64,000 nt of DNA from Terriglobales bacterium (GTDB lineage Bacteria > Acidobacteriota > Terriglobia > Terriglobales > Acidobacteriaceae): positions 1 to 64,000 of the forward strand of contig DASPRM010000164.1 in NCBI GenBank assembly GCA_035624455.1, written 5' to 3'. How positions within the stretch are numbered: position 1 is the stretch's first letter; every line of letters begins with the position of its first letter. Shown here one piece after another: positions 1 through 64,000 of the stretch. The notes beneath the pieces are model-generated. The model searched no databases. It had not been told where the DNA came from and saw only the letters and a list, made by a program, of their open reading frames with translations. A program made the position numbers and the translations under genes.

Positions 1-860
1 CGCGCTGCCAGGCGCTTCAGGTTGCGCGCGTCTACCGGGGCATCCGTCGCGACCACCACCATCACCGAGCCGTTGCCGCGATCCGTAGCGGCACTTCCCA
101 CTTGAAGCTCATCGCGCAGGTAGTAGCGGCCCAGCTCGCGGCCAACCGGAGCACCTGCAATCGTCAGCACACCTCCAAAGTTCGTCTGCACCAGAACCCC
201 GACCGTGTACCCACCCAACTTCGGCGGCAGGCGCCGAGATGCGGTCCCGATCCCGCCCTTGAAGCCAAACGCTACCGTTCCGGTGCCCGCGCCCACCGAG
301 CCTTCTTCGATCGGCCCGCTCCTGGCGTTCTTGATAGCGGCAAACACGTCCTCGCGGGTGATGTGTCGTCCGCGAACGTCGTTCAAGTAACCATCGTTGG
401 TTTCGCCGACCAAAGGGTTTATGGACATGACGTCCAGGTTCCCTGGCAAAGCCAGCATGTAGTCGATCAGAGCATCGGCCACACGCGGCACGCTCAGGGT
501 GGAGGTGAGCAGGATTGGGGTCTCGATCTCGCCAAGTTCGTTGACCTGGGTTGACCCCGCCAGCTTGCCGAAAGCATTGCCCACGAAAACCGCGCCCGGT
601 ACCTTTTCGCGGAACAGATTGCCGCCATGGGGCAGGATCGCGGTTACGCCGGTGCGGACATCATTCCCGCGAATTATGGTTGCGTGCCCAACCTGAACTC
701 CAGCGACATCGCTGATCGCATCGAGCGGCCCAGCCGGCAGGATGCCAATCTTTAACCCTAGGCTCGAAGTTCGCGGGCGCGGAGTGCCAGCCGGATTCTG
801 ACCGCTAGCCGCTGCGGCGGCCGCCAGCAAGACTGCTGTGAACAAAAGCTTCTTAGTCAT
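1..860 (-). CDS. P1/DmpA family peptidase (S58), exported; 3' end beyond window
   Basis: This gene reads leftward from ATG 860-858 and runs off the window edge, so about 286 residues are visible. It opens with a signal peptide (MTKKLLFTAVLLAAAAAASG). It then shows the P1 aminopeptidase landmarks: DAISDVAGVQVGH near residue 47, VGAGTGTVAFGFKGGIGT and finally GNGSVMVVVATDAP. DmpA-type enzymes mature by self-cleavage at a Gly-Ser bond, and the Ser becomes the N-terminal nucleophile; the G-S in GNGS is the matching site. The family hydrolyses N-terminal residues from small peptides or amides, some with D- or beta-amino-acid preference. The ATG overlaps the end of the acyl-CoA dehydrogenase gene (ATGACTAA), which suggests translational coupling. 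The family call is firm; the substrate is unknown. Confidence 0.85.
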   Translation of the reverse strand, partial: MTKKLLFTAVLLAAAAAASGQNPAGTPRPRTSSLGLKIGILPAGPLDAISDVAGVQVGHATIIRGNDVRTGVTAILPHGGNLFREKVPGAVFVGNAFGKLAGSTQVNELGEIETPILLTSTLSVPRVADALIDYMLALPGNLDVMSINPLVGETNDGYLNDVRGRHITREDVFAAIKNARSGPIEEGSVGAGTGTVAFGFKGGIGTASRRLPPKLGGYTVGVLVQTNFGGVLTIAGAPVGRELGRYYLRDELQVGSAATDRGNGSVMVVVATDAPVDARNLKRLAA

Positions 861-2301
861 GTTCTGATAGCGCGTTCGCCGTGAAGGCTGCCAGTTCGGC
901 GAACAGTGCCTCTGCTCCCGCTTCTCTCTCCTCGCGAGGCAGCGCAAGCTGTCGCTCGATCTGGGCTTTGATTTTTTCCAGAGTCGGATCTGCCGGGCTC
1001 ACCGGCAGAGACTCAAACAGCTGCTCGTGCGCCCGCTTGCGCTCCATCACTTCCCAGCCATCCAGAATCTGGCGATGCGCCGGTCCCTCCCAGATGGCGA
1101 GTATCATGGCCTCCCGCAGCCAGCGCTCCGCGCGAAACTCATGCAGGGTACCCAGCCCCCCATGCACCTCCATTGCCCACTTCGCGGTTTGCACGGCGAA
1201 TTCCGCAGTCCAGTATTTTGCGAGATGCGCCACAAGGCGGAAAAGATGATAGCGATCCGAATATGGAGGCTTTTGCTGCCACACTTCGTTCAACAGTTCG
1301 AGTGCCCACCACGCCAGCTTTGAAGCGGCCCGGAGTTGCCGCAGCCGATCCTCAAACTGACGCCGCATCAGGGGCTGCTCGATCAGCGCCCTGCCAAAGA
1401 CTATCCGCTGCTGTGCAAACGATAGGGCATCGGCCATCGCCCGCTGCGCCAGCGCCACGCTGCCCAGGCTGTTAGCCACCCGCGAGAGATTCAGGACTTC
1501 AAGGATGAGGTAAATGCCATGTTCAGCCTGACCCAGGAGCCAAGCCTCGCTCTCCCGCAACTCAATTTCTCCCGTCGGCACGGATCGCGTGGCGATCTTG
1601 TCTTTCAGCCTACGGATCGAGTAATTGAGGCGGCCGTCCTCGCGCTGCCGCGGAAGAAGATAGAGAGCCAATCCGCGCACGCCCGCCCCAGAGCCCTCGG
1701 GCCGTGCCGCCACCACCGCCAGCTCAGCCCCGGCATTACTGGCGAAGTATTTGTCCCCAGTTAAGGACCACTGATCTCCCACGAGCCTCGCCGTAGTCTC
1801 GACCGTCGCGCCGAGGTCGGAGCCGCCCTTGATCTCCGTCATCCACGTCGCTCCTTGCCAGACAGCGTCATCCTTCCGCAGCAACCTGGCTAAAAAGCGC
1901 TGCTGAAGCGCGGCATCGCCGTACTTGATCAGCGGGACGATGGTGCCGAGGGAAACGGTATAAGGGCACGCCAGCCCGGGATCAAAAAATGATGTCACGT
2001 AGGTCCCCAAACCGGCGGGGAACAGAGTGTCCTCTTCGAAAACACGCCAGAGAACGCCGCTCTGGTAACCCTGTTTCAGCATTCGCCAGTAATCGGGTGA
2101 GTACAGAATCTCATCCACCCGGTTACTGGAACGATCGAACATTCGTAGCCACGGAGTGCCCGCGCGGTCTACCGCATCGGAGATACCTTGTCCTTCCGTC
2201 TCCCACCACGATGTGTATTCCTGCAGCCAATCCGGCATGCGCAAGCCACTCACGACCGATTGCAGAAAAGACAGTGGTGACTGGAGGCTATCAAAGCTCA
2301 T
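853..2301 (-). CDS. Acyl-CoA dehydrogenase family protein, AidB-like
   Basis: The 482-residue flavoenzyme has an alpha-helical N-terminal third, then the central FAD/substrate motif WMTEIKGGSDLGATVE (about residues 150-170), GDKYFASNAGAELAVVAARP, and a C-terminal helical domain with RIVFGRALIEQPLMRRQFED and EVHGGLGTLHEFRAERWLRE. The TEIKGGSD form and the late IWEGPAHRQILDG are more like the AidB/IsoVD branch than classical short-chain ACADs. AidB-like members are FAD proteins linked to alkylation stress or of unknown substrate. Without a structural alignment the catalytic Glu cannot be fixed. The gene lies 8 nt over the start of the P1 peptidase, so the two are probably co-transcribed. The pairing is unusual and no shared pathway is obvious. 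Confidence 0.82.
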   Translation of the reverse strand: MSFDSLQSPLSFLQSVVSGLRMPDWLQEYTSWWETEGQGISDAVDRAGTPWLRMFDRSSNRVDEILYSPDYWRMLKQGYQSGVLWRVFEEDTLFPAGLGTYVTSFFDPGLACPYTVSLGTIVPLIKYGDAALQQRFLARLLRKDDAVWQGATWMTEIKGGSDLGATVETTARLVGDQWSLTGDKYFASNAGAELAVVAARPEGSGAGVRGLALYLLPRQREDGRLNYSIRRLKDKIATRSVPTGEIELRESEAWLLGQAEHGIYLILEVLNLSRVANSLGSVALAQRAMADALSFAQQRIVFGRALIEQPLMRRQFEDRLRQLRAASKLAWWALELLNEVWQQKPPYSDRYHLFRLVAHLAKYWTAEFAVQTAKWAMEVHGGLGTLHEFRAERWLREAMILAIWEGPAHRQILDGWEVMERKRAHEQLFESLPVSPADPTLEKIKAQIERQLALPREEREAGAEALFAELAAFTANALSEHD

Positions 2302-2441
2302 GAGTGGCTCTCACTAGCGGGTTCTCACGGATTATTGATTGCTAGAGAGAGTATCAGGAAGGGCTCTTAGCGCTACCTGGAATCGCGCTTGAGCCGTTCA
2401 GCGGGCGTCAGCGTACCGGGAACCCGCTCGTGAAATCCCAA

Positions 2442-2469
2442 GGCCGCCCCTGCGGCCGAGGGACCTCTG
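2442..2469 (+). repeat. Copy of the GAGGGACCTCTG element before tRNA-Glu
   Basis: GGCCGCCCCTGCGGCC hairpin, then GAGGGACCTCTG, immediately upstream of the tRNA-Glu promoter. The layout matches the copy at 11114-11141. Confidence 0.6.
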
Positions 2470-2488
2470 GGCCCTGCGGACCCTTTGT

Positions 2489-2494
2489 TATAAT
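2489..2494 (+). promoter_or_regulatory. Candidate -10 box for the tRNA-Glu gene
   Basis: A perfect TATAAT sits 16 nt before the first base of the tRNA. No good -35 is visible 17 nt upstream (the sequence there is CT-rich), so the assignment rests on the -10 match and its position. Confidence 0.45.
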
Positions 2495-2510
2495 TTCGAT
2501 GACCTCAAGT

Positions 2511-2585
2511 GGCGCTATCGTCTAGGGGTTAGGACGTGAGATTCTCAATCTCAAAACCCGGGTTCGATTCCCGGTAGCGCTACCA
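2511..2585 (+). tRNA. tRNA-Glu, anticodon CTC
   Basis: The 75-nt cloverleaf has acceptor strands GGCGCTA and TAGCGCT (first pair is a G-U wobble), the D-arm TCTAGGGGTTAGGAC typical of glutamate tRNAs, an anticodon stem TGAGA/TCTCA around loop TTCTCAA (anticodon CTC at 2544-2546), the T-arm CCGGGTTCGATTCCCGG, discriminator A and an encoded CCA. It reads GAG codons. A gatCA pair further along the window suggests that Glu-tRNA is also used in transamidation to Gln-tRNA in this organism; that link is inferred. Confidence 0.96.
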
Positions 2586-2600
2586 AGTTTCGCCGACCGC

Positions 2601-3200
2601 CTAGTACCAAGCCACCGCCACTTCCACCTGCTCCAGGTTGAAGGATTTTTCTCCCTGAAAAAAGACGCGCCAGGCAGACTCGCTGCGGTCGATATCGCCA
2701 ACCACGATGAATCCTCCCGGGCAGCCGTAATTGATACGCATGCCGGCGATGGGAGCGGTGGCGCCGGTGAATAGGCTGCAACGCTCGCCATTTGTCAGCT
2801 CGAGTGCCCAGGGCAAAGTGTCCTTCTTCCACTCTCGCGACGAATGCTCCGTCGGCAGCGGAGAGGTGAGTGTCACGAGAACCACATTCGTGCTCCAGGG
2901 CGATTCCGGACAGGCAAGGAGATTCGGATCTCCCATGACATTCTGAAAGCAAGGGTCATGAATTGCGTTCTCGATGCTGCACCGCCAGGCGTCGGGCCGG
3001 CCGGCGGATGCGGCCGAGGCGGCGAAGCACTTTCCATTTCCGCGCGAGCTTGCGGTGAGCCCAGGAGCAAGGCGGCCGGCCTGAAATGGCGTCATGATTT
3101 TCACTTGCGTGGCCGGGCCACAGGTCCGGTCGGCCGACAGAGACATAGTGGGGGCCAACAGCAGAATCACAACCGCAAGGGTTACGATCTTGGTGTACAC
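2601..3200 (-). CDS. Exported protein of unknown function
   Basis: The protein has about 199 residues. A GTG start at 3200 is preferred because AAGGAGG lies 6 nt before it and it opens a clean signal peptide (VYTKIVTLAVVILLLAPTMSLSA). The mature part is Cys-rich (about seven Cys in pattern-like places, such as RTCGPA, GKCFAA, WRCSIE, DPCFQN, LACPES, ERCSLF, YGCPGG), which suggests disulfides in the periplasm or outside the cell. No domain is recognised. It stands alone, convergent with the tRNA gene. Confidence 0.7.
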   Translation of the reverse strand: MYTKIVTLAVVILLLAPTMSLSADRTCGPATQVKIMTPFQAGRLAPGLTASSRGNGKCFAASAASAGRPDAWRCSIENAIHDPCFQNVMGDPNLLACPESPWSTNVVLVTLTSPLPTEHSSREWKKDTLPWALELTNGERCSLFTGATAPIAGMRINYGCPGGFIVVGDIDRSESAWRVFFQGEKSFNLEQVEVAVAWY

Positions 3201-3350
3201 GTTGATCCTCCTTGCCGTTTGACGTAGCAAGAGCTTTTGCTGTCGAGAAACGTAGTATTCAGATGCTTGATGAGACGTTAGCTATTCCAACCATAGAGCC
3301 ATTTACGATCACTGCGGTTCGAGGGAAGATTGCGACATCCCAGCGGAAGC

Positions 3351-4712
3351 TCATCCTCGTTGCGTGCGCGCCAGGGCTCGTTTCAGCGTCTGGTCCAGTG
3401 CGGACTTCGCCTCTTCGTACTCTTGCTGGTTGACGCGTCCCTGCTGGCGATCGACCTCCAGTTGAAACAGCTCCTCTTTAAGCGCTGCCAGCAGCATCGC
3501 CGGATGGCTGCTCGGGGGCGCTATAGCTGTACTCTCAGCTGCGGTAGCTTTCGAAGTTAGTGTCACTGGCATGCCCGTCGAAAGCTTGGAGCTTTGGGTG
3601 GAACGACCAGCAGCGGTTGGAACAGGGGCCGGTTCTATGAGATCAGCTGTCGCTGCCCGAGCCCTACCTGTACCCGGCCGGGTTGCGATGTACACTCCAC
3701 CGGCAACCAAGACTGCCACGACTCCTCCCAGAATCGCCCAGCGGTATTGATGGAGCGGATCAGGCGCATCCACGGGAGGTCCAAGCCCGCCACCGGGGCG
3801 ATTGTCCCGTCCCATCGCCTGTGCCTGCTGATTGGCCGCGCCGGCCGGCGCTCCCGCCTCGCCTTCTTCCTGCAGCACTCCCGTACCGCTCACCCGGAAT
3901 GCAAGATCCTTGCCGGGAACTACGCCGCTCGCTACCTCGACGTTCGATTGCCCCCCACCAGGATCGTTCATCGGCGAGTAGGCAGCCGAGTCCTTGGCTT
4001 CGAAATTCATCGACTTGGGAAGCACTACCACGAAGTGCTGCATATCGCTGGTTATTTTTGGCGTGATGGTCGCCTCACCGCTGTAGGGGAGATGGTAGGC
4101 AATTTCGAAGCGCGTCTCGCCCGGACGCAGGGGGAAGACAAAAAAGTACCTCCCCTTTTCTGCCGGAACAGCGGCCGAATTTACCGGCATACCTCCGGGA
4201 CCTGAGGCCAGCGACTGATCGATCTGTGCGCCTTCCGGTAAGTAAAACTCATAAGTTCGGTCCGACATTAAGGAGCGCGGCGGTTTGGAATTATTCTTTA
4301 CAGAAATCAATTCCAACACTTGCAGCTGACCGCCGTCCGCCTGCATGCGCATCACGTTGACGTTGGTGGTGATGCCATCCAGTTTTTTCGCTGCGTCGTA
4401 GACTTTGATTTCTACCGAATTCACTCCCGGCCGCACCGGTCCGCCAGAAGGAAAATAGTTCACACCCTGATGATTGACGCGCACCAGATGCGGAACATTT
4501 GCGTCATCTATATTCAATGAGAACTTGCCCTGAGCGTCGGTGCGCGTGCGTCCGACCTCGCTCATGCCTTGCGACAGGGCCATCAGTACGACATCGTCTC
4601 CAGCCGCGGGCTTACCGGTGGTTTCGTTGGTTACAGTTCCGGTGAGCGTCTCGGCGGACGCAAGCCCACCCGGAAGCAACAGACATGCAAACAGTGCAAC
4701 GCGGAATTTCAA
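3351..4712 (-). CDS. Exported membrane-anchored protein with carboxypeptidase-regulatory-like domain, last gene of ccm operon
   Basis: The protein has about 453 residues. A TTG at 4712 is preferred over the upstream ATG at 4757: TGGAG lies 6 nt before it and it begins directly with a signal peptide (LKFRVALFACLLLPGGLASA). Residues 20-110 form a beta-sandwich like CarboxypepD_reg (GTVTNETTGKPAAGDDV, DAQGKFSLNID). A second beta-rich region follows, then a Gly/Pro-rich linker, a membrane segment (RWAILGGVVAVLVAGGVYIA) and a C-terminal helical tail (LFQLEVDRQQGRVNQQEYEEAKSALDQ) resembling the short coiled coil of the preceding CcmI-like gene. Its position 3' of ccmF-ccmH suggests a role in cytochrome c maturation or redox-protein assembly, but its function is unknown. 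Confidence 0.7.
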   Translation of the reverse strand: MKFRVALFACLLLPGGLASAETLTGTVTNETTGKPAAGDDVVLMALSQGMSEVGRTRTDAQGKFSLNIDDANVPHLVRVNHQGVNYFPSGGPVRPGVNSVEIKVYDAAKKLDGITTNVNVMRMQADGGQLQVLELISVKNNSKPPRSLMSDRTYEFYLPEGAQIDQSLASGPGGMPVNSAAVPAEKGRYFFVFPLRPGETRFEIAYHLPYSGEATITPKITSDMQHFVVVLPKSMNFEAKDSAAYSPMNDPGGGQSNVEVASGVVPGKDLAFRVSGTGVLQEEGEAGAPAGAANQQAQAMGRDNRPGGGLGPPVDAPDPLHQYRWAILGGVVAVLVAGGVYIATRPGTGRARAATADLIEPAPVPTAAGRSTQSSKLSTGMPVTLTSKATAAESTAIAPPSSHPAMLLAALKEELFQLEVDRQQGRVNQQEYEEAKSALDQTLKRALARTQRG

Positions 4713-4763
4713 GTTGAACTCCAGAATTTGATCGATCAGGCCGGCTGGACGAAACACATCCCA

Positions 4764-5039
4764 CTAACCAGCTTTAGCTTTTTCCAGGCGCTCGATTTCA
4801 CCCAGAATCGCAGCTGCCTCGTCTTCCAGTGAACCTCGCATCGTCAGGTAATCACTCTCAGGGAACTTGCCGGCGTTGTACTCGAAATTCAGATCGCGCA
4901 GGTTCTCGTAGACCGCTTCCTTGCGTTCCTGCAGATAAGCCAGTCGAGTTTTCTCCGCGCCAGTATCGTAGTCGCGAGAGGGCGTAAATATGTAGAGTAG
5001 CAATCCAATCGTCAGCGCAAGACAAGCCAGCGCGGTCAC
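4764..5039 (-). CDS. CcmI N-terminal-like cytochrome c biogenesis membrane protein
   Basis: The 91-residue protein starts at GTG 5039, overlapping the ccmH stop by four bases (GTGA). A longer frame exists upstream but lies inside ccmH. It is one membrane helix (ALACLALTIGLLLYIF) followed by a charged coiled coil with LRDLNFEYNAGKFPESDY, the hallmark of CcmI/CycH N-termini (LRDL-x-F/Y-xx-GK-x-x-x-x-D/EY). The TPR part of full CcmI is absent, so this is a minimal CcmI. It probably acts with CcmF/CcmH in the inner membrane in haem ligation. Confidence 0.78.
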   Translation of the reverse strand: MTALACLALTIGLLLYIFTPSRDYDTGAEKTRLAYLQERKEAVYENLRDLNFEYNAGKFPESDYLTMRGSLEDEAAAILGEIERLEKAKAG

Positions 5040-5509
5040 AGCTGGGTCTCCTGACGCGCCCGCTGACGCAGAGCCTCGAGTTCGGCGGCGTTGAGATTGG
5101 TGGCTCCAACCGGCGTCACCCGGTACTTCCATTTCCGAACCAGCACGATTACCAGGCCGATACCCACCATCAGCGCCAAATAGGGTGTGATCCACGCAAC
5201 TCGATTGAATCCTGAAGTCGGAGGCGCCGCCAGAACCGTAGGTCCATATTTCTGAACGAAGGCTTGCAGGACCAGACTGTCACTGTCGCCGCGCTCCACG
5301 CCTGCCATCAGTTCGGCACGCATGCGCTCGGAGTACGAGCAGCCAACATGATTGCACTCCAGCAGGATCTGGTTGCAGCCACACTTGCACATCAGCTTGT
5401 GCCCGAGATCCTGGAAGCGTTGCTCCGCGCCATCACCTGCGCCCATGAAAGCCAGGCTGACGAGCACAAGGATCGCGAGCTGCACCGGTCTTTGAATCAA
5501 AGCTCGCAT
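5036..5509 (-). CDS. ccmH: Cytochrome c maturation protein CcmH (thiol-disulfide subunit)
   Basis: The 157-residue protein has a signal/anchor helix (LAILVLVSLAFMG), the conserved cysteine site LMCKCGCNQ near residue 40 in place of the classical LRCxxCQ, a short helical domain with the hallmarks MRAEL and FVQKYGPTVLAAP, and a second membrane helix (VAWITPYLALMVGIGLVIVLV). CcmH keeps apocytochrome CXXCH thiols reduced before haem attachment by CcmF. Extra cysteines (ECNHVGC) follow the active site and could bind metal. The ATG follows the ccmF stop directly (TAAATG), so expression is coupled. Confidence 0.93.
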   Translation of the reverse strand: MRALIQRPVQLAILVLVSLAFMGAGDGAEQRFQDLGHKLMCKCGCNQILLECNHVGCSYSERMRAELMAGVERGDSDSLVLQAFVQKYGPTVLAAPPTSGFNRVAWITPYLALMVGIGLVIVLVRKWKYRVTPVGATNLNAAELEALRQRARQETQL

Positions 5510-7549
5510 TTAATCACCCACCGCCGCCGGATGGCCAGTCTCCTGCTCCACGGTCGCACGGGCCGGCACGCGCGTCGCGATGCGGACAGCAGTGGTGCTG
5601 GGTATCAAAGCGATCAGCGTCCCGATAATCACGATCTGGACCCCAATCCATATCCACATCACCAGCGGGTTCAGATGGGCGCGGATGATTGGCCGGCCGC
5701 TATCCTGATTCAGTCCGCTATAAACAAGGTATAGGTCCTCTTGCAGGGTCGAACGATTAGCCACAATGGTGGCTGCCTGCTGGCTGGCTTTGTAGAAGCG
5801 GCGCTCGGGATAGAGCGTATCCACATGCCTGCCGTTCTTGCTCACGTCGATGATTGCCCACTCGCTGCTGTAGTTGGGATTGTCGTCCTGAGTGTAGGAC
5901 TTGCACGTCATCGTGTACGGGCCGATCGACATGCTGTCGCCATTGCCCAATTCGCGCTCGATGTCGCGATTAAAGGCGGCGCCGGAGAAGCCGATCATGA
6001 TCACGATCACGCCGAAGTGCACGATATACCCGCCATAGCGGCGCGTGTTGCGCCGCGTCAGTTGCACCATGGAGGCCAGCAGATTCTGTCCCGTATGCCG
6101 TGCGATCACGCGCCCGCCGCGAATGAACTCGGAAAAGACAGTCGCCGCCACCAGCACCGAGAGGCAGATCGTGATCAGGGAATAGAAAGCCGCCGTGTCG
6201 CTAAATGGCCGGAAGCCAAAAGCAATCAGGATCACAGCGGTTGCGATCGAGAGACACGCCGGAACGAGGAAATTGCGCTTCAGACTCTCGACCGATGTTT
6301 TGCGCCAGGCCAGCAACGGCCCAACTGCCGTCAGGATCAGCAGCAGCACGGCTACAGGAATATTCACCCGGTTGAAAAATGGCGGTCCTACGGTCACTTT
6401 TGTTCCCTGTACCCACTCGGAAAGCACGGGGAAGAGCGTGCCCCAGAGAACAGTGAAACAGGCGACGAGCAGCAGCAGGTTATTGAAAAGGAAGCTGGAC
6501 TCGCGCGAGACCAGCGACTCCAACCGGTTCTCACTGCGCAGATGCTCGCGGTTGCGCACAAACCAGTAAACACAGACAGCAAGCGTCAAGGCCAGAAAGC
6601 CTATGAACCAGGTGCCGATTGAAGACTGGGCGAAAGCGTGAACCGAACTCACCACTCCGCTGCGGGTGAGAAATGTCCCGAAGATCGAAAGCAGGAACGT
6701 GCAAAAAATCAACCACACGTTCCAAACTTTTAGCATGCCGCGCTTCTCCTGCATCATTACCGAATGCAGAAATGCAGTGCCCGTCAGCCAAGGCAGCAAC
6801 GAAGCATTCTCCACCGGATCCCATCCCCAATAGCCGCCCCAACCCAGCACCGAGTAAGCCCAGTGCGCGCCCAAGAAAATGCCGCAAGTGAGAAATAGCC
6901 AGGTCACCATCGTCCAGCGACGCGTGATATGGATCCACTTCTCACCCGGATACTTCATAATCAGCGCTGCGAGTGCGAATGCGAAGGGCACGGTGAATCC
7001 CACGTAGCCGAGATAGAGCATGGGCGGGTGGATCACCATCTCCGGATACTGCAGAAGCGGATTGAGGCCGTTGCCATCTGGAGGAAGCGATCCCTGCATC
7101 ATGGCAAACGGGTTCGCGGGAAAATTTACCAGCAGGAGAAAGAACACCTGGACCGCTGCGATCACCACTGAAGCATGCGCCACCAGTCGAGGATCGACGC
7201 GATAGCGCAGGCGAAGCACCAGTCCATAGCTGGCTAACAGCAGTGACCAGAACAGCAGCGATCCTTCCTGTCCGGACCATAGCGCCGCAAACTTGTAGGG
7301 CGCGGGCAAGGCGCGATTGCTGTGATGGAAAATGTAGGCGATGGAAAAATCGTTCTGGAAGGTCGCGACCACTAACACCGCGGCTGCTACCAGCACCGCG
7401 ATGAACACCGCGATCCCGGCTCGCCGCGCGCTCTCCGCCAGACGGTCTGACGCCTCGCCCTTGCGGAGCAACGCCAACACTCCGGCAACGAACGTGAATG
7501 CGCTCAGCCCGAGGGCCAGCAGGAGAGAGTAACTGCCTAATTCGGCCAT
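5510..7549 (-). CDS. ccmF: Haem lyase CcmF/NrfE family protein
   Basis: The 679-residue polytopic protein has roughly 14-15 hydrophobic segments and the tryptophan-rich haem-handling WWD motif GWGGYWGWDPVENASLLPW around residue 240. The HPPMLYLGYVGFTVPFAFAL stretch and FGTFLTRSGVVSSVHAFAQS match the CcmF core. A large periplasmic loop near the C-terminus precedes the last helix. It attaches haem to apocytochromes c with CcmH/CcmI in the inner membrane. It is the first gene of a four-gene operon; ccmA, B, C, D and E are not in the window. Confidence 0.94.
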   Translation of the reverse strand: MAELGSYSLLLALGLSAFTFVAGVLALLRKGEASDRLAESARRAGIAVFIAVLVAAAVLVVATFQNDFSIAYIFHHSNRALPAPYKFAALWSGQEGSLLFWSLLLASYGLVLRLRYRVDPRLVAHASVVIAAVQVFFLLLVNFPANPFAMMQGSLPPDGNGLNPLLQYPEMVIHPPMLYLGYVGFTVPFAFALAALIMKYPGEKWIHITRRWTMVTWLFLTCGIFLGAHWAYSVLGWGGYWGWDPVENASLLPWLTGTAFLHSVMMQEKRGMLKVWNVWLIFCTFLLSIFGTFLTRSGVVSSVHAFAQSSIGTWFIGFLALTLAVCVYWFVRNREHLRSENRLESLVSRESSFLFNNLLLLVACFTVLWGTLFPVLSEWVQGTKVTVGPPFFNRVNIPVAVLLLILTAVGPLLAWRKTSVESLKRNFLVPACLSIATAVILIAFGFRPFSDTAAFYSLITICLSVLVAATVFSEFIRGGRVIARHTGQNLLASMVQLTRRNTRRYGGYIVHFGVIVIMIGFSGAAFNRDIERELGNGDSMSIGPYTMTCKSYTQDDNPNYSSEWAIIDVSKNGRHVDTLYPERRFYKASQQAATIVANRSTLQEDLYLVYSGLNQDSGRPIIRAHLNPLVMWIWIGVQIVIIGTLIALIPSTTAVRIATRVPARATVEQETGHPAAVGD

Positions 7550-7749
7550 GGAATGCTACAAGGACTGCCCGATGCGGTCATTGTTTCAGAATCCGCATAG
7601 CGTCGCAAGTTGGTCGGGTTTGCGCGCGTGAGCGCAACCCGTGCCCATAGGCAAAATCCCGAGACCGCTCCGGAACAACGCCGTCCCCTTCTGGAAAGGG
7701 TTGCAGTTACGGGAATTGACTCCACTCCAAGGATTGTTTTCTTCCTGAA

Positions 7750-7771
7750 GGTAACCGCCTCCCGCGTTACC
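7750..7771. repeat. Short inverted repeat between ccmF and receiver gene
   Basis: GGTAAC and GTTACC are spaced by 10 bases in the divergent 280-bp gap between ccmF and the response-regulator gene. The arms are only 6 bp, so an operator role for either gene is a suggestion. I see no convincing -35/-10 pair in this gap. Confidence 0.3.
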
Positions 7772-7829
7772 GTGGTGACGACTGGTTGCACCGCGAAAAA
7801 AATTGCCGTGGTGCTGTGGGAGGATGGAA

Positions 7830-8240
7830 GTGAAAGCAACAATCCTCATTGCTGAAGCAGACGAAACCGTGCGCAAGCTGATTCGTACAGTTCTCGAAAA
7901 TGCCCATTACGACATTCGGGAAGCCTGCGACGTCAAATCCTGCCTGGAGACGGCCAGGACGGAACATCTGGACTTAGTACTGCTCGACTGCGTAAGCCTC
8001 GACCTCGGAGGCATGACTACACTAAAAAAACTGCGGGTCGGCTACCGCACGGCTGAGATTCCTGTGCTGGTGATGAGCGCCGTGGGGCAATACAGTTACG
8101 GCTTTGCGCTCTGGTCAAACGGTTGGCTGGTGAAACCCTTTCGTGTTTCGCAACTGCTGCAGAGCGTCGATCGCGCGCTGAATGGGTGGTCATTCAATCA
8201 AAGATCAACACTACCGCCGGCGCTGACGGCTGCGGGATAA
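7830..8240 (+). CDS. Stand-alone response regulator receiver protein
   Basis: The protein has about 136 residues. GTG 7830 is preferred because GGGAGG lies 6 nt upstream; an ATG at 7824 abuts that ribosome site. It is a single receiver domain: ILIAEADETVRK at the N-terminus, phosphoacceptor Asp53 in LVLLDC, a switch Ser in LVMSAVG and the invariant Lys in WLVKPFR. There is no output domain. The first acidic pocket is degenerate (E-A instead of the usual acidic pair), so Mg binding may be weak. It stands alone with no histidine kinase nearby, so its partner is unknown. Confidence 0.82.
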   Translation: MKATILIAEADETVRKLIRTVLENAHYDIREACDVKSCLETARTEHLDLVLLDCVSLDLGGMTTLKKLRVGYRTAEIPVLVMSAVGQYSYGFALWSNGWLVKPFRVSQLLQSVDRALNGWSFNQRSTLPPALTAAG

Positions 8241-8250
8241 CCGTGTGCCT

Positions 8251-8311
8251 CAGTGGCTAAAGCCAGTCTGTCTGTGAACTGTCGCGTATGCAGGGCTAAT
8301 GCCCTGCTCCA
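8251..8311. repeat. Intergenic repeat copy (GGCTAAAGCC family)
   Basis: CAGTGGCTAAAGCC followed about 27 nt later by CAGGGCTAATGCCCTGCTCC, the latter able to fold on itself. A diverged copy lies at 30678-30735. It sits between two convergent genes. Confidence 0.55.
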
Positions 8312-8335
8312 ACCGGCCTTAGCGCCCGCGAACGT

Positions 8336-8689
8336 TTACGCGCTGAAGCCTCTGTCTGTCAGTACCTGCACCATCTTGGAAAGACGACGATGATCATCAT
8401 TGCGCAAGACGATGAACTTGAATGGCTGCAAGGTTCCACCCACATGGGCGTCAGGCTTCAAAAGTTCAACAATTCCGCTGACGGGACCAACAGCCGTATT
8501 CAGCCTGATTTGGGCCAAGGTGCCGGCACTGACCTGGTGAGTGAGCCGGGCAAGGCCTCCGGTGGTTGAAATCTTATGCAGGACCCCAGAAATCCGTCGT
8601 CCACCCAAGGCGAAACTCACGGCTTCGGAGTTGGGGACATGCACTCGGGGAGCCCGCAAGGTGGGTTGCGGGTAAGTCACATGGGCCAT
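8336..8689 (-). CDS. PilZ-like domain protein
   Basis: The 117-residue soluble protein has the pattern of a small beta-barrel: RRISGVLHKISTTGGLARL at about residues 31-49, then AQIRLNTAVGPVSGIVELL and FKFIVLRNDDHRRLSKMVQ. This resembles PilZ domains (D/N-x-S-x-x-G-x-x), which often bind cyclic di-GMP. The usual RxxxR c-di-GMP switch is not clear at the N-terminus, so it may be a non-binding PilZ. It lies 125 bp downstream of the ATP-grasp gene on the same strand. Confidence 0.5.
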   Translation of the reverse strand: MAHVTYPQPTLRAPRVHVPNSEAVSFALGGRRISGVLHKISTTGGLARLTHQVSAGTLAQIRLNTAVGPVSGIVELLKPDAHVGGTLQPFKFIVLRNDDHRRLSKMVQVLTDRGFSA

Positions 8690-8814
8690 ACGTACAAGCT
8701 TCGCAGCCGCCGCAGCTATCGCCTAGATTACCGCGGGGCGTTGTCCGAATTCTTGTGGGTAACCGGTTTCAGAAGTGAAGCCCCAAGAAAGCTAAAGCCC
8801 AGCCAGGCAGCAAC

Positions 8815-9870
8815 TTAGCTGATCCCATAACGGGTTTTGGCCATGTCTACGATTTCCCCGATCAGCTGGGTGTAGGACCTGCCGGACTTCTTTGCCGCCA
8901 TGGCGAACTCCTGGGTGCTGGCCAACCAAGGATTGGGATTGGCTTCGATCACGTAAATCTCGCCCTTATCCGTCAGCCGCATGTCGACGCGCCCATAATC
9001 GCGTAGTTTGCAGGATCGGTACGCGCCCAGGGCGGTCTGCTGCAGACGCTGTACCGTCTCTTCGTCCAGGTCTTCCACCGGGGCGGACTTGGTGACCTTG
9101 TAGGCTTCCGTTTCTTTGTCGAATTTCACGTCCTGGCCGGCGATCCGCGGCGTGCCCTTGGGCAGCTTGGACAAGTCGAGCTCAATTAAAGGCAAGGCCT
9201 CGGTGTGCTCGTAGCTGCCAAGCACCGCGCCATAGATCTCGCGGCCTTCGATGTATTCTTCGATCAGCGCCGGAGAGTCGAACTCCTCCTGGATGTATTG
9301 CACTCTCTCCATCATCTCTTTAATGCCATTCACTACCGAGCCGTTGTCGATTCCGATCGAGCCGTCTTCCGAGATCGGCTTCACGATCAGCGGAAACTTG
9401 ATGTCATCGCTGTAATCAACACGACCTTTATAAGAAGAAGCGAAATAAGGGGTTTTGATTTGATGAAAGGCAAACATCTTCTTGGCGATTGCTTTGTCTT
9501 GCGCCAGGAAGAGCCCATGCGGCCCAGTGCCGGTGTAGGGAACGCCCGCCAGATCCAGGTAGGCAGCAATGTTCATGTCCTTGGTATCGTCGCCGGCGTA
9601 CGATTCGGTGAGATTGAATACCAGGTCTGCGCCGCACTTGGCTACCGCGAGCAGCGATTGGCTACGCCCGTCCAGTACCTGATAAAAAGGTTCGTGGCCT
9701 AATTTTTGTAACGCCTCAAAAATTTCTTCGCGGTCGTGCTTCTCTTTCTTCTTCTTAGTTCGCTTCTTGGCATTCTTACGCACGCGAACCTCGGGTTCGG
9801 GCTCGGGAGGCGGCGCCTCTTCCTCGCACACGTCGTACAATACCGCGATTTTCAGCTTCTCGCTGGGCAT
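8815..9870 (-). CDS. D-Ala-D-Ala ligase-like ATP-grasp protein
   Basis: The 351-residue protein has an N-terminal strand KIAVLYDVCEEE, then a Pro/Glu stretch and a Lys/Arg-rich insert (about residues 20-48) absent from true Ddl, then ADLVFNLTESYAGDD, PYTGTGPHGLFLAQDKAIAK, ATP-binding FPLIVKPISEDGSIGID, IEEYIEGREIYGAVLG, and the metal-binding end DYGRVDMRLTDKGEIYVIEANPNP. This matches the D-Ala-D-Ala ligase branch of ATP-grasp carboxylate-amine ligases. The basic insert and the neighbouring peptidase argue for a specialised peptide or amino-acid ligation rather than cell-wall D-Ala-D-Ala formation; that is inference. Confidence 0.8.
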   Translation of the reverse strand: MPSEKLKIAVLYDVCEEEAPPPEPEPEVRVRKNAKKRTKKKKEKHDREEIFEALQKLGHEPFYQVLDGRSQSLLAVAKCGADLVFNLTESYAGDDTKDMNIAAYLDLAGVPYTGTGPHGLFLAQDKAIAKKMFAFHQIKTPYFASSYKGRVDYSDDIKFPLIVKPISEDGSIGIDNGSVVNGIKEMMERVQYIQEEFDSPALIEEYIEGREIYGAVLGSYEHTEALPLIELDLSKLPKGTPRIAGQDVKFDKETEAYKVTKSAPVEDLDEETVQRLQQTALGAYRSCKLRDYGRVDMRLTDKGEIYVIEANPNPWLASTQEFAMAAKKSGRSYTQLIGEIVDMAKTRYGIS

Positions 9871-9983
9871 CGCTCGCTCCGAAGCATGTTCCTGATGGGG
9901 GAGAAACTACGAGTATGTCCTACCTGCGGGAAATCTTGCCCGTGATGATAGTGACGATCCCGGTACCTCATGGATCGCGAGTT

Positions 9984-10997
9984 CTACTCCTGCACAAATT
10001 TTCCACGCAGCAGATAATTCATTGCCAACGCCGTGGCATATACGGAGATTTCGGCCAGGTATTCGCGTTCGCGGCCGACCTCCGCAAGCAAACCCAGGGC
10101 GCCTACTCGCTGCGCTATTGACTCTATCAATTTTCTCACTAACGGGCGCTGCACGCCCGTCCAATACGTCACCTTGTCCACTAGTGTTTTCTGATTTTCG
10201 GTGAGCATGTCCGCTGCTGGGCGCACTCCCTTCTTGCGCCGCTTCGATACATTGAAGATGTCCATCAGGTCGGCATCGAGAGCCAACTCCGCCGGAGCGA
10301 GTTGCTGCTCCACCGCCTGCTGATAGAACTCCTTCACCGTGGTGGTCATCTCTTCCACGGTGACGTCCGTCTCGCCTTGGGGCTTCAGCGGTTCGACGTC
10401 CGCGAGGCGGTGAGCAATGCGGTCCACGTATTTCAACTTCTGCAGGGCGCCCCAATTTTTGTACTTCTCGCGCCAGCGGGAGCGGGGCGTCATCCAGACG
10501 GCAAAGGTCTCGGCAAAGTCCTCGTCGGGATGCTTCTGCGCATACCAGCCGGCAATGTGGCGCACGAAGCGGCGCGAAAATGCGATGGGACGATAATTCT
10601 CCCGGTAGGGCCTGCGAAACGGACCGAAAAGCTCACGCCACTCTAGCGTCTTGAAGAGCCCATACGCGTAGTTGAAAGCATGACCGGCTTCGTGCCGCAG
10701 GTACATCATGATCTCGCGCGTGTCCTCGAGATCGTTCATCTCCTTTTCCAGGCGCGCCAGTTGCGGATTGGCCAAATAAAACGGAATGCCAATTACCGGC
10801 TCGCCCGACGGACAGCCCCACTCGTCGGTGAGATAGCACGGAGGATGGAACTTCTTCAGCCCTTTGCGCTCCAGTTCGCGATACAGCTGCTGGACGAATC
10901 TCTCCAGCGGCGATCCCTCCAACTTCAGCCCGAGATCACGAATGGGCTTGCTGAGGATCTCCTGGACATCAGGCGGAGTTTTCTCAAACGCACGCAC
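9984..10997 (-). CDS. Putative zinc-binding metallopeptidase
   Basis: The 337-residue cytoplasmic protein carries the zincin site LRHEAGHAFNYAYGL (H-E-x-x-H) around residue 100 and a likely third ligand Glu in HPDEDFAETFAVWM. The N-terminal part has FHPPCYLTDEWGCPSGEPVIGIPFYLANP. The arrangement resembles the putative zinc-binding metallopeptidase family found beside ATP-grasp genes. It lies upstream of the ATP-grasp gene on the same strand with a 113-bp gap, so the two are likely one unit. It could remove or process what the ligase adds. No signal peptide is seen. Confidence 0.75.
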   Translation of the reverse strand: MRAFEKTPPDVQEILSKPIRDLGLKLEGSPLERFVQQLYRELERKGLKKFHPPCYLTDEWGCPSGEPVIGIPFYLANPQLARLEKEMNDLEDTREIMMYLRHEAGHAFNYAYGLFKTLEWRELFGPFRRPYRENYRPIAFSRRFVRHIAGWYAQKHPDEDFAETFAVWMTPRSRWREKYKNWGALQKLKYVDRIAHRLADVEPLKPQGETDVTVEEMTTTVKEFYQQAVEQQLAPAELALDADLMDIFNVSKRRKKGVRPAADMLTENQKTLVDKVTYWTGVQRPLVRKLIESIAQRVGALGLLAEVGREREYLAEISVYATALAMNYLLRGKFVQE

Positions 10998-11113
10998 TTG
11001 GTTTCCGAAAGATTAGCACGCAGCGCCCGTGGGTACAGATGCCAGCAGGACCGGTCCGGTTGATTGGCAAGCCTTCACCATCCGTTCAACTCTCCTCTGA
11101 ATTGTCATCACCA

Positions 11114-11141
11114 GGCCGCTCCAGCGGCCGAGGGATCTGCA
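11114..11141 (+). repeat. Intergenic GAGGGATCTGC element
   Basis: A short hairpin (GGCCGCTCCAGCGGCC) is followed by GAGGGATCTGCA. Further copies or variants lie at 2442-2469, 12588-12634 (reverse), 14978-15087 (two), 44429-44497, 52470-52515 and 55043-55128. It lies in the leader of the DUF2252 gene. Confidence 0.6.
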
Positions 11142-11228
11142 TTTCTTTTATCCACTGAAGTCGAGGCAGCTCGTCTTAGTGTTCTTTTGGCTAGGGGCGC
11201 GTTCTTCGCTACAATTTCCCTCCCACTT

Positions 11229-12566
11229 ATGACGACCACCCCCAACATTCTTGACGTCCAGACTCGCAAGGGCCACGGCCAGAGCAAGCGCAGAACTGTC
11301 AAACGTTCTGACCAGGCCCAATGGGATCCCAAGCGCCGCTCTTTCGATCCGGTGTACCTGCTGATCGCCGCTAATCGCGACCGCATTCCCGAACTCCTGC
11401 CCATCAAGATGGCCCGTATGGCGGCATCTCCCTTCAGCTTCTACCGCGGATCGGTGCCGCTAATGGCTGCCGATCTGGCCACCCTTCCGGTAACGGAAAT
11501 CAACGTTCGGATCTGCGGCGACGCTCATGTGCGCAACCTCGGCGCTTTCGCCGGCCCCGATGGCCGCCTCTATTTCGACATCAACGATTTTGATGAGACC
11601 GTGGTCGGCCCGTGGGAGTGGGATGTCAAACGCCTTGCCGCCAGCCTGGTTCTGGCGGGACGCGAGGCGGGAAACTCCGATCAGCTCTGCCGCCAGGCGG
11701 TTCGTGTCTTCATGAAGACCTATCGCGAGGCGATGCTCCGCTTCTCTGCCATGCCTAAGCTGGAAATGGCAAAATACCGGGTGCATCGCCCGTTCATCGG
11801 GCCGCCAGCCAAAAGTGTTCTTCGTAAAGCCGAGCACTCTACGCCGCTGCAAAATCTTGAGAAATTGACGGTCAAGAAACGCAACGGAGCGTTCCACTTC
11901 AAGAATGCAAAACCATTCCTGTATCCGGTGTCGAAATCTGTCGCGGCAGCGGTTCTGAAGGCCTTGGCCGGGTACCGCGAGACCCTCAGCCCCGAGCGAC
12001 GCCATCTTTTCGATTTCTATCAACCCGTCGACGTAGCCTTCAAAATCGTAGGCATCGGCAGTGTCGGGCAGCGTGATTACGTCGTATTGCACTTCGCCGG
12101 CGGAGCCGATGACCCTCTTTTTCTCCAGGTGAAAGAAGAAACCCAGTCCTCGTATGCGCCTCTTGTGACATCGACCTCTGATTATCGGAATCAGGGCCAG
12201 CGGGTAGTGGAGGGACAACGCGCGATTCAGACCCAGTCTGATCTGCTCCTGGGCTGGACCTCATTCGAGGGCCGCGATTATCTCGTCCGGCAATTGAGCG
12301 ATCACAAGGCTTCGATCGCGGATGAAGACCTGCGTGGCAAGGGCCTTACTCTCTACGCTCACACCTGCGGAGAACTGCTGGCCAAGGGACATGCGCGCTC
12401 TGGTGATCCGTGCACGCTTGCGGGATACTTCGGCACGGGACCGAACCTGGATAAAGCAATCGAACAATTTGCCGTTGCCTACGCCGACCAGGTCACGCTG
12501 GATTACGAGAAGTTTCGTGATGCCATCCGCGCAGGGCGGATCAAGGCCGCGCGGAAGGCATCGTGA
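11229..12566 (+). CDS. DUF2252 family protein
   Basis: The protein has about 445 residues. ATG 11229 (MTTTPNILDV) is preferred over an upstream frame that would read through the intergenic repeat. Family marks are RDRIPELLPIKMARMAASPFSFYRGS, ICGDAHVRNLGAFAGPDGRLYFDINDFDET and a late LLAKGHARSG with FAVAYADQVTLDYEKF. The GDAHVRNLG and FDINDFDET motifs recall the catalytic and metal loops of aminoglycoside-phosphotransferase/kinase folds, so a small-molecule or protein kinase-like role is plausible but untested. It is divergent from the metallopeptidase/ATP-grasp pair. Confidence 0.82.
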   Translation: MTTTPNILDVQTRKGHGQSKRRTVKRSDQAQWDPKRRSFDPVYLLIAANRDRIPELLPIKMARMAASPFSFYRGSVPLMAADLATLPVTEINVRICGDAHVRNLGAFAGPDGRLYFDINDFDETVVGPWEWDVKRLAASLVLAGREAGNSDQLCRQAVRVFMKTYREAMLRFSAMPKLEMAKYRVHRPFIGPPAKSVLRKAEHSTPLQNLEKLTVKKRNGAFHFKNAKPFLYPVSKSVAAAVLKALAGYRETLSPERRHLFDFYQPVDVAFKIVGIGSVGQRDYVVLHFAGGADDPLFLQVKEETQSSYAPLVTSTSDYRNQGQRVVEGQRAIQTQSDLLLGWTSFEGRDYLVRQLSDHKASIADEDLRGKGLTLYAHTCGELLAKGHARSGDPCTLAGYFGTGPNLDKAIEQFAVAYADQVTLDYEKFRDAIRAGRIKAARKAS

Positions 12567-12587
12567 CTTCGGGAACGCCGGCTCGTT

Positions 12588-12634
12588 GACAACAGATCCC
12601 TCGACTGCGAAGCTCGTTCGCGGCGCGAACGATC
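12588..12634 (-). repeat. Reverse copy of the GAGGGATCTG element
   Basis: On the minus strand it reads TCGAGGGATCTGTTGTCAAC. It fills the convergent gap between DUF2252 and the LivF-like gene. Confidence 0.5.
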
Positions 12635-12659
12635 TTCTTCGCTCGGGATTACGGCTGTG

Positions 12660-13433
12660 TTACGCCGTGCCCAGATACGCCTCCTGAATATACGAGTTCC
12701 CCAACAGCGACGCGCTCGAACCCTTCATGGCGATTCGTCCTGACTCCATCAGGTACGCATATTGGGAAATTTGCAGCGCGTAGTTTACGTTCTGCGCCAC
12801 CAGCAGAATTGTGACTCCCTGTTTGCCGATGTCGGCAATGAACCCGAATATCTCATCTACCGCTTTAGGCGCCAGTCCCAGCGATGGCTCATCCAACATT
12901 AATAATTCCGGTTCAGCCATCAACCCTCGTCCTATGGCGCACATCTGCTGCTCTCCTCCAGAGAGGGTTCCAGCAAGCTGAGCGCGGCGTTCTTTCAAAC
13001 GCGGCAGAAGCGCGTAAACTTTCTCCAGGTTCGCGGCTGCGCGCTTGCGAAACTCCGCCGGAAAAGCCCCCTTCAGCAGATTCTCCTCAACCGTCATCTT
13101 GGGCCATAGCTGCCGGCCCTCGGGCACCAACGTAATCCGCCGTTTCACTCGTTCATGGGGAGCTTCCCGCCCAATGTCCGCCTGTTTGAATTCAATGCGG
13201 CCCCTCTTTGCCCTTAGCACACCGACAATTGCGTTCAGCGTAGTCGTCTTACCCGCTCCGTTGGCTCCGATCATGCCTGCCACTTGCCCTCTTGCCAGTT
13301 CGAGTGACACACCCCACAACACTTGGACGCTACCGTAGCAGACCTCAAGGTCATCGCCAGCGGTTATCGAGCCGCCGTCGAAATCATCGAAGCCGCTCAG
13401 TAAAGCGGCGCGCAGCTCATGCTTCTTCGACAT
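12660..13433 (-). CDS. ABC transporter ATP-binding protein, LivF-like
   Basis: The 257-residue ATPase has Walker A GANGAGKTT, Q-loop region LVPEGRQLWPKMTVEENL, signature LSGGEQQ and Walker B LLMLDEPSLGLAPK. The order and wording match LivF, one of two ATPases of branched-chain amino-acid/urea importers. Two oddities appear. A 28-residue N-terminal extension precedes the usual beta strand (LEVCYGSVQVL). The switch region reads VAQNVNYALQ where LivF proteins normally have VEQN. No permease (LivH/M), LivG or binding-protein gene is near, so it must work with components encoded elsewhere. The start is uncertain (GTG 13436 or ATG 13433). Confidence 0.85.
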   Translation of the reverse strand: MSKKHELRAALLSGFDDFDGGSITAGDDLEVCYGSVQVLWGVSLELARGQVAGMIGANGAGKTTTLNAIVGVLRAKRGRIEFKQADIGREAPHERVKRRITLVPEGRQLWPKMTVEENLLKGAFPAEFRKRAAANLEKVYALLPRLKERRAQLAGTLSGGEQQMCAIGRGLMAEPELLMLDEPSLGLAPKAVDEIFGFIADIGKQGVTILLVAQNVNYALQISQYAYLMESGRIAMKGSSASLLGNSYIQEAYLGTA

Positions 13434-13505
13434 CACCGAGGGATCGCCAGATCGATCTGAATGATTGCGTTGGGATTGAAGTCGAGACCAGCTGAGCTAC
13501 AAACG

Positions 13506-13538
13506 AAAAGACCGCCCGGCAACTCAGGCGGCCTTTTC
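13506..13538. terminator. Hairpin with T-runs in the leader of the LivF-like gene
   Basis: Arms AAAAGACCGCC (13506-13516) and GGCGGCCTTTTC (13527-13538) pair around a 10-nt loop with one A-C mismatch. Both strands end in a short T-run. As no rightward gene precedes it, it may act on leftward transcription as an attenuator in the 5' leader of the ABC gene, or be a bidirectional terminator. Confidence 0.5.
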
Positions 13539-13640
13539 TTAGGGAGAATAGTTCCGAACGGAGGCAAGACCTAACCGTCGAAACTTTCTGGCGAAATCTT
13601 ATTGACGCTGAAGAAGGGGTGTCAAGAAAATTCTTGGATT

Positions 13641-13669
13641 TAAATACCTTTAATTTCAATCACTTGCAA
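13641..13669 (-). promoter_or_regulatory. Candidate promoter of the LivF-like gene
   Basis: On the minus strand TTGCAA (13669-13664) and TATTTA (13646-13641) are separated by 17 nt in an AT-rich stretch about 200 bp before the start codon. The matches are imperfect, so it is a moderate candidate. Confidence 0.35.
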
Positions 13670-13833
13670 TTTTGCCACCAGCAAAGTTATGGCGCGAGAA
13701 AAGCCAACTTCTCAGGCCACTTGCAACAGTAAAGCGTCACTTTTCAAAAGCTTAGGCTGCAGAATCGCAGTTTGAGACACTTTCCCAAGCATGCAGCAGC
13801 CCCGGCTTTTGCCCTTCGTTCCCAGTTCCGGCT

Positions 13834-14907
13834 CTACTTCCCGATATCCAGGCGAATGATCTCGACGGCCTCGCTGCGATCAAAAATGCGGTCAGGGAAG
13901 AAGCGCTTGGCAAGGATGCGAACTCCTCCGAACGCAATTCCCACCACAATCGCCATACCCAGCAGGATGGCAATCAGCACAATAATGTTGACCAACAAGT
14001 TCCCAACGTTATTGCGCTTGCTGAAAAACGTATTTTCATTCCATGTGATGTCAGCGTCGTAGTTGACCGAAGCCAGCAGCGATTTGGCTTCGGAAGCAGA
14101 TATCGACCCTGTTATGACCGCGAGAATCGGCCCGCTTCGCCTGGAGAAAAATGCAACACCACTGTTAGTTTTCTCGGCGTTCTGACCCTCATGGGCAGCA
14201 TCGATCGTCTTCAGATGGGCAGCGGCGATCTGTGGCGTAGGATATGCGATCAACGTGAGCTGCGCCGTGCCCTTGCCGGTCGTGTATTCTCCCAACGCAA
14301 TCTCTGCACCTTGCGAGAAGTCCACCTGCTCAGCCGGAAACGATGCTCCCACCAGGGAGAAGCCGATCGGACCTATCACGTACTTAGCCGAGTTGCGAAC
14401 GTATCCCTGCTTGGGAAGATAGGTGGGCAGAGTGGGCAAGTTCCGAGCACTTCCCGTGGGCAGCGGGATCGAGTCCGCCAACTGCCGCAGATCGGCTGCG
14501 GTCATTGCAGTTACAGTATCCAGACTCACGTCCACGAGCACGTTGCCGCGATAGAAGAGAACCTGCAGGTACGATGAGGAAGCCTGGTCTCCAATCTTCT
14601 CCGTAGCCATTTCAGGCGTCTTATAGAACGTGAAGGCGCCATAGGATCCGCTGGCATCGTTGAAGCGGGCGGCCTTGACCTTCATCGAATGCCCTGGCTT
14701 GGTGTAGGTCGCGGATTCCCCGTCACTGAACCCGAACTCCCTCAGCAATTCTGGGTGGGCCGGATCAGCCTGGCGCGGATCGTTGCTGGTCTGGGAAGCC
14801 GACTTCTCCCAGCCAGCAAAGTTCTGCGGAAGCAGCGCTGGACCTGTCGAAGTAGCCGCATATCCCAGCGTGCTCAGCAATAGAATTGATAGAACAACTT
14901 GCTTCAT
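13834..14907 (-). CDS. DUF6599-type exported, membrane-anchored protein
   Basis: The protein has about 357 residues. ATG 14907 (MKQVVLSILLLSTLGYA) gives a direct signal peptide, so the ATG at 14922 is less likely. The periplasmic part contains ALLPQNFAGWEKS, FGFSDGESATYTKPG and AARFNDASGSYGAFTFY, typical of acidobacterial DUF6599 proteins. A second half repeats the theme (YVRNSAKYVIGPIGFSLVGASFP). A membrane segment (LLVNIIVLIAILLGMAIVVGIAFG) lies near the C-terminus, followed by a short cytoplasmic tail (RILAKRFFPDRIF). The role is unknown. Confidence 0.72.
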   Translation of the reverse strand: MKQVVLSILLLSTLGYAATSTGPALLPQNFAGWEKSASQTSNDPRQADPAHPELLREFGFSDGESATYTKPGHSMKVKAARFNDASGSYGAFTFYKTPEMATEKIGDQASSSYLQVLFYRGNVLVDVSLDTVTAMTAADLRQLADSIPLPTGSARNLPTLPTYLPKQGYVRNSAKYVIGPIGFSLVGASFPAEQVDFSQGAEIALGEYTTGKGTAQLTLIAYPTPQIAAAHLKTIDAAHEGQNAEKTNSGVAFFSRRSGPILAVITGSISASEAKSLLASVNYDADITWNENTFFSKRNNVGNLLVNIIVLIAILLGMAIVVGIAFGGVRILAKRFFPDRIFDRSEAVEIIRLDIGK

Positions 14908-14977
14908 GAAGACTGCAGACAACCTCTGAACATTAGACTACCCCCTCATACCGAAAGTTCCAAGTTGAGGCGCTTAG

Positions 14978-15087
14978 CGGGCGTCCGAGCCCGCTGCCGA
15001 AATCCCGAGCATTAGCGAGGGATCTGCAGTTGAAGCGGGAGCCTGCAGGCGAAATGCCGAGCGCAAGCGAGGGACCTGTTGTTGAGG
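14978..15087 (+). repeat. Two adjacent copies of the GAGGGA(T/C)CTG element
   Basis: The first copy ends AGCGAGGGATCTGCAGTTG and the second AGCGAGGGACCTGTTGTTG. Each is preceded by a GAAAT(C/G)CCGAGC motif. They fill most of the gap between the DUF6599 gene and the amidase gene; just after them lies GTCGAGGCGCAGCCTCGAC (near 15125), a short hairpin. Confidence 0.65.
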
Positions 15088-15175
15088 ACGATTCGTGTGG
15101 GAACGGGCAGTCTTGCCCGTTCAGGTCGAGGCGCAGCCTCGACGGACTTCCCACCTGAGTTTCTGGCAAGGAATG

Positions 15176-17476
15176 CTACTGGACCCCGGCCTTGCTCATC
15201 TTGGTGGCGACTTTAATTCCGCTTAGCCCATTGACGTACTTCGAAATTCCCCGGAACAGGGATTCCGCGATCTTCTGCCGGTACTCTGGAGTCTGCAGCT
15301 TTTTCTCATCGCCTGGGTTGCTGATGAAAGAAATCTCCGCCAGGATCGAGGGCATATTTGCGCCGATCAGCACAATAAACGGCGCCTTCTTCACGCCCCT
15401 GTCACGCATCGAACTGGCGTGGCCGGAGAGGCCACTATGCATCGCCTGCTGCACGTTGAAAGCGAATTCGCGAGATTCCTCGATCTTCTCCTTGAGGGCA
15501 ATTTTCTTCACCAGGTCCTGCAATTCGTGAATCGATTTCTCTGAAACCGCGTTCTCTCGTGCCGCCACCTCCAGTGCATCGCGCGAGGAGGTGAAGTTCA
15601 AATAATAGGTCTCCACCCCGCGGGCGCCCGGATCGCGGCTGGAATTAGCATGTACGGAGATAAAGAGATCGGCCTCATGCTGGTTGGCGATGGCTGTACG
15701 GGTCTCCAGGGGAATGAAGGTGTCGTCGTCGCGAGTGTAGATGACCTCTGCACCCAGCCGGTTCTCCAGCAACTTCCCCAGGCGGAGACTGACATCCAGA
15801 ACCAGGTCTTTCTCTTCCAGCCCATGAGGACCAATCGTGCCCGTATCGTGCCCGCCATGCCCGGCATCCACAACAATGCGCCCGATCTTCAGCCCCAGGG
15901 CACGAGTCAGTGAACGATCACCGGCTAGAGTAGGCTGCGCTTCGCGGGCGTTCGGCTTATCACTGGTCCGGCCTTTTCGAGAGCGGGACTTGGGCGAAGG
16001 TCCGGCATCGGTGACCTTCGCAACTACCTTCTTCTCTAGCTGAGGCTGGCTATTGGCTTTCGCCTGATCGTCCGATGGACTGTTCTGAGCCTTGGATTTT
16101 TCCTTCGACTGGCTTGAGGGCGGCTCGTCGTCAGCCTCAACGATAGTCTTGGCGACCTGACCGGACGGGCTTGTTTTTAGTGCCGATTGTGCGGGACCTG
16201 CCGAAGCACTCTTAGCGGCCTCTGGCTTTTCCTCGATACCTGCATCCGCAGATTTCAGATCCTGGTTGGGGGGATTCGCGCTTTTTGCCGCGGCAAGTTC
16301 TACACTCTGCTCTCCGGCCGATGATTGCTTTGCAGCCTTCACATTTGCGCTCGTAGCTTGCGATTTGTCGAACGGCTTCCTGGATAGTGGCTGCTCGGCA
16401 CGCGCCACTGACTGGCCTGGCTTCTTGCCGTGAATATCAATGATCAGTCGATAGGGGTTGGGAAGCAGAAACGCGGAATATTCCGAGACGTCATCCACAT
16501 CCAGCACCACCCGGGCCTGATCGGGCAGGTATTGGGCCACGCGTATCTTCTTAAGAAATCCGTCCTCCACGTCAAAGCTCTTGCCGACCAAGGTGGAAGC
16601 CAGCCGCGTATCCTTGAGGTCAAAGTAGATCCTATCGGGGCTCGGGATGCGCCAACCCTCGTACTTGACCTCCGCCTCGAGATCAATGGCTACCCTTGTA
16701 TAGTCTGGAGTAGACCAATGGCGGATTCCCGTCAGAAGGGGGCGTCCCGTCCTTCCGCTCTCTTTTGGCTGAGCGTGGGAGCCTGATGAAGTATTCCTGG
16801 ACGTTTCCGCCACGGTACCGGCGTCTTCCGCTTCTTTTTTGTTGGCAATCTTGTCGTTCTTCTTCTGCTCTGCAGCTGCTTTGATCTCCTCCAGCGCCTT
16901 GCTGGCTTCTGCAGCCTGGGGGGCGTGCGGGTAGAGCTTCAGCAGTTCGTCAAACGTGGTTCGCGCCTGCTCGGGATCATTCAGGTCGTCTTTGTAGATT
17001 TGCCCGATGGTGAGCAAAGCCTGTACGCGATGCTTGCTGCCCGGATACTCACGGCGAAGAAACCGATACTGGCCGATGGCGGCCTCCAGCGCGCTATCGT
17101 CGTCCAGTGTGTGCCCCTGCTCTGCCAAGAGCTCAGCCACGGCGACTACGCCGGCGACCGCCTTGGAGGAGTTGGGAGCTAGGTGATAGACACGGCGGTA
17201 GGCATCCTCCACCCGCTTATATTCGCGCGCGGTGCGTTCTTTCTCGGGGCGGCCATTGAGCGCCTCGCGCATGCGCTCGGCGGCCTCGAACTGACTCTGA
17301 GCTTGCTGTTTTCTCTGGCTAGAGTTGGCGGCAAGGCCGGGAAGAGCAGCGAAGGAAACAAGAAACAGAGCCGTAGCGAGGGGAATCCAGGCGATCTTGC
17401 TCCGGAGGTTTTCTCCGGGGAGGGTCGAGGAGTCCAATTTTTCGCAACCCGAAGCGGCTCTGGTTGAGAGCGTCAT
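15176..17476 (-). CDS. N-acetylmuramoyl-L-alanine amidase with TPR and AMIN domains
   Basis: The 766-residue exported enzyme has a signal sequence at about residues 30-50 (IPLATALFLVSFAALPGLA) and a TPR/YbgF-like helical region, residues 55-205. An AMIN beta domain spans about 245-350 (GIRHWSTPDYTRVAIDLEAEV, RLIIDIHGKKPG). A long Ser/Ala/Lys-rich linker follows, then a C-terminal Amidase_3 domain with zinc ligands in IVVDAGHGGHDTGT, EEKDLVLDVSLRLGKLL, FISVHANSS and a late LAEISFISNPGDE. It cleaves the amide between MurNAc and the stem peptide during daughter-cell separation or wall turnover; AMIN targets it to peptidoglycan. The ATG abuts the stop of the transglycosylase gene (TAGATG). The start is uncertain because about 30 residues precede the signal helix. 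Confidence 0.92.
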   Translation of the reverse strand: MTLSTRAASGCEKLDSSTLPGENLRSKIAWIPLATALFLVSFAALPGLAANSSQRKQQAQSQFEAAERMREALNGRPEKERTAREYKRVEDAYRRVYHLAPNSSKAVAGVVAVAELLAEQGHTLDDDSALEAAIGQYRFLRREYPGSKHRVQALLTIGQIYKDDLNDPEQARTTFDELLKLYPHAPQAAEASKALEEIKAAAEQKKNDKIANKKEAEDAGTVAETSRNTSSGSHAQPKESGRTGRPLLTGIRHWSTPDYTRVAIDLEAEVKYEGWRIPSPDRIYFDLKDTRLASTLVGKSFDVEDGFLKKIRVAQYLPDQARVVLDVDDVSEYSAFLLPNPYRLIIDIHGKKPGQSVARAEQPLSRKPFDKSQATSANVKAAKQSSAGEQSVELAAAKSANPPNQDLKSADAGIEEKPEAAKSASAGPAQSALKTSPSGQVAKTIVEADDEPPSSQSKEKSKAQNSPSDDQAKANSQPQLEKKVVAKVTDAGPSPKSRSRKGRTSDKPNAREAQPTLAGDRSLTRALGLKIGRIVVDAGHGGHDTGTIGPHGLEEKDLVLDVSLRLGKLLENRLGAEVIYTRDDDTFIPLETRTAIANQHEADLFISVHANSSRDPGARGVETYYLNFTSSRDALEVAARENAVSEKSIHELQDLVKKIALKEKIEESREFAFNVQQAMHSGLSGHASSMRDRGVKKAPFIVLIGANMPSILAEISFISNPGDEKKLQTPEYRQKIAESLFRGISKYVNGLSGIKVATKMSKAGVQ

Positions 17477-18364
17477 CTAATCCGTGTTCGTTATCCTCAA
17501 AACTCCATCGGCCGCCCGTGAGACTCGGATCGGCCCCGCGTTGCTCAGGTACAACTGCATGCCGGAGTTGCCGCCGGCATAAAGCTCCGTAATCCTCTTC
17601 ACGTAATTGCGCGTCTCCGCATAAGGCGGAATGCCATTGCTGCGGTTCACCGCACCTTCGCCTGCGTTGTAGGCAGCAAGCGACAGCCGCACGTCGCCCC
17701 CGAAGTTGTTCAGTAGCTGCTTCAGATGGCGTACCCCGGCATCGACGTTCTGCTGCGGGTCGAAGGGGTTCTTGACCGACAGCAGACGCGCCGTCTGGGG
17801 CATCAACTGCATGAGCCCGAGAGCTCCCTTGCGCGAGACCGCGTGGGCGTTGAAGTTCGATTCCACCTTGATCAGAGCGCGGACCAGGTTGGGATCGACG
17901 TTGTGCCGCGAGGCAGCCGCTTCGATGGCGTCATCCACTTCCTTAGCAGTTACCGCGCGGCCCTGGGCGACGCCTCGATAATTAGGGTTCACCTGTGCGG
18001 GGCTGTTCTCACTTGCGGGCTGTTGTCCGATGTAGTCGGTCACCTCTGCAACCGCGCTACGTGCGGCGCTGGCGGCCGACCGGCTCGGGGCCGGCACAGC
18101 TTTCCAGCAATGCTCATTGTTGCTCCAGTAAACGAGACGGCTGGAACGAGCAGGGGAGGACGGTGCTGAAACCTGGGGGGATGCATGCGAAGCCGGCGCT
18201 TCATCGTTCACATAAACAGTGCGCCCATAGGAGTCGCGCACTGCCGTAATACCGTCGCCGGCCATGGCGTGGGGAAGGAAGGTCGCAAGAGTGATCGCCG
18301 CCAGAACCATGACAGGGAGTTTTGGCGCGGCGGATCGGGGTGGAACCTGTAGCCGTTTACCCAT
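17477..18364 (-). CDS. Lytic transglycosylase, SLT domain
   Basis: The protein has about 295 residues. ATG 18364 (MGKRLQVPPR) is preferred because the signal peptide (PVMVLAAITLATFLPHAMA) follows within 20 residues. An N-terminal DUF4124-like segment (GITAVRDSYGRTVYVNDEAP) leads to a soluble-lytic-transglycosylase domain: IEAAASRHNVDPNLVRALIK, catalytic Glu in KVESNFNAHAVS, GALGLMQLMPQTA and LSLAAYNAGEGAV. It cleaves glycan strands with anhydro-MurNAc formation. It shares an operon with the amidase: two peptidoglycan hydrolases that attack different bonds. Confidence 0.92.
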   Translation of the reverse strand: MGKRLQVPPRSAAPKLPVMVLAAITLATFLPHAMAGDGITAVRDSYGRTVYVNDEAPASHASPQVSAPSSPARSSRLVYWSNNEHCWKAVPAPSRSAASAARSAVAEVTDYIGQQPASENSPAQVNPNYRGVAQGRAVTAKEVDDAIEAAASRHNVDPNLVRALIKVESNFNAHAVSRKGALGLMQLMPQTARLLSVKNPFDPQQNVDAGVRHLKQLLNNFGGDVRLSLAAYNAGEGAVNRSNGIPPYAETRNYVKRITELYAGGNSGMQLYLSNAGPIRVSRAADGVLRITNTD

Positions 18365-18818
18365 GCAAACGTGTTCCTCGTAAATCGCACGCCCTGGGAT
18401 TGCGGTGCGCGAATTACCAGCCCCTACCGACAGAGATATCAACCAGAGTGAGTGGATTATAGGCTGCTGGATAGAGGGGTGCAATCCGGCAAAGGGCAGG
18501 GAATCTCGGAAGTGAACCTGCCCAAATAGCAGAAAAATCAGCATAAAAGCCGAAAAAAACGGAGCAAAACGCAGCCCGGGTACGGAGGAACATGAACTGC
18601 CGGATTCGGGAGGTTACGTGCCGAAATGGACTGCTGATAATGCTGGATTTAGAAGAGTGGTAATCGGGGAAAGGGTAATCGGGTAATCAGAAAGCGTAGT
18701 CAGCACTCAGCCATGCTTAATGAATCCTGAGGGTGCCCGTTCAACCCGCTCTACTAATAGCGCAGTCCCACTCTCGCGCCATGAAACCGGGTAGAGCGGG
18801 GTTGGGCGGGGTAGTTCA
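18365..18818. other. 454-bp gap upstream of the transglycosylase, downstream of alaS
   Basis: No gene is supported here. A short run of direct repeats (GTAATCGGG three times, about 18660-18690) belongs to the same GATCGGGT-rich family seen around alaS and recX. The remainder holds no structure I can name. Confidence 0.5.
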
Positions 18819-21647
18819 TCACTTCAGCAACGATTCCACCACGCCATACGTTGACGCCAGGGCCTCGTCCAGGGCAGCAGCATCTTTGCCCCCGGCTTCA
18901 GCTAGATCGGGACGCCCTCCCCCTTTTCCCCCAACCCTTTGTGCGATCGGCCCGATGACCTTGCCCGCCTGCACTCGATCCGTAAGGTCCCGAGTGACCC
19001 CAACTATAAGCGCCACATCGCCATTGGAAGACGACCCCAGGGCCACCACGCCCGACCCCAGCTTCTGCCTGAGGTTGTCCACCAGGGTGCGCATCTGCGG
19101 GCGCTCGAGGTTGTCCACGCGATGCGCCAGCACCTTCACACCATTGATCACCTTAATTTTGTCGTCGACGGAAGCGGTAGTGGCCGCAGCCGACTTCATC
19201 CGCGCCTGCTCCAGCTCCTTGCGCAGGCGCTTCAGTTCCTCGTCGCGCGCCTCCAGTTCATGCTGGAGCGCCGTGGCCAGCGACCCTTCGGCCTCGTGCC
19301 CGAACCGGACCAGCTTGCGGGCCACCCCCTCAAGCTGATGGTCAGCCCGGAAGTGATGCAGTGAGCTTTCGCCCGCCACCGCTTCTACGCGCCGGACGCC
19401 GGAAGACACGCTGCCCTCGTCGAGAATCTTGATCAGCCCGATCTCGCCAGTGGCGGCCGTGTGCGTGCCGCCGCAAAGCTCGGTTGAAAAATCTCCGATC
19501 CGAATGACCCGGACCTTATCGCCATACTTCTCCCCGAACAGCGCCATGGCGTGGTACTGGTTGATCGCCACGTCGATCGGCACGTCTTCGATGACTTCCA
19601 CCTTCTGGTTGGCGAGGACTTCCTTGTTGATCAGGTCCTCGATATCCTGCAGCTCTTCGTCCTCGACCGCGGTGAAGTGCGAGAAGTCGAAGCGCAGGTG
19701 GCCGGGCGAGACCAGCGATCCCGCCTGCTTCACGTGCTTGCCCAGGACCTCGCGCAATCCGGCATGCAGCAGATGCGTCGCGGTGTGGTGGCGCATGGTG
19801 GCGCGGCGGATATCGAGATCGACCACCGCATCCACCTTGTCGCCGACGTGCAGGTCCTCCTTCGCAACCACCTTGTGCGCTCGGACGCCCTGCACCGGGT
19901 AGTAGACGCCCTGGACCTCGGCGACTACAAGATTGTGCTCGTCGTCATAGAGCAGTCCGCGGTCGCCCACCTGCCCGCCAGCTTCCGCGTAGAACGGTGT
20001 GTGATCAAGGATGACCTCGCCCTGCTGGCCTGCCTTCAGCTCTTGCACACCCTGATTGTTGCGCATGAGCGCGACAATTTCGGAGCCGCTGGATTCGGTC
20101 TGCCGGTAGCCTTCAAAGACCGTAGGCCGAAGCTGCTGGTAAGCGGGATTTGCGGTCTGCTTGGCTGCGCCCTTCCAGGAGGCCTGGGCGCGAACTCGCT
20201 GCTCGGCCATGGCGGCATCGAAGCCTGCCTGATCGAAACCAATGCCAAGATCTCGCGTTGCGTCAGCAATGAAGTCCAGGGGTAGCCCGAAAGTGTCGTA
20301 CAGTTTGAACGCCTTCTCCCCCGGATACTTGACGGTCTTGCCAGCTTCCTTGAGGTTAGCCACCAAACGCGGCAAGTCGTCATGCTGCTCTTTTGTGCGA
20401 AGTGCCGCACTCCTTGCCAATTGTGTTTGAGCGGCGGTCTCACCCCGGGACGCTGCCAATACTTCATCCATCAGGTCATCTTCTAAGAGCCGAAGACCCT
20501 CATCAACCGTCCTCGCAAACCTCGCCTCCTCGCTCTCCACCACCTTCGCTACGCGCTCCGTCGTCTCCATCAATTCTGGATAGGCGTCCTTCATCAGCTC
20601 ACGTACGGCATACACCATCTGATACAGAAATGGCTGATTCTGCCCCAGCAATCGCCCATGCCGAATCGCCCGCCGGATGATCTTGCGCAACACATAGCCG
20701 CGGCCATCGTTCGCCGGAATCACACCGTCGGAAATCAGAAACGTCGAGGCCCGCGCGTGGTCAGCAATCACCCGCAATGACGCCGCGCCGCGGCTGCCGC
20801 TCTCCGCCTTCAACTCTTTCTCATAATCGACGCCGCACAACTCCGCCGCGCGCTTGATCAGCGGCACAAACAAATCCGTATCGTAATTCGATATTTTTCC
20901 CTGTAGCACCGCCGCCAGGCGTTCCAGGCCCGCGCCGGTATCGATCGAGGGCTTGGGCAGCGGGTTGAGCACACCGCCGGCATCACGGTCGAACTGCATG
21001 AACACCAGGTTCCAGATCTCGACGTAGCGCCCGCACTCGCAACCGAAGGCGCAATCGGTGTGGCCCTCGCCACTCGCGATTGCGCCCATGTCATAGTGAA
21101 TCTCGCTGCACGGACCGCAGGGGCCGGTGTCGCCCATCTGCCAGAAGTTATCTTTGAGCCCGAACTCAAAAATCCGCTCCTTGGGCACACCCTGATCTTC
21201 GTGCCAGTGGCGGTAGGCTTCTTCGTCGCGCGGAACTCCTCCTTCGCCGTTAAAAATCGTGACGTAGAGTTTGCCCGCCGGGATGCCGAACCATTTCGGC
21301 GAGGTCACCAGCTCCCAGGCAAAGCGAATCGCGTCGCGCTTGAAGTAGTCGCCAAACGAAAAATTCCCCAGCATTTCGAAGAACGTATGGTGACGATTGG
21401 TGAAGCCGACGTTCTCCAGGTCGTTGTGTTTCCCCCCGGCGCGCACGCACTTCTGCGAACTGGTGGCGCGCTTGTAATCGCGCTTTTCGAGCCCCAGGAA
21501 GACGTCTTTGAACTGATTCATCCCCGCATTGGTAAAAAGCAGCGTGGGATCATTTGCCGGCACGAGCGACGAGGAATGGACCTCCTTGTGTCCGTTCTCG
21601 ATAAAGTAGTCGAGGAACTTGCGGCGAATTTGCGAACCAGTCAGCAT
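18819..21647 (-). CDS. alaS: Alanyl-tRNA synthetase
   Basis: The 942-residue protein has the class II catalytic core at the N-terminus ([53 protein letters not shown]), the zinc-dependent editing domain with [17 protein letters not shown] and [13 protein letters not shown] (the HxxxH and CxxxH zinc ligands) and a C-terminal DHHA1-like end ([15 protein letters not shown]). It attaches Ala to tRNA-Ala and clears mis-charged Ser/Gly. The length matches the family. It lies upstream of no other gene in an evident operon. Confidence 0.97.
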
Positions 21648-21693
21648 GAAGCACGCTAATTCTAGCAGGCAGCGAGGGAAGGAATTTGTGATC

Positions 21694-21818
21694 GGGTGAT
21701 CTGCGATCGGGTGAAGTTCGAAGTACGAGCGTTGAGATAATACATTTCGAGCGTGAAATATCCCCTAATCTAGATCTCAGATCACCCCATCTCAGATCAC
21801 CCCATCTCAGATCACCAG
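21694..21818. repeat. 15-bp tandem repeat with inverted partner between alaS and recX
   Basis: ATCTCAGATCACCCC occurs at 21774-21788, 21789-21803 and (last 2 bases changed) 21804-21818. An inverted near-copy (CGGGTGATCTGCGAT) lies at about 21697-21711, so a long hairpin is possible. Confidence 0.7.
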
Positions 21819-21862
21819 ATCGCTCGATCTGCTGGTTAACCGATCCAGATTTACCCGATGTC

Positions 21863-22387
21863 TTAGCTTTCCAGGGCCGTCAGCACTTCGTCCTCGACAT
21901 CCCATTTCTTCAGGATCGTGATAATCGTCCGGGAGCCAAACCCGGCCCGAACCAGCGTACGGAAGATGCGCGCCGCCTGTTTCTGGTCTGCGGGTTTCTG
22001 CAAACGCTTACGACGGAGGTAGTCACGCGCCAATCTTTCCTCGTTGGTGTCCGAATAAGCACTCGAGACAGCCTTAGCGATGATCGAATCGTGTACCCCG
22101 CGTTGCTTCAGGTCGGAGATCACGCGCCGTCGGCCAAATTTTTCGTTTTCCTTGCGCAGCGATGAATAGGTCGCAGCATATGCCGAGTCATTCAGATAGC
22201 GCTCTTCTTTGAGGCGCGCCACCACCGTCTCGACCAGAAGGTTGCCATATTCGGAGCCCTCGACTCGCTGGCGCAGGAGGCGCTTCAACTCAGCTACTGA
22301 GCGCATGCGGCGTCCCAGTGCGGCGATAGCGTACTCGTAGAGCGCAGGCTCGTCCCAGAGCTTCTGCTTGCTGCGGCCGAAGGCCAT
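21863..22387 (-). CDS. recX: RecX family regulator of RecA
   Basis: The 174-residue, basic, all-helical protein has the three-helix repeat pattern of RecX: ALYEYAIAALGRRMRSVAELKRLLRQR, VVARLKEERYLNDSAYAATY, ENEKFGRRRVISDLKQRGV and LVRAGFGSRTIITILKKW. RecX binds RecA filaments and modulates strand exchange. It stands upstream of alaS on the same strand but 215 bp away; recA itself is not in the window. Confidence 0.9.
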   Translation of the reverse strand: MAFGRSKQKLWDEPALYEYAIAALGRRMRSVAELKRLLRQRVEGSEYGNLLVETVVARLKEERYLNDSAYAATYSSLRKENEKFGRRRVISDLKQRGVHDSIIAKAVSSAYSDTNEERLARDYLRRKRLQKPADQKQAARIFRTLVRAGFGSRTIITILKKWDVEDEVLTALES

Positions 22388-22567
22388 GAGGGAAATTGTA
22401 AGCGGGTAAGTGACGAACGGTAAGCTAGATCTGCGATGTTCGAAGTCCGAAATTTGCCAATTCGAACCTCTGTCGCCGGCTTGGCGACCAGCAGAATTCA
22501 GCGCTCACTTCTCACACCACGTTCAAACTTCACACTCCATCCGATCGAACTTCACCCGATCCAGGCT

Positions 22568-23728
22568 CTATCTGCCGAATCCCGAGCCGAATCCTGACCC
22601 GACTGATCCGAAGGCGCTCTGCTGCATCTCGTCCCGGGCGGCATCGCCGGTGCTGGCGATTCCGGCCACGCGCAGCTTGAAGTCGTCTGGATTGGTTGCA
22701 TTCTCCAGCGCGGTTTCAAACGAGATCAGGTTCTGGGTATAGAGATCGTAGAGTGACTGGTCGAAGGTCTGCATGCCGTACTGCGAGGTGCCCGTGGCCA
22801 GCGCTTCGCGGATGTTGCGCGTTTTTTCCGGTGTAACGATACACTCGCGCACATAAGCGGTGGACATCAGGACTTCGCAAGCCGGGACACGTCCATTGGC
22901 ATCGGCCCGGCGCACCAGGCGCTGGCTGATGACGGCTTTTAGAGTCGCCGCCAACTGCAGCCGAATCTGCTTCTGCTCGGGTGGCGGAAACACAGCAATA
23001 ATGCGGTTGATGGTTTCCACGGCGTCCAAGGTGTGCAGGGTCGAGAACACCATGTGGCCGGTTTCGGCCGCGTGCAGGGCTGTGCTGATGGTCTCGAGAT
23101 CGCGCATTTCGCCCACCAGGATCACGTCCGGGTCCTGGCGCAGGCAGGCACGCAGCGCTGAGGCGAACGATGGTGTGTCCACCTCGACTTCGCGCTGGTT
23201 CACAAATCCTTTTTTATCGCGGTGCAAAAACTCGATCGGGTCTTCAATGGTGATGATGTGCTCAGCGCGGCTGGAATTGATACGGTCAATCATGGCCGCC
23301 AATGTGGTCGACTTACCGGAACCGGTGACGCCGGTGACCAGCACCAGCCCGCGGGCCTCATCGCAGACCTTCTCCACGATCTTGGGAAGGTATAGCTCGT
23401 CGATGGGCTTGATCTTGGTAGGAATGACACGCAGCACCAGGCCCACGTTGCCGCGCTGCTGAAATACGTTTACGCGGAAGCGTCCCAGGCCGGCTACGCC
23501 GTACGCCATATCCAATTCCGCGTTCTCTTTGAACTTTTGCTTTTGCCGGTTGGACATCATGCTGAAAGCCATGCTCAGCATGTCCTCAGCGGTGACGCGC
23601 GGCTGGTCAGTCAGGGGCACCAGCTCGCCATCCACTCGGATGTGAGGGTAGTTTCCCACCTTGAGGTGCAAGTCGGAGGCCTTCCGCTCCATCGCGATGC
23701 GCAGCAGATCATCGATTGACATCGGCAT
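22568..23728 (-). CDS. pilT: Type IV pilus retraction ATPase PilT
   Basis: The protein has about 386 residues. ATG 23728 (MPMSIDDLLRIAMERKASDLH) is preferred because family members start here; ATG 23722 is also possible. Landmarks are Walker A GVTGSGKST, Asp box IITIEDPIEFLH, Walker B VILVGEMRDLETISTALHAA, His box TGHMVFSTLHT and FPPPEQKQIRLQLA. The C-terminus is Gly/Ser-rich (GSGFGSGFGR) beyond the usual end. It powers pilus retraction and twitching motility as a cytoplasmic hexamer. No other pil gene is adjacent. Confidence 0.94.
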   Translation of the reverse strand: MPMSIDDLLRIAMERKASDLHLKVGNYPHIRVDGELVPLTDQPRVTAEDMLSMAFSMMSNRQKQKFKENAELDMAYGVAGLGRFRVNVFQQRGNVGLVLRVIPTKIKPIDELYLPKIVEKVCDEARGLVLVTGVTGSGKSTTLAAMIDRINSSRAEHIITIEDPIEFLHRDKKGFVNQREVEVDTPSFASALRACLRQDPDVILVGEMRDLETISTALHAAETGHMVFSTLHTLDAVETINRIIAVFPPPEQKQIRLQLAATLKAVISQRLVRRADANGRVPACEVLMSTAYVRECIVTPEKTRNIREALATGTSQYGMQTFDQSLYDLYTQNLISFETALENATNPDDFKLRVAGIASTGDAARDEMQQSAFGSVGSGFGSGFGR

Positions 23729-23860
23729 ATGGGTTTCTGCTTTCGGTGGTCGCAAAGTAGCACGGCTACAGAGGCTTAGCAATTCCTAGGGGTGTACGGA
23801 AGGGTAATAGAGACGTGGGTCTTTGGTGCAAAGGAGAGCAAAAGTCAGGTTTCACGACGA

Positions 23861-24235
23861 TCACCCGGCTTTTTGAGCCATCGTTGTCCCCTGGATCGCG
23901 GCAATCGCTTCCTCTTCCGAAGCGTAGATCTGAAAAAGTTGCTCCAGCCCGGTTATGCGAAGGACTTCCGCCACTCGTGGCGATAGACAGGCCAGTCTGA
24001 TTTTGGCATCACGCCGGTGAGCTGCCAAGAACACCGCCCCCAGTTCCCCCACGCCACCGCTGTCAATCTGACTGACTGCAGCCAGTTGTAGAACGAGCTG
24101 TTTGTTATCGTCGAGCAGGCGGCGCAGTGTGCGTCCGAATTCTTGCGTCTCTTCGCCGTAGACCAGGCGTCCCAGACAGTAAACGACCGGCACCCGCGCG
24201 TGCCATACGACCTGGAATGCGAGTTCCACTCTCAC
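23861..24235 (-). CDS. STAS-domain protein (anti-sigma factor antagonist-like)
   Basis: The protein has about 124 residues from GTG 24235; an upstream in-frame extension lacks domain sense. The fold elements VPVVYCLGRLVYGEE, QLVLQLAAVSQIDSGGVGEL, DAKIRLACLSPRVAEVLRITGL and FQIYASEEEAIAAI follow STAS proteins, with the potential phosphoserine in IDSGGVGEL. Such proteins release sigma factors or act in partner-switch signalling. It lies 132 bp upstream of pilT on the same strand; no kinase or sigma partner is nearby. Confidence 0.78.
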   Translation of the reverse strand: MRVELAFQVVWHARVPVVYCLGRLVYGEETQEFGRTLRRLLDDNKQLVLQLAAVSQIDSGGVGELGAVFLAAHRRDAKIRLACLSPRVAEVLRITGLEQLFQIYASEEEAIAAIQGTTMAQKAG

Positions 24236-24733
24236 GCTCTCTTGCAACGGAAGGCTGGTGTGACCACGCGAACCAACAGCTCTGCCACACGGATTGTAAG
24301 AACCCGAGTATATCCCTGATGTCCAGAGCCCAGAGCTTGCTCGATACGGAAACATCTGACCGGCGGACTGTGGAGGCTACAGGATTTCTCTACTTGAGCT
24401 ACTACATTCCGATGATTGTTCCTTCGCGCGTTCAGGTTTCTAATCCGATCAGACCGACGCGCAGAGGCAGACGCCGAGTCCATCGCATCGGATGGCGGGG
24501 CAGCAGCCGCCATCTCAAAGATGTAGCAAGATAACTCAAACTCGGCGTCTGCTTATCTGTAAAGTCTCCCCCCTTCGAAGGGCCCCCTGACAGCAAATAC
24601 TCCTGTTCCAGCGATTCATAGGTGAATTGCGATTCGCAAATGAGAGCCGTCAAGCCAGGAAGAAAAGAACCAGGAAGGAAAAATAAGGGGCGCCTGGGAC
24701 AGCGCCCCTTTCGTATCTATCGTTCACTCGATC
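24236..24733. other. 500-bp gap between the STAS gene and the exported OB-like gene
   Basis: The only clear element is the terminator at 24685-24710. Several open frames exist, but none has a ribosome site plus recognisable protein character. Confidence 0.45.
24685..24710 (-). terminator. Rho-independent terminator of the exported OB-like gene
   Basis: Perfect 9-bp arms AAGGGGCGC (24685-24693) and GCGCCCCTT (24702-24710) with an 8-nt loop. On the minus strand they are followed by ATTTTTCC, directly downstream of the stop at 24734. Confidence 0.8.
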
Positions 24734-25123
24734 TTAGGAACCGGAAGGCACGATATCGGACACGTGAATCGTGCTCGTGCTCTGGTCAACGCTTCCGTTC
24801 ACCTTTACGTTCTGGCCCTCAAACGACTTCGCCTTTTCCTGGTCGTCCAGTTGATAGCTGGTGCCGTCACTGGCCTTCAGAACGTATTTCTTTCCAACCT
24901 TCTCAACCTTTCCAGAAATGGCTGTGGCTTGACCCTGCGAAGCCGGCATCCCTGAGGTGCTGGAACCTGGCGTTGATGCATCAGGCTGTGCCTGCATGCC
25001 CGAGTCGGAAGTCGGCTGCTGCGAGGTGGAGTTCGAACCCGACTGGCTGCTCGCCGAGGCTTGAGCAAAGCCGAGCGATGCCGCCAGCGCTAGTGTGGCT
25101 AGTACGGATAGTTCTTTTTTCAC
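24734..25123 (-). CDS. Small exported protein with Ser/Gln/Thr-rich linker and OB-like C-terminal domain
   Basis: The protein has about 129 residues. GTG 25123 is preferred since GGAGG lies 5 nt before it, and the signal peptide (KKELSVLATLALAASLGFAQA) starts at once. A low-complexity linker (about 45 residues of Ser, Gln, Thr, Gly, Pro) leads to a beta-rich C-terminal domain (ISGKVEKVGKKYVLKASDGTSYQL, VKVNGSVDQSTSTIHVSDI), similar to DUF5818/OB-fold exported proteins of Acidobacteria. Its function is unknown. Confidence 0.68.
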   Translation of the reverse strand: MKKELSVLATLALAASLGFAQASASSQSGSNSTSQQPTSDSGMQAQPDASTPGSSTSGMPASQGQATAISGKVEKVGKKYVLKASDGTSYQLDDQEKAKSFEGQNVKVNGSVDQSTSTIHVSDIVPSGS

Positions 25124-25469
25124 GCGATCCTCCAAATGCAAAATTAACTAGAGCGTCGGCGCGCTCTGCCAAGACAGCACGATGCATGCCAATGATCGAG
25201 GCCTCGCATTTGAAGCCGATATGTATCAGCCGCTCTGACCGCTGAGAGAAGTTTATTTGTTCATTACGAAGATATTACGCATACAGTAAATACCTTAAGC
25301 CTGAATCCGACCCTTCTGAGCCGCATTCAACCGGGCACCCGGCTTACCTCCTGACATCCTGATTTGGAAAAGCCTGGCCTCTGCCGGCAAACCTGCAGTT
25401 GAGCCCAGAGCTTCAGATCTGGGGCTATAATCTGGGACTGGACATTCGACTCTGCTGGCTCTGGAAGCC
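25124..25469. other. 346-bp gap upstream of pgsA
   Basis: It is divergent between the exported OB-like gene and pgsA, and AT-rich around 25245-25300. I see no named element or credible gene. Confidence 0.4.
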
Positions 25470-26135
25470 GTGAACCTTCCAAACTACATAACGCTCACCC
25501 GTATTTTCAGCATTCCGATTTTCATGTGGTTGTTGACCACCCGTCGCATTGTGGGCGTTCACGGGCAGCAGGAATTATTAGCCTGTGCGGTGTTTATTGC
25601 GGCTTCCATCACCGACGGCATAGACGGCTATCTTGCCCGCCGTCGCGGCCAGATCACCACCATGGGCATGTTGCTGGATCCGCTGGCGGACAAACTGATG
25701 ATCGCTGCCGCCTTCATCACCCTGGTGCAATACAATCCTCATATCGTGCCCGCGTGGATGGCGGTGGTCATTATTGGGCGCGAATTTCTGGTGAGTGGAC
25801 TGCGTTCCATTGCCGCCTCTCAGGGCTTCACCATCGAAGCCAGCGATCTGGGAAAATCAAAAATGGTGGTGCAGATTGTGTCCGTGGTCGCTGCCATTCT
25901 GGAACATCGCTGGAACGAGTGGCACATCCATCTCAATGCTTCCCGCGTGCTCATCTTTCCGGTGGACTTGATCGCACGCATGGCCATCTGGTTTATGGTT
26001 GCCCTTTCTTTGGCCTCGGCCATCGACTACTTTGTCGCTTTCTGGTCAAAGATTGACCGCAAGGTAGTCCGGAGCCAGCGACGGCGAAGCTTCGTGCTCA
26101 GCCGCCGCCGGAAACGCGATGTCGCTGCAACCTGA
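25470..26135 (+). CDS. pgsA: CDP-diacylglycerol-glycerol-3-phosphate 3-phosphatidyltransferase
   Basis: The 221-residue membrane enzyme has the CDP-alcohol phosphotransferase signature spanning DGIDGYLARRRGQ and LLDPLADKL near residues 50-75 (DG-x2-DG-x2-AR-x8-9-G-x3-D-x3-D). Hydrophobic segments follow, and the C-terminus is Arg/Lys-rich. It makes phosphatidylglycerophosphate, the first step to phosphatidylglycerol and cardiolipin. The start is GTG. The last codons overlap amrA by 17 nt, so the two genes are co-transcribed. Confidence 0.93.
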   Translation: MNLPNYITLTRIFSIPIFMWLLTTRRIVGVHGQQELLACAVFIAASITDGIDGYLARRRGQITTMGMLLDPLADKLMIAAAFITLVQYNPHIVPAWMAVVIIGREFLVSGLRSIAASQGFTIEASDLGKSKMVVQIVSVVAAILEHRWNEWHIHLNASRVLIFPVDLIARMAIWFMVALSLASAIDYFVAFWSKIDRKVVRSQRRRSFVLSRRRKRDVAAT

Positions 26136-26721
26136 TTCCGCTGCTGCTGTCCCGCCCTCCCAGGCAGAACCTCAGGAGTTCTCGCCGGAAGAACGCCAAC
26201 TTCTGCTCACGGCGGCAAAAGAAGCGATTGCCGCCAACATCGATCGCCGCGAGATCGATCTCACCGCCCCCACTCCTCACTTGGCAGAACGGCGGGGTGC
26301 TTTTACGACTTTGCACATCCAGAATGAGCTGCGCGGTTGTGTGGGCTACGTTTTTCCCACTCACTCGCTCTACCGTACCGTGGCAGAAACCGCCATCGCC
26401 GCGGCATTCCACGACACCCGCTTCGCTCCCTTGCAACCCGACGAACTCACCGCTCTCGAGATCCAGATCAGCGTGCTTTCTCCCTTGCAGCCCATCGATG
26501 CAGAGGACGTCGAGGTTGGCCGCCATGGTCTGGTGGTGACCTTTGGAAGCCGCCGCGGCCTGCTGCTTCCCCAGGTGCCCGTCGAACATCGTTGGGATCG
26601 CGAGACCTTTCTCGCGCAAACCTGCCTCAAAGCTGGACTCCCCCCCGACGCCTGGCAGCGCGGGGCGACCCTGGAAGCCTTCACGGCTGAAATTTTCGGC
26701 ACCTCTAACTTCACCTGGTAA
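26119..26721 (+). CDS. amrA: AMMECR1 / AmmeMemoRadiSam system protein A
   Basis: The 200-residue protein has the family motif LRGCVGYVFPT around residue 72, AAAFHDTRFAPLQPDEL, LEIQISVLSPLQPI and LLLPQVPVEHRWDRETFL near the end. AMMECR1-domain proteins usually occur with a Memo-domain protein and a radical SAM enzyme; neither partner is adjacent here. Its activity is unknown. It overlaps pgsA, a genomic link to phospholipid synthesis not explained by its family. Confidence 0.88.
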   Translation: MSLQPDSAAAVPPSQAEPQEFSPEERQLLLTAAKEAIAANIDRREIDLTAPTPHLAERRGAFTTLHIQNELRGCVGYVFPTHSLYRTVAETAIAAAFHDTRFAPLQPDELTALEIQISVLSPLQPIDAEDVEVGRHGLVVTFGSRRGLLLPQVPVEHRWDRETFLAQTCLKAGLPPDAWQRGATLEAFTAEIFGTSNFTW

Positions 26722-26727
26722 AAAAAA

Positions 26728-26745
26728 GCGGCACTGACGTGCCGC
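26728..26745 (-). terminator. Terminator of the exported gene 26777-27697
   Basis: GCGGCAC and GTGCCGC form a perfect 7-bp stem with a TGAC loop; on the minus strand it is followed by seven T residues. It lies in the convergent gap between amrA and the exported gene and may end both. Confidence 0.82.
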
Positions 26746-26776
26746 CGTTCGGGCCTTCACAGCATTTCAGAACTGA

Positions 26777-27697
26777 TTATTTAGGCACGCCCTCCATCTC
26801 CACCGCATCGCCGACCTGCACTGCATCGCGCGAGAAAGTAATCATGATGGTGGAACTGGCAGGCGTTACGTTAAGAACGATTCCCTCTCCGATGGCTCGG
26901 TTGGGAATCATCTTCAACTCCGCTTTGGTTATCTTGGGATAATTTTTCTGTGTGTCTTCGCCCGCAGGGTTATTGTAGGAGAGCGCGTCTACGTAATCCA
27001 TTTTGTCGGGATCATACGAACGCATTACCCGAAAGTAGTCGCCCGGCTTCACACCCTGCTCCGCGCCCACATTCACGTAGACTTTGTCGCCGGTACCCGC
27101 TTCAGAATCGAAGTCTTTGCTGAGCACGATTCGACCCGACAGCGTGGAGGTGTTTGTCGGGAACATTTCCAGGCTGTGCTTGTCGTGAAAAAAGAGTGGC
27201 GGCTTCTCCTGATACGGCACTACAAGATCCCCTGCCGTCAACGACTGGCAGCTAAATTCGACGCGCGCCACAGCAATCGCTCCTCGAATCTGCAACACAC
27301 GCACGTATCCCAGTTCTGCATAGGGTTGGCCTACGGCATTGATCGCCGCCTTCTGTCCGTGGAACATCTCGTACTCATTAGGATCTCTGAGCTCCCGCAC
27401 AATGGCGTAGCGGGTTCCCTCCTGCAGTCCGCTGGCAGAGAGAAAAACGTATTCGTCCTGGGTAAAGTGGATGGCGTGCGGTGTGCCCAGACCACCAATC
27501 AGCGAGTTCACGTGACTGATATTTTGCTTGGTGATGAAACCGGCACAGTAAATATCGGAATAGCTGGGTCCGGCTGCCCTTTCCACCAAGTTGGTGCGGG
27601 CGATTTGCGGTTCGGGCTGCTGGGCTGGAGGGGGCGCCTCCTGTGCAAGTACCCCTATTCCCACCAACATGACCGCCAGTACAGCCGATTTCGTCAT
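26777..27697 (-). CDS. Exported protein of unknown function
   Basis: The 306-residue protein has a signal peptide (MTKSAVLAVMLVGIGVLAQ) and a very strong ribosome site (GGGGAGGAG, 5 nt before ATG). The mature part shows YCAGFITKQNISHVNSLIGG, beta-rich middle segments and two short copies of a GD-turn theme: GDKVYVNVGAEQGVKPGDYFRV and GEGIVLNVTPASSTIMITF...VQVGDAVEM. Such D-x-V-x-I/V-x-x-G-x-x-x-G-V-x-x-GD turns occur in LysM- and FlgT-like exported proteins. I cannot give it a function. Confidence 0.65.
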   Translation of the reverse strand: MTKSAVLAVMLVGIGVLAQEAPPPAQQPEPQIARTNLVERAAGPSYSDIYCAGFITKQNISHVNSLIGGLGTPHAIHFTQDEYVFLSASGLQEGTRYAIVRELRDPNEYEMFHGQKAAINAVGQPYAELGYVRVLQIRGAIAVARVEFSCQSLTAGDLVVPYQEKPPLFFHDKHSLEMFPTNTSTLSGRIVLSKDFDSEAGTGDKVYVNVGAEQGVKPGDYFRVMRSYDPDKMDYVDALSYNNPAGEDTQKNYPKITKAELKMIPNRAIGEGIVLNVTPASSTIMITFSRDAVQVGDAVEMEGVPK

Positions 27698-27936
27698 AAC
27701 TCCTCCCCCTCTTCACCCCAGGCTGGAACCTTCTCAGGCGCGAACTGCCGCCGACAAGGGCAGAATTACCCAATTTTCTCCTGGACTCGTGGAAGCTAAC
27801 AAAGCCGTAAGTTATAGTCAAGGAAGCAGTTAGTTACCTAAGCGGTACGCATATTGCCCTTCCGGCCCTGTCCTTCCAAGCAAATCATTGCATCTGTTGA
27901 AGTGCAACTGTAATATGGCGCGAATTTTAGCCGCAA

Positions 27937-29511
27937 ATGACAGCCCAAGCCTCCACTTACGCGTTGCGGCCCTTTCCGCTGCGGCCACCCCGGGTCTGTG
28001 TGGCCATTTTCGGAAGCGACGCAGCCGAGCTGATCGAAAAGGCTGAAGCCATCGTCAGGGATAACCCCTTCATTGAGTTCCGCTTAGATTATCTCCGCGC
28101 CCCGGCCCTTGCCCTGCCTCGCATCAAGAATTTCATGTCTTATCACCCTGAGGTAACGGCCATTGCTACCTGCCGCCGAGCGGTCAACGGGGGAAAGTTC
28201 CGTGGGACGATCTCTTCCCAAATTGAGACCCTAACCAAGGCGGCAGCAGCGGGCTGTCAAATGGTGGATATCGAGTTGCAAACTGCCGCCTCTCTGAAGT
28301 CCGGAGATTTTGAAAAAATACGCGCTAAGGCCAGCTTGTCTCTTTCTTTCCATGATTTCCGCGCCACCAGGAAACTGCGGGAAACCTTCGAGGATATGAC
28401 CAACTACCCCGCTGATGTCTTCAAGCTGGTCACCACCGCTACCAGCCTGTACGACAACGTCGCCATGATGAAGCTGCTCGAAGAAAAGAGCGCTCGGCAC
28501 TCGGTAGTTGGACTCTGTATGGGCGAGCAAGGCATCATCAGCCGGATTCTCGGCGTCAGGGCAGGTAGCATGTTCACCTTTGCCGCTTTGAACCCCGGTG
28601 CGGAAACCGCTCCCGGCCAAATGACGGCGCGCATGCTGCGCGACATCTATCGCATCGGCCAAATCGACGCCGCCACCCGCGTCTACGGTGTTGCTGGCGA
28701 CCCCATCGAGCATTCGCTCTCCCCCCTGATGATGAATACTGCCTTCCGCCGCGAAAACCTGAATTCCGTTTACCTGCCCCTGCACGCCAAGAAGTTGGAT
28801 GATTTGCTGCGCTGCACACGCGACGTTCCTATTCACGGGCTTAGCATCACCATGCCTTACAAGCAAGCTATCATCGAGCACCTGGATAACTGCGATTCGT
28901 TTACTCAGAAGGTCGGAGCCTGCAACACCCTGATCCGCTCTCAGGATGGAAAGCTCTACGGCTTCAATACCGATGCGGCTGGCGTGGTCCGGCCGTTGGA
29001 GCAGCGCCTTCCATTGCGTGGGGCGAGGATCCTTGTACTTGGCGCAGGCGGTGCAGCGCGAGCTGCCGTATTCGGCCTCAAGGAGCGGGGTTCAGAAGTA
29101 TTTATCCTCAACCGCACTGCCGCCAATGCTCAAAAGCTGGCGCGTCAGGCGCAGGCCAGGTCGATCAAGCGCGACGATCTTCGCAAACTCACCTTTGACG
29201 TGATCATCAATGCAACACCAATCGGCATGGGCAGCAACAATGCATCCTATCTGAACGAGAAAGAAATGAATGCCCGCATTGCCATGGATATGGTCTACAA
29301 CCCTCTGGAAACCCGCTTCCTGAAAATCGCCCGGGAAAAAGGGCTGGCGGTAATTACGGGCCTGGAAATGTTTGTTCACCAGGGTGCGCGCCAATTCGAG
29401 ATCTGGACCGGCAAGCCGGCTCCTACTCCTGATATGCAGTTCGCCGTGGTGAATGAGCTGCAGGCGCGGGCGAAAAATCTCGCCAATTCTGCCAGGAAGA
29501 GTACGAAATAG
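27937..29511 (+). CDS. aroDE: Bifunctional 3-dehydroquinate dehydratase / shikimate dehydrogenase
   Basis: The 524-residue fusion has a type I dehydroquinase in residues 15-240: EFRLDYLRA, IATCRRAVNGGKF, catalytic His in SFHDFR and Schiff-base Lys in VFKLVTTA. Shikimate dehydrogenase fills residues 245-510: YGVAGDPIEHSLSPLMMN, SITMPYKQAI, KVGACNTLIR, FNTDAAG, NADP loop LGAGGAARAAVFGL and NATPIGM. It performs steps three and four of chorismate synthesis. The same fusion order is known in plants and chlamydiae. No other aro gene is near. Confidence 0.95.
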   Translation: MTAQASTYALRPFPLRPPRVCVAIFGSDAAELIEKAEAIVRDNPFIEFRLDYLRAPALALPRIKNFMSYHPEVTAIATCRRAVNGGKFRGTISSQIETLTKAAAAGCQMVDIELQTAASLKSGDFEKIRAKASLSLSFHDFRATRKLRETFEDMTNYPADVFKLVTTATSLYDNVAMMKLLEEKSARHSVVGLCMGEQGIISRILGVRAGSMFTFAALNPGAETAPGQMTARMLRDIYRIGQIDAATRVYGVAGDPIEHSLSPLMMNTAFRRENLNSVYLPLHAKKLDDLLRCTRDVPIHGLSITMPYKQAIIEHLDNCDSFTQKVGACNTLIRSQDGKLYGFNTDAAGVVRPLEQRLPLRGARILVLGAGGAARAAVFGLKERGSEVFILNRTAANAQKLARQAQARSIKRDDLRKLTFDVIINATPIGMGSNNASYLNEKEMNARIAMDMVYNPLETRFLKIAREKGLAVITGLEMFVHQGARQFEIWTGKPAPTPDMQFAVVNELQARAKNLANSARKSTK

Positions 29512-29576
29512 ACTTCAGCCTGCTGACCGTGCGGGAACGACTTGTTCAAAAAATCCTTTTCGTATAATCCCTGCCT

Positions 29577-30086
29577 ATGTGGATCGCTAGGGCAGGAATC
29601 TCTCTCGTGCTGTTGCACGTTAGCACTTTGCTAGCCGGACAAAATAATCTGAATGAGAGTGAGGTGCGTAGGCGAATTGTGGGCACCTGGAAGCTCATAA
29701 GCGCTGAAGACACCCTCAAGGACGGAACCAAGCGCCCTTTCTTTGGGCCCCGCGGTCAAGGATTCCTGATGTATTCCGCCGATGGCTACATGTGCGCTGC
29801 CTTAATGGATCCAGATCGGCCTAAATGGAAGAATCTGGCAAAGCCCACCATGGAAGAGAAGGCCTCCGCTTTTGATGGCTTTTATTCCTATTGTGGACGT
29901 TACGAGGTGGACGCGGGCAACAACTGCCTGATCCATCTGCCGGAGGTCTCCAGTGGGTTAGACTACGTCGGAACTCGCCAGCTCCGTCCCTACCGCTTCG
30001 AAGGAAGCCGAATGATCCTGAGCGACCGCCAGCAGGACGATCCCGAAGTCGCCTCTTGGGAGATCGTGTGGGAAAAAGTGCGGTGA
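29577..30086 (+). CDS. Exported lipocalin-like domain protein
   Basis: The 169-residue protein has an N-terminal signal-like helix (IARAGISLVLLHVSTLLAG) and the lipocalin-like marks IVGTWKLISAEDTLKDG, GFLMYSADGYMCAALMDP, YCGRYEVD and LRPYRFEGSRMILS, fitting the Lipocalin_5 pattern. The beta-barrel class binds small hydrophobic molecules or has no known ligand. The ribosome site is weak. The gene stands 65 bp after aroDE on the same strand, possibly in the same transcript. Confidence 0.7.
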   Translation: MWIARAGISLVLLHVSTLLAGQNNLNESEVRRRIVGTWKLISAEDTLKDGTKRPFFGPRGQGFLMYSADGYMCAALMDPDRPKWKNLAKPTMEEKASAFDGFYSYCGRYEVDAGNNCLIHLPEVSSGLDYVGTRQLRPYRFEGSRMILSDRQQDDPEVASWEIVWEKVR

Positions 30087-30112
30087 AAGTTGCACGATTT
30101 TTTCCAACAACT

Positions 30113-30589
30113 TTAATGTGCCGGTGACGCCTGCAACGGGTTTCCTGATGGCACCGCCGACTGGCTGATCGCCACCCACGTATTGGTAGTCTCCTGCCAC
30201 ACCGTCGCGACATTCAGCGGGGCATTCTCCAGGGCCTGCCCCTTGCGAGTGCCGCGGAGCAGGAGCGTGTACGTCACCACCATGTCATGCCCATTAGGAT
30301 GAACCTTGACCTCGCCGAGTGAATAGTCCTCAAGGGCCAGTTGCTTCAGGTATTCCAGCGTCTGCTCGCGGTTGCGAAATCCGTCGGCAGTGACCAGCGT
30401 GAAGGTGGGCGCTAACCGTCGCTCAATCTCCGCGTATTTTTTCTCCTTCACGTCCTGCCAGAACTGCCGCTCCAGATTTTCGCCGCCGGTCGCGCCCGTC
30501 CAGCCGGGCACCGGTTTGCCCCATTTAGTGCAGCCGGCACTGCTCAGCAGGAAAATTCCTCCCAGGACCACCGCCAGTTTTTTCCGCAT
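30113..30589 (-). CDS. NTF2-like lipoprotein (DUF4440-type)
   Basis: The 158-residue protein has a lipobox (LLSSAGC at residues 14-20), so it is probably tethered to a membrane. The domain is an NTF2/SnoaL-like cone: ENLERQFWQDVKEKKYAEIERRLAP, REQTLEYLKQL, VHPNGHDMVVTYTLLLRG and NTWVAISQSAVP. These domains bind small molecules or are non-catalytic. It is convergent with the lipocalin-like gene. Confidence 0.7.
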   Translation of the reverse strand: MRKKLAVVLGGIFLLSSAGCTKWGKPVPGWTGATGGENLERQFWQDVKEKKYAEIERRLAPTFTLVTADGFRNREQTLEYLKQLALEDYSLGEVKVHPNGHDMVVTYTLLLRGTRKGQALENAPLNVATVWQETTNTWVAISQSAVPSGNPLQASPAH

Positions 30590-30677
30590 GCGCAGATTCT
30601 AGTCGACCGGCATTCAAAATGGGCAGAGCGGCCGCTTCGGCGCTAAGGAACCCGATCAGCAGCAACGGAGAGCCCCT

Positions 30678-30735
30678 CAGCGGCTAAAGCCGGAGTTTTG
30701 CCGATGTATAAATGAGGGGCTGACAGCCCTGCTCC
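30678..30735. repeat. Second copy of the GGCTAAAGCC repeat
   Basis: CAGCGGCTAAAGCC and, 22 nt later, GAGGGGCTGACAGCCCTGCTCC. It corresponds to the copy at 8251-8311 and lies upstream of the quinone oxidoreductase gene. Confidence 0.55.
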
Positions 30736-30821
30736 ACCCCCACATCCAGACCAGTTGCACCTCCTTGTAGAATTACGGGGCGCATTTGCAACCGACCGAG
30801 ACAGGAGCACTCCTCTACGCC

Positions 30822-31799
30822 ATGAAAGCCATTCAAGTCTCGCAACCCGGCGGACCCGAAGCTCTCAAGCTGGTTGACATCCCGGCTCCTAAGCCCAAGC
30901 CCAATGAGGCGGTGGTCCAAATCAAGGCAAGCGGAGTCAACTTTATCGATGTTTACATCCGCGAGGGACGTTATCCCGCCCCCCTGCCCTTCGTTGATGG
31001 CCAGGAAGCAGCGGGGATCGTCACCGAAATTGGCAGCGACGTCGTGAACGTCAAGCCTGGCGACCGTGTCGCCTATACCAACGTGCTAGGAAGTTACGCG
31101 GAGTACGCCGCCGTCCCCGCTAATCGCCTGGTAGTAATTCCCGGACACCTCGACTTCTCTCAGGCCGCAGCCGCCATGCTTCAGGGAATGACCGCGCATT
31201 ACCTGACGCACAGCACCTATCCGCTGCAGCGGGGAGAAGTCTGCCTGGTTCACGCCGCGGCGGGAGGAGTGGGATTACTGCTCGTCCAAATGGCAAAAAA
31301 AATTGGCGCTCGCGTCATTGGGACTGTGGGATCAGAAGAAAAGGCCAAGCTCGCGCGCAGTGAGGGCGCAGATGAGGTCATCGTTTATACCAGCCAGGAT
31401 TTCGAAGCCGAAACTAAGCGCCTCACCGACGGCAAGGGCGTGCACGTGGTCTATGACGGCGTGGGCAAAACTACCTTCGACAAGGACCTGAACATCCTGC
31501 GGCCGCGAGGCTACCTGGTTTTATTTGGCGGCGCCAGCGGGCCTGTGCCTCCATTCGATCCTATGAAACTGACCCAGAAAGGGTCCCTATTTCTTACCCG
31601 GCCATCGCTCGGGCACTACGTTGCCACGCGTGAAGAACTGGAATGGCGAGCCACCGACGTGATGAACATGATCGCTAGCGGAGAACTCAAGTTGCGCATC
31701 GAGCATAAGTATCCACTCTCCGCCGCGGCCCAGGCGCATCGCGACCTGGAAGGGCGCAAGACCACCGGAAAGCTGCTGCTGATTCCGGACAGCCACTAA
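30822..31799 (+). CDS. Quinone oxidoreductase, zeta-crystallin type
   Basis: The protein has 325 residues. ATG 30822 is chosen because the domain begins MKAIQVSQPGGPEAL; an upstream in-frame extension is not conserved-looking. The zinc-less medium-chain dehydrogenase carries GVNFIDVYIREGRYP, GDRVAYTNVLGSYAEYAAVP, AAAMLQGMTAHYL and the NADPH loop VHAAAGGVGLLLVQMAKKIG. It reduces quinones or enones with NADPH and is cytosolic. It is a housekeeping-type detoxification gene. Confidence 0.87.
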   Translation: MKAIQVSQPGGPEALKLVDIPAPKPKPNEAVVQIKASGVNFIDVYIREGRYPAPLPFVDGQEAAGIVTEIGSDVVNVKPGDRVAYTNVLGSYAEYAAVPANRLVVIPGHLDFSQAAAAMLQGMTAHYLTHSTYPLQRGEVCLVHAAAGGVGLLLVQMAKKIGARVIGTVGSEEKAKLARSEGADEVIVYTSQDFEAETKRLTDGKGVHVVYDGVGKTTFDKDLNILRPRGYLVLFGGASGPVPPFDPMKLTQKGSLFLTRPSLGHYVATREELEWRATDVMNMIASGELKLRIEHKYPLSAAAQAHRDLEGRKTTGKLLLIPDSH

Positions 31800-31805
31800 A
31801 AGCAA

Positions 31806-31827
31806 AGGCCGCGATTGCTCGCGGCCT
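31806..31827 (-). terminator. Terminator between qor-like and radical SAM genes
   Basis: Perfect 8-bp stem AGGCCGCG (31806-31813) with CGCGGCCT (31820-31827); the minus strand continues with TTTGCTTTTA. It lies in the convergent gap and best serves the radical SAM gene. Confidence 0.7.
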
Positions 31828-31852
31828 ATGGTCTCGAAAGATTGATAGCAGA

Positions 31853-34030
31853 CTAGTCGCCCGGCACTCCGGCCACTTCGTCTTCGTGCACCGTTTCCGG
31901 CTTGGAGCCGTTGCCATTGCCGTTTCCATTTCCATTCACTGGAGCCACCAGGCTGCCCAACGGGATGAAGCCCTCGGGCTGCTTCTCTCCCAGCACAACT
32001 TCCCGGTATAGCTTCAACATCTGCGCGTCCTTGGCAGCCTCCTCGGGAGTCTTGGCGCGCAGCTTCAATTTAGCGTCACGGGCGCGAATCTTTTCTTCGC
32101 GGGCATTCTTGGCGATCCCCAGCTCGTCCAGATCACGCTGCTCTTCTTCCGTCACCAACTCTTCTTTCAGTTTCAGAACAGCGAGCTTGCGCGGATCTTC
32201 GTCCATCTGGACGCGCTTGCCGCCGGCAAAGATCTCGTGACGTCCATGCTCCTCGTACCACTTGGTAAGGGTCGCGGTCATGTGCATCTTCTCGACGATA
32301 TTCCGCCAGCCGATGCCGGTGTTGTAGGCGCAGAAGGAAATTTCGCCTTCCTGTGTCGCGTAGGGAATGATGCACTGCTCAGTGCGGCGGAAATCGTAAT
32401 TCCAAAGGTCCTGGAACCACATGCCGGCGACAAACAGCGTGTTCCAGCGATCCTGGCGACGCTGCTCCACGTCCGCCAGCGTGCGGTCGGCGGTGACTTT
32501 TCCGTATCCACCCGACCTTGCCTTCTTCGAAAAGCCCAGGTTCTTGTCCAGCTTCTTCAGCATGTCGAACATGGTGAAGTGGGTCGTAGTCTGGAAGGGA
32601 TCGTAGTTGCGCAGGAAAGCCAGGGCCATTCCCAGCGCGGACCACTTCTTGCCGTGGCCGGTATCGGTGACCAGCGAGACATCGCGTGCCATCTGGTACA
32701 CATCGATGAACTGCGGGACGGGAGCTGCTTCCTTCGTCTCCTTATCTACCATGACCGCGATCCCCACGCCGCAGTTGGGATGGCAGCCACAGGAGAGTTG
32801 TCCCCAGTCCGCCTGCGGACCATGAACTAAGTCGGCCCAGTCGGTAAATGTGGACATGAAGGAAATCGGGAACCAGTCGCGCGCCGGCTGTCCTATTCCA
32901 GTCTGCTTCTTCACATCATGCGCCAGGTGGCTCAGAGTGTAGCGTTGCGCATAGCGGCGCTCGTCCGTGACCTCTTCGTCGCGCCCCGTAAAGCTTACCG
33001 GCTGGAAGGAAATGAACGAAATCACGCGCGGGTTATCCAGGGCAAATTGAATGATCCGGCCCACCTGTTCGTTATTGATGCCGTTGACGATCGTGACTAC
33101 AGGCACGATGTCCACGCCCGCTTTGTACAGGTTCTCGATGGCGCGCAGCTTCACATCGAACAGGTTGCCAACTTTGCGATGAGAGTTCGCCGCATTCCCG
33201 ACGCCGTCAAACTGAAGATATACATACCGCAGCCCCGCGTCCGCTGCTTGCTCGCAGAACTCAAAACTCTTCGCGAATTCGATACCGTTGGTAGCAGCCT
33301 GCACACTGGTATAGCCCACTTTGCGCGAATAGCGCACGGCATCCAGGAAGTATGGAGAGAGCGTGGGCTCGCCACCCGAGAACTGCACCGACATCTGCCG
33401 CTTCGGCTTGATGGTGATGGCATTGTCCAGCAGCGTCTTGATCTCTTCCCAGCTCAGTTCATGAACAAACCCAACCTGGTTGGCGTCCATGAAGCAGGGA
33501 TCGCACATCATGTTGCAGCGGTTGGTCAGGTCGATGGTGAGCACAGCCCCGCGGCCATGCTGAACGGTCGAGGTTCCGTGATTGTGCAGCTTCTCGTCGT
33601 TATGAGCGCGAATGTCGCGTCCAGGAAATACGTCTTCCAGATGCTGGGAGAAAGCCGTGTCCATGGACATCACATCTTCGAAGTGCCCATGCTTGGGGCA
33701 ATCCTTGACCATCAGAATCTTGCCATCGCGCTCCAGGATCGTAGCCCTTACCTCGCCTACCTTGGCGTTGCGCAGAATTTCCTGCGGGAGCTTGCCATCC
33801 AGGATCTGCTTACGAATTTCCGGCACACACTTGGGGCAAAGCGAATCAGTAGTGCGCGGCCAGCCCAGCGGCGGCTTGCTTTTCTGGTAAGACTTCAGCA
33901 TCGGCTTGTCGGACCACTTGGGGGTAAAAGCCGGGTTTTCTTTCATGCGACTGATTCCCGCATACACCACCCATGCCCCCTTCGCCGCGTAGGTCACAGC
34001 CTTTTCTACATATTTAATGGGCTTTCGCAT
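31853..34030 (-). CDS. Radical SAM protein resembling tetraether / membrane-spanning-lipid synthases
   Basis: The 725-residue protein has an N-terminal Cys pair (LCPKC, residues 64-68) and a DCPKHG motif at 110-115 that recall the rubredoxin-like iron site of Tes-type enzymes. The radical SAM triad TNRCNMMCDPCF follows at 172-179, with SGGEPTLSP. A Cys-rich GCHPNCG patch near residue 407 may bind an auxiliary cluster. The C-terminus has a charged coiled coil and an Asn-Gly repeat. Tes enzymes couple two lipid tails; Acidobacteria make the membrane-spanning iso-diabolic acid. The function is inferred from the motif set. No signal peptide is seen. Confidence 0.6.
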   Translation of the reverse strand: MRKPIKYVEKAVTYAAKGAWVVYAGISRMKENPAFTPKWSDKPMLKSYQKSKPPLGWPRTTDSLCPKCVPEIRKQILDGKLPQEILRNAKVGEVRATILERDGKILMVKDCPKHGHFEDVMSMDTAFSQHLEDVFPGRDIRAHNDEKLHNHGTSTVQHGRGAVLTIDLTNRCNMMCDPCFMDANQVGFVHELSWEEIKTLLDNAITIKPKRQMSVQFSGGEPTLSPYFLDAVRYSRKVGYTSVQAATNGIEFAKSFEFCEQAADAGLRYVYLQFDGVGNAANSHRKVGNLFDVKLRAIENLYKAGVDIVPVVTIVNGINNEQVGRIIQFALDNPRVISFISFQPVSFTGRDEEVTDERRYAQRYTLSHLAHDVKKQTGIGQPARDWFPISFMSTFTDWADLVHGPQADWGQLSCGCHPNCGVGIAVMVDKETKEAAPVPQFIDVYQMARDVSLVTDTGHGKKWSALGMALAFLRNYDPFQTTTHFTMFDMLKKLDKNLGFSKKARSGGYGKVTADRTLADVEQRRQDRWNTLFVAGMWFQDLWNYDFRRTEQCIIPYATQEGEISFCAYNTGIGWRNIVEKMHMTATLTKWYEEHGRHEIFAGGKRVQMDEDPRKLAVLKLKEELVTEEEQRDLDELGIAKNAREEKIRARDAKLKLRAKTPEEAAKDAQMLKLYREVVLGEKQPEGFIPLGSLVAPVNGNGNGNGNGSKPETVHEDEVAGVPGD

Positions 34031-34504
34031 TAGTCAGTGTCTCCATTGGGCAAACTCTTCCACGGACCCGCGGACGGTAGCCGCCCCGGACCCCACCTAA
34101 AGAAGGGGAACGCACTTCGCGTAAAGAAGCGATTTTTTTGGTTCCCTACCGTTGTCATGCTATCCAGTTGCCCCACAACCCCCAACCTTCTGCCTCTAAA
34201 GGGGAGGATTTCCATCCTCAGTGGCGTACACGTGCAGCGAATGGTTCGCTATCTGCTTGAAAAGTAAGGAGGAGATCACGAGTGGAAATTCATCCCGACC
34301 GCGTCATCGCTCCTCCAGAGATTTCCTCAGATAACCGCCGTTTTCCCCGCAATTCTCGGAATTCACAGGAAGCATTATGCCCACCCCAGATTACAATCCA
34401 GCCCTTCCTGCCAGCGATAAGGAAGTAGGTTCCGGGGCGCGAGGGAGTCCGGGATGCTGCTGCCGGTCTTCGCTGGTTGGTGTGGGGTAGCCAATAAGAG
34501 GGCC
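34031..34504. other. 474-bp divergent gap between the radical SAM gene and dciA
   Basis: No gene or convincing structure is seen. It must contain the promoters of both divergent units, but I cannot place them with confidence. Confidence 0.4.
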
Positions 34505-34843
34505 ATGCAACACGCCAACGTTGATCTGCGGAAAATTTCGTACACCCTGGTTCAAACGGCTTCGGGTACCGACGCGGCCGCTCTGGCCTGGTCAATGGTT
34601 TCGGGCGCGCACGTCGCTAACCGCACACGCGTTCTGGGATTGCGCGCGGGCGTTCTCAGGGTTGAAGTCCCCGGAGCCGAGTGGCGCTCCCAGCTTGACG
34701 AACTCGCCACCCAATATTTGAGCGCCATCAACCACGTGGTCGCCCGCAAGATAGATCGAATAGAATTCGTGTTGCCGGGCCATTCGGAAGCGCCCTGCGA
34801 TCGTCACGTGCGGCCAGCGAACCGTTTCCGACAGCTCGCCTGA
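34505..34843 (+). CDS. dciA: DciA-like (DUF721) protein
   Basis: The protein has about 112 residues. ATG 34505 (MQHANVDLRKI) is preferred to upstream starts. It matches the C-terminal KH-like half of DUF721/DciA: LAWSMVSGAHVANRTRVLGLR, LRVEVPGAEWRSQLDEL and INHVVARKIDRIEFVLP. DciA loads the replicative helicase DnaB in many bacteria that lack DnaC/DnaI. It lies one base before gatC, a close pairing. No other replication gene is near. Confidence 0.75.
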   Translation: MQHANVDLRKISYTLVQTASGTDAAALAWSMVSGAHVANRTRVLGLRAGVLRVEVPGAEWRSQLDELATQYLSAINHVVARKIDRIEFVLPGHSEAPCDRHVRPANRFRQLA

Positions 34844-34844
34844 G

Positions 34845-35174
34845 ATGAAAGTCAGCGAAAAAGACGTCCTATACGTCGCCGATCTGGCGAACCTCGAGCT
34901 GACGCCAGAAGAACAGCAACGCATGGTCAAGGACCTCAACTCGATTCTCGATCACATCGATCGCCTGAACCGGCTCGACACGACTGACGTTCCGCCCATG
35001 GCGCAAACGTCGGACCGCTTCGGCATCGACCCCGCTAAGCAAGGCACTTCTCGTTTCGCCTACGCCATGCGCGAAGACAAGGTCGGCCCATGCCTCGATC
35101 GCGAGACGGTGATGAAGAACGCTCCCGATTCCGATGGCACATTCTTCAAGGTGCCCAAGGTAATCGAGAGGTGA
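34845..35174 (+). CDS. gatC: Asp/Glu-tRNA(Asn/Gln) amidotransferase subunit C
   Basis: The 109-residue protein carries KDVLYVADLANLELTPEEQQ, DLNSILDHIDRLNRLDT and LRDD-type end region (AMREDKVGPCLDRE). GatC stabilises GatA in the GatCAB complex, which amidates Glu-tRNA(Gln) and/or Asp-tRNA(Asn). The start ATG follows the dciA TGA by one base. gatA follows after 130 bp; gatB is not in the window. Confidence 0.93.
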   Translation: MKVSEKDVLYVADLANLELTPEEQQRMVKDLNSILDHIDRLNRLDTTDVPPMAQTSDRFGIDPAKQGTSRFAYAMREDKVGPCLDRETVMKNAPDSDGTFFKVPKVIER

Positions 35175-35304
35175 GGCAAACCGTGATCGATCGCGATGAG
35201 AAGCTTCGGGGTTCGGTGATGGACGCGGTAGGGGATAACAGACCGTCGCCTCAATGAAGCTCTGAAGGAAAGATCGATTCCAGCGTCTTGCAGCTACAGA
35301 GCCC

Positions 35305-36747
35305 ATGGACCTGAACGCCCTCACCGTTGCCTCCACTCGCACCGCTATCGCGGAGCGCAGCATCTCTCCGGTTCCACTGGTCGAAGCTTTCTACAAGAAG
35401 ATCGAGACTGACGATCCCAAAATCGGCGCCTACCTCACCCTCTGCAAGGACCGAGCACTGGCCAAGGCAACTCACATCCAGAGCCTCGCTGATCGCGGAG
35501 ATGCTCTGCCTCCCCTCGCCGGCGTTCCCATTGCCATCAAGGACGTGATGGTGATCCAAGGAATCCAAGCCACGGCGGGATCGAAAATTCTCAAGGGCTT
35601 CATCTCCCCCTACGACTGCACGGCCGTCAAACGTTTGGAAGAAGCCGGAGCCATCGTCCTCGGCAAGACCAACTGCGACGAGTTCGCCATGGGCTCTTCG
35701 AACGAGAACTCGGGATACTTTCCGGTGCACAATCCGCGTGACCTCTCGCGCGTTCCGGGGGGCTCCTCCGGAGGCTCCGCCGCAGCCGTGGCCGCCAACA
35801 TCTCAGTGGCAGCACTCGGGTCAGATACGGGAGGATCGATTCGCCAGCCCGCAGCCTTCTGCGGCGTTGTAGGCCTCTTGCCTACCTACGGGCGCGTTTC
35901 GCGCTACGGTTTGATCGCGTTTGCCTCCTCACTCGATCACATTGGTCCTATTACTAAGACCGTGAAAGATGCCGCCATCTTGTTGCGTTATATCGCTGGC
36001 CGCGATCCCGCCGACTCCACCTCCGCCGACGTTCCAGTTCCTGATTACGAAGAAGAAATCGGCAAACCGGTGAAGGGGCTGAAGCTGGGCGTCCCGAAAG
36101 AATATTTTGGCGAGGGACTGGAACCCGAGACTCGCGCTGCAGTTGAAGCTGCGATCCAGACTATGGCGCGGGCGGGTTGTGAAATCGTGCCCATCTCCCT
36201 ACCCCATACCGAATACGCCATTCCCACCTATTACGTCATCGCCACCGCGGAGGCGTCCTCGAACCTGGCGCGCTTTGACGGCGTTCGCTATGGGTATCGC
36301 TCCCCCGGAGTTCGTACGCTCTCTGAGATGTACCGGCGTAGTCGCGATCAAGGCTTCGGGGCAGAGGTGAAGCGCCGTATCCTCTTGGGCACGTATGTAC
36401 TCAGTGCGGGATACTACGATGCGTACTATCTGAAAGCCCAAAGAGTCCGTACCCTGCTCACGCGCGATTTCGAAGACGCTTTTCAGAAGGTGGACGCGAT
36501 CGTCACCCCCACTACTCCCACTCCTGCCTTCAAACTGGGAGAAAAAGTAGACGATCCGGTCTCTATGTATCTCGCCGATATCTATACCGTTACTGCTGAT
36601 CTGGTAGGAGTTCCCGGCATCAGCGTCCCGTGTGGAAATTCACGCCAAGGCTTGCCGATCGGGGTACAGATCCTGGGTCGACACTTCGACGAAGCCACCC
36701 TGCTGCGCCTGGCCCACGTCTACGAACACGAGCGTGCGTCTGCGTGA
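35305..36747 (+). CDS. gatA: Asp/Glu-tRNA(Asn/Gln) amidotransferase subunit A
   Basis: The 480-residue amidase-signature enzyme has the catalytic Lys in GVPIAIKDVMVIQG and the Ser-cis-Ser/Ser nucleophile region VPGGSSGGSAAAVAA then SDTGGSIRQPA. It releases ammonia from Gln (or Asn) for GatB. The length and motifs match the family. The ATG has only a weak ribosome site. Confidence 0.96.
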   Translation: MDLNALTVASTRTAIAERSISPVPLVEAFYKKIETDDPKIGAYLTLCKDRALAKATHIQSLADRGDALPPLAGVPIAIKDVMVIQGIQATAGSKILKGFISPYDCTAVKRLEEAGAIVLGKTNCDEFAMGSSNENSGYFPVHNPRDLSRVPGGSSGGSAAAVAANISVAALGSDTGGSIRQPAAFCGVVGLLPTYGRVSRYGLIAFASSLDHIGPITKTVKDAAILLRYIAGRDPADSTSADVPVPDYEEEIGKPVKGLKLGVPKEYFGEGLEPETRAAVEAAIQTMARAGCEIVPISLPHTEYAIPTYYVIATAEASSNLARFDGVRYGYRSPGVRTLSEMYRRSRDQGFGAEVKRRILLGTYVLSAGYYDAYYLKAQRVRTLLTRDFEDAFQKVDAIVTPTTPTPAFKLGEKVDDPVSMYLADIYTVTADLVGVPGISVPCGNSRQGLPIGVQILGRHFDEATLLRLAHVYEHERASA

Positions 36748-36816
36748 TCCAGTAACCCCGGGGCATATTATTGTTAACCACCTTGCAAACTTATCCGCTA
36801 AGTTATTTCTTGTGGG

Positions 36817-36838
36817 TTAGTCCGGCGGGCTAAGTGTT
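36817..36838 (+). terminator. Terminator after gatA
   Basis: TTAGTCC (36817-36823) pairs with GGGCTAA (36827-36833) through a 3-nt loop, one G-U pair included, followed by GTGTTTTT. It lies 70 bp after the gatA stop. Confidence 0.6.
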
Positions 36839-36967
36839 TTTCATTAGTATTTATGCGGGTTTTCTGCATTTCCCCAATTTCGGCACTGTATGCCAATCCA
36901 TAAACATTTTTTTCGAATATTCTATGCAAGGAAGTCTGCGCGCGGCGTTCAACCAGTGAGGTTATCG

Positions 36968-37225
36968 ATGAACGAGCGTGCCCTCTGCATGATGATCACC
37001 GTGCTAAGCCTGATCCAACTCCACGGTGACTGCTCTGACGACGCTCCTCGGCCAAGGCTGGCCCGTCGTCAGCGTACCGGATCCCACACCAAGAAGCGTT
37101 CGGTAGCAAAACGCCCTCGTAAGGGTGCTATAGCTCGCACAAAAACTCCGCAGTCCTCCATCGCGCAGCGCCAGCCTCGGCCCCGAAGCCTGGCGTCCCC
37201 CACCCTTCGCGTGCGCCAGGACTAG
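36968..37225 (+). CDS. Small basic protein, unrecognised
   Basis: The protein has about 85 residues from ATG 36968, which has GAGG at 6 nt spacing. It begins with a signal-like hydrophobic stretch (ALCMMITVLSLIQLHGDC) and continues extremely Arg/Lys-rich. It could be a small exported or membrane-bound basic protein, but codon quality is only moderate and no family is recognised. Confidence 0.4.
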   Translation: MNERALCMMITVLSLIQLHGDCSDDAPRPRLARRQRTGSHTKKRSVAKRPRKGAIARTKTPQSSIAQRQPRPRSLASPTLRVRQD

Positions 37226-37391
37226 TTATTTCGACTTAGCTGTCACCCAGGTTCCCGTGCTCAGCTTCAGCTTCCCAAACGATGTAAGAACTTCCCGGTT
37301 ACTTTAGTGTTTCCTGCTGCCTAAGTTGTTCATCCTGAATCGCGGCCTGACGGTATTCTCCTTGCACTGGTTACTCTCGGGAGAACTGGCA

Positions 37392-37877
37392 ATGAAGTTC
37401 CATCGGGCTAGCGTATTGTTGGCACTGCTCACAATCCTCATTCTGACTGCGGGTCTTGCCACGGCCAGCGACAACGACAAAGATAGCGATCAGGGAAGAG
37501 ACCATGCCACCCAACCGCAGTGGCGAGACAGCGACGAGCGCCATTGGTATGTCCGCGGCGTAAGCGCTCGCGACCAAGAGGACGAGCATCCGCATGGCAA
37601 TGCTCACGGGAACCCTCATCATGATCGCGACGGCGATCATGACCGCGACGACCACTGGGCCAGCTACGGCTATCGCGAAGGAACTCCTCCGGGCTGGGGT
37701 CAGGGGCAGAAGAAGGGATGGGGCAATTGCGGCATGCCTCCGGGCCAGGCCAAGAAATACGGCTGCACCAACTACGTTTATCAAGGCAAGCAGTACGAAG
37801 TCTTCCACGACGAGGATGGCCACTACCGGTGGCGTCCGCATGTCAGCGCCCACGGCAGCGTGGATGTGCATTACTGA
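37392..37877 (+). CDS. Exported His/Asp/Gly-rich protein
   Basis: The protein has about 161 residues. ATG 37392 begins a signal peptide (FHRASVLLALLTILILTAGLATA). The mature chain starts with a highly charged low-complexity part rich in Asp, His and Arg (HPHGNAHGNPHHDRDGDHD), then GTPPGWGQGQKKGWGNCGMPPGQAKKYGC and a small C-terminal beta region (YVYQGKQYEVFHDEDGHYRWRP). PPGW/PPGQAKK motifs occur in exported proteins that may interact with the wall or metal. The function is unknown; metal binding is an inference. Confidence 0.65.
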   Translation: MKFHRASVLLALLTILILTAGLATASDNDKDSDQGRDHATQPQWRDSDERHWYVRGVSARDQEDEHPHGNAHGNPHHDRDGDHDRDDHWASYGYREGTPPGWGQGQKKGWGNCGMPPGQAKKYGCTNYVYQGKQYEVFHDEDGHYRWRPHVSAHGSVDVHY

Positions 37878-37917
37878 TCCGCCATTTGTCCTCGCGCGTG
37901 AAACTCTGCTCGCCTGG

Positions 37918-38307
37918 TCAGTAGCGATAGAGTGCCAGGCGAGTAATTCGCGCCATCCTGGAGAAATCGTGGTCGAGCGTAAAAACGCTGGCCCTGTGTT
38001 CCAGGGCAATAGCTGCGATGATCGTATCTATCGTGGTGAGTGAAATGCCCTTGGCGCGCGCCGTCCGGTAAATTGCAGCAGCTTCTCGATAGGTCCCAAA
38101 CCCCCGAGGCTCAAGCATCTCCCACTGAGCCAGAAAGTTCTCAATCTGACTGGAGTCCCGGGTAAGGCCCTGCAGGACTTCGGCAATCACGATGCCGGTA
38201 AGAGCGAAAGGTTCGCTCTCTTCAATCATTCGCCGCAATTCTTCACCGGCTCTTCCGGGCGCGGAGCTGAAGAAGTCAACCCAAACGGAGCTGTCGACCA
38301 AGATCAA
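37918..38307 (-). CDS. vapC: VapC-type PIN domain toxin
   Basis: The 129-residue protein has the PIN start MILVDSSVWVDFF (first catalytic Asp at residue 5), a central Glu in AEVLQGL, and the late acidic cluster with SLTTIDTIIAAIALEH and FTLDHDF. PIN toxins are Mg-dependent RNases that cut tRNA or rRNA when free of antitoxin. The start is TTG overlapping the vapB stop (TTGA), the usual antitoxin-first coupling. Confidence 0.88.
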   Translation of the reverse strand: MILVDSSVWVDFFSSAPGRAGEELRRMIEESEPFALTGIVIAEVLQGLTRDSSQIENFLAQWEMLEPRGFGTYREAAAIYRTARAKGISLTTIDTIIAAIALEHRASVFTLDHDFSRMARITRLALYRY

Positions 38308-38504
38308 GCGCGGTTTCTCCGAGACGCCTTAAGGTCACCTTTCCAGACTCCTGTTCCGTAGTAGCGCAGAATTCCTTTGCGGCTCTCACAGCGAACAAGC
38401 AATTCCAAGGCTCGGTCCACTATCTGGCGCTTTGTTTTGAGACGGGTGAGTCTGCGCGCCTTTCGGATCAAGCCGTCATCAATGTCTATGTTGGTCCTGC
38501 TCAT
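38304..38504 (-). CDS. vapB: VapB-type antitoxin
   Basis: The 66-residue protein has TNIDIDDGLIRKARRLTRLKTKRQIVDRALELL, the ribbon-helix-helix VapB pattern, followed by a short C-terminal tail that would sheath the toxin (RYYGTGVWKGDL). It should bind DNA at the operator just upstream and neutralise VapC. A short ribosome site (TAGGT) precedes ATG. Confidence 0.85.
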   Translation of the reverse strand: MSRTNIDIDDGLIRKARRLTRLKTKRQIVDRALELLVRCESRKGILRYYGTGVWKGDLKASRRNRA

Positions 38505-38514
38505 ATTACCTAAG

Positions 38515-38545
38515 CATACACCATTTCTTGTCTAGATGGTGTATG
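38515..38545. promoter_or_regulatory. Candidate VapB operator upstream of vapBC
   Basis: CATACACCAT (38515-38524) and ATGGTGTATG (38536-38545) form a perfect 10-bp inverted repeat with an 11-nt spacer, about 10 bp before the vapB ATG. Toxin-antitoxin operons usually autoregulate through such sites, so this is the likely binding site of VapB/VapBC. Confidence 0.7.
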
Positions 38546-38614
38546 GAGAGAAAGGGCTTCGAGCATTGGAACAGCCAGTCTTTCCAAGCGGGCCATACTT
38601 CTATATGAATAAGT

Positions 38615-39202
38615 CTACGGCTCAATCACCCTGTAGTAGCTCTCCCCCGCACACCCCCGGCATAGCACTCTTCCATCACGCCGCACTTCCCGCTTGAAGT
38701 TGATTCCTTCGCCGCAAGCCGCGCACACCACGCGCTCGCCCTTGAATCCGGGAAACTCCTCTGCCGGCAACTCCACCGTCACCCACTGCACATCGAACAA
38801 GTCTTCTGCGGACATTTCGCGGTAAGCCAGCATCTGCTGCCGGTTCTTGTCCGCAACTTCGGGATGCATGCTTTTCGCCAGCACTTTAGAGGATTCCTTG
38901 GCCGCTATCCGGACCCCGCGGCCTGAATTCACATCCACAAACGTAGCCGCCACTTTGCCCCAATCACGAAATTTCAGGGCGCGCTTTCCCAGACGACAAC
39001 CGGTAACTACCGCGACTGCATCCGTGGCGCATCGATCGATCTCGACGAAGGTCACCAGGCGCTTGCGGTCTTTGCCTTGCGGATCATTGATTCCCAACGT
39101 CTCCAGCCCGAGCATTGCCATGCGCACACCCAGCACCTGTCCCGCGCACAAATGACCGTGCGCCTGCTCGGCGTCTCTCAGGTACTCGTCGAGCGTCTTC
39201 AT
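38615..39202 (-). CDS. FmdE/FwdE family protein with C-terminal zinc ribbon
   Basis: The 195-residue protein has HGHLCAGQVLGVRMAMLG, FVEIDRCATDAVAVVTGCRLGKR and a C-terminal zinc ribbon (CAACGEGINFKREVRRDG then CRGC). FmdE proteins were named after formylmethanofuran dehydrogenase subunit E but occur widely in non-methanogens, where they may bind metal or molybdenum-pterin. No partner gene (fmd or molybdenum genes) is adjacent, so the function here is unknown. It is cytosolic. Confidence 0.78.
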   Translation of the reverse strand: MKTLDEYLRDAEQAHGHLCAGQVLGVRMAMLGLETLGINDPQGKDRKRLVTFVEIDRCATDAVAVVTGCRLGKRALKFRDWGKVAATFVDVNSGRGVRIAAKESSKVLAKSMHPEVADKNRQQMLAYREMSAEDLFDVQWVTVELPAEEFPGFKGERVVCAACGEGINFKREVRRDGRVLCRGCAGESYYRVIEP

Positions 39203-39257
39203 GGCATGATCTTATCCGGAAACGCGATCGGTCGCTCACCTCCAGCAGTCTGATCGA

Positions 39258-39917
39258 TTATTCGTCAGACTCCGACTCGTTCGCCAAGTCCACCGAGCGC
39301 CCCCAAACCTCGAAGGTCAGCTTCGCTTTGCCGGTGGGTTCGAACGTTACCCGCGTCGGCTTGCGCTGCCAATCGGGTGCGGCGCATTCGGAATCTGGAG
39401 TATCTCCCCCCTGTGCCTGCCCCAGGCTTTTCTTCAGTAGTGGCTTTCGCCGGCCGAGTTGCGCGACCATGGCGTAGAGTTTTTCGCCGTCATCCGAGAC
39501 GCCGCAGTAAGCCACGTAGTCGCGATACCAGCTCGCGTCCGAGTAGAAGGGATCGAATTCCGCCAGGTTGAGCTGCGCCACTTTCCCGGTGACGCGATCC
39601 ACCAGCACCCAGCCACCGCGCTGCCACTTCCATCGCCCAGCATTGGGAGGATCGGCGGGCAGAGAATCATTGAGCCGGTATGCCCGGCGAACTACAAACG
39701 TGCGGTCGGTGACCTCATGGAGCTCGCCGGTTGTGAACTCGCGAATTTTCCCGTCAATTACCAGAGGCCTGATTCGAATGTTGATCGTCCTGCCTTCCTC
39801 CGGCCCGAGGAAGAACGGCACCGTGTTCCACTTTCCGAAAGCAATCACATGCGGCTTGAATGCGGCGAACGAGACAGCCGGGAGAAAAATCGCGCAAATC
39901 AGGCACTTCCGGATCAT
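39258..39917 (-). CDS. Exported protein of unknown function
   Basis: The protein has about 219 residues. ATG 39917 begins a signal peptide (MIRKCLICAIFLPAVSFAAF). The mature chain shows a beta-rich pattern with AFGKWNTVPFFLGPEEG, ELHEVTDRTFVVRRAYRLNDSLP, WVLVDRVTGKVAQLNLAEFDPFYSD and FEVWGRSVDLANESESDE at the end. No family is recognised. Confidence 0.6.
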   Translation of the reverse strand: MIRKCLICAIFLPAVSFAAFKPHVIAFGKWNTVPFFLGPEEGRTINIRIRPLVIDGKIREFTTGELHEVTDRTFVVRRAYRLNDSLPADPPNAGRWKWQRGGWVLVDRVTGKVAQLNLAEFDPFYSDASWYRDYVAYCGVSDDGEKLYAMVAQLGRRKPLLKKSLGQAQGGDTPDSECAAPDWQRKPTRVTFEPTGKAKLTFEVWGRSVDLANESESDE

Positions 39918-40097
39918 CGAGGACAGGCTATCTGACGTCTCTCGACTAGGCAAACAGCTTGCCCAGGCGATCTGAGCGTCTTGGTTCCTCTTTCGGACAC
40001 CCCTGCACTGCATGTGCCATGCCGCTGCGGCTTCTGCTGTTTTCCCAACTGCACGCCTGCCAACGTTTAGAATTCATTTTGCGTCTAAGCGCGCGCC

Positions 40098-40862
40098 ATG
40101 CAACCGGTTCGCTACAGCATTGTTGTACCGGCATATAACGAGAGCCAGCGGATTGTGCGATCGCTGGAGAGTATTCTCGCTTTTCTGACGCGAGAGAACT
40201 GGAAAGCCGAAGTCATCGTGGTGAACGATGGCTCGCGCGACAACACCGCCGAAATCGTGCGCGACTTTATGCGCCAGCACCCGGGAGTGAGGCTGCTCGA
40301 GAATCCCGGCAATCGCGGCAAGGGATACAGCGTCCGCCATGGAATGCTGGAGGCAACCGGCGACCTGCTGTTGTTCACAGATGCCGATCTTTCTTCGCCG
40401 ATCGAAGAGGCCCCAAAACTGTTTCAAGCCATTCACGAGGGAGCGGACATCGCCATTGGATCCCGCTGGCTGCAAGCGGAATTGCAGAAGCAACGCCAGC
40501 CTCTGTACCGCCAACTCTTCGGCCGCATCTTCAACCTGCTGCTGCGTGCCATACTCGGACTGAATTTCAAAGACACCCAATGCGGATTCAAGGCTTTCAC
40601 CCGCCAGGCCGCTCAGGACATCTTCCCCCGGCAACTTATCGATCGCTGGGGGTTCGACCCCGAGATACTCTTCCTTGCCCGCAAGCAAGGGTTACGAATT
40701 CAGGAACTGGGGGTAGAGTGGGCTCACGATGAGCGCTCCAAGATCAATCCGCTAACCGATGGCTTCAAGATGTTCCTGGAGATACTTAGAATCCGCGGGA
40801 ATTATTTGGCCGGAAAATACCAAAGAACTGAAGCCAGCTATGCGGCCGGGAAGTCCGCCTGA
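40098..40862 (+). CDS. Glycosyltransferase family 2, dolichyl-phosphate hexosyltransferase-like
   Basis: The 254-residue protein has YSIVVPAYNESQRI, VIVVNDGSRDNTA, the metal-binding DADLSSPIEEAP and IGSRWLQAELQKQRQPLYRQ, then NFKDTQCGFKAFTRQAAQDIF and IQELGVEWAHDERSKINP. This matches the DPG-synthase branch of GT2, which transfers hexose from a nucleotide sugar to a polyprenyl phosphate. No C-terminal membrane domain is present. The neighbours give no pathway clue. Confidence 0.85.
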   Translation: MQPVRYSIVVPAYNESQRIVRSLESILAFLTRENWKAEVIVVNDGSRDNTAEIVRDFMRQHPGVRLLENPGNRGKGYSVRHGMLEATGDLLLFTDADLSSPIEEAPKLFQAIHEGADIAIGSRWLQAELQKQRQPLYRQLFGRIFNLLLRAILGLNFKDTQCGFKAFTRQAAQDIFPRQLIDRWGFDPEILFLARKQGLRIQELGVEWAHDERSKINPLTDGFKMFLEILRIRGNYLAGKYQRTEASYAAGKSA

Positions 40863-40872
40863 GGCTCAGAAT

Positions 40873-41130
40873 CTAGGCAGCCGCTCCTCCACCCGATCTG
40901 GCACCTAACGGTACGGTTACGACTCCCCGCTCGCGGTCAACCACGATCGTCATTTGCGACATGCATCTTCCGCACAGCCAAAAAAATTCCACGCGTCCGC
41001 TTCGCTTGGCTCGCAGAATGCTCGATTCTCTCAATGTCGGCAGAGAGCTGGTTTCGAATTCAAACAGCTTTCCCTCTCGCAGATAGCGGAACACTGTATG
41101 GCAGCTCGGATTAGCGCACTTGGACAACAT
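40873..41130 (-). CDS. Small zinc-ribbon protein
   Basis: The protein has about 85 residues. ATG 41130 is preferred because it is preceded by GAAGGA; the longer upstream frame reads through a terminator. It carries a four-Cys zinc ribbon (KCANPSCHTVFRYL and WLCGRCMSQM) with a short basic segment. Similar proteins are common in Acidobacteria with no known role. Confidence 0.6.
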   Translation of the reverse strand: MLSKCANPSCHTVFRYLREGKLFEFETSSLPTLRESSILRAKRSGRVEFFWLCGRCMSQMTIVVDRERGVVTVPLGARSGGGAAA

Positions 41131-41263
41131 CACTGGCCATCCTTCACCGTATAGTCGATCTCTATAGCCCCATTTTCTACCCGCTCGATTGTGGAAAAGC
41201 GAAAAAAATTCACAATTTACAAAAAGTGTAAGTTCCTCTAATCCGTCTTCGGGAAAGAAAAAA

Positions 41264-41288
41264 GGCGAAGCCACTTTTCAGCTTCGCC
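41264..41288 (-). terminator. Terminator of the sigma/anti-sigma operon
   Basis: GGCGAAGC (41264-41271) and GCTTCGCC (41281-41288) form a perfect 8-bp stem; the minus strand continues with TTTTTTCTTT. It lies downstream of the anti-sigma gene. Confidence 0.82.
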
Positions 41289-41331
41289 GTTCTCCGTTTT
41301 AATCCCCGGTTACTGCAGCTTTAGATCCCGG

Positions 41332-42456
41332 CTACCTCTGCTTCCAGCTCGCGCCGCCGTCCTTGGTCTCCCACCTCTCGCCTTTGCTGGTGATCACGGC
41401 ACCATGTTGGGCATCGTCAAATTCAAGCTTAGTGATATCTCCCCGTAGTATCGTTCCGTCCGCCAGAACCGGGTGCACCTGCGTCCAAGTCTCCCCGGCA
41501 TTGCTGGATCGATAAAGGGCTTCATTGTCGCCGCCCGCCCAGATGTCGGTGTCAAACGCCCAATAGGTTCTGAGCGTTGCGCGACTATCAACCGGGAGCG
41601 GTTCCCAGGTGGCTCCCGCATCCATTGACCTCAGCAGCCGGCCCTGACTAACCGACCAAGCGATACCCGGCGTCACACTCTCAGTCCACCCCAAAGTGGG
41701 TTTCGTCGGCTCGGTTCGGGCTTGGACCTCGTTGCCGCCTGCTTCAGCGCGGCTGGTAATGCCGGGAGCCTGCATCTTCTTGGCCGCTTCATTTTCCGCG
41801 CCGACTACAACCACGTCTGTGTTTAATGCTGCCGCCAGCTTTTCATCCTGTTCTCGTGCCTGGCCGGCTCTCTCATCTTGCCGGTACGCGGTCATCATAT
41901 CCAAGTCGCGCCGAGCAAACGTTTTCTGAGAATCAGCTCGCGCCAATCCTTCTGCCGTGCTGTCTCTGCTTATTGTTCTCTTCTGCTTGGCCCGAATCGG
42001 CGCGGGAGCCGAGGGTCTCGACTCAGCAAGCGTATTTGCCGCTCCTGGCAGCTCCGTTTTGTTAGTTGAAACATTCTGTTGAACTTGCGAAGGCGCCTGC
42101 ATCTGGGCCAAGGGCAATTGCGGTTGCGGGGTCCTCATCAGCACGGCGGCAACCACTACCGCCGCTGTAGCTGCTACCGCACTCCAGCGCACTGCGGCCA
42201 GGTTCCACCATGGACGGGAGCGGGCTGCCAGCGCTCCAACCGCCTGCAACTCAGTCTGATGGATCGGCACTGCAAGCGCCAAAACATCCCGGCAGTCCCT
42301 ACACTGGGACAAGTGCGTCATCACGAACGTACGCTCGCCTGCCAGCAGCGTCTGTTCGGCAAAAGCTGTTAAAAGGTTGGGATCTACGTGCCCCGAACCG
42401 CTCGCGCCAGCCGTTTCCTTCAACCTTGCGCGCACCGTGCTGGGAATATCAATCAT
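41332..42456 (-). CDS. Putative anti-sigma factor with zinc finger and C-terminal Ycf48/BNR-like repeats
   Basis: The 374-residue protein has an N-terminal zinc-finger HC2 site (VMTHLSQCRDCRDVL), typical of anti-sigma factors, then one membrane helix (VAATAAVVVAAVLM) near residue 95, an Ala/Gln/Thr-rich linker and a C-terminal beta-propeller-like part: WSVSQGRLLRSMDAGATWEPL, WAGGDNEALYRSSNAGETWTQV, GERWETKDGGASWKQR. These repeats recall Ycf48/BNR sialidase-type propellers, an unusual outer domain for an anti-sigma. It lies 43 bp after the ECF sigma gene and should hold it until a periplasmic signal arrives. Confidence 0.72.
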   Translation of the reverse strand: MIDIPSTVRARLKETAGASGSGHVDPNLLTAFAEQTLLAGERTFVMTHLSQCRDCRDVLALAVPIHQTELQAVGALAARSRPWWNLAAVRWSAVAATAAVVVAAVLMRTPQPQLPLAQMQAPSQVQQNVSTNKTELPGAANTLAESRPSAPAPIRAKQKRTISRDSTAEGLARADSQKTFARRDLDMMTAYRQDERAGQAREQDEKLAAALNTDVVVVGAENEAAKKMQAPGITSRAEAGGNEVQARTEPTKPTLGWTESVTPGIAWSVSQGRLLRSMDAGATWEPLPVDSRATLRTYWAFDTDIWAGGDNEALYRSSNAGETWTQVHPVLADGTILRGDITKLEFDDAQHGAVITSKGERWETKDGGASWKQR

Positions 42457-42499
42457 CCGCAGCCGCCTCCAAGCTTCCTCATCCCTAGAACGTTGAATC

Positions 42500-43378
42500 T
42501 CATCGTTCTTGCGACAATCTTTTCCTCACATTGACCTGCAGATCGCGGACATCAGCCTCCATCGCCTCGTCTGCCTGCCGCCGGCTCATGCCTCGCTTTA
42601 CGAGCCCCTCCCGGACTGCTTTCCTCAATGTTTTCGCCAACTTATCAAGGCGGCGGCTGGCGGTGGCCTCGTGGAAGCCCATCATTCTCCCAATCTCCGC
42701 CAGGGTCCTGCCGTCCAGGTAATAGGCGGCCAGGAGCATTCGATCCTCCGGGGAAACATTCGCCAGAGCCTCATCCACCGCACCCTCCAGACGTTCATCG
42801 ACGTGTGCAACTGGCTCAGCTGCAGGGGCTGCGACAACGAACTGATGTGACTCCTCTTCCTGTTCTTCCAGGCTGACCAGTCGACGCTGGCCGCGGTAGC
42901 GATTCACGAACTCCTGCGCCAGCACCGTCCGCAACCAGCCTTCCAGCGAGCCTCGTCCGGTATAGGACGTCAGCTTCGAAGGCCGTTCCCCTTCGCGCGT
43001 GGTCATCCCGTAGAGGTCGGCGTAAATGGAATCAGCCAGATCCCGCGCCTGCGATTCCTCATGCGTGATCGCGCGCGCCGAGTCGTAGAGCTTCTCGCGG
43101 AAACGCGTCAGGAAGTGCTCCCAAGCTGATTCGTTGCCTGCCGCGCAGGCCCGCGCCAGCGCCAGGTCTTCCACCCGCAGCGTACCCAACAACTCGCGGA
43201 CATCTTGTTGGCTGGCCTCGGCAGAGAGGGTTTTCGCTGAAACTTCCCCCAGAAAGACCGTAAATTCTTCAATCGTAAGGCCAAACTTGGCTCCTGCGCT
43301 GCGCTCAAACAGCTCCCCAACCAGCTTCTCCAGGCCAACCAGGAGTGCCCCGGGCGCAACTTGAGAACCGCCACTCAT
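42500..43378 (-). CDS. RNA polymerase ECF-type sigma factor
   Basis: The 292-residue protein has sigma-70 region 2 (RACAAGNESAWEHFLTRF, ARDLADSIYADLYGM, GSLEGWLRTVLAQEFVNRYR) and region 4 (DEALANVSPEDRMLLAAYYLDG, LAEIGRMMGFHEATASRRLDKLAKTL). About 75 extra residues lie before region 2 (FERSAGAKFGLTIEEFTVFLG), a likely regulatory or partner-binding extension. It directs transcription of an unknown regulon, probably held by the neighbouring anti-sigma. Confidence 0.85.
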   Translation of the reverse strand: MSGGSQVAPGALLVGLEKLVGELFERSAGAKFGLTIEEFTVFLGEVSAKTLSAEASQQDVRELLGTLRVEDLALARACAAGNESAWEHFLTRFREKLYDSARAITHEESQARDLADSIYADLYGMTTREGERPSKLTSYTGRGSLEGWLRTVLAQEFVNRYRGQRRLVSLEEQEEESHQFVVAAPAAEPVAHVDERLEGAVDEALANVSPEDRMLLAAYYLDGRTLAEIGRMMGFHEATASRRLDKLAKTLRKAVREGLVKRGMSRRQADEAMEADVRDLQVNVRKRLSQER

Positions 43379-43537
43379 AAATTTATTTGGGATGGTATCA
43401 ATTTTCGATGCAAGGAACTGAACATTCGACGTTCTCTGTCCAGAGAGAGAAAGCCGGAAACGGCAAAAAAGATCAAAAGGACCGGGTTGCTCTCCTCCTT
43501 GAGTTATCCGGTTCGGCCATGCGACAGCTCAGCAAAC

Positions 43538-43566
43538 GCCCCTGGTAATGCGGACCAGGGGCTTTT
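43538..43566 (+). terminator. Orphan rho-independent terminator
   Basis: GCCCCTGGT (43538-43546) pairs perfectly with ACCAGGGGC (43554-43562) around a 7-nt loop, then TTTTGCTTT. No annotated rightward gene precedes it within 2.6 kb, so it may end an unannotated small RNA. Confidence 0.6.
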
Positions 43567-43611
43567 GCTTTGGGTCGAAAAAGTCCTTCCAATCTGCGGC
43601 CGAGTCTCCTA

Positions 43612-43647
43612 TTGGCCAATTTGCAAGCCTTGGCTAATTTGCAGGCC
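43612..43647. repeat. 18-bp imperfect tandem repeat
   Basis: TTGGCCAATTTGCAAGCC is followed at once by TTGGCTAATTTGCAGGCC, two mismatches in 18. It lies upstream of the Spy-like gene. Confidence 0.7.
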
Positions 43648-43807
43648 CCTGATCTGTCAGTTTTTCCAGTTTGCACTTCCATTGAATTTTCCGTACCTTG
43701 TCCCGAGCATCGGCGGAGAGCAATACGGAACTCGCAACCCTGAGCCTTGAGCCCAACATCGCCGCCAATCCCTGAGACTTCGCGTTAAATCTTCGGAGGA
43801 GACCACA

Positions 43808-44344
43808 ATGCAGAAGAAGGCTTTGCTAGCTGCCCTGGTTGTCAGCGTACTTTTCGTGTGCGACTTATCCATGTCTGCCCAGGCCACCCAGAAGCCTGCG
43901 GCGCCCCCCGCTTCTGGCGCAAACACACAACCGAGCAATGTTAGGGACCAAGATATCGAAATGCTCCGCGCCGACTTACGTTCGCAGCGCAAGCAGATTG
44001 TCGCGCTCAACCTGCCCCTCACCGCCGACGAAGCCACCAAGTTCTGGCCTATCTTTGACCAGTACCGCAAGGAAGCTATCAAACCCAATGACGAACGCTG
44101 GGCGGTGATCAAGGAATATGCAGACAACTACACCACCATGACCGATGTGCAAGCGCAGGATTACCTGAAGCGAGCGAACGCCGTTGACGAGCAACTCCTC
44201 GCTTTACGTATGAAATACGTTCCGCTGTTTGAGAAAGTCATCTCACCTAAGAAAACTGCCCTGTTCTACCAGATCGATCGCCGCATCGACCTGCTGATCA
44301 ATTTGCAATTATCCAGCGTGATCCCCATGGTCGAACCCAAGTAG
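43808..44344 (+). CDS. Exported helical protein, Spy/CpxP-like
   Basis: The 178-residue protein has a strong ribosome site (GGAGGA, 8 nt before ATG) and a signal peptide (KKALLAALVVSVLFVCDLS). The mature chain is helical: VRDQDIEMLRADLRSQRKQIVALN, LPLTADEATKFWPIFDQYRKEA, then KRANAVDEQLLALRMKYVPLFEKVISPKKT. This resembles periplasmic Spy/CpxP-type chaperone-like proteins with a relaxed LTxxQ motif. It may guard periplasmic proteins; that is inferred. Confidence 0.6.
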   Translation: MQKKALLAALVVSVLFVCDLSMSAQATQKPAAPPASGANTQPSNVRDQDIEMLRADLRSQRKQIVALNLPLTADEATKFWPIFDQYRKEAIKPNDERWAVIKEYADNYTTMTDVQAQDYLKRANAVDEQLLALRMKYVPLFEKVISPKKTALFYQIDRRIDLLINLQLSSVIPMVEPK

Positions 44345-44363
44345 GCGGACCGGCGGCATTTGT

Positions 44364-44395
44364 CAGGGCAGCGCATCGCAAGAGGCACTGCCCTG
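44364..44395 (+). terminator. Possible terminator of the Spy-like gene
   Basis: CAGGGCAG and CTGCCCTG form an 8-bp stem with a 16-nt loop, followed by TTGCTATT. The T-run is weak. Confidence 0.4.
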
Positions 44396-44428
44396 TTGCT
44401 ATTGAGACCGCCGCACGCCCCTCCCCAT

Positions 44429-44497
44429 TGCCATCCCGACCAAGCGAGTGAGGTCGCCCGCAGGCGATCCCATCGCGCGTGGAGGGACCTGCTTCTC
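44429..44497 (+). repeat. Copy of the GAGGGACCTGC element
   Basis: ACCAAGCGAGTGAGGTCGCC leads to GGAGGGACCTGCTTCTCC, the diverged end motif of the dispersed element. It lies in the gap before the DUF4386 gene. Confidence 0.45.
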
Positions 44498-44571
44498 CCC
44501 TGAAAACTCCGCCAGAAAGAAAAGCCGTAATATCCCCGCCTCGCGCTCGTCTGACTGTAAAGGAGGGGCGT

Positions 44572-45288
44572 ATGACTTCGCTCAGCAGGAACGCCCGCGT
44601 GGCGGGGCTCCTATACATTTTGGCCTCCGCAGTTGGCGTGGTACGCCTCATGTACATTCCCAGCGCCCTGTTTGTGCGCGGAAACGCGGCGGCAACGGCC
44701 AACAACATCGCTGCCCACGAGTCGCTCTTCCGCTGGGGCATCGTGAGCTCCCTGGTCGGCGCGATCCTGTGGCTCTTCGTCCCCTTAGCTCTTTATCGGT
44801 TGTTCAAGGAAGTTGACCAGACACTCGCCGTGCTGATGGTGATCCTCGGCAGCTTGATGCAAACACCTCTGTACGTGGTCAACACCGTGACCGACGCAGC
44901 CGCCCTGCTATTCGCTCGCGGGGCCGATTTCCTGTCAATTTTCGACAAGCCGCAGCGCGATGCCTTTGTCCGGCTGTTCCTCAACCTGCATCACCAGCTT
45001 GACCTCGCCAACCTGGCGTTCGCGGGCCTGTGGCTCTTCCCCTTCGGGCTGCTGGTCTACAGGTCGCGATTTCTGCCGCGCGTTCTGGGCGTCTGGCTCA
45101 TGATCGCCTGCTTCGCATGGCTGACCTTCAGCCTTTCAGGATTATTGTTCCCAGGCTCCGAGGACAAGGTGCTTGCCATCACTCAACCTGTGGTGCTGGG
45201 AGAGCTGGTCGTTATGCTCTGGCTGGTGCTCATGGGCGCCGGACCGAAGACCTTAGCAGGCCCGTCGCCACTCACAGCGGCGGGTTAG
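44572..45288 (+). CDS. DUF4386-type membrane protein
   Basis: The protein has about 238 residues. ATG 44572 is preceded by AGGAGG. It has six or more hydrophobic segments (VAGLLYILASAVGVVRLMYIP, WGIVSSLVGAILWLFVPLALY, LAVLMVILGSLMQTPLYVV, LGVWLMIACFAWLTFSLSG). The pattern matches DUF4386, an integral membrane family of unknown role. Confidence 0.78.
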   Translation: MTSLSRNARVAGLLYILASAVGVVRLMYIPSALFVRGNAAATANNIAAHESLFRWGIVSSLVGAILWLFVPLALYRLFKEVDQTLAVLMVILGSLMQTPLYVVNTVTDAAALLFARGADFLSIFDKPQRDAFVRLFLNLHHQLDLANLAFAGLWLFPFGLLVYRSRFLPRVLGVWLMIACFAWLTFSLSGLLFPGSEDKVLAITQPVVLGELVVMLWLVLMGAGPKTLAGPSPLTAAG

Positions 45289-45340
45289 CCAGCCTATGCA
45301 GCACGGACCGATAAGCATCGCTGGCAGTAAAGGAGTCTTT

Positions 45341-45832
45341 ATGCTGAAAAATCCTTCACTTCTCTTAGTTCTGTTACTTCTTGCGACGACTGCCTTTTGC
45401 CAAACTCAGCCTCCAAGCGAGCAGGAGAAAAACAAGACTGTTGCCCGACTGTTCCTCGAAGACGTACTGGGCCAGGGAAGGCTTGACCAGTATTCGGACT
45501 CGCACACAGCCGATTTTGTGGCCCACGGAACTGACCGGGACTTCAGTCTGGCTGAAGACATGGCGGCAGCGCGTGAAGAACGCACAGCGATGCCGGACAT
45601 GCAGATGGCGGTTAACCGTATGGTCGCCGAGGGGGATTTGGTTGCCGTGCATTGGACGGCGTGGGGTACGAACACGCAGCCGGGAATGGGGCTTCCCGCG
45701 ACCGGCAAAAAGATTAAAGTTTCGGGAATAACCATCTTCCGCTTCAAGGCAGCAAAGATTTCTGAAGAGTGGAGCGCCTGGAACATGCTTTCGGTGTTAA
45801 AGCAGGCTGGCCTCTTTCCTCCGAACCCATAA
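45341..45832 (+). CDS. Exported SnoaL/ester-cyclase-like protein
   Basis: The protein has about 163 residues. ATG 45341 has AAGGAG at 5 nt spacing. A signal peptide (LKNPSLLLVLLLLATTAFC) precedes an NTF2-like domain: NKTVARLFLEDVLGQGRLDQY, FVAHGTDRDFSLAEDM, MPDMQMAVNRMVAEGDLVAVHW and a predicted fold end (KISEEWSAWNMLSVL), resembling the SnoaL polyketide-cyclase-like family. Export makes a polyketide role unlikely; the substrate is unknown. It probably forms a pair with the DUF4386 gene 52 bp upstream. Confidence 0.75.
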   Translation: MLKNPSLLLVLLLLATTAFCQTQPPSEQEKNKTVARLFLEDVLGQGRLDQYSDSHTADFVAHGTDRDFSLAEDMAAAREERTAMPDMQMAVNRMVAEGDLVAVHWTAWGTNTQPGMGLPATGKKIKVSGITIFRFKAAKISEEWSAWNMLSVLKQAGLFPPNP

Positions 45833-45859
45833 GCTGGACAGGGCGTTCGGGGTAACTGA

Positions 45860-46054
45860 GGGCTGCGCTTGCTGCGAGCCTTCGGTGATATCGCCGCCTC
45901 GACGCCTGATCCGAGGTACCGGAGGATACTCGCGGAGCACGGAATGCGGACGGTGGCAGGCTGCGCCGAGAAGCTCGGCGAAGAGGAACTCAGAGAGTTG
46001 CGCGCTCGCCAAGCCACGCTGGAGGGCCTCGCTGCGAATTCGGAGTTGGCGTAA
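45860..46054 (+). pseudogene. Possible gene remnant, C-terminal end of a DUF2254-like protein
   Basis: An open frame after a stop at 45857 reads LRLLRAFGDIAASTPDPR, RRILAEHGMRTVAG, ending near EGLAANSELA. The wording resembles the helical C-terminus of DUF2254 membrane proteins, but the rest is absent. It has no credible start or ribosome site, so a decayed end is the best guess. Confidence 0.25.
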
Positions 46055-46131
46055 CATCCCACTACACAAGTAATTCCACACGAGATCTAAAACCGGCTAG
46101 CGTAATATTCCCCACGAACACTCGAATCCTC

Positions 46132-46671
46132 ATGCTCCAACCACTCCAGATCTGCGCCTACGATCCGCATTGGGTTCAGGAATTTGCGGCGGAGCGGGAC
46201 CGCATTGCCCAAGTCCTCGGCGAACTGGCGCGCCGTATCGACCACAACGGCTCGACGGCTGTCCCGGGACTGGAAGCCAAGCCCATCATCGACATTCAGG
46301 TTTCCGTGGAACAGCTGCAGCCTATCGCTGCTTACGGCGAGCCGTTCGCCACCCTCGGTTATGTTCACGTGCCGCACGCTGACGACGCTTTCTGTCCCTT
46401 CTTTCATCGCCCAAAGGACTGGCCGCACACGCACCATGTTCACGTGGTTCAGTCGGGCGGCGAGGAAGAGCGACGCACCCTGGCATTCCGTGATTACTTG
46501 CGCGAGCACAGCGATACCGCAAGGCAATACGCCGCTCTCAAGAAAGCGCTGGCCACTCTGGCCGACGCCGCAGACTCTTCATCTCGTGAAAAATACGCGA
46601 ATGCAAAAAGCGAATTTATTGAGCGGGTGATTCAGATCGCGCTGGCCGCGGGATATCCCCGCGGGTTGTGA
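46132..46671 (+). CDS. GrpB family (UPF0157) nucleotidyltransferase-fold protein
   Basis: The 179-residue protein has YDPHWVQEFAAERDRI, the nucleotidyltransferase-type HNGSTAVPGLEAKPIIDIQV, then KDWPHTHHVHVVQSGGEEE and LAFRDYLREHSDTARQYAALK. It matches the GrpB/UPF0157 family, whose biochemical role is not known. It stands alone. Confidence 0.88.
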   Translation: MLQPLQICAYDPHWVQEFAAERDRIAQVLGELARRIDHNGSTAVPGLEAKPIIDIQVSVEQLQPIAAYGEPFATLGYVHVPHADDAFCPFFHRPKDWPHTHHVHVVQSGGEEERRTLAFRDYLREHSDTARQYAALKKALATLADAADSSSREKYANAKSEFIERVIQIALAAGYPRGL

Positions 46672-46794
46672 CTCATCATCTCTGCCGTCGGCTGCCCGCT
46701 ATGCCAGGTGGTTATCCTTAGTGGAAACGTCCGCTACCAATCCTGTGCGTTCAGCACGATTCTGCTCTCGACAACCATTTCAAATAAACGCCGC

Positions 46795-47868
46795 TCATGC
46801 GTGTTCGTAGAAGCGGAAGAACAGCGATTGCTTGGATACCGGCTGAGTTTTCTCGGTAAGGGCTGCCATCTGTTGCTGGCTGAGCGGGGTGAATTCCCGG
46901 GCCAACTGCACATTTTCCTCGAGCTGGGAGGTAGAGTCGCAGCCGATGATGACGGTACTGACGGGCAGCGAGAGAGAATAATACATAGCCTGACGCATGG
47001 TGATTGTCCCGGGGGTCGGCGCCAGGACCATTCCTTCCCACATGTGTTTCTGTTTCTCGATTGGTGGCGGAGTCCAGCTCGACAGGATGCGCCCTCGCGC
47101 CGGCACCTTCATTCCCACAATGCCCATTCGCTTCTCGACGGCCAGGGGCAGCAATTGATCCGAAAAGCTGTAGTGATGAGGATCGGCAGCATTCACAGCC
47201 ATCAGAATCGTGTCGAATGGGTAACGATGGATGGCCGCGATGAGCGGTTCGGGCCGGAAGTGCCCGGTGATACCAAGATAGCGCACGATCTTCTGGTCGC
47301 GAGCCTGAAGCAAAGCCTCCATGGCGCCGCCCTTGGCGAAGATCTTGTCGATTTCCCCCATCGTCCCTATGTCGTGCAGTTGCCAAATATCGATGCGGTC
47401 GGTTTGCAACAGTTTCAGCGAGGTTTCGAGCATACGCATTGAACCGTCGCGTGTACGGTCAATTGTCTTTGTCGCCACAAACGTCTCGGCTCGGCGGCGT
47501 TTCATTACCTTTCCGATGTATTGCTCGCTCCAACGCTCAGGACCACCGTATATGGAAGACGTGTCAATGTAATTCACACCGAGATCCAGGGCCTTCTCGA
47601 TGATGGGGACCGCGATCTCCTCGTTGTGCGGACGTTCAAGGGCGGCCTGTCCGCCTAGACTGAAGATGCCGACCTTGTAGCCAGTTTTCCCCAGATTGCG
47701 AGTTGGCATGCCATTACGGCCTCGCGAATCGGCTTGTACCGCTCCCGCCGCGGTAGCCACCTTCGGAAAAGCCGACGACCCGATTACCGCGGCTGTCATC
47801 GCGCCACTTGACTTTAGAAATGTCCGACGGCTGCTTTGGGATGGCTCGTTAGCCCTGTCTTTCTTCAT
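46795..47868 (-). CDS. Tat-exported aldo/keto reductase
   Basis: The 357-residue protein has a Tat signal (SRRTFLKSSGAMTAAV) and the AKR core: TRNLGKTGYKVGIFSLGG, LDLGVNYIDTSSIYG (catalytic Asp/Tyr), ETFVATKTIDRT (Lys), IDIWQLHDIG (His) and VRYLGITGH. GGAGG precedes ATG. It reduces carbonyl compounds with NADPH, though periplasmic location by Tat would require a different cofactor source, so a cofactor-loaded export is likely. Confidence 0.85.
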   Translation of the reverse strand: MKKDRANEPSQSSRRTFLKSSGAMTAAVIGSSAFPKVATAAGAVQADSRGRNGMPTRNLGKTGYKVGIFSLGGQAALERPHNEEIAVPIIEKALDLGVNYIDTSSIYGGPERWSEQYIGKVMKRRRAETFVATKTIDRTRDGSMRMLETSLKLLQTDRIDIWQLHDIGTMGEIDKIFAKGGAMEALLQARDQKIVRYLGITGHFRPEPLIAAIHRYPFDTILMAVNAADPHHYSFSDQLLPLAVEKRMGIVGMKVPARGRILSSWTPPPIEKQKHMWEGMVLAPTPGTITMRQAMYYSLSLPVSTVIIGCDSTSQLEENVQLAREFTPLSQQQMAALTEKTQPVSKQSLFFRFYEHA

Positions 47869-47949
47869 GGTCGCCCTCCACCAGGGGTCCGGAAGCTCGA
47901 CATCAATGACGCACTTCCAAGCCTTTGCGTCAATGGCTGGCGGCTTGCG

Positions 47950-48408
47950 CTATCGCTGCCGAAAAATTCGGATGTATTCGCTCTCCACGGGGATGGTCTG
48001 GCGACTGCGGCTTACCATCTCATCCACGCTGTAGGGCCACGGCTGCTGGATGAACAATGACATCAGGACGCCGCCCAGCAATCCCACATTCTTGGTGAAG
48101 TTATTCAGATCGTCGGCGAATTGTTGCGGGTTGTTGACGTCAGCCCAAAAATTGTTTACCAGGGGCGTAACGAATACCAGGAAGATGACGATCAGCCAGG
48201 CGCCCACTCGGGGCCAGGCTCCCAGCAGGATACTGGCCCCGCCCAGAAAGATGAGCACGCCGGAGCCGATCACCGCCAACTCGGGCAAAGGATAGCCAGC
48301 CGCCGCTACCATTTCCGCCAACGCCGTGTGGTGTACGAAGTGGTTCAACCCCGATCCCAAAAAGAAGCCACCGAACAAAAGGCGGCCGAGCAGAAGCAGG
48401 ACCTTCAT
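47950..48408 (-). CDS. DoxX family membrane protein
   Basis: The protein has about 152 residues. ATG 48408 (MKVLLLLGRLLFGGFFLGSGL) is preferred to 48432. It has four hydrophobic segments (AVIGSGVLIFLGGASILLGA, VGAWLIVIFLVFVTPLVNNFW, GGVLMSLFIQQPWPYS) and the DoxX hallmark GRLLFGGFFLGSGLNHF. The role of DoxX proteins is poorly defined, with links to sulfur or redox stress. Confidence 0.85.
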   Translation of the reverse strand: MKVLLLLGRLLFGGFFLGSGLNHFVHHTALAEMVAAAGYPLPELAVIGSGVLIFLGGASILLGAWPRVGAWLIVIFLVFVTPLVNNFWADVNNPQQFADDLNNFTKNVGLLGGVLMSLFIQQPWPYSVDEMVSRSRQTIPVESEYIRIFRQR

Positions 48409-48573
48409 GGTGGTCTCTTTTGCGGTGTCCATGAGCTACCCCCGGTGGAGCGAAACTCTACCTCAGCGCCTGGCCATCAGACAATGGGGACCGACCTCAT
48501 AAAATTTAAGCATGTGACCGTAATAATCTGGCGCTTGCCGCCGTCCTCCATGCGTACACCAATGAGGATAAGT

Positions 48574-49470
48574 ATGTCTTGCCTCCGCTTGCTGATTTTG
48601 CTCCTGCTCTCTGCGGCATCGTTTGCGGCCGTCGAATCCAGTTCGCCCCTCACCGCGGACGAAATCATGGCGCGCGTGGCTGCCAACCAGGACCGCGCAG
48701 AAGATCTGCGCAAGAACTACATATATAAACAGCACGTCCACGTGGTCACCCACAAGACCAATGGCAAGCTCATGCGCGAGGAAACCACGGATTACACCGT
48801 GATCCCGATCCCTGATGGCGCCAGGAAAGACTTACAGCTCCTCACTGGCCGTTATCTTCATAAAGGCAAGTATCAGGACTTCAGCGGTGAGCCGCGACCC
48901 GACGCCGACAGCATCGACGCCGAACTGGTCGATTCTTTCCGCGGGGACCTGACCGGGGACATCAGACGAAGACCCGATCATCAACACGGGGTGCACATCA
49001 TTCTGGACGAAGACACTCACACCAAGGACGGCATCGGCGGTGACTTATTTCCACTCACCACCGCACAGCAGAAAAAGTATGAGTTCCGCCTGGTTGGTGA
49101 ACAGATGTTTCAGGGCCGCGAAGCCTACCATATTGCCTTCGGGCCGAAGAACAAGCATGAGATTGACTGGGCAGGCGAAGCCTACATCGACAGACAGGAA
49201 TTTCAGCCCATGCTGGTGTTTACCAAATTATCTCGGCAAATCCCGTTTCCGGTCAGAACTGTGCTCGGTATTGATCTGCCCGGTGTCGGTTTCAGCGTGC
49301 AATACAAGCGCCAGGAGGACGGGGCTTGGTTTCCATCAAGCTTCGGAACCGAATTTCACCTGGAGGTGCTGCACTTTCTCAAGCGGGACATTTCCCTGTC
49401 GCTTGACAACCACGACTTCCAGCACACGCACGTGGACACCAAGATCGAATATGGGGGAGGGTTACGGTAG
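48574..49470 (+). CDS. Exported protein, outer-membrane lipoprotein-sorting-like
   Basis: The protein has about 298 residues. ATG 48574 has GAGG at about 7 nt. A signal peptide (CLRLLILLLLSAASFAAVE) precedes ADEIMARVAANQDRAEDLRKNY, YKQHVHVVTHKTNGKLMREE, FRLVGEQMFQGREAYHIAFGP and GEAYIDRQEFQPMLVFTKLS, a curved beta-sheet pattern like LolA/LolB-type or DUF4292 proteins. The function is unknown. Confidence 0.6.
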   Translation: MSCLRLLILLLLSAASFAAVESSSPLTADEIMARVAANQDRAEDLRKNYIYKQHVHVVTHKTNGKLMREETTDYTVIPIPDGARKDLQLLTGRYLHKGKYQDFSGEPRPDADSIDAELVDSFRGDLTGDIRRRPDHQHGVHIILDEDTHTKDGIGGDLFPLTTAQQKKYEFRLVGEQMFQGREAYHIAFGPKNKHEIDWAGEAYIDRQEFQPMLVFTKLSRQIPFPVRTVLGIDLPGVGFSVQYKRQEDGAWFPSSFGTEFHLEVLHFLKRDISLSLDNHDFQHTHVDTKIEYGGGLR

Positions 49471-49544
49471 GGCAGCTTCCAGAAGTTGACCGGGGCGCCT
49501 GCGGGCTAGCTTCGTGGAATGCTCTCGACCTGAGCAGACATGCT

Positions 49545-50171
49545 CTAGTTCGCGGCCGCTTTGCACGTGTCGCTTCCCAAGCCCGTCAACTGCACTGCCA
49601 TGATGGCCACCTTGACCGCGCGCGTGCGCATCTGCTCCAGGGTGGTGCTGATTTCCGGCGAGCCCAGCGGAAGATTGGCGGTGTCACGGCGCATCTCCAG
49701 CAGGTCGTGCCGCTCACGTTCCACTTTGAACTGCAGCTCCTGCGTCAGTGACTTATCAGCCTCGGCGTCCTGCTTGCCGGATTTCTTCTCGGCGCAATTC
49801 TGCGTTTTCACGCGTGCAAACAGGTCTTGCCACTCACGATCGTCGGAAACGGCATCGACAGCATTGGCGAACGTCTCGCTCCAACCGGCTTCGTTCTCGT
49901 GAACTCCCAACCCTGTCTTTACTTTCTCCTCACAACTCTTGTCGCAACCTGCGATCTGGCCTTCGCTCGCGGAGGCACGCGTCTTCTGACGCAAATCAGT
50001 CATATCCTCGTCGGTCAGCACGCGATGCGTGCCAGCGGCTTTCGCCTTGCTCTCGGCAGCAACATCTCCCAGCGATTGCGCCCTGCAATTCGTAGTCACA
50101 CCAAATCCAACCGCGCACAGCAGGCCTGCCAATAACGTGCTCTTACCTACAGCCACCAGTGTTCGTCCCAT
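49545..50171 (-). CDS. Exported protein with the SLGDVAAES motif
   Basis: The protein has about 208 residues. ATG 50171 is preferred (AGGGG upstream), followed by a signal peptide (STLLAGLLCAVGFG). The mature N-terminus carries SLGDVAAESKAKAAGTHRVL then TDEDM, a short motif also present in the divergent gene 50407-52011. A helical remainder contains four Cys (AGCDKSC, NCAEK, DTCKAA). The function is unknown. Confidence 0.6.
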   Translation of the reverse strand: MGRTLVAVGKSTLLAGLLCAVGFGVTTNCRAQSLGDVAAESKAKAAGTHRVLTDEDMTDLRQKTRASASEGQIAGCDKSCEEKVKTGLGVHENEAGWSETFANAVDAVSDDREWQDLFARVKTQNCAEKKSGKQDAEADKSLTQELQFKVERERHDLLEMRRDTANLPLGSPEISTTLEQMRTRAVKVAIMAVQLTGLGSDTCKAAAN

Positions 50172-50406
50172 TGGTCCCCTCATTTTCTATTTTCTTGCTT
50201 GCGGAAGTAGAGCATTGATCGGACCTGCGAGCCTAGTTACCGACGTACTCGCGTCTTGCGTTTTGCCTGATTTCTTGCGGGTTTCCAGGGGAGAAATTGC
50301 TGATGAGCCCCTGTTACCGAAGACGCAGTCCGCGAGTAATTATCGGTAGTCGGCGCCCCGCCCTATGATGCGGCTGAGACCCGCAATTCCGGAGCGACGA
50401 CAAAAA

Positions 50407-52011
50407 ATGCGCAAAGGGACCAACCTGCTTGTCCTTATTCTGTTGAGTTTTATCCCCGCTCTCGGCCACGCCCAGACTGTTCAACCTGCCACTTCCGACG
50501 ACAACCGCAGCCTGGGCGACATCGCTCGCGAGCGGCGTGCTGCCCACAAGGTGGAAATCAAGGTCACGCAGGACGACTCCAAAAAATTGTTCTCGTCGAT
50601 CAGCGAGACACTCGACTTTGCCAGTGACGATACAGGTTTTCCCAAGCGCAGCGAGGTGAAGCACCAACTGATCGGCCAGGAAGACGTGAAGCGCCACATG
50701 TCCGAGGCAATGTCAGAGAGCGCGGCGGCCCAGCGTTTGGCACGCTCAGAACTTGTGCTCAAAAAGTTTGGCTTCCTCCCCCGCGATTTCGATCTGAAAA
50801 CCTTCCTGGTTGGCGCCAGCGGCCAGAGCATCGCCGGCTATTACGACTTCAAGACCAAAACCATGTGCCTGCTGAACTGGATTGCCTTGGATCAGCAGAT
50901 GCCCATCATGGCCCACGAGCTTACCCACGCGCTGCAGGACCAGAACTACGATCTGCAAAACTGGCATCACCACGACAAGCAATCCCAGTCCCGGCAAGCG
51001 GAAATGAAGTTACACGTGGACGCACAGGATGACCAAGAGGACGGCGCCCGCACCGCTGTGGTGGAAGGTCAGGCCATGGTGGTGTTTGTGGATTACACCC
51101 TGAAGCCGATCAACCGCCGGCTGGCAGGTTCACCCGATTTAATGCAGGTCCTGAAAGGCCGTCTCGATGGCAGCTACGACACGGCAGTGGTGGTCCATAA
51201 CGCTCCTTTCATGCTGAAAGAAAGCTCCATCTTCCCCTACCGGGAGGGATTGAATTTCGAACTGGAGCTGCTGAAAAAGGGCGGCACGCGGATGGCTTTT
51301 GCCGGAGCCTTTGCCCGGCCGCCGCGCGATACCCACGAGATCCTCCAGCCTGAAGCGTACCTGGAACATGAGAAGCAAACTCCGGTGATCATTCCCGACC
51401 TGCGGGCCGTTCTTCCGCCGGAATTTCAGCCTTACGACAGCGGCACCATGGGCGAACTCGACGTCCGCATCTTCGCGAAACAATTCGGACGCGATAACGA
51501 CGTGTATGTTCTCGGCCAGAATTGGCGCGGCGGATCGTACATCGCTGTGAAGCGGTCTCCGGCCGACCCTCCCAACACCAAGGCCTCTACCGCCGATCTG
51601 GGATTGCTCTACGTTTCGCGCTGGAAGACCACCGAATCAGCCGAGCGTTTCATTCAGCTCTATAAGACTTCACTCTCGAAGCGAACCACAGTGCAAAGCG
51701 AGAAAACGTTTGAGCCCACCAGCTGCGCCGGCAGTGGTCAGGACTGCGGTCCAAGGCAATCCCTGCGCGTGAATACTGACGAGGGTCCAGTATTTATCGA
51801 ACTCTGGCCCGGAAATCTCGTGTTCATCGCTCACACGTTCGACGAGCAAACCGTCAGCCGCTTGCGGCAGACTGTGTTGAAGCCGACCAGCACGCCTGCG
51901 CCGTCGAGCACCGCCGAGCTCAGCCTCAGGCTGTACGAGCTGCCCGCATTTCGCGCCTTCCAGCAAGAGCTTTGGCGGGAAGTGGTTGAGAAGCTCAACC
52001 AGGAACGGTGA
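50407..52011 (+). CDS. Exported zinc metallopeptidase-like protein
   Basis: The protein has about 534 residues. ATG 50407 begins a signal peptide (GTNLLVLILLSFIPALGHAQ). The mature N-terminus has SLGDIARERRAAHKVEI and then TQDD. A central zinc site MAHELTHALQDQNYDLQ with a likely Glu ligand in VEGQAMVVFVDY follows; after it come a beta-rich middle and a C-terminal region. It resembles acidobacterial zincin-like proteins of unknown substrate. It is divergent from the smaller exported gene that shares the SLGD motif. Confidence 0.65.
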   Translation: MRKGTNLLVLILLSFIPALGHAQTVQPATSDDNRSLGDIARERRAAHKVEIKVTQDDSKKLFSSISETLDFASDDTGFPKRSEVKHQLIGQEDVKRHMSEAMSESAAAQRLARSELVLKKFGFLPRDFDLKTFLVGASGQSIAGYYDFKTKTMCLLNWIALDQQMPIMAHELTHALQDQNYDLQNWHHHDKQSQSRQAEMKLHVDAQDDQEDGARTAVVEGQAMVVFVDYTLKPINRRLAGSPDLMQVLKGRLDGSYDTAVVVHNAPFMLKESSIFPYREGLNFELELLKKGGTRMAFAGAFARPPRDTHEILQPEAYLEHEKQTPVIIPDLRAVLPPEFQPYDSGTMGELDVRIFAKQFGRDNDVYVLGQNWRGGSYIAVKRSPADPPNTKASTADLGLLYVSRWKTTESAERFIQLYKTSLSKRTTVQSEKTFEPTSCAGSGQDCGPRQSLRVNTDEGPVFIELWPGNLVFIAHTFDEQTVSRLRQTVLKPTSTPAPSSTAELSLRLYELPAFRAFQQELWREVVEKLNQER

Positions 52012-52120
52012 GGGAGAGTATTCGCGGGAAAATCTTCGCGCCGTCTTGCGGCTTCACTCTGTGATGCTGAGCGGCGCAATATCCAGCCAGTATTTAGAAT
52101 GGTCCACGGAGGATGGATCC

Positions 52121-52447
52121 ATGTCCGAACTGGCTGCCAAGAGTTGCGTTCCCTGCCGCGGAGGCGTGCCCCCGCTGGCTGGGGAGGAGCTGAACAAGTT
52201 GCACAAGCAAGTATCGCAATGGCAGGTGGTCGAAGGTCATCACCTCAAGCGCGCTTTCACCTTTCCCGACTTCCGCCAGGCTCTCGATTTCACCAACCGT
52301 GTCGGCGAAATCGCCGAACGCGAAGGCCATCATCCCGACATCTGCCTCTCCTGGGGTAAAGCTGAGATCACCATCTGGACCCACAAAATTAATGGGCTGA
52401 CGGAAAGCGATTTCATCCTCGCAGCCAAGATCGATCAGATCCGGTAG
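52121..52447 (+). CDS. phhB: 4a-hydroxytetrahydrobiopterin dehydratase
   Basis: The protein has about 108 residues. ATG 52121 has GGAGG at 8 nt. It carries KRAFTFPDFRQALDFTNRVGEIAEREGHHPDICLSWGKAEITIWTH, whose H-H-P core and C-terminal His match pterin carbinolamine dehydratase. The family recycles pterin in aromatic amino-acid hydroxylation or acts as a small regulator. No hydroxylase gene is near. Confidence 0.88.
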   Translation: MSELAAKSCVPCRGGVPPLAGEELNKLHKQVSQWQVVEGHHLKRAFTFPDFRQALDFTNRVGEIAEREGHHPDICLSWGKAEITIWTHKINGLTESDFILAAKIDQIR

Positions 52448-52469
52448 GTTTGCCAGCTCTGTTTTCCCT

Positions 52470-52515
52470 TGTCATCACGAGGCCCCCACGGCGGCCGAGG
52501 GATCTGCAGTTCTTC
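52470..52515 (+). repeat. Copy of the GAGGGATCTGC element
   Basis: GTCATCACGAGGCCCCCACG then GGCCGAGGGATCTGCAGTTC. It lies after phhB. GTCATCAC at its head matches the start of the copy near 11103. Confidence 0.6.
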
Positions 52516-52601
52516 AGTCGGCAGTACGCCAAACATTCCTATTTCGTTGGTGTAACTGTGACAGGATGGATCCGCAACAGAGAAAAATTCGGGGGACAAG
52601 C

Positions 52602-53207
52602 TCACACATGCCCATTCCCCCGCGCCTTATCGCGCACCTTCAGTGTGCGGCGCACCCGAGGCAGCAGAGCCGTGTAGTACTCGATCAGTGCGGTCACCCG
52701 CTGCGGCTCGGAGCGCATGCCGAGAAGCGTCTGCTTGAAGTCCAGATCCAGGGGCAACATCCCGGCGATGTGGAACGAAATTTGGGGTTCGTCCACTTCA
52801 GGAGCCTCCGCCGACTCCGCCCCGGCTAAAGCCAGCAGCTCCTGGTGCATGGTGAGCAACTTCTCCACGTCCGAAGGCGGGGGGTTGCCGGGATCATCGT
52901 CAAAATAGCGAACCTCCGCCTGCAAGAACGATCTCTCCTCGTTGACCTGCATAATCTCGAAGCGTTGGCGTCCCTCGGCCACGATATCCATGCGGCCATC
53001 CTCGTATTTCTTGGTGACCTCCATGATCTCGGCTGTGCAGCCCAGCTCGGCCAGCGAGTTCTCTTTGGCGCGCACCAGGCCGAAAGGCTTGTTCCCAGCC
53101 AGAGCCTCCCCGATCATCTCCTTGTAGCGAGGCTCGAAGATATGCAGTGGAAGCGGCGCCCCGGGCAACAACACCATATCCAATGGAAACAGCGGCAGCA
53201 GACTCAC
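52602..53207 (-). CDS. LON substrate-binding domain protein
   Basis: The protein has about 201 residues from GTG 53207, where the domain starts (LLPLFPLDMVLLPGAPLPLHIFE), though an ATG at 53282 is also in frame. It contains RYKEMIGEALAGNKPFGLV, AEIMEVTKKYEDGRMDIVAEG and RRTLKVRDKARG. It is a LON N-terminal domain without ATPase or protease, as in many bacteria; it may bind unfolded proteins or regulate. If it starts at 53282, it overlaps the radical SAM gene's start by 2 nt. Confidence 0.75.
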   Translation of the reverse strand: MSLLPLFPLDMVLLPGAPLPLHIFEPRYKEMIGEALAGNKPFGLVRAKENSLAELGCTAEIMEVTKKYEDGRMDIVAEGRQRFEIMQVNEERSFLQAEVRYFDDDPGNPPPSDVEKLLTMHQELLALAGAESAEAPEVDEPQISFHIAGMLPLDLDFKQTLLGMRSEPQRVTALIEYYTALLPRVRRTLKVRDKARGNGHV

Positions 53208-53280
53208 AAGCAGATTGTACGACAGACCCCGAAGCTGGGCGGGACACACAAATAGTGGCACCTGCGTTAGCATGGTTGCC

Positions 53281-54702
53281 ATGAATGTGGTACTCGTCTC
53301 GACCTACGAGTTGGGACACCAGCCTTTCGGACTTGCTTCGCCAGCGGCATGGCTGCGCCACGACGGTGCCCGCGTGACCTGCCTCGATCTCTCGCAGCAG
53401 GCATTGAAGGACAATGAGGAATGCCTGCGCAATGCAGATCTGATTGCTTTCTATCTGCCGATGCACACCGCCACCCGCGTCGCCCTGTACGCTATCAGCC
53501 GCGTTCGCAGCCTGAATCCGCGCGCGCATCTGTGCGCCTACGGCCTCTACGCGCCCTTAAATTCAGATCAACTCCGCGAGCTTGGGATCCAGAGCATCTT
53601 CGGCGGCGAATTCGAAGCGCCATTGGCTGCTTTTGTCAGCAAGCTGATGCGTCACGAGGGCAACGGCACCGACACGAGTTCCTCGGCTTCGATTTCCCTC
53701 GACCGTCAGCAGTTTCTCGTCCCAGACCGCTCCAGATTTCCGCGCCTGAACAAATACGCAAAATTGATGCTGCCCGGTGGACGAGAGAGAGTCGTGGGCT
53801 ACACCGAAGCCAGCCGCGGGTGCAAGCACCTTTGCCGGCATTGCCCGGTCGTCCCGGTTTACAACGGCGTGTTTCGCATCGTGCAGCGCGATGTGGTGCT
53901 GGCAGACATACGGCAGCAAGTTGAGGCTGGAGCCGAGCACATTTCTTTCGGTGATCCCGACTTCTTCAACGGTATCGGACACTCACTGGGAATCGTGCGC
54001 GCACTTCACACCGAGTTTCCCACTCTGAGCTACGACGTGACCATCAAGATCGAGCACCTCCTCACGCACGCGGAGCATCTCTCCACCCTGCGCGAGACCG
54101 GCTGTGCTTTCGTGGTCAGCGCCGTCGAGTCATTTGACGATAACGTTCTCCGCCTGCTCGATAAGGGGCACACCCGCGCGGATTTTGTGGAAGTATTGAA
54201 GCTCATGCGCGAGATCGGTGTTCCGCTCTCGCCCACTTTCGTTGCCTTCACTCCCTGGATTTCGCTGGCCGGATATGAGGACTTTCTGCTCACCCTCGCT
54301 GAGCTCGACCTGATAGAAAACGTCCAGCCGATTCAGCTTGCGATACAGCTGCTGATTCCCTCCGGATCGCGCTTGCTTAAACTGCAGGAAGTACGCGACC
54401 TGATCGGGCCATTCGACCACGCTGCACTTTGCTATCGTTGGCTACACAGCGATGCCAGAGTCGATCTGTTGCAGCAACAATTGGAGGCATTCCTGCAGCA
54501 GTCGCGCAAGTGGGGAATGCCACGTCGAGCCATATTCGAGCACGCGTGGAGCTTGCTGCAATCCTTCCGCAGGAACGAACGTGCGGCTGATTCGAGAGAG
54601 CCTGCGCTGCCTCCGATGGCGGCGCGGACAACAATTCCTTACCTCACCGAGCCCTGGTACTGTTGAGCTGAGCCCACCACGGGGCAGTTGGCCCCGTTCT
54701 GA
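53281..54702 (+). CDS. B12-binding-type radical SAM selenoprotein with CUAEP tail (in-frame UGA recoded)
   Basis: The 473-residue product runs from ATG 53281 to TGA 54700-54702 if TGA 54664-54666 encodes selenocysteine. A B12-binding-like Rossmann domain occupies the N-terminus. The radical SAM cluster is SRGCKHLCRHCPV (C181, C185, C188). The tail reads TEPWYC, then UGA, then AEPTTGQLAPF. The C-U-A-E-P context matches a radical SAM family I recall as CUAEP/CCAEP-tail, in which some members are selenoproteins. A 7-bp hairpin lies 13 nt after UGA. Treating the first TGA as stop gives 461 residues, lacking the tail. The substrate is unknown. Confidence 0.8.
54679..54697 (+). promoter_or_regulatory. 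Candidate bacterial SECIS hairpin
   Basis: ACGGGGC (54679-54685) and GCCCCGT (54691-54697) pair perfectly around a 5-nt loop AGTTG. The stem begins 12 nt after the UGA, and the loop lies about 20 nt after it, within the normal range for bacterial SECIS. The loop contains G and U, as SelB-binding loops usually do. It lies inside the reading frame. Confidence 0.6.
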
Positions 54703-54725
54703 TTCTCCCTGTCATACTCGCAGCC

Positions 54726-55028
54726 ATGGCGCGTAAGCAAATCATCTGCCTCACGCGGCGCATGAAGGATGAAGATCCGCACCGCCACATCTCCCACCTG
54801 GGCATTGGAGACGAGAACGGCTGGTCTGAAGTTCTGATGGCGGAAGAAGTGATCTGGCAGCTCAAATCAGAATCGGGCGATCGTTATTTTCTGCGTGGCC
54901 GCGACGGCTGGGAAGCTGACGTGAAGCTGGGAAAGTGTCCTTTCTGCTCCGCGGACCACGTGTTTCTATGCTCTGCCCCGGATCTGACGGCTACAGACAA
55001 ACTGCTGACACTGCCCGTGTGCGGCTGA
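54726..55028 (+). CDS. DUF3892 domain protein with Cys pair
   Basis: The 100-residue protein has the DUF3892-like part RKQIICLTRRMKDEDPHRHISHLGIGDENG then GDRYFLRGRDGWEADV, and a Cys site KCPFCSADHVFLCSAP. The Cys pattern suggests metal binding. It follows the radical SAM stop by 23 bp and may share its transcript. Confidence 0.65.
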   Translation: MARKQIICLTRRMKDEDPHRHISHLGIGDENGWSEVLMAEEVIWQLKSESGDRYFLRGRDGWEADVKLGKCPFCSADHVFLCSAPDLTATDKLLTLPVCG

Positions 55029-55042
55029 ATATCATCTATTCG

Positions 55043-55128
55043 TCATGCTGAGCGATGCGCCCGCTTTTGCTTTTCGACCCCGCGATTCTTGCGGGTCGCG
55101 GGCGCAGAGTCGAAGGACCTCGCGTTTG
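55043..55128 (+). repeat. Long copy of the dispersed element
   Basis: GTCATGCTGAGCGATGCGCC starts it; a hairpin with CGACCCCGCG and CGGGTCGCGGGCG lies in the middle, and it ends AGTCGAAGGACCTCGCG. It lies between the DUF3892 gene and the acetate operon terminator. Confidence 0.6.
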
Positions 55129-55178
55129 TTCCTACCGCTGAATGCCTGTTCCGGGACGACCAAACCACCCCAAGAATA

Positions 55179-55205
55179 GGGGCCTGATTCTCTAAGTCAG
55201 GCCCC
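55179..55205 (-). terminator. Terminator of the acetate operon
   Basis: GGGGCCTGA (55179-55187) and TCAGGCCCC (55197-55205) form a perfect 9-bp stem around 9 nt; the minus strand continues with TATTCTT. It lies just after the acs stop at 55228. Confidence 0.6.
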
Positions 55206-55227
55206 ACCCCTGGCATGGGGTTCAGAA

Positions 55228-57198
55228 CTACTCTTCTTCCTGTCGCAGCTTTGCGATCACGCCAAAATCTTCCAGCGTGGTGGTGTCGCCCTTGACGTCG
55301 CCGCTGGTGGCCAACTCGCGCAGCAGGCGGCGCATAATCTTGCCGCTGCGTGTCTTCGGCAGAACATCGGTGAAGCGGATGTCGTCCGGTCGCGCCAGCG
55401 CTCCGATTTCCTTCACCACCCACTGCCGCAGCTCTTCTTTTAGCTGCGGACTGGGTGTCTGGCCGCCCTCGAGCGTCACAAAGGCGGCGATCGCTTGTCC
55501 TTTGACTTCGTCTGGGCGTCCCACGCAGGCCGCCTCCGCCACCATGGGATGCGCTACCAACGCCGACTCCACCTCCATGGTGCTCAGCCGGTGACCGGAA
55601 ACATTGATCACGTCATCCACACGGCCCATGATCCAGAAGTAGCCGTCCTTGTCGCGCCGCGCGCCATCGCCCGTAAAGTACGTGCCCGGAATCTGCGACC
55701 AATACTGGCGGACATAGCGGTCAGCATCACCCCAAACCGTGCGCAACATCGCTGGCCACGGCTTACGGATCACAAGGTAGCCACCCGAACCCGCCGGCAC
55801 CGGCTTGCCATCCATGGTCACTACTTCGGGGATCACCCCGGGGAAAGGCTTGGTAGCCGATCCCGGCTTCGTGGCGATCGCCCCTGCCAACGGGGTGATC
55901 ATGATCATTCCGGTTTCCGTCTGCCACCACGTATCGACAATCGGGCAGCGGTTGCGCCCGATCACTTCCCGGTACCACATCCAGGCTTCCGGATTGATGG
56001 GCTCGCCCACGGTACCCAGCAGGCGCAGGCTGTCCATCTTGTGTTTTCCCGGCCACGACTCGCCCCACTTGATGAACGTGCGGATTGCCGTCGGAGCCGT
56101 ATAAAACACGTTCACCTTGTGGCGGTCGATGATGCTCCAGAAGCGGTCCGGCTCGGGGAAGTTAGGTGCGCCCTCATACATCACCGAGGTCGCACCGTTC
56201 TGCAGCGGGCCGTAGACGATATAGCTATGCCCGGTGACCCAGCCGATATCGGCGGTGCACCAGTAAACATCTTCCTCTTTAAGATCGAAAACCCACTTGC
56301 AGGTGAGATAAGTACCGACGGAATAGCCGCCCGTTGTGTGCACGACGCCTTTCGGCTTTCCTGTCGTACCGGAAGTGTAAAGGATGTAGAGCGGATGCTC
56401 GGCATCAACCGGCGTGGCGTCGCACTTGTCGCTCGCCTTGGACATTAGATCGTGCCACCAGTGATCGCGGCCGGCTTTCATCGTTACCGGAGTCTTGGTC
56501 CGCTGATACACGATCACGTGTTTCACCGAAGGACACGAATCCAGCGCCTCATCGACAGCAGGCTTCAGCTTGACTTCATTGCCACGGCGATAAGAGCCAT
56601 CCTGGGTGATTACGGCCACTGCCGTGGCATCATTGATGCGGTCCACCAGTGCGTTCGACGAAAAGCCGCCAAATACTACCGAGTGGATGGCACCTATACG
56701 GGCGCACGCCAGCATGGCCACTGGAAGCTCCGGCGTCATACCCATATAAATGGCCACCCGGTCGCCCTTCTGGATCCCCAGGGACTTCAGCACGTTGGCA
56801 AACTTCGAAACCTCGGTCAGCAACTGGGCATAGGTGAGCGTCCGGATCTCGCCTGGCTCTCCTTCCCACAGCAGAGCGGTCTTGTTGGCGCGGCCACCCT
56901 TCACATTGCGGTCGAGGCAGTTGAAGGACAGGTTGATCTCGCCACCTACGAACCACTTCGCCCAAGGTGCGTTCCACTCCAGGACCTTGGTCCAGGGCTT
57001 GAACCAATGCAATTCGCGGGCGATATTGCCCCAGAACTTCTCCGGATCTTCAGATGCTTCCTTGTAGAGGCGCTCGTAATCTTCCAGGCTCCGGATGTGA
57101 GCTTTCTGCCGGAACTCCGCCGGCGGCTCGAACGTGCGTGCTTCCTGCAGTACGGAATCAATGCTTTGCTGTGGTGAGGTAATCGTCTCTTGTGCCAT
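55228..57198 (-). CDS. acs: Acetyl-CoA synthetase
   Basis: The protein has about 656 residues. ATG 57198 ([11 protein letters not shown]) is preceded by GGAG. It carries the adenylate signature [16 protein letters not shown], acetate-specific [47 protein letters not shown], and the acetylation-regulated Lys in [11 protein letters not shown]. It makes acetyl-CoA from acetate, ATP and CoA. It follows a second acs-like gene by 40 bp in the same operon. Confidence 0.94.
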
Positions 57199-57238
57199 TC
57201 TGACTCCTGCCGCGAGCTGAGTAATATCGTAGTACGAT

Positions 57239-59146
57239 TTACTGTTCCATGGTGGAAATGTCGCCCGGATCCTGTCCACTCTCCTTCGCCTTCAGAAAGC
57301 GGCGAAGAATCTTACCAGAGCGGGTCTTGGGTAGGGCAGCTACGAACTCAATCGCCGACGGCGTGGCAATCGGCCCCAGTTCCCGCCGTACATGCTCGAC
57401 CAGGGTAGTTGCCAGGGCGTCACAAGCGGTATGGCCGGCACGGCAGGTCACGAAGGCCTTGATCACTTCCCCCTTGAGGGCATCGGGCACTCCGATGGCT
57501 GCCGCTTCCGCCACTGCGGGGTGAGACACCAGTGCGCTCTCCACTTCCGCGGTTCCGATCCGGTGTCCGGCTACGTTGAGGACATCATCCACCCGCCCCA
57601 AAACCGTAATGTAGCCGTCGGCATCCTTGACCGCCACATCCCCGGTAGCGTAGCAACCCGGAATCTTCTTCCACTCGCGATCGTAGCGGTCGGCGTCTCC
57701 CCAAACAGTGCGCATCATGTGCGGGAATGGCCGCTTCAGGACCAACCGTCCGCCGGCCCCCGGAGCCGTGGGCTTCCCTTCTTCGTCCACCACATCTGCG
57801 ATGGATCCAGGAAGTGAGATACCGCACTTACCGGGACGGGTAGCCATCGAAGCCGGGGTTCCGATAGCCGGTCCGCCCAGCTCGGTTTGCCACCAGTTAT
57901 CGCACACATAGCCCCATTTCCCGTCGCCAGCGAGATGCGTCTGTGCCCAGCGCCAGGCTTCCGGATTCAGCGGCTCTCCCGCGCAGGCCACAAAGCGCAG
58001 GCTGGAGATATTGTGCTTGGCGGGCAGCGCGTCGCCATATTTCATGAACATGCGCAGCGCGGTAGGAGCGGTGAACATCTTGCTGACGCCATAACGCTCG
58101 ACAATGTCCCAAACGATGTCCGGTGCGGGGTAGTCGATTGCTCCTTCGCGAAACAGTGTTGTCACTCCTGCGCACAGCGGGGCATAAACAATGTAGGAAT
58201 GACCTACAATCCAGCCGATATCGGAAGTACACCAGAACACGTCCCGCTCGCCAACGTCGTAGTAATTTTCCAGATGGTAGGTAGTCCCTACCATGTAGCC
58301 GCCGTGGACATGCACGACGCCTTTGGGCTTGCCCGTACTGCCGGAGGTATAAAGGATGAACAGGGGATCTTCGGCATCCATGTCTTCGGCGGGGCAATCG
58401 TCAGGGAATTTCATCAGATCGGCGAAATTCACTTCCCGCCCGCTCAGTTCCGCGTTCTCGCGTGAGAACACCACCACTTTCTCCACGAACTCCAGAGCAT
58501 CCACAGCTTCATCGGTGATGGCCTTCAGTTGTACCTTCTTGCCGCGGCGGTATCCGACATCGCCGGTAATCACAATGCGCGCCTGGGCGTCGACAATCCG
58601 CTCGCGCAGCGCAGTGTGTCCCAGTCCGGCATAGACCACGGAATGAATCGCTCCGATGCGGGCGCACGCCAGCATCGCCACCACACCTTCGATCGTAAGA
58701 GGCATGTAAATAATGACGCGGTCGCCCTTCTTCACTCCCAGCGATTTCAGTCCGTTGGCAAACCGGCACACCAACTGGTGCAACTGGCCGTAGGTGACGA
58801 TGCGCTCAGTTCCGTCCTCCCCTAGCCAGATGTATGCCACCCGGTTGCGGCGATCGGAATTGGCGTGACGGTCGAGAGCATTCACCGTGATGTTCGTGCG
58901 GGCACCCAGAAACCATTTATGGTGCACGCCATCAAACTGCATGACCCGTTGCCAGGGCGAGTTCCAGACAAAATTGCGAGCGTAATCTCCCCAGAAGGCT
59001 TCCGGAAAATTGATGGAGCGCTCGTATTCTTCGTTCCAGGATTGCTGGCGGGCGCTCTCGGCGACGATCTTGGGGGAAGGATATTCTTCGGCGATATTAA
59101 GCAGATTAGAAATACTTTCGTTTGCGGATTTTGTGGCTAAAGTCAT
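57239..59146 (-). CDS. Second acetyl-/acyl-CoA synthetase, tandem paralogue
   Basis: The protein has about 635 residues from ATG 59146 (GGGAG upstream). It has [66 protein letters not shown] and [11 protein letters not shown]. The WWQTE core suggests acetate, but the flanks ([10 protein letters not shown]) differ from the first acs, so substrate preference may differ (propionate or another short acid). It lies between actP and acs. Confidence 0.88.
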
Positions 59147-59241
59147 ATGCAACTCCCGGAAACGTTCTGATGCTTTGGGGAAGAAAGATGAGCATGCCGG
59201 CGGCGGTACGTGCGACCGCCGTCCGGCATGCGTGATACAGG

Positions 59242-60852
59242 TTAGTGGGCAAGCGCCTTCTCCGAACCCAGTCCGGTGTTGGCGCGAACCTCCAGTTCAG
59301 TGAATTTGTGCTCGGCGGAAGCCTCGCGGCCGCCCAGCAGGGTTCCTAAAAATGCTCCGATGAATCCCAGCGGAATGCTGGCGATGCCGGGATTCTCCAA
59401 CGGGAATATTGGAGCATGCTGAATCAGGTGGCGTGAAATGGCCGGCGTCGTTGCCGTATCGATGCCCATGACGCTGGGGCCAATCAGGATGAGCACAATC
59501 GACGCCAGCAGGCCGACGGCCAGGCCCATGACCGCTCCCAACGTGTTAAACCGTCTCCAGAAGATCGAGAGCACAATCACCGGCAAGTTGGCGGAGGCAG
59601 CCACTGCAAAAGCCAGAGCCACCAGGAAAGCCACGTTCGCGCTGGGTCCCAAAACAATCGCGATGCTGATGGCCACCGCACCAACCACAAAGGCCGCGAT
59701 CCGCGACACCATCACCTCCTCGCCCGGTTTGCGCTCCACCCCTTTGTGAATCACGTTGGTCCAAAAATCGTGAGCAAAGGACGTGGAGGCGCTGATGGTC
59801 AGTCCAGCAACCACCGCCAGGATCGTGGCGAAAGCAATCGCGGAAATGAAGGCGAAGAACACATCCCCAGCGACTGCCTGCGCCAGCAGAGGCGCGCTCA
59901 TGTTGTTGCCGCCATGAGTAGAGATAAAGTCGCGCCCAACGATGGTGGCTGCGCCGAATCCCAGGAAGGTGGTCATGATGTAAAAGCTGCCAATCAAGAT
60001 CATCGCCCAGACCACGCTATAGCGCGCGGTCTTGGCATCCGGAACGGTGTAGAACCGGACCAGAATGTGCGGCAGCCCCGCCGTGCCAAAAATCAGAGCC
60101 ATGCCCAGCGAAATCAACTCCAGGGGACCGTTGGGTGGCTTGAAGCGCAGCCCGGGCTGGAGAAAGTCTTTAGTGATCTCCTGCCCTGCTGGGCCATGGT
60201 AGCTTACGTGCTGCACGGCAGTGAAGAAATTGGAGAAACTGAAGCCGAACTTGCTCATCACCAGAATGCTGAGCAGAATGGTGCCCGTCATCAGCAGGAT
60301 GGCTTTGATGATCTGCACCCAGGTCGTGGCCAGCATACCGCCGAACACCACGTACACGATCATCAGAATGCCGACGCCGATGACAGCCGTGCGGAAATTG
60401 ATCCCTGAGCCCTTCAACAGCAGGCTCACCAACGCGCCCGCGCCCACCATCTGCGCGATCATGTAGAACGTGCTCACGGTGAGGGTGCTGACGGAAGCCA
60501 TGGCCCGTACCGGCCGCGGTTTTAACCGATACGCGAGCACGTCTGCCATGGTGTACTTGCCCGCATTGCGCAGCGGTTCTGCCACGACCAGGAGTACGGT
60601 CAGGTAAGCGACCAGCCAGCCTACCGAGTACATGAACCCGTCGTAGCCGAAGAAAGCGATCAATCCCGCAATCCCGAGGAAGGAAGCAGCGCTCATATAG
60701 TCGCCGGCAACAGCCACCCCGTTCTGCCAGGCGGTAATACGCCGGCTCGCGGCAAAGTAGGCGCCCGCGCCGGCGGAGCGGCGAGCGGCCCAGTAGGTGA
60801 TCCCTAGCGTGATCACGATAAAAACCAGAAACATCAACAATGAGGTTGACAT
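59242..60852 (-). CDS. actP: Acetate/cation symporter ActP (sodium:solute symporter)
   Basis: The 536-residue protein has about 13 hydrophobic segments and SSS family marks: [55 protein letters not shown] and [24 protein letters not shown]. ActP brings acetate in with Na+ or H+. It overlaps or abuts the DUF485 gene, with 2 bp between them, the known yjcH-actP pairing. Confidence 0.93.
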
Positions 60853-60854
60853 GG

Positions 60855-61232
60855 TTATTTGCCCTCCTTGCTGGTGTCCACGTGATCGAGGATGCGGCGG
60901 CCGTATTCGTCAAAGCGGCGGGCAGCGCGCACGTACAGGAAAGCAATCAGCCAGGCCACAAAAAACTGCGACAGTGCAAACAGATACGCCAGATTCACCG
61001 AGCCGACGCGCTTGTCCATAAACTGAGGAAAGTAACCGACGGAAATGGGAAGCAAGAAGTAGTACACGACGAAGAAGATAACCGCGGGAATGACGAACTT
61101 CTCCCTCGCCGTGAGCAGTGATTTGAATTCGTCCATGCGGGCGACGCGTTCCCAAATATCCGGTTCGCCAGCGGGTGCAGCGGGCGCCGAACGACCGGGC
61201 ACCGCCGCGCGGGCAGCTTGTTCCTGAGCCAT
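60855..61232 (-). CDS. DUF485 membrane protein (YjcH-like)
   Basis: The protein has about 125 residues. ATG 61232 is preceded by AGGAGG. It carries an N-terminal Ala/Pro-rich tail, then [37 protein letters not shown] and [22 protein letters not shown], two helices as in DUF485 proteins. It is the usual partner of ActP in the inner membrane and starts the acetate operon. Confidence 0.92.
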
Positions 61233-61275
61233 GCAAGCCTCCTGGTCCGTCAAGCAGGACGGAACCGAATTGAGA

Positions 61276-61309
61276 CCAGAAAAGGGTTCTGGCCTAGACC
61301 GAACGTTCG
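61276..61309. promoter_or_regulatory. Palindromes upstream of the acetate operon
   Basis: CCAGAA-AAGGG-TTCTGG and, 7 nt further out, the 10-bp palindrome CGAACGTTCG lie 44-77 bp before the DUF485 ATG. They may be operators for carbon-source control, though no regulator gene is adjacent. Confidence 0.35.
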
Positions 61310-61717
61310 TTAGGACTCTCGAACCTCCGCCTGCCACCGTCCTGAGTTGGCCCCGAGGTAGGCTATTCCCCCCACCCCACCTTGAGATAGGAGCACAGCC
61401 AATAAGTAGGCGTCATGGGGAGATGGCCCTCCTAGTGGCGAAGCGGCATCCGAGAACCTGGGCCTGAAAATGCCGTATGAAGCCGGTATGAATATCCCTC
61501 TTCACCGAACAGGGGGTGGACCGTGGCGCCGCTCAACCTCGCACATCCCGGCGGGCCGGGCACATCACCAACGCAGGTGAGCCACAGACGCGTTGCGGAG
61601 GACAGGAGCGGAGGCCGCGTCTGTTTGGCAGCGAAGCTCTTGGGGCGTTCACGCTCCAGCAACCTGTCGGCAAGTCGCTGTTTTCGCACGAAAACGCCTC
61701 CTGCGGGCGCGCAACTG

Positions 61718-61743
61718 GCGCCACCCGCCTGTTTCGGTGGCGC
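61718..61743. repeat. Strong hairpin in the 61.2-62.1 kb gap
   Basis: GCGCCACC (61718-61725) pairs perfectly with GGTGGCGC (61736-61743) around a 10-nt loop. Neither strand has a following T-run, so it is structural rather than a plain terminator. Confidence 0.45.
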
Positions 61744-62128
61744 TTATCTTCGATACCTTAGCTACCAGTGTCTGTGCGCTGGGTCACAACAGGGCTGTGA
61801 TGACCCGGCGCAGAACCAATTCCGGGCGCACATTGTAGCGCCAATTTAGCCGCTGGGAAGAGCTTTTTCGTGCTGCGGTTGCCCCCGCCGCGAGTGCCGG
61901 CAACATGCCAATCTGCCTCAAACCACGATAACCCGTGACCCCAAAAGCATTGATTACCTGGCCCGCGGGACATCCTCAGGGGTCTCCCCATGGTCACTGG
62001 TGGACACCGCCTTCCAAAAAAGATAATGACGCCGGGTTATCGCCTGACGAAGCTTCCCCCGCAACTTATTTCCGGACGGCGGTTTCTATATCAGGCAGTC
62101 CCACAACCAGATCTCCAATGAGGTACTG

Positions 62129-62293
62129 ATGAAGAAACTGCTCGCCTCCCTACTCGCGGTGGTTTTCGGCAGCGCTCTCTGTGTGTCAGCCTTTGCGCAG
62201 ACCGCCACACCAAGCACAACGCCGCCCTCTTCCACCCACCATCACCATAAGCACCACAAGCATCATCACCATCATCACCAGCAGACGACTTAA
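62129..62293 (+). CDS. Small exported His-rich protein (54 aa)
   Basis: ATG 62129 has GAGG at 5 nt. A perfect signal peptide (KKLLASLLAVVFGSALCVSAFAQ) leads to a short Thr/Pro/Ser linker (TATPSTTPPSST) and then twelve His among fourteen residues (HHHHKHHKHHHHHH), ending QQTT. It is probably a periplasmic metal (Ni, Zn or Cu) binder; no metal operon is near. It is too short for usual calling cutoffs. Confidence 0.7.
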   Translation: MKKLLASLLAVVFGSALCVSAFAQTATPSTTPPSSTHHHHKHHKHHHHHHQQTT

Positions 62294-62372
62294 GAAGTCG
62301 ACAAGCCTTCTGCCAGGCCAATTCTTTAAACGGGTTGACCTGGCATTATTTTGGCCGCCCCCCTCTGCCGAA

Positions 62373-63614
62373 TTATCCAACCAGCCAAAGCCATACTGCG
62401 CCAAATGTAATGGTTGCCAGCGTCACCGGCACCCCAGCTCGCAGATAATCGCGGAAGGTAATGTTAACCGCCGGACGCGCTCCCTCTACCACGATGATGT
62501 TGGCAATGGATCCGGTGATGGTCAGATTACCCGCAAGCGTACTGGCCATCGCCAGCAGCATCCAGGCACGGTGTGGCTGCGCGAAACCGGGCACCACGGA
62601 CTTCAGCAACATCACCGCCGGCACATTGCTTACAATGTTGGATAGAACAGCAGTGATTGCGGTAAACGTCGCCGCGTTGTGAAGATTCAGCTCCCGCGCA
62701 AGCCGCAGCAGCTGCTCGGTAATGCCCACCTTCTCAGCCCCACCTACGATCAGAAACAGCCCTACAAAAAACACGAGCAGTCCCCAATCAACCTCGTCGT
62801 ACATCAAACGGGGTTCCAGGGTGCGCGTGATGAGCATGAGCGCCGCTCCCACTGCCGCGACCAGCGGCGGTGGCAGTCCCGCGAGAAATCCCGCCATGAC
62901 AAACAACACCACCAGCACCGCCTTGGTGAAACTTGTGCGGGGGATGGCAGGATGGGCAGGATCGGGTTCCGCGCCGGTCCTCGCCTCGTCATGCGGAAAC
63001 AGCCAGTGCAGAATGGCCCAGTCGAGCAACAATCCCACCAGCGCTACCGGCCCCAAGTGCCAGAGGAAGGAGCGGTAGGGTATATCGGAATACGATCCAA
63101 TCAGGATGTTTTGCGGATTTCCGGTGATGGTCGCCACACTGCCGATGTTGGAAGCTGTCGCCACTGCCAGCAAGTACCCTAGCGGCCGGACTCCCAGTCG
63201 CCGTGCAAGACTCAAAACGATGGGAACCATAACCAGGCAAATAATGTCGTTCACAAAGAACGCCGATAGCAGTCCCGAGCTCAGGATCACGGCTGGAAGC
63301 AGGTGCCTCGGCCCCAATCGCACTACCACCCAGGTCGCCACTGCATCGAAGAACCCCACCAGGCGAAGGTTGGCGACAATCACCATCATGGAGAAGAGCA
63401 GCACCACGGTGGCGAAGTCGATGAACCGCAGGCCATCGCTGGGACCCAGGATGCGAAACGCGAACATCAGCACCGCGCCGATCACCGCCATGCCTGGGCG
63501 GTCAATCTTCATCCCCGGAAACTTGCCTAGGGCAAACACCAGGTAACTGGCGGAGAAGATGATGTAGCCGGCAAGCAGGCGGGCTTCGCTGAGGGTGGCG
63601 GGGGAAGGCTGCAC
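62373..63614 (-). CDS. Anion permease of the SLC13/ArsB (ion transporter) superfamily
   Basis: The 413-residue protein has about 11 hydrophobic segments and ion-transporter marks: ILSSGLLSAFFVNDIICLVMVPIV, ATASNIGSVATITGNPQNILIG, near the end ILSNIVSNVPAVMLLKSVVPGF and STLAGNLTITGSIANIIVVEGA. The two re-entrant loop motifs (SNIGSVATITGNPQN and GNLTITGSIANI) are typical. Substrate could be an anion such as arsenite, sulfate or dicarboxylate; not determined. Convergent with the His-rich gene. Confidence 0.85.
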   Translation of the reverse strand: MQPSPATLSEARLLAGYIIFSASYLVFALGKFPGMKIDRPGMAVIGAVLMFAFRILGPSDGLRFIDFATVVLLFSMMVIVANLRLVGFFDAVATWVVVRLGPRHLLPAVILSSGLLSAFFVNDIICLVMVPIVLSLARRLGVRPLGYLLAVATASNIGSVATITGNPQNILIGSYSDIPYRSFLWHLGPVALVGLLLDWAILHWLFPHDEARTGAEPDPAHPAIPRTSFTKAVLVVLFVMAGFLAGLPPPLVAAVGAALMLITRTLEPRLMYDEVDWGLLVFFVGLFLIVGGAEKVGITEQLLRLARELNLHNAATFTAITAVLSNIVSNVPAVMLLKSVVPGFAQPHRAWMLLAMASTLAGNLTITGSIANIIVVEGARPAVNITFRDYLRAGVPVTLATITFGAVWLWLVG

Positions 63615-63766
63615 CAGTCTCTCCTGTAAATCTTCAGTAAAGTCTGCAAGTTACACAACAACGTCGCGCTACTCTTCCCGTCTATACTAGGTGCTTGCGA
63701 TCAACCGAGGTCAGCCGTCTTGACGGAAGGTCCGTCTGCCGGTAATGAATCGCGCATGAGGTGGAA

Positions 63767-64000
63767 ATGAAAAAGCTAGCCGTGCCGCTGTTGATTTTAC
63801 TTTCCCTGCCGGCCGTGGCACAGGATGCGCCCAGAGGGGCCCCCAGTGGCCAGACACCGGGCGCGAACGGCCAATTCGAGCGCGGTGGCATGCGCCGGCG
63901 CGGCGTGGGCGGCACCATCACCGAATTGCGCTCCGACGGACTCACTCTAAAGACCATGAGTGGCGATACCGTCAACGTCAAATTCTCCAGCACCACCCAG
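63767..64000 (+). CDS. Exported protein with DUF5666-like segment; 3' end beyond window
   Basis: 78 residues are visible from ATG 63767, with GAGG at 7 nt. A signal peptide (KKLAVPLLILLSLPAVAQ) precedes a Gly/Pro/Arg linker and a beta segment (GGTITELRSDGLTLKTMSGDTVNVKFSS), matching the DUF5666/OB-type repeat in acidobacterial exported proteins. The gene continues out of the window. Confidence 0.7.
   Translation, partial: MKKLAVPLLILLSLPAVAQDAPRGAPSGQTPGANGQFERGGMRRRGVGGTITELRSDGLTLKTMSGDTVNVKFSSTTQ

Follow-up and report, generated by a model that had tools for sequence, protein, structure and literature searches.

A vicinal Cys-Sec (CU) motif occurs in the selenoproteins SaoL, SaoC, HgcA and MbdU, according to Table 1 in the available part of a 2026 review that tabulates 119 prokaryotic selenoprotein families (PMC13188914). 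A vicinal Cys pair is likewise present near the C-terminus of ArsL, the radical SAM enzyme of arsinothricin biosynthesis, whose authors propose, in the available part of their report, that it transfers the 3-amino-3-carboxypropyl group of SAM to arsenite (PMC8552651). NCBIfam also holds a model, NF040546, for a 'CUAEP/CCAEP-tail radical SAM (seleno)protein', a family that is named and curated but uncharacterized. Its members share the adjacent Cys-Sec pair with SaoL, SaoC, HgcA and MbdU, but those four proteins belong to other domain models (PMC13188914, same part). Neither 'CUAEP' nor 'NF040546' was found in the parts of the review available to us, nor 'CUAEP' or 'radical SAM' in those of the deep-Sep paper (PMC12013277), and searches of the open-licence PMC literature returned nothing on CUAEP, CCAEP, RCCLKC or arsinothricin together with ATP-grasp. 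Within these open-licence PMC searches we have not seen described the ligase partnership, the ArsL context or the UU and UC tails reported below.

The gene studied here lies in a 64,000-nucleotide stretch of acidobacterial DNA (the window), on the plus strand at 53281..54702. It starts with the ATG at 53281 and, if the in-frame TGA at 54664..54666 is read as Sec462, encodes 473 residues before the terminating TGA at 54700..54702. The frame end reads TEPWYC-TGA-AEPTTGQLAPF-TGA, the codon of C461 occupying 54661-54663, so that read-through makes CUAEP of residues 461-465, and the next ATG-initiated ORF begins at 54726, 23 bp past the second TGA. A first-pass annotation made from the sequence alone had reported this arrangement and this spacing correctly. 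It had also argued that AEP directly after TGA was not due to chance, a view which the family model upholds: the predicted protein matches NF040546 at 615 bits (cut-off 500) over profile positions 1-467 of 468 with read-through, and at 595 bits, ending at profile position 457, when translation stops at the first TGA. The window gene is thus, by its whole-length match to an existing model and its Sec at the second pair position of the same tail, a member of a known family. Pfam Radical_SAM (PF04055) matches at 50.2 bits (cut-off 29.5), and the predicted [4Fe-4S]/SAM cluster motif C181-x3-C185-x2-C188 (53821..53844) is invariant across 27 aligned family members. Of the earlier proposal of a B12/SAM enzyme the radical SAM half therefore stands, while the B12 half is uncertain, the B12-binding domain PF02310 scoring 26.2 bits, below its cut-off of 32.1.

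Comparison of homologues places the putative Sec462 in a conserved C-terminal tail, P453-YLTEPWYCUAE-P465 in the window (54637..54675). Among 396 sampled genomes of the home phylum, Acidobacteriota, 61 contain a match above the NF040546 cut-off (at E 0.001 the number with any match rises to 366, for the most part through weak hits on other radical SAM proteins). We read 60 of the genes, the window gene and 59 others, while a further gene, in genome G128, is divided between two contigs and was assigned Sec from the stop count. Forty-eight are Sec forms (46 CUAEP and two CUSEP), ten are Cys forms, one runs into a contig end and one has lost the frame. The conserved tail is present in 58 of the 60, most commonly as P-x-L-x-E-P-W-[YF]-C-U/C-[AS]-E-P; the exceptions are the gene at the contig end (L065) and a gene (L105) with a CUAEP tail in another frame. 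In the best 80 named loci listed from one scan of genome contigs the tail is found in 79, the match to the remaining locus (L153) stopping at residue 424, and the pairs are CU in 50, CC in 24, UU in three and UC in two, with one unread. A third sample, 199 genomes from the class of an Anaerolineaceae genome (G420), yielded 19 genes, all with the tail (18 CU and one UU), although two of these, the UU gene and one CU gene, sit in genomes already counted in the other samples. Our motif searches demanded an aromatic residue, two positions each C or U, and then A/S/G-E-P with small variants, so that at these positions conservation is in part built in; W, and E two residues before it, were absent from the search requirement and are nevertheless found in 155 of 155 proteins. 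The signature given by the first-pass annotation, a radical SAM family with a C-x-A-E-P tail in which x is Sec or Cys, is accordingly confirmed by NF040546 and by the homologues, including the CCAEP forms that it had suggested looking for (CC in 10/60 home-phylum genes and 24/80 best-listed named loci). The family name does not cover all the variation, as WYUUAEP tails, encoded with two consecutive in-frame TGA codons (L127, L128 and L138), and WYUCAEP tails (L144 and L178) occur in Anaerolineae/Chloroflexi MAGs, and four loci (L099, L101, L113 and L114) have CUSEP, with Ser instead of Ala. The L113 and L114 sequences are near-identical (branch lengths 0.003), yet one MAG is labelled Verrucomicrobia and the other Acidobacteria, so that an error in one of the labels or bins is likely.

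One alternative is that translation simply ends at the first TGA, in which case the AEP after it would be a remnant or a coincidence. An annotated record appears to agree with it: the Thermomicrobium roseum megaplasmid CDS at L188:7935-9371, although annotated as a CUAEP/CCAEP-tail radical SAM protein, ends at the TGA. The codons past that annotated end, however, read AEPLEDPSG, and in this one annotated record checked the gene call thus misses the tail, as the first-pass annotation had expected of usual gene calls. The conservation of the tail across many taxa, with Cys replacing TGA in some of them, argues strongly against a plain stop, as do the Sec machinery and the hairpin described below, which is kept only in the TGA forms; on these grounds we reject this reading, to which we give very little credence.

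In the window the sequence ACGGGGC-AGTTG-GCCCCGT (54679..54697, plus strand) can form a hairpin with a 7-bp stem that begins 12 nt after the TGA. In the available part of PMC13188914 the bacterial SECIS model is given as an apical loop 16-37 nt after UGA with G within its first two positions, and the window hairpin, with its AGTTG loop beginning at 19 nt, agrees with this model. We examined 133 distinct tails from the home phylum, the best-listed named loci and T. roseum (138 were found, of which five repeated or short ones were dropped; the 19 class-sample tails lie outside this set). On a simple purpose-made SECIS score, the 98 tails that have Sec at position 2 average 16.1 and the other 35 average 9.9 (p 9e-13). 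When pairing was counted in one fixed register, 563 of 686 cells (82%) were paired in the Sec tails, compared with 113 of 245 (46%) in the tails with Cys at position 2 and with 42-55% in the Sec tails when the register was slid. When the 3' arms were re-dealt in 500 shuffles, paired cells averaged 457 and never exceeded 483; with re-dealing confined to tails that share the 3' peptide, the average was 491 and the highest count 500, whereas the observed number on the cells used for that test was 513. The relatedness of the sequences inflates both shuffle tests. The register is kept across the 98 Sec tails with compensatory variation. Both UC tails fall in the Cys bin yet keep a moderate hairpin, and so work against the Sec/Cys contrast. 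As judged from these alignments, a SECIS-type hairpin is kept in the TGA forms and not in the Cys forms.

The window genome also encodes the machinery for Sec insertion that the first-pass annotation had named for checking, namely SelA (558 bits), SelB (351 bits) and a tRNA-Sec (selC; 66.4 bits, anticodon TCA). A second tRNA-Sec match in this genome (L010, 51.3 bits) is a tRNA-Ser according to ARAGORN but passes the Rfam cut-off of 47, and we therefore took 54 bits as the line for a true tRNA-Sec, a value chosen after the scores were known (the nearest being 53.2 below and 55.0 above). In the home phylum, with genomes G188 and G001 left out and G128 counted as Sec, SelB scores above its cut-off in 47 of 49 Sec-form genomes and in five of ten Cys-form genomes (Fisher p 0.0009), a tRNA-Sec of at least 54 bits is present in 43/49 and 5/10, respectively, and at least one of the two is found in 48/49 and 6/10 (p 0.002). 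The tRNA is thus missing at this line from six of the 49 Sec-form genomes; with the Rfam cut-off itself, a match is found in 57 of the 61 CUAEP genomes. The single exception to the combined count, G110, is a 260-contig assembly with a UGA form. Similarly, among 50 of the best 80 named genomes SelB is above cut-off in 25 of 26 with Sec, UU or UC forms (the other has a partial match of 215 bits at a contig end) and in 16 of 24 with Cys forms; all five genomes with UU or UC tails have it. Genomes without detected SelB are therefore enriched for Cys forms, and Cys forms in genomes with SelB are no contradiction, as such genomes may have other selenoproteins. Reading of the UGA by a near-cognate tRNA, for Trp or Cys, would be a further way to extend the protein, but we found no point in its favour: the same gene is terminated by UGA, and the hairpin, SelB and tRNA-Sec all favour Sec, which makes this the least credible of the alternatives, below even a plain stop. 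Because Cys and Sec homologues share the tail, SelA, SelB and tRNA-Sec are present, the hairpin is specific to TGA forms and SelB-less genomes are enriched for Cys forms, the window gene almost certainly encodes a Cys461-Sec462 pair in the conserved tail of an NF040546 protein, decoded by SelB at UGA with the aid of a SECIS-type hairpin. The recoded stop looks real, in a family already modelled by NCBI.

A FastTree phylogeny of 158 rows (155 family members and three ArsL sequences), built after removal of the tail, requires at least 19 changes between Sec and Cys at the second residue of the pair and one at the first. Of the inner branches, 47 of 155 lack resolution, and the well-supported branches alone force 11 changes under the CU label and nine under the CC label. 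Sec at the first position is limited to five rows, which group with one CU row (L175), their branching being left open by the tree. With all four combinations (CC, CU, UC and UU) found at a single vicinal pair, one position of which needs at least 19 switches, the family is a good natural series in which to see what selenium adds to a radical enzyme. The same series is what would be expected of redox partners, and it is possible that the tail is purely redox, a Cys461-Sec462 selenenyl-sulfide giving electrons or a hydrogen atom (through a selenyl or thiyl radical) and so ending each radical cycle on a carbon-based substrate, with no soft element bound. A selenenyl-sulfide of this kind forms at the C-terminus of thioredoxin reductase. 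The frequent interchange of Cys and Sec on the tree suits such a role, as does a tail modelled with greater confidence than the linker before it (see below); binding of a ligand suits the pair equally, however, since ArsL, with arsenite as the proposed substrate, also ends in a vicinal Cys pair (PMC8552651, available part), and no reductase was seen among those recurrent neighbours of the family that were identified, a minority of the clusters. We regard the purely redox tail as a serious minority view, about one chance in three, behind the reading in which the pair works on a substrate at the active site.

An AlphaFold2 model of the window protein, with Cys replacing Sec, has a mean pLDDT of 92.2. 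Its nearest solved folds are AprD4 (6fd2, Z 26.8), OxsB (5ul4, Z 25.1), MgmA (9ccb, Z 24.6) and TsrM (6wtf, Z 23.8), which share its two-domain architecture over 350-422 residues; they differ in that identity is 15-18% and the titles of the structures mention no Sec tail, and cobalamin binding by the window protein is only putative. As in these enzymes, the core would consist of an N-terminal Rossmann (B12-binding-like) domain and a radical SAM barrel. The linker (residues 431-450) has pLDDT values of 63 and 71 for its two blocks, and the tail blocks 451-460 and 461-470 have 86 and 80. The tail, which the first-pass annotation described as a flexible C-terminus, may therefore not be simply flexible. 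The greater confidence of the model in the tail than in the linker, together with inclusion of the tail in some structural alignments, suggests that the tail docks on the barrel. The linker varies in the family, the distance from a W-x-H motif to the tail ranging between 55 and 167 residues for the 127 of 155 proteins that the pattern matched, although the pattern itself may account for some of the longer distances. Our current working hypothesis is that this variable linker tethers the better-ordered tail, and that docking of the tail at the barrel would let the Cys/Sec pair take part in the active site, an arrangement of two-domain core and tethered tail that we somewhat favour.

What the active site might do is suggested by ArsL, the nearest other curated family and, at 277 bits against a cut-off of 450, the second-best NCBIfam model for the window protein. 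ArsL sequences from 16 plasmid records are 29-34% identical to it over 80% of the query, and many core positions align, with CxxxCxxC, DxDFFN, PxQ and GSxLL segments shared. In contrast, three ArsL-type loci end in RCCLKC without the long linker of the CUAEP proteins, the window protein has no RCCLKC, and the P. amygdali locus adjoins arsM, arsQ and arsN1, genes which nearly all CUAEP neighbourhoods lack. With such a score, no RCCLKC tail and ars-type neighbours rare, membership of ArsL was rejected. By analogy, the vicinal Cys/Sec pair could hold a soft substrate atom, or serve as a redox partner, while SAM is converted to a non-standard alpha-amino acid; we offer ArsL-type chemistry for the CUAEP enzyme as a tentative and rather doubtful proposal. 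A narrower version of it would make the enzyme an arsenite 3-amino-3-carboxypropyl transferase, a selenium form of ArsL, with a ligase capping an arsinothricin-like amino acid as a dipeptide. Apart from the kinship with ArsL, this version draws on the presence of an ATP-grasp gene in two of the three ArsL-type plasmid operons, those of Alicyclobacillus (L189:1436-2668) and Priestia (L191:1483-2706). The Alicyclobacillus protein is homologous to the CUAEP-associated ligase described below, and arsinothricin-type amino acids may therefore be made into peptides there. The surroundings of the CUAEP genes speak otherwise: nine ars probes from the ArsL loci each match 0-2 of 140 CUAEP neighbourhoods, with no enrichment (the two ArsM probes match one and two and the ArsQ probe none, and none of these three matches in the window, where one ArsB-type match falls). 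Moreover, the carriers are ordinary soil, sediment and groundwater bacteria, which would not suggest an arsenic specialism. Together with the low ArsL score this makes arsenite an improbable substrate.

Of the neighbours of the family that were identified, the commonest is an ATP-grasp L-amino-acid ligase: 88 of 140 neighbourhoods contain it (60 from the home phylum, 79 named loci and T. roseum, up to ~9 kb each side, many ending at contig ends), and in 66 of these it lies downstream on the same strand. It has ATP-grasp_4 and LAL_C2 domains, and its nearest solved structure is the L-amino acid ligase BL00235 (3vot, E 1.9e-37). Genome-wide, at a threshold of E 1e-60 or better that we chose ourselves, the ligase is present in 67 of the 396 home-phylum genomes and in 59 of the 61 with CUAEP (p 8e-59); three of the eight ligase-only genomes (G080, G213 and G367) have CUAEP-like matches below cut-off, at 468-500 bits. 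In the class sample of 199, CUAEP is found in 19 genomes, the ligase in 23 and both in 17 (p 1e-17), related genomes being treated as independent in both counts. No ligase was found in the ~1.5-kb flanks of the class-sample CUAEP loci, and in the co-carriers the two genes lie on different contigs in 15 of 17 and ~94 kb and 2.9 Mb apart in the other two. In a few of the genomes, for example G466, both genes are near contig ends, so that linkage is possible there. That the two genes are inherited together with no linkage to be seen is the strongest indication of a common pathway, even though the related genomes are not independent. The co-occurrence hints, in most genomes examined, at a small-molecule pathway, and we consider it quite probable that the CUAEP enzyme and the ligase act in the same one, the ligase encoded in most CUAEP genomes examined joining the new amino acid into a dipeptide. 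The two home-phylum CUAEP genomes in which no ligase was found at E 1e-60 are G335 and the window's own, G000, where the ATP-grasp search gave no more than a distant match (50.7 bits); in the window genome the second step may thus be missing, be carried out by another ligase or be encoded in an unassembled part.

Several other genes recur among the 140. An Fe(2+)-trafficking gene occurs in 53, in most cases past the ligase position and on the opposite strand, and an Nfu-type Fe-S carrier in 33, usually no more than 300 bp upstream; a POT peptide transporter is present in 19, DUF169 in seven and aconitase in 22. The last has no evident link with the family, and some of the conservation of the neighbourhoods is therefore shared ancestry. 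As many recurrent clusters are antisense ORFs, only those confirmed by Pfam or by a solved-structure search are named here, and other partners may have been overlooked.

Taken together, we favour, with a probability of about 0.6, the reading in which a Sec-containing tail docks on a radical SAM core that would make an amino acid from SAM, perhaps much as is proposed for ArsL, which a ligase would then join into a dipeptide. It is interesting to speculate that CUAEP and the BL00235-type ligase make up a two-enzyme pathway, as yet undescribed, that is shared by soil, sediment and groundwater bacteria of several phyla, and in which a selenoenzyme, with a Sec-Sec pair encoded by two consecutive UGA codons in some Anaerolineae, builds a new alpha-amino acid, perhaps with a carbon-soft-element bond formed via Cys-Sec, and the ligase converts it to a dipeptide; in this full form the idea is possible, with the odds somewhat against it. 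A named family without a function nevertheless gains a testable biochemical context from the co-occurrence with the ligase (in one phylum and one class sample), the kinship with ArsL, and the Fe-S and peptide-transport neighbours.

The window itself provides little of this context. No window ORF within 6 kb of the gene belongs to the 45 most widespread neighbourhood clusters, and a local operon was rejected; with a reach of 9 kb one symporter-like cluster, from seven genomes, takes in a window ORF. Immediately 3' of the radical SAM gene is a 100-aa ORF (54726-55028) that matches nothing in NCBIfam (E <=1) or in Pfam (E <=0.001). On the minus strand at ~62.4 kb, 7.7 kb downstream of the radical SAM gene, is the ORF matched by the ArsB-type transporter probe (E 1.4e-17). 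The minus strand at 55228-60852 holds two acetyl-CoA-synthetase-like ORFs in tandem and, named like them by eye from its translation, a solute/sodium symporter-like ORF. On the other side of the gene a divergent LON substrate-binding-domain gene (52602-53282) has a start that shares 2 bp with the radical SAM ATG.
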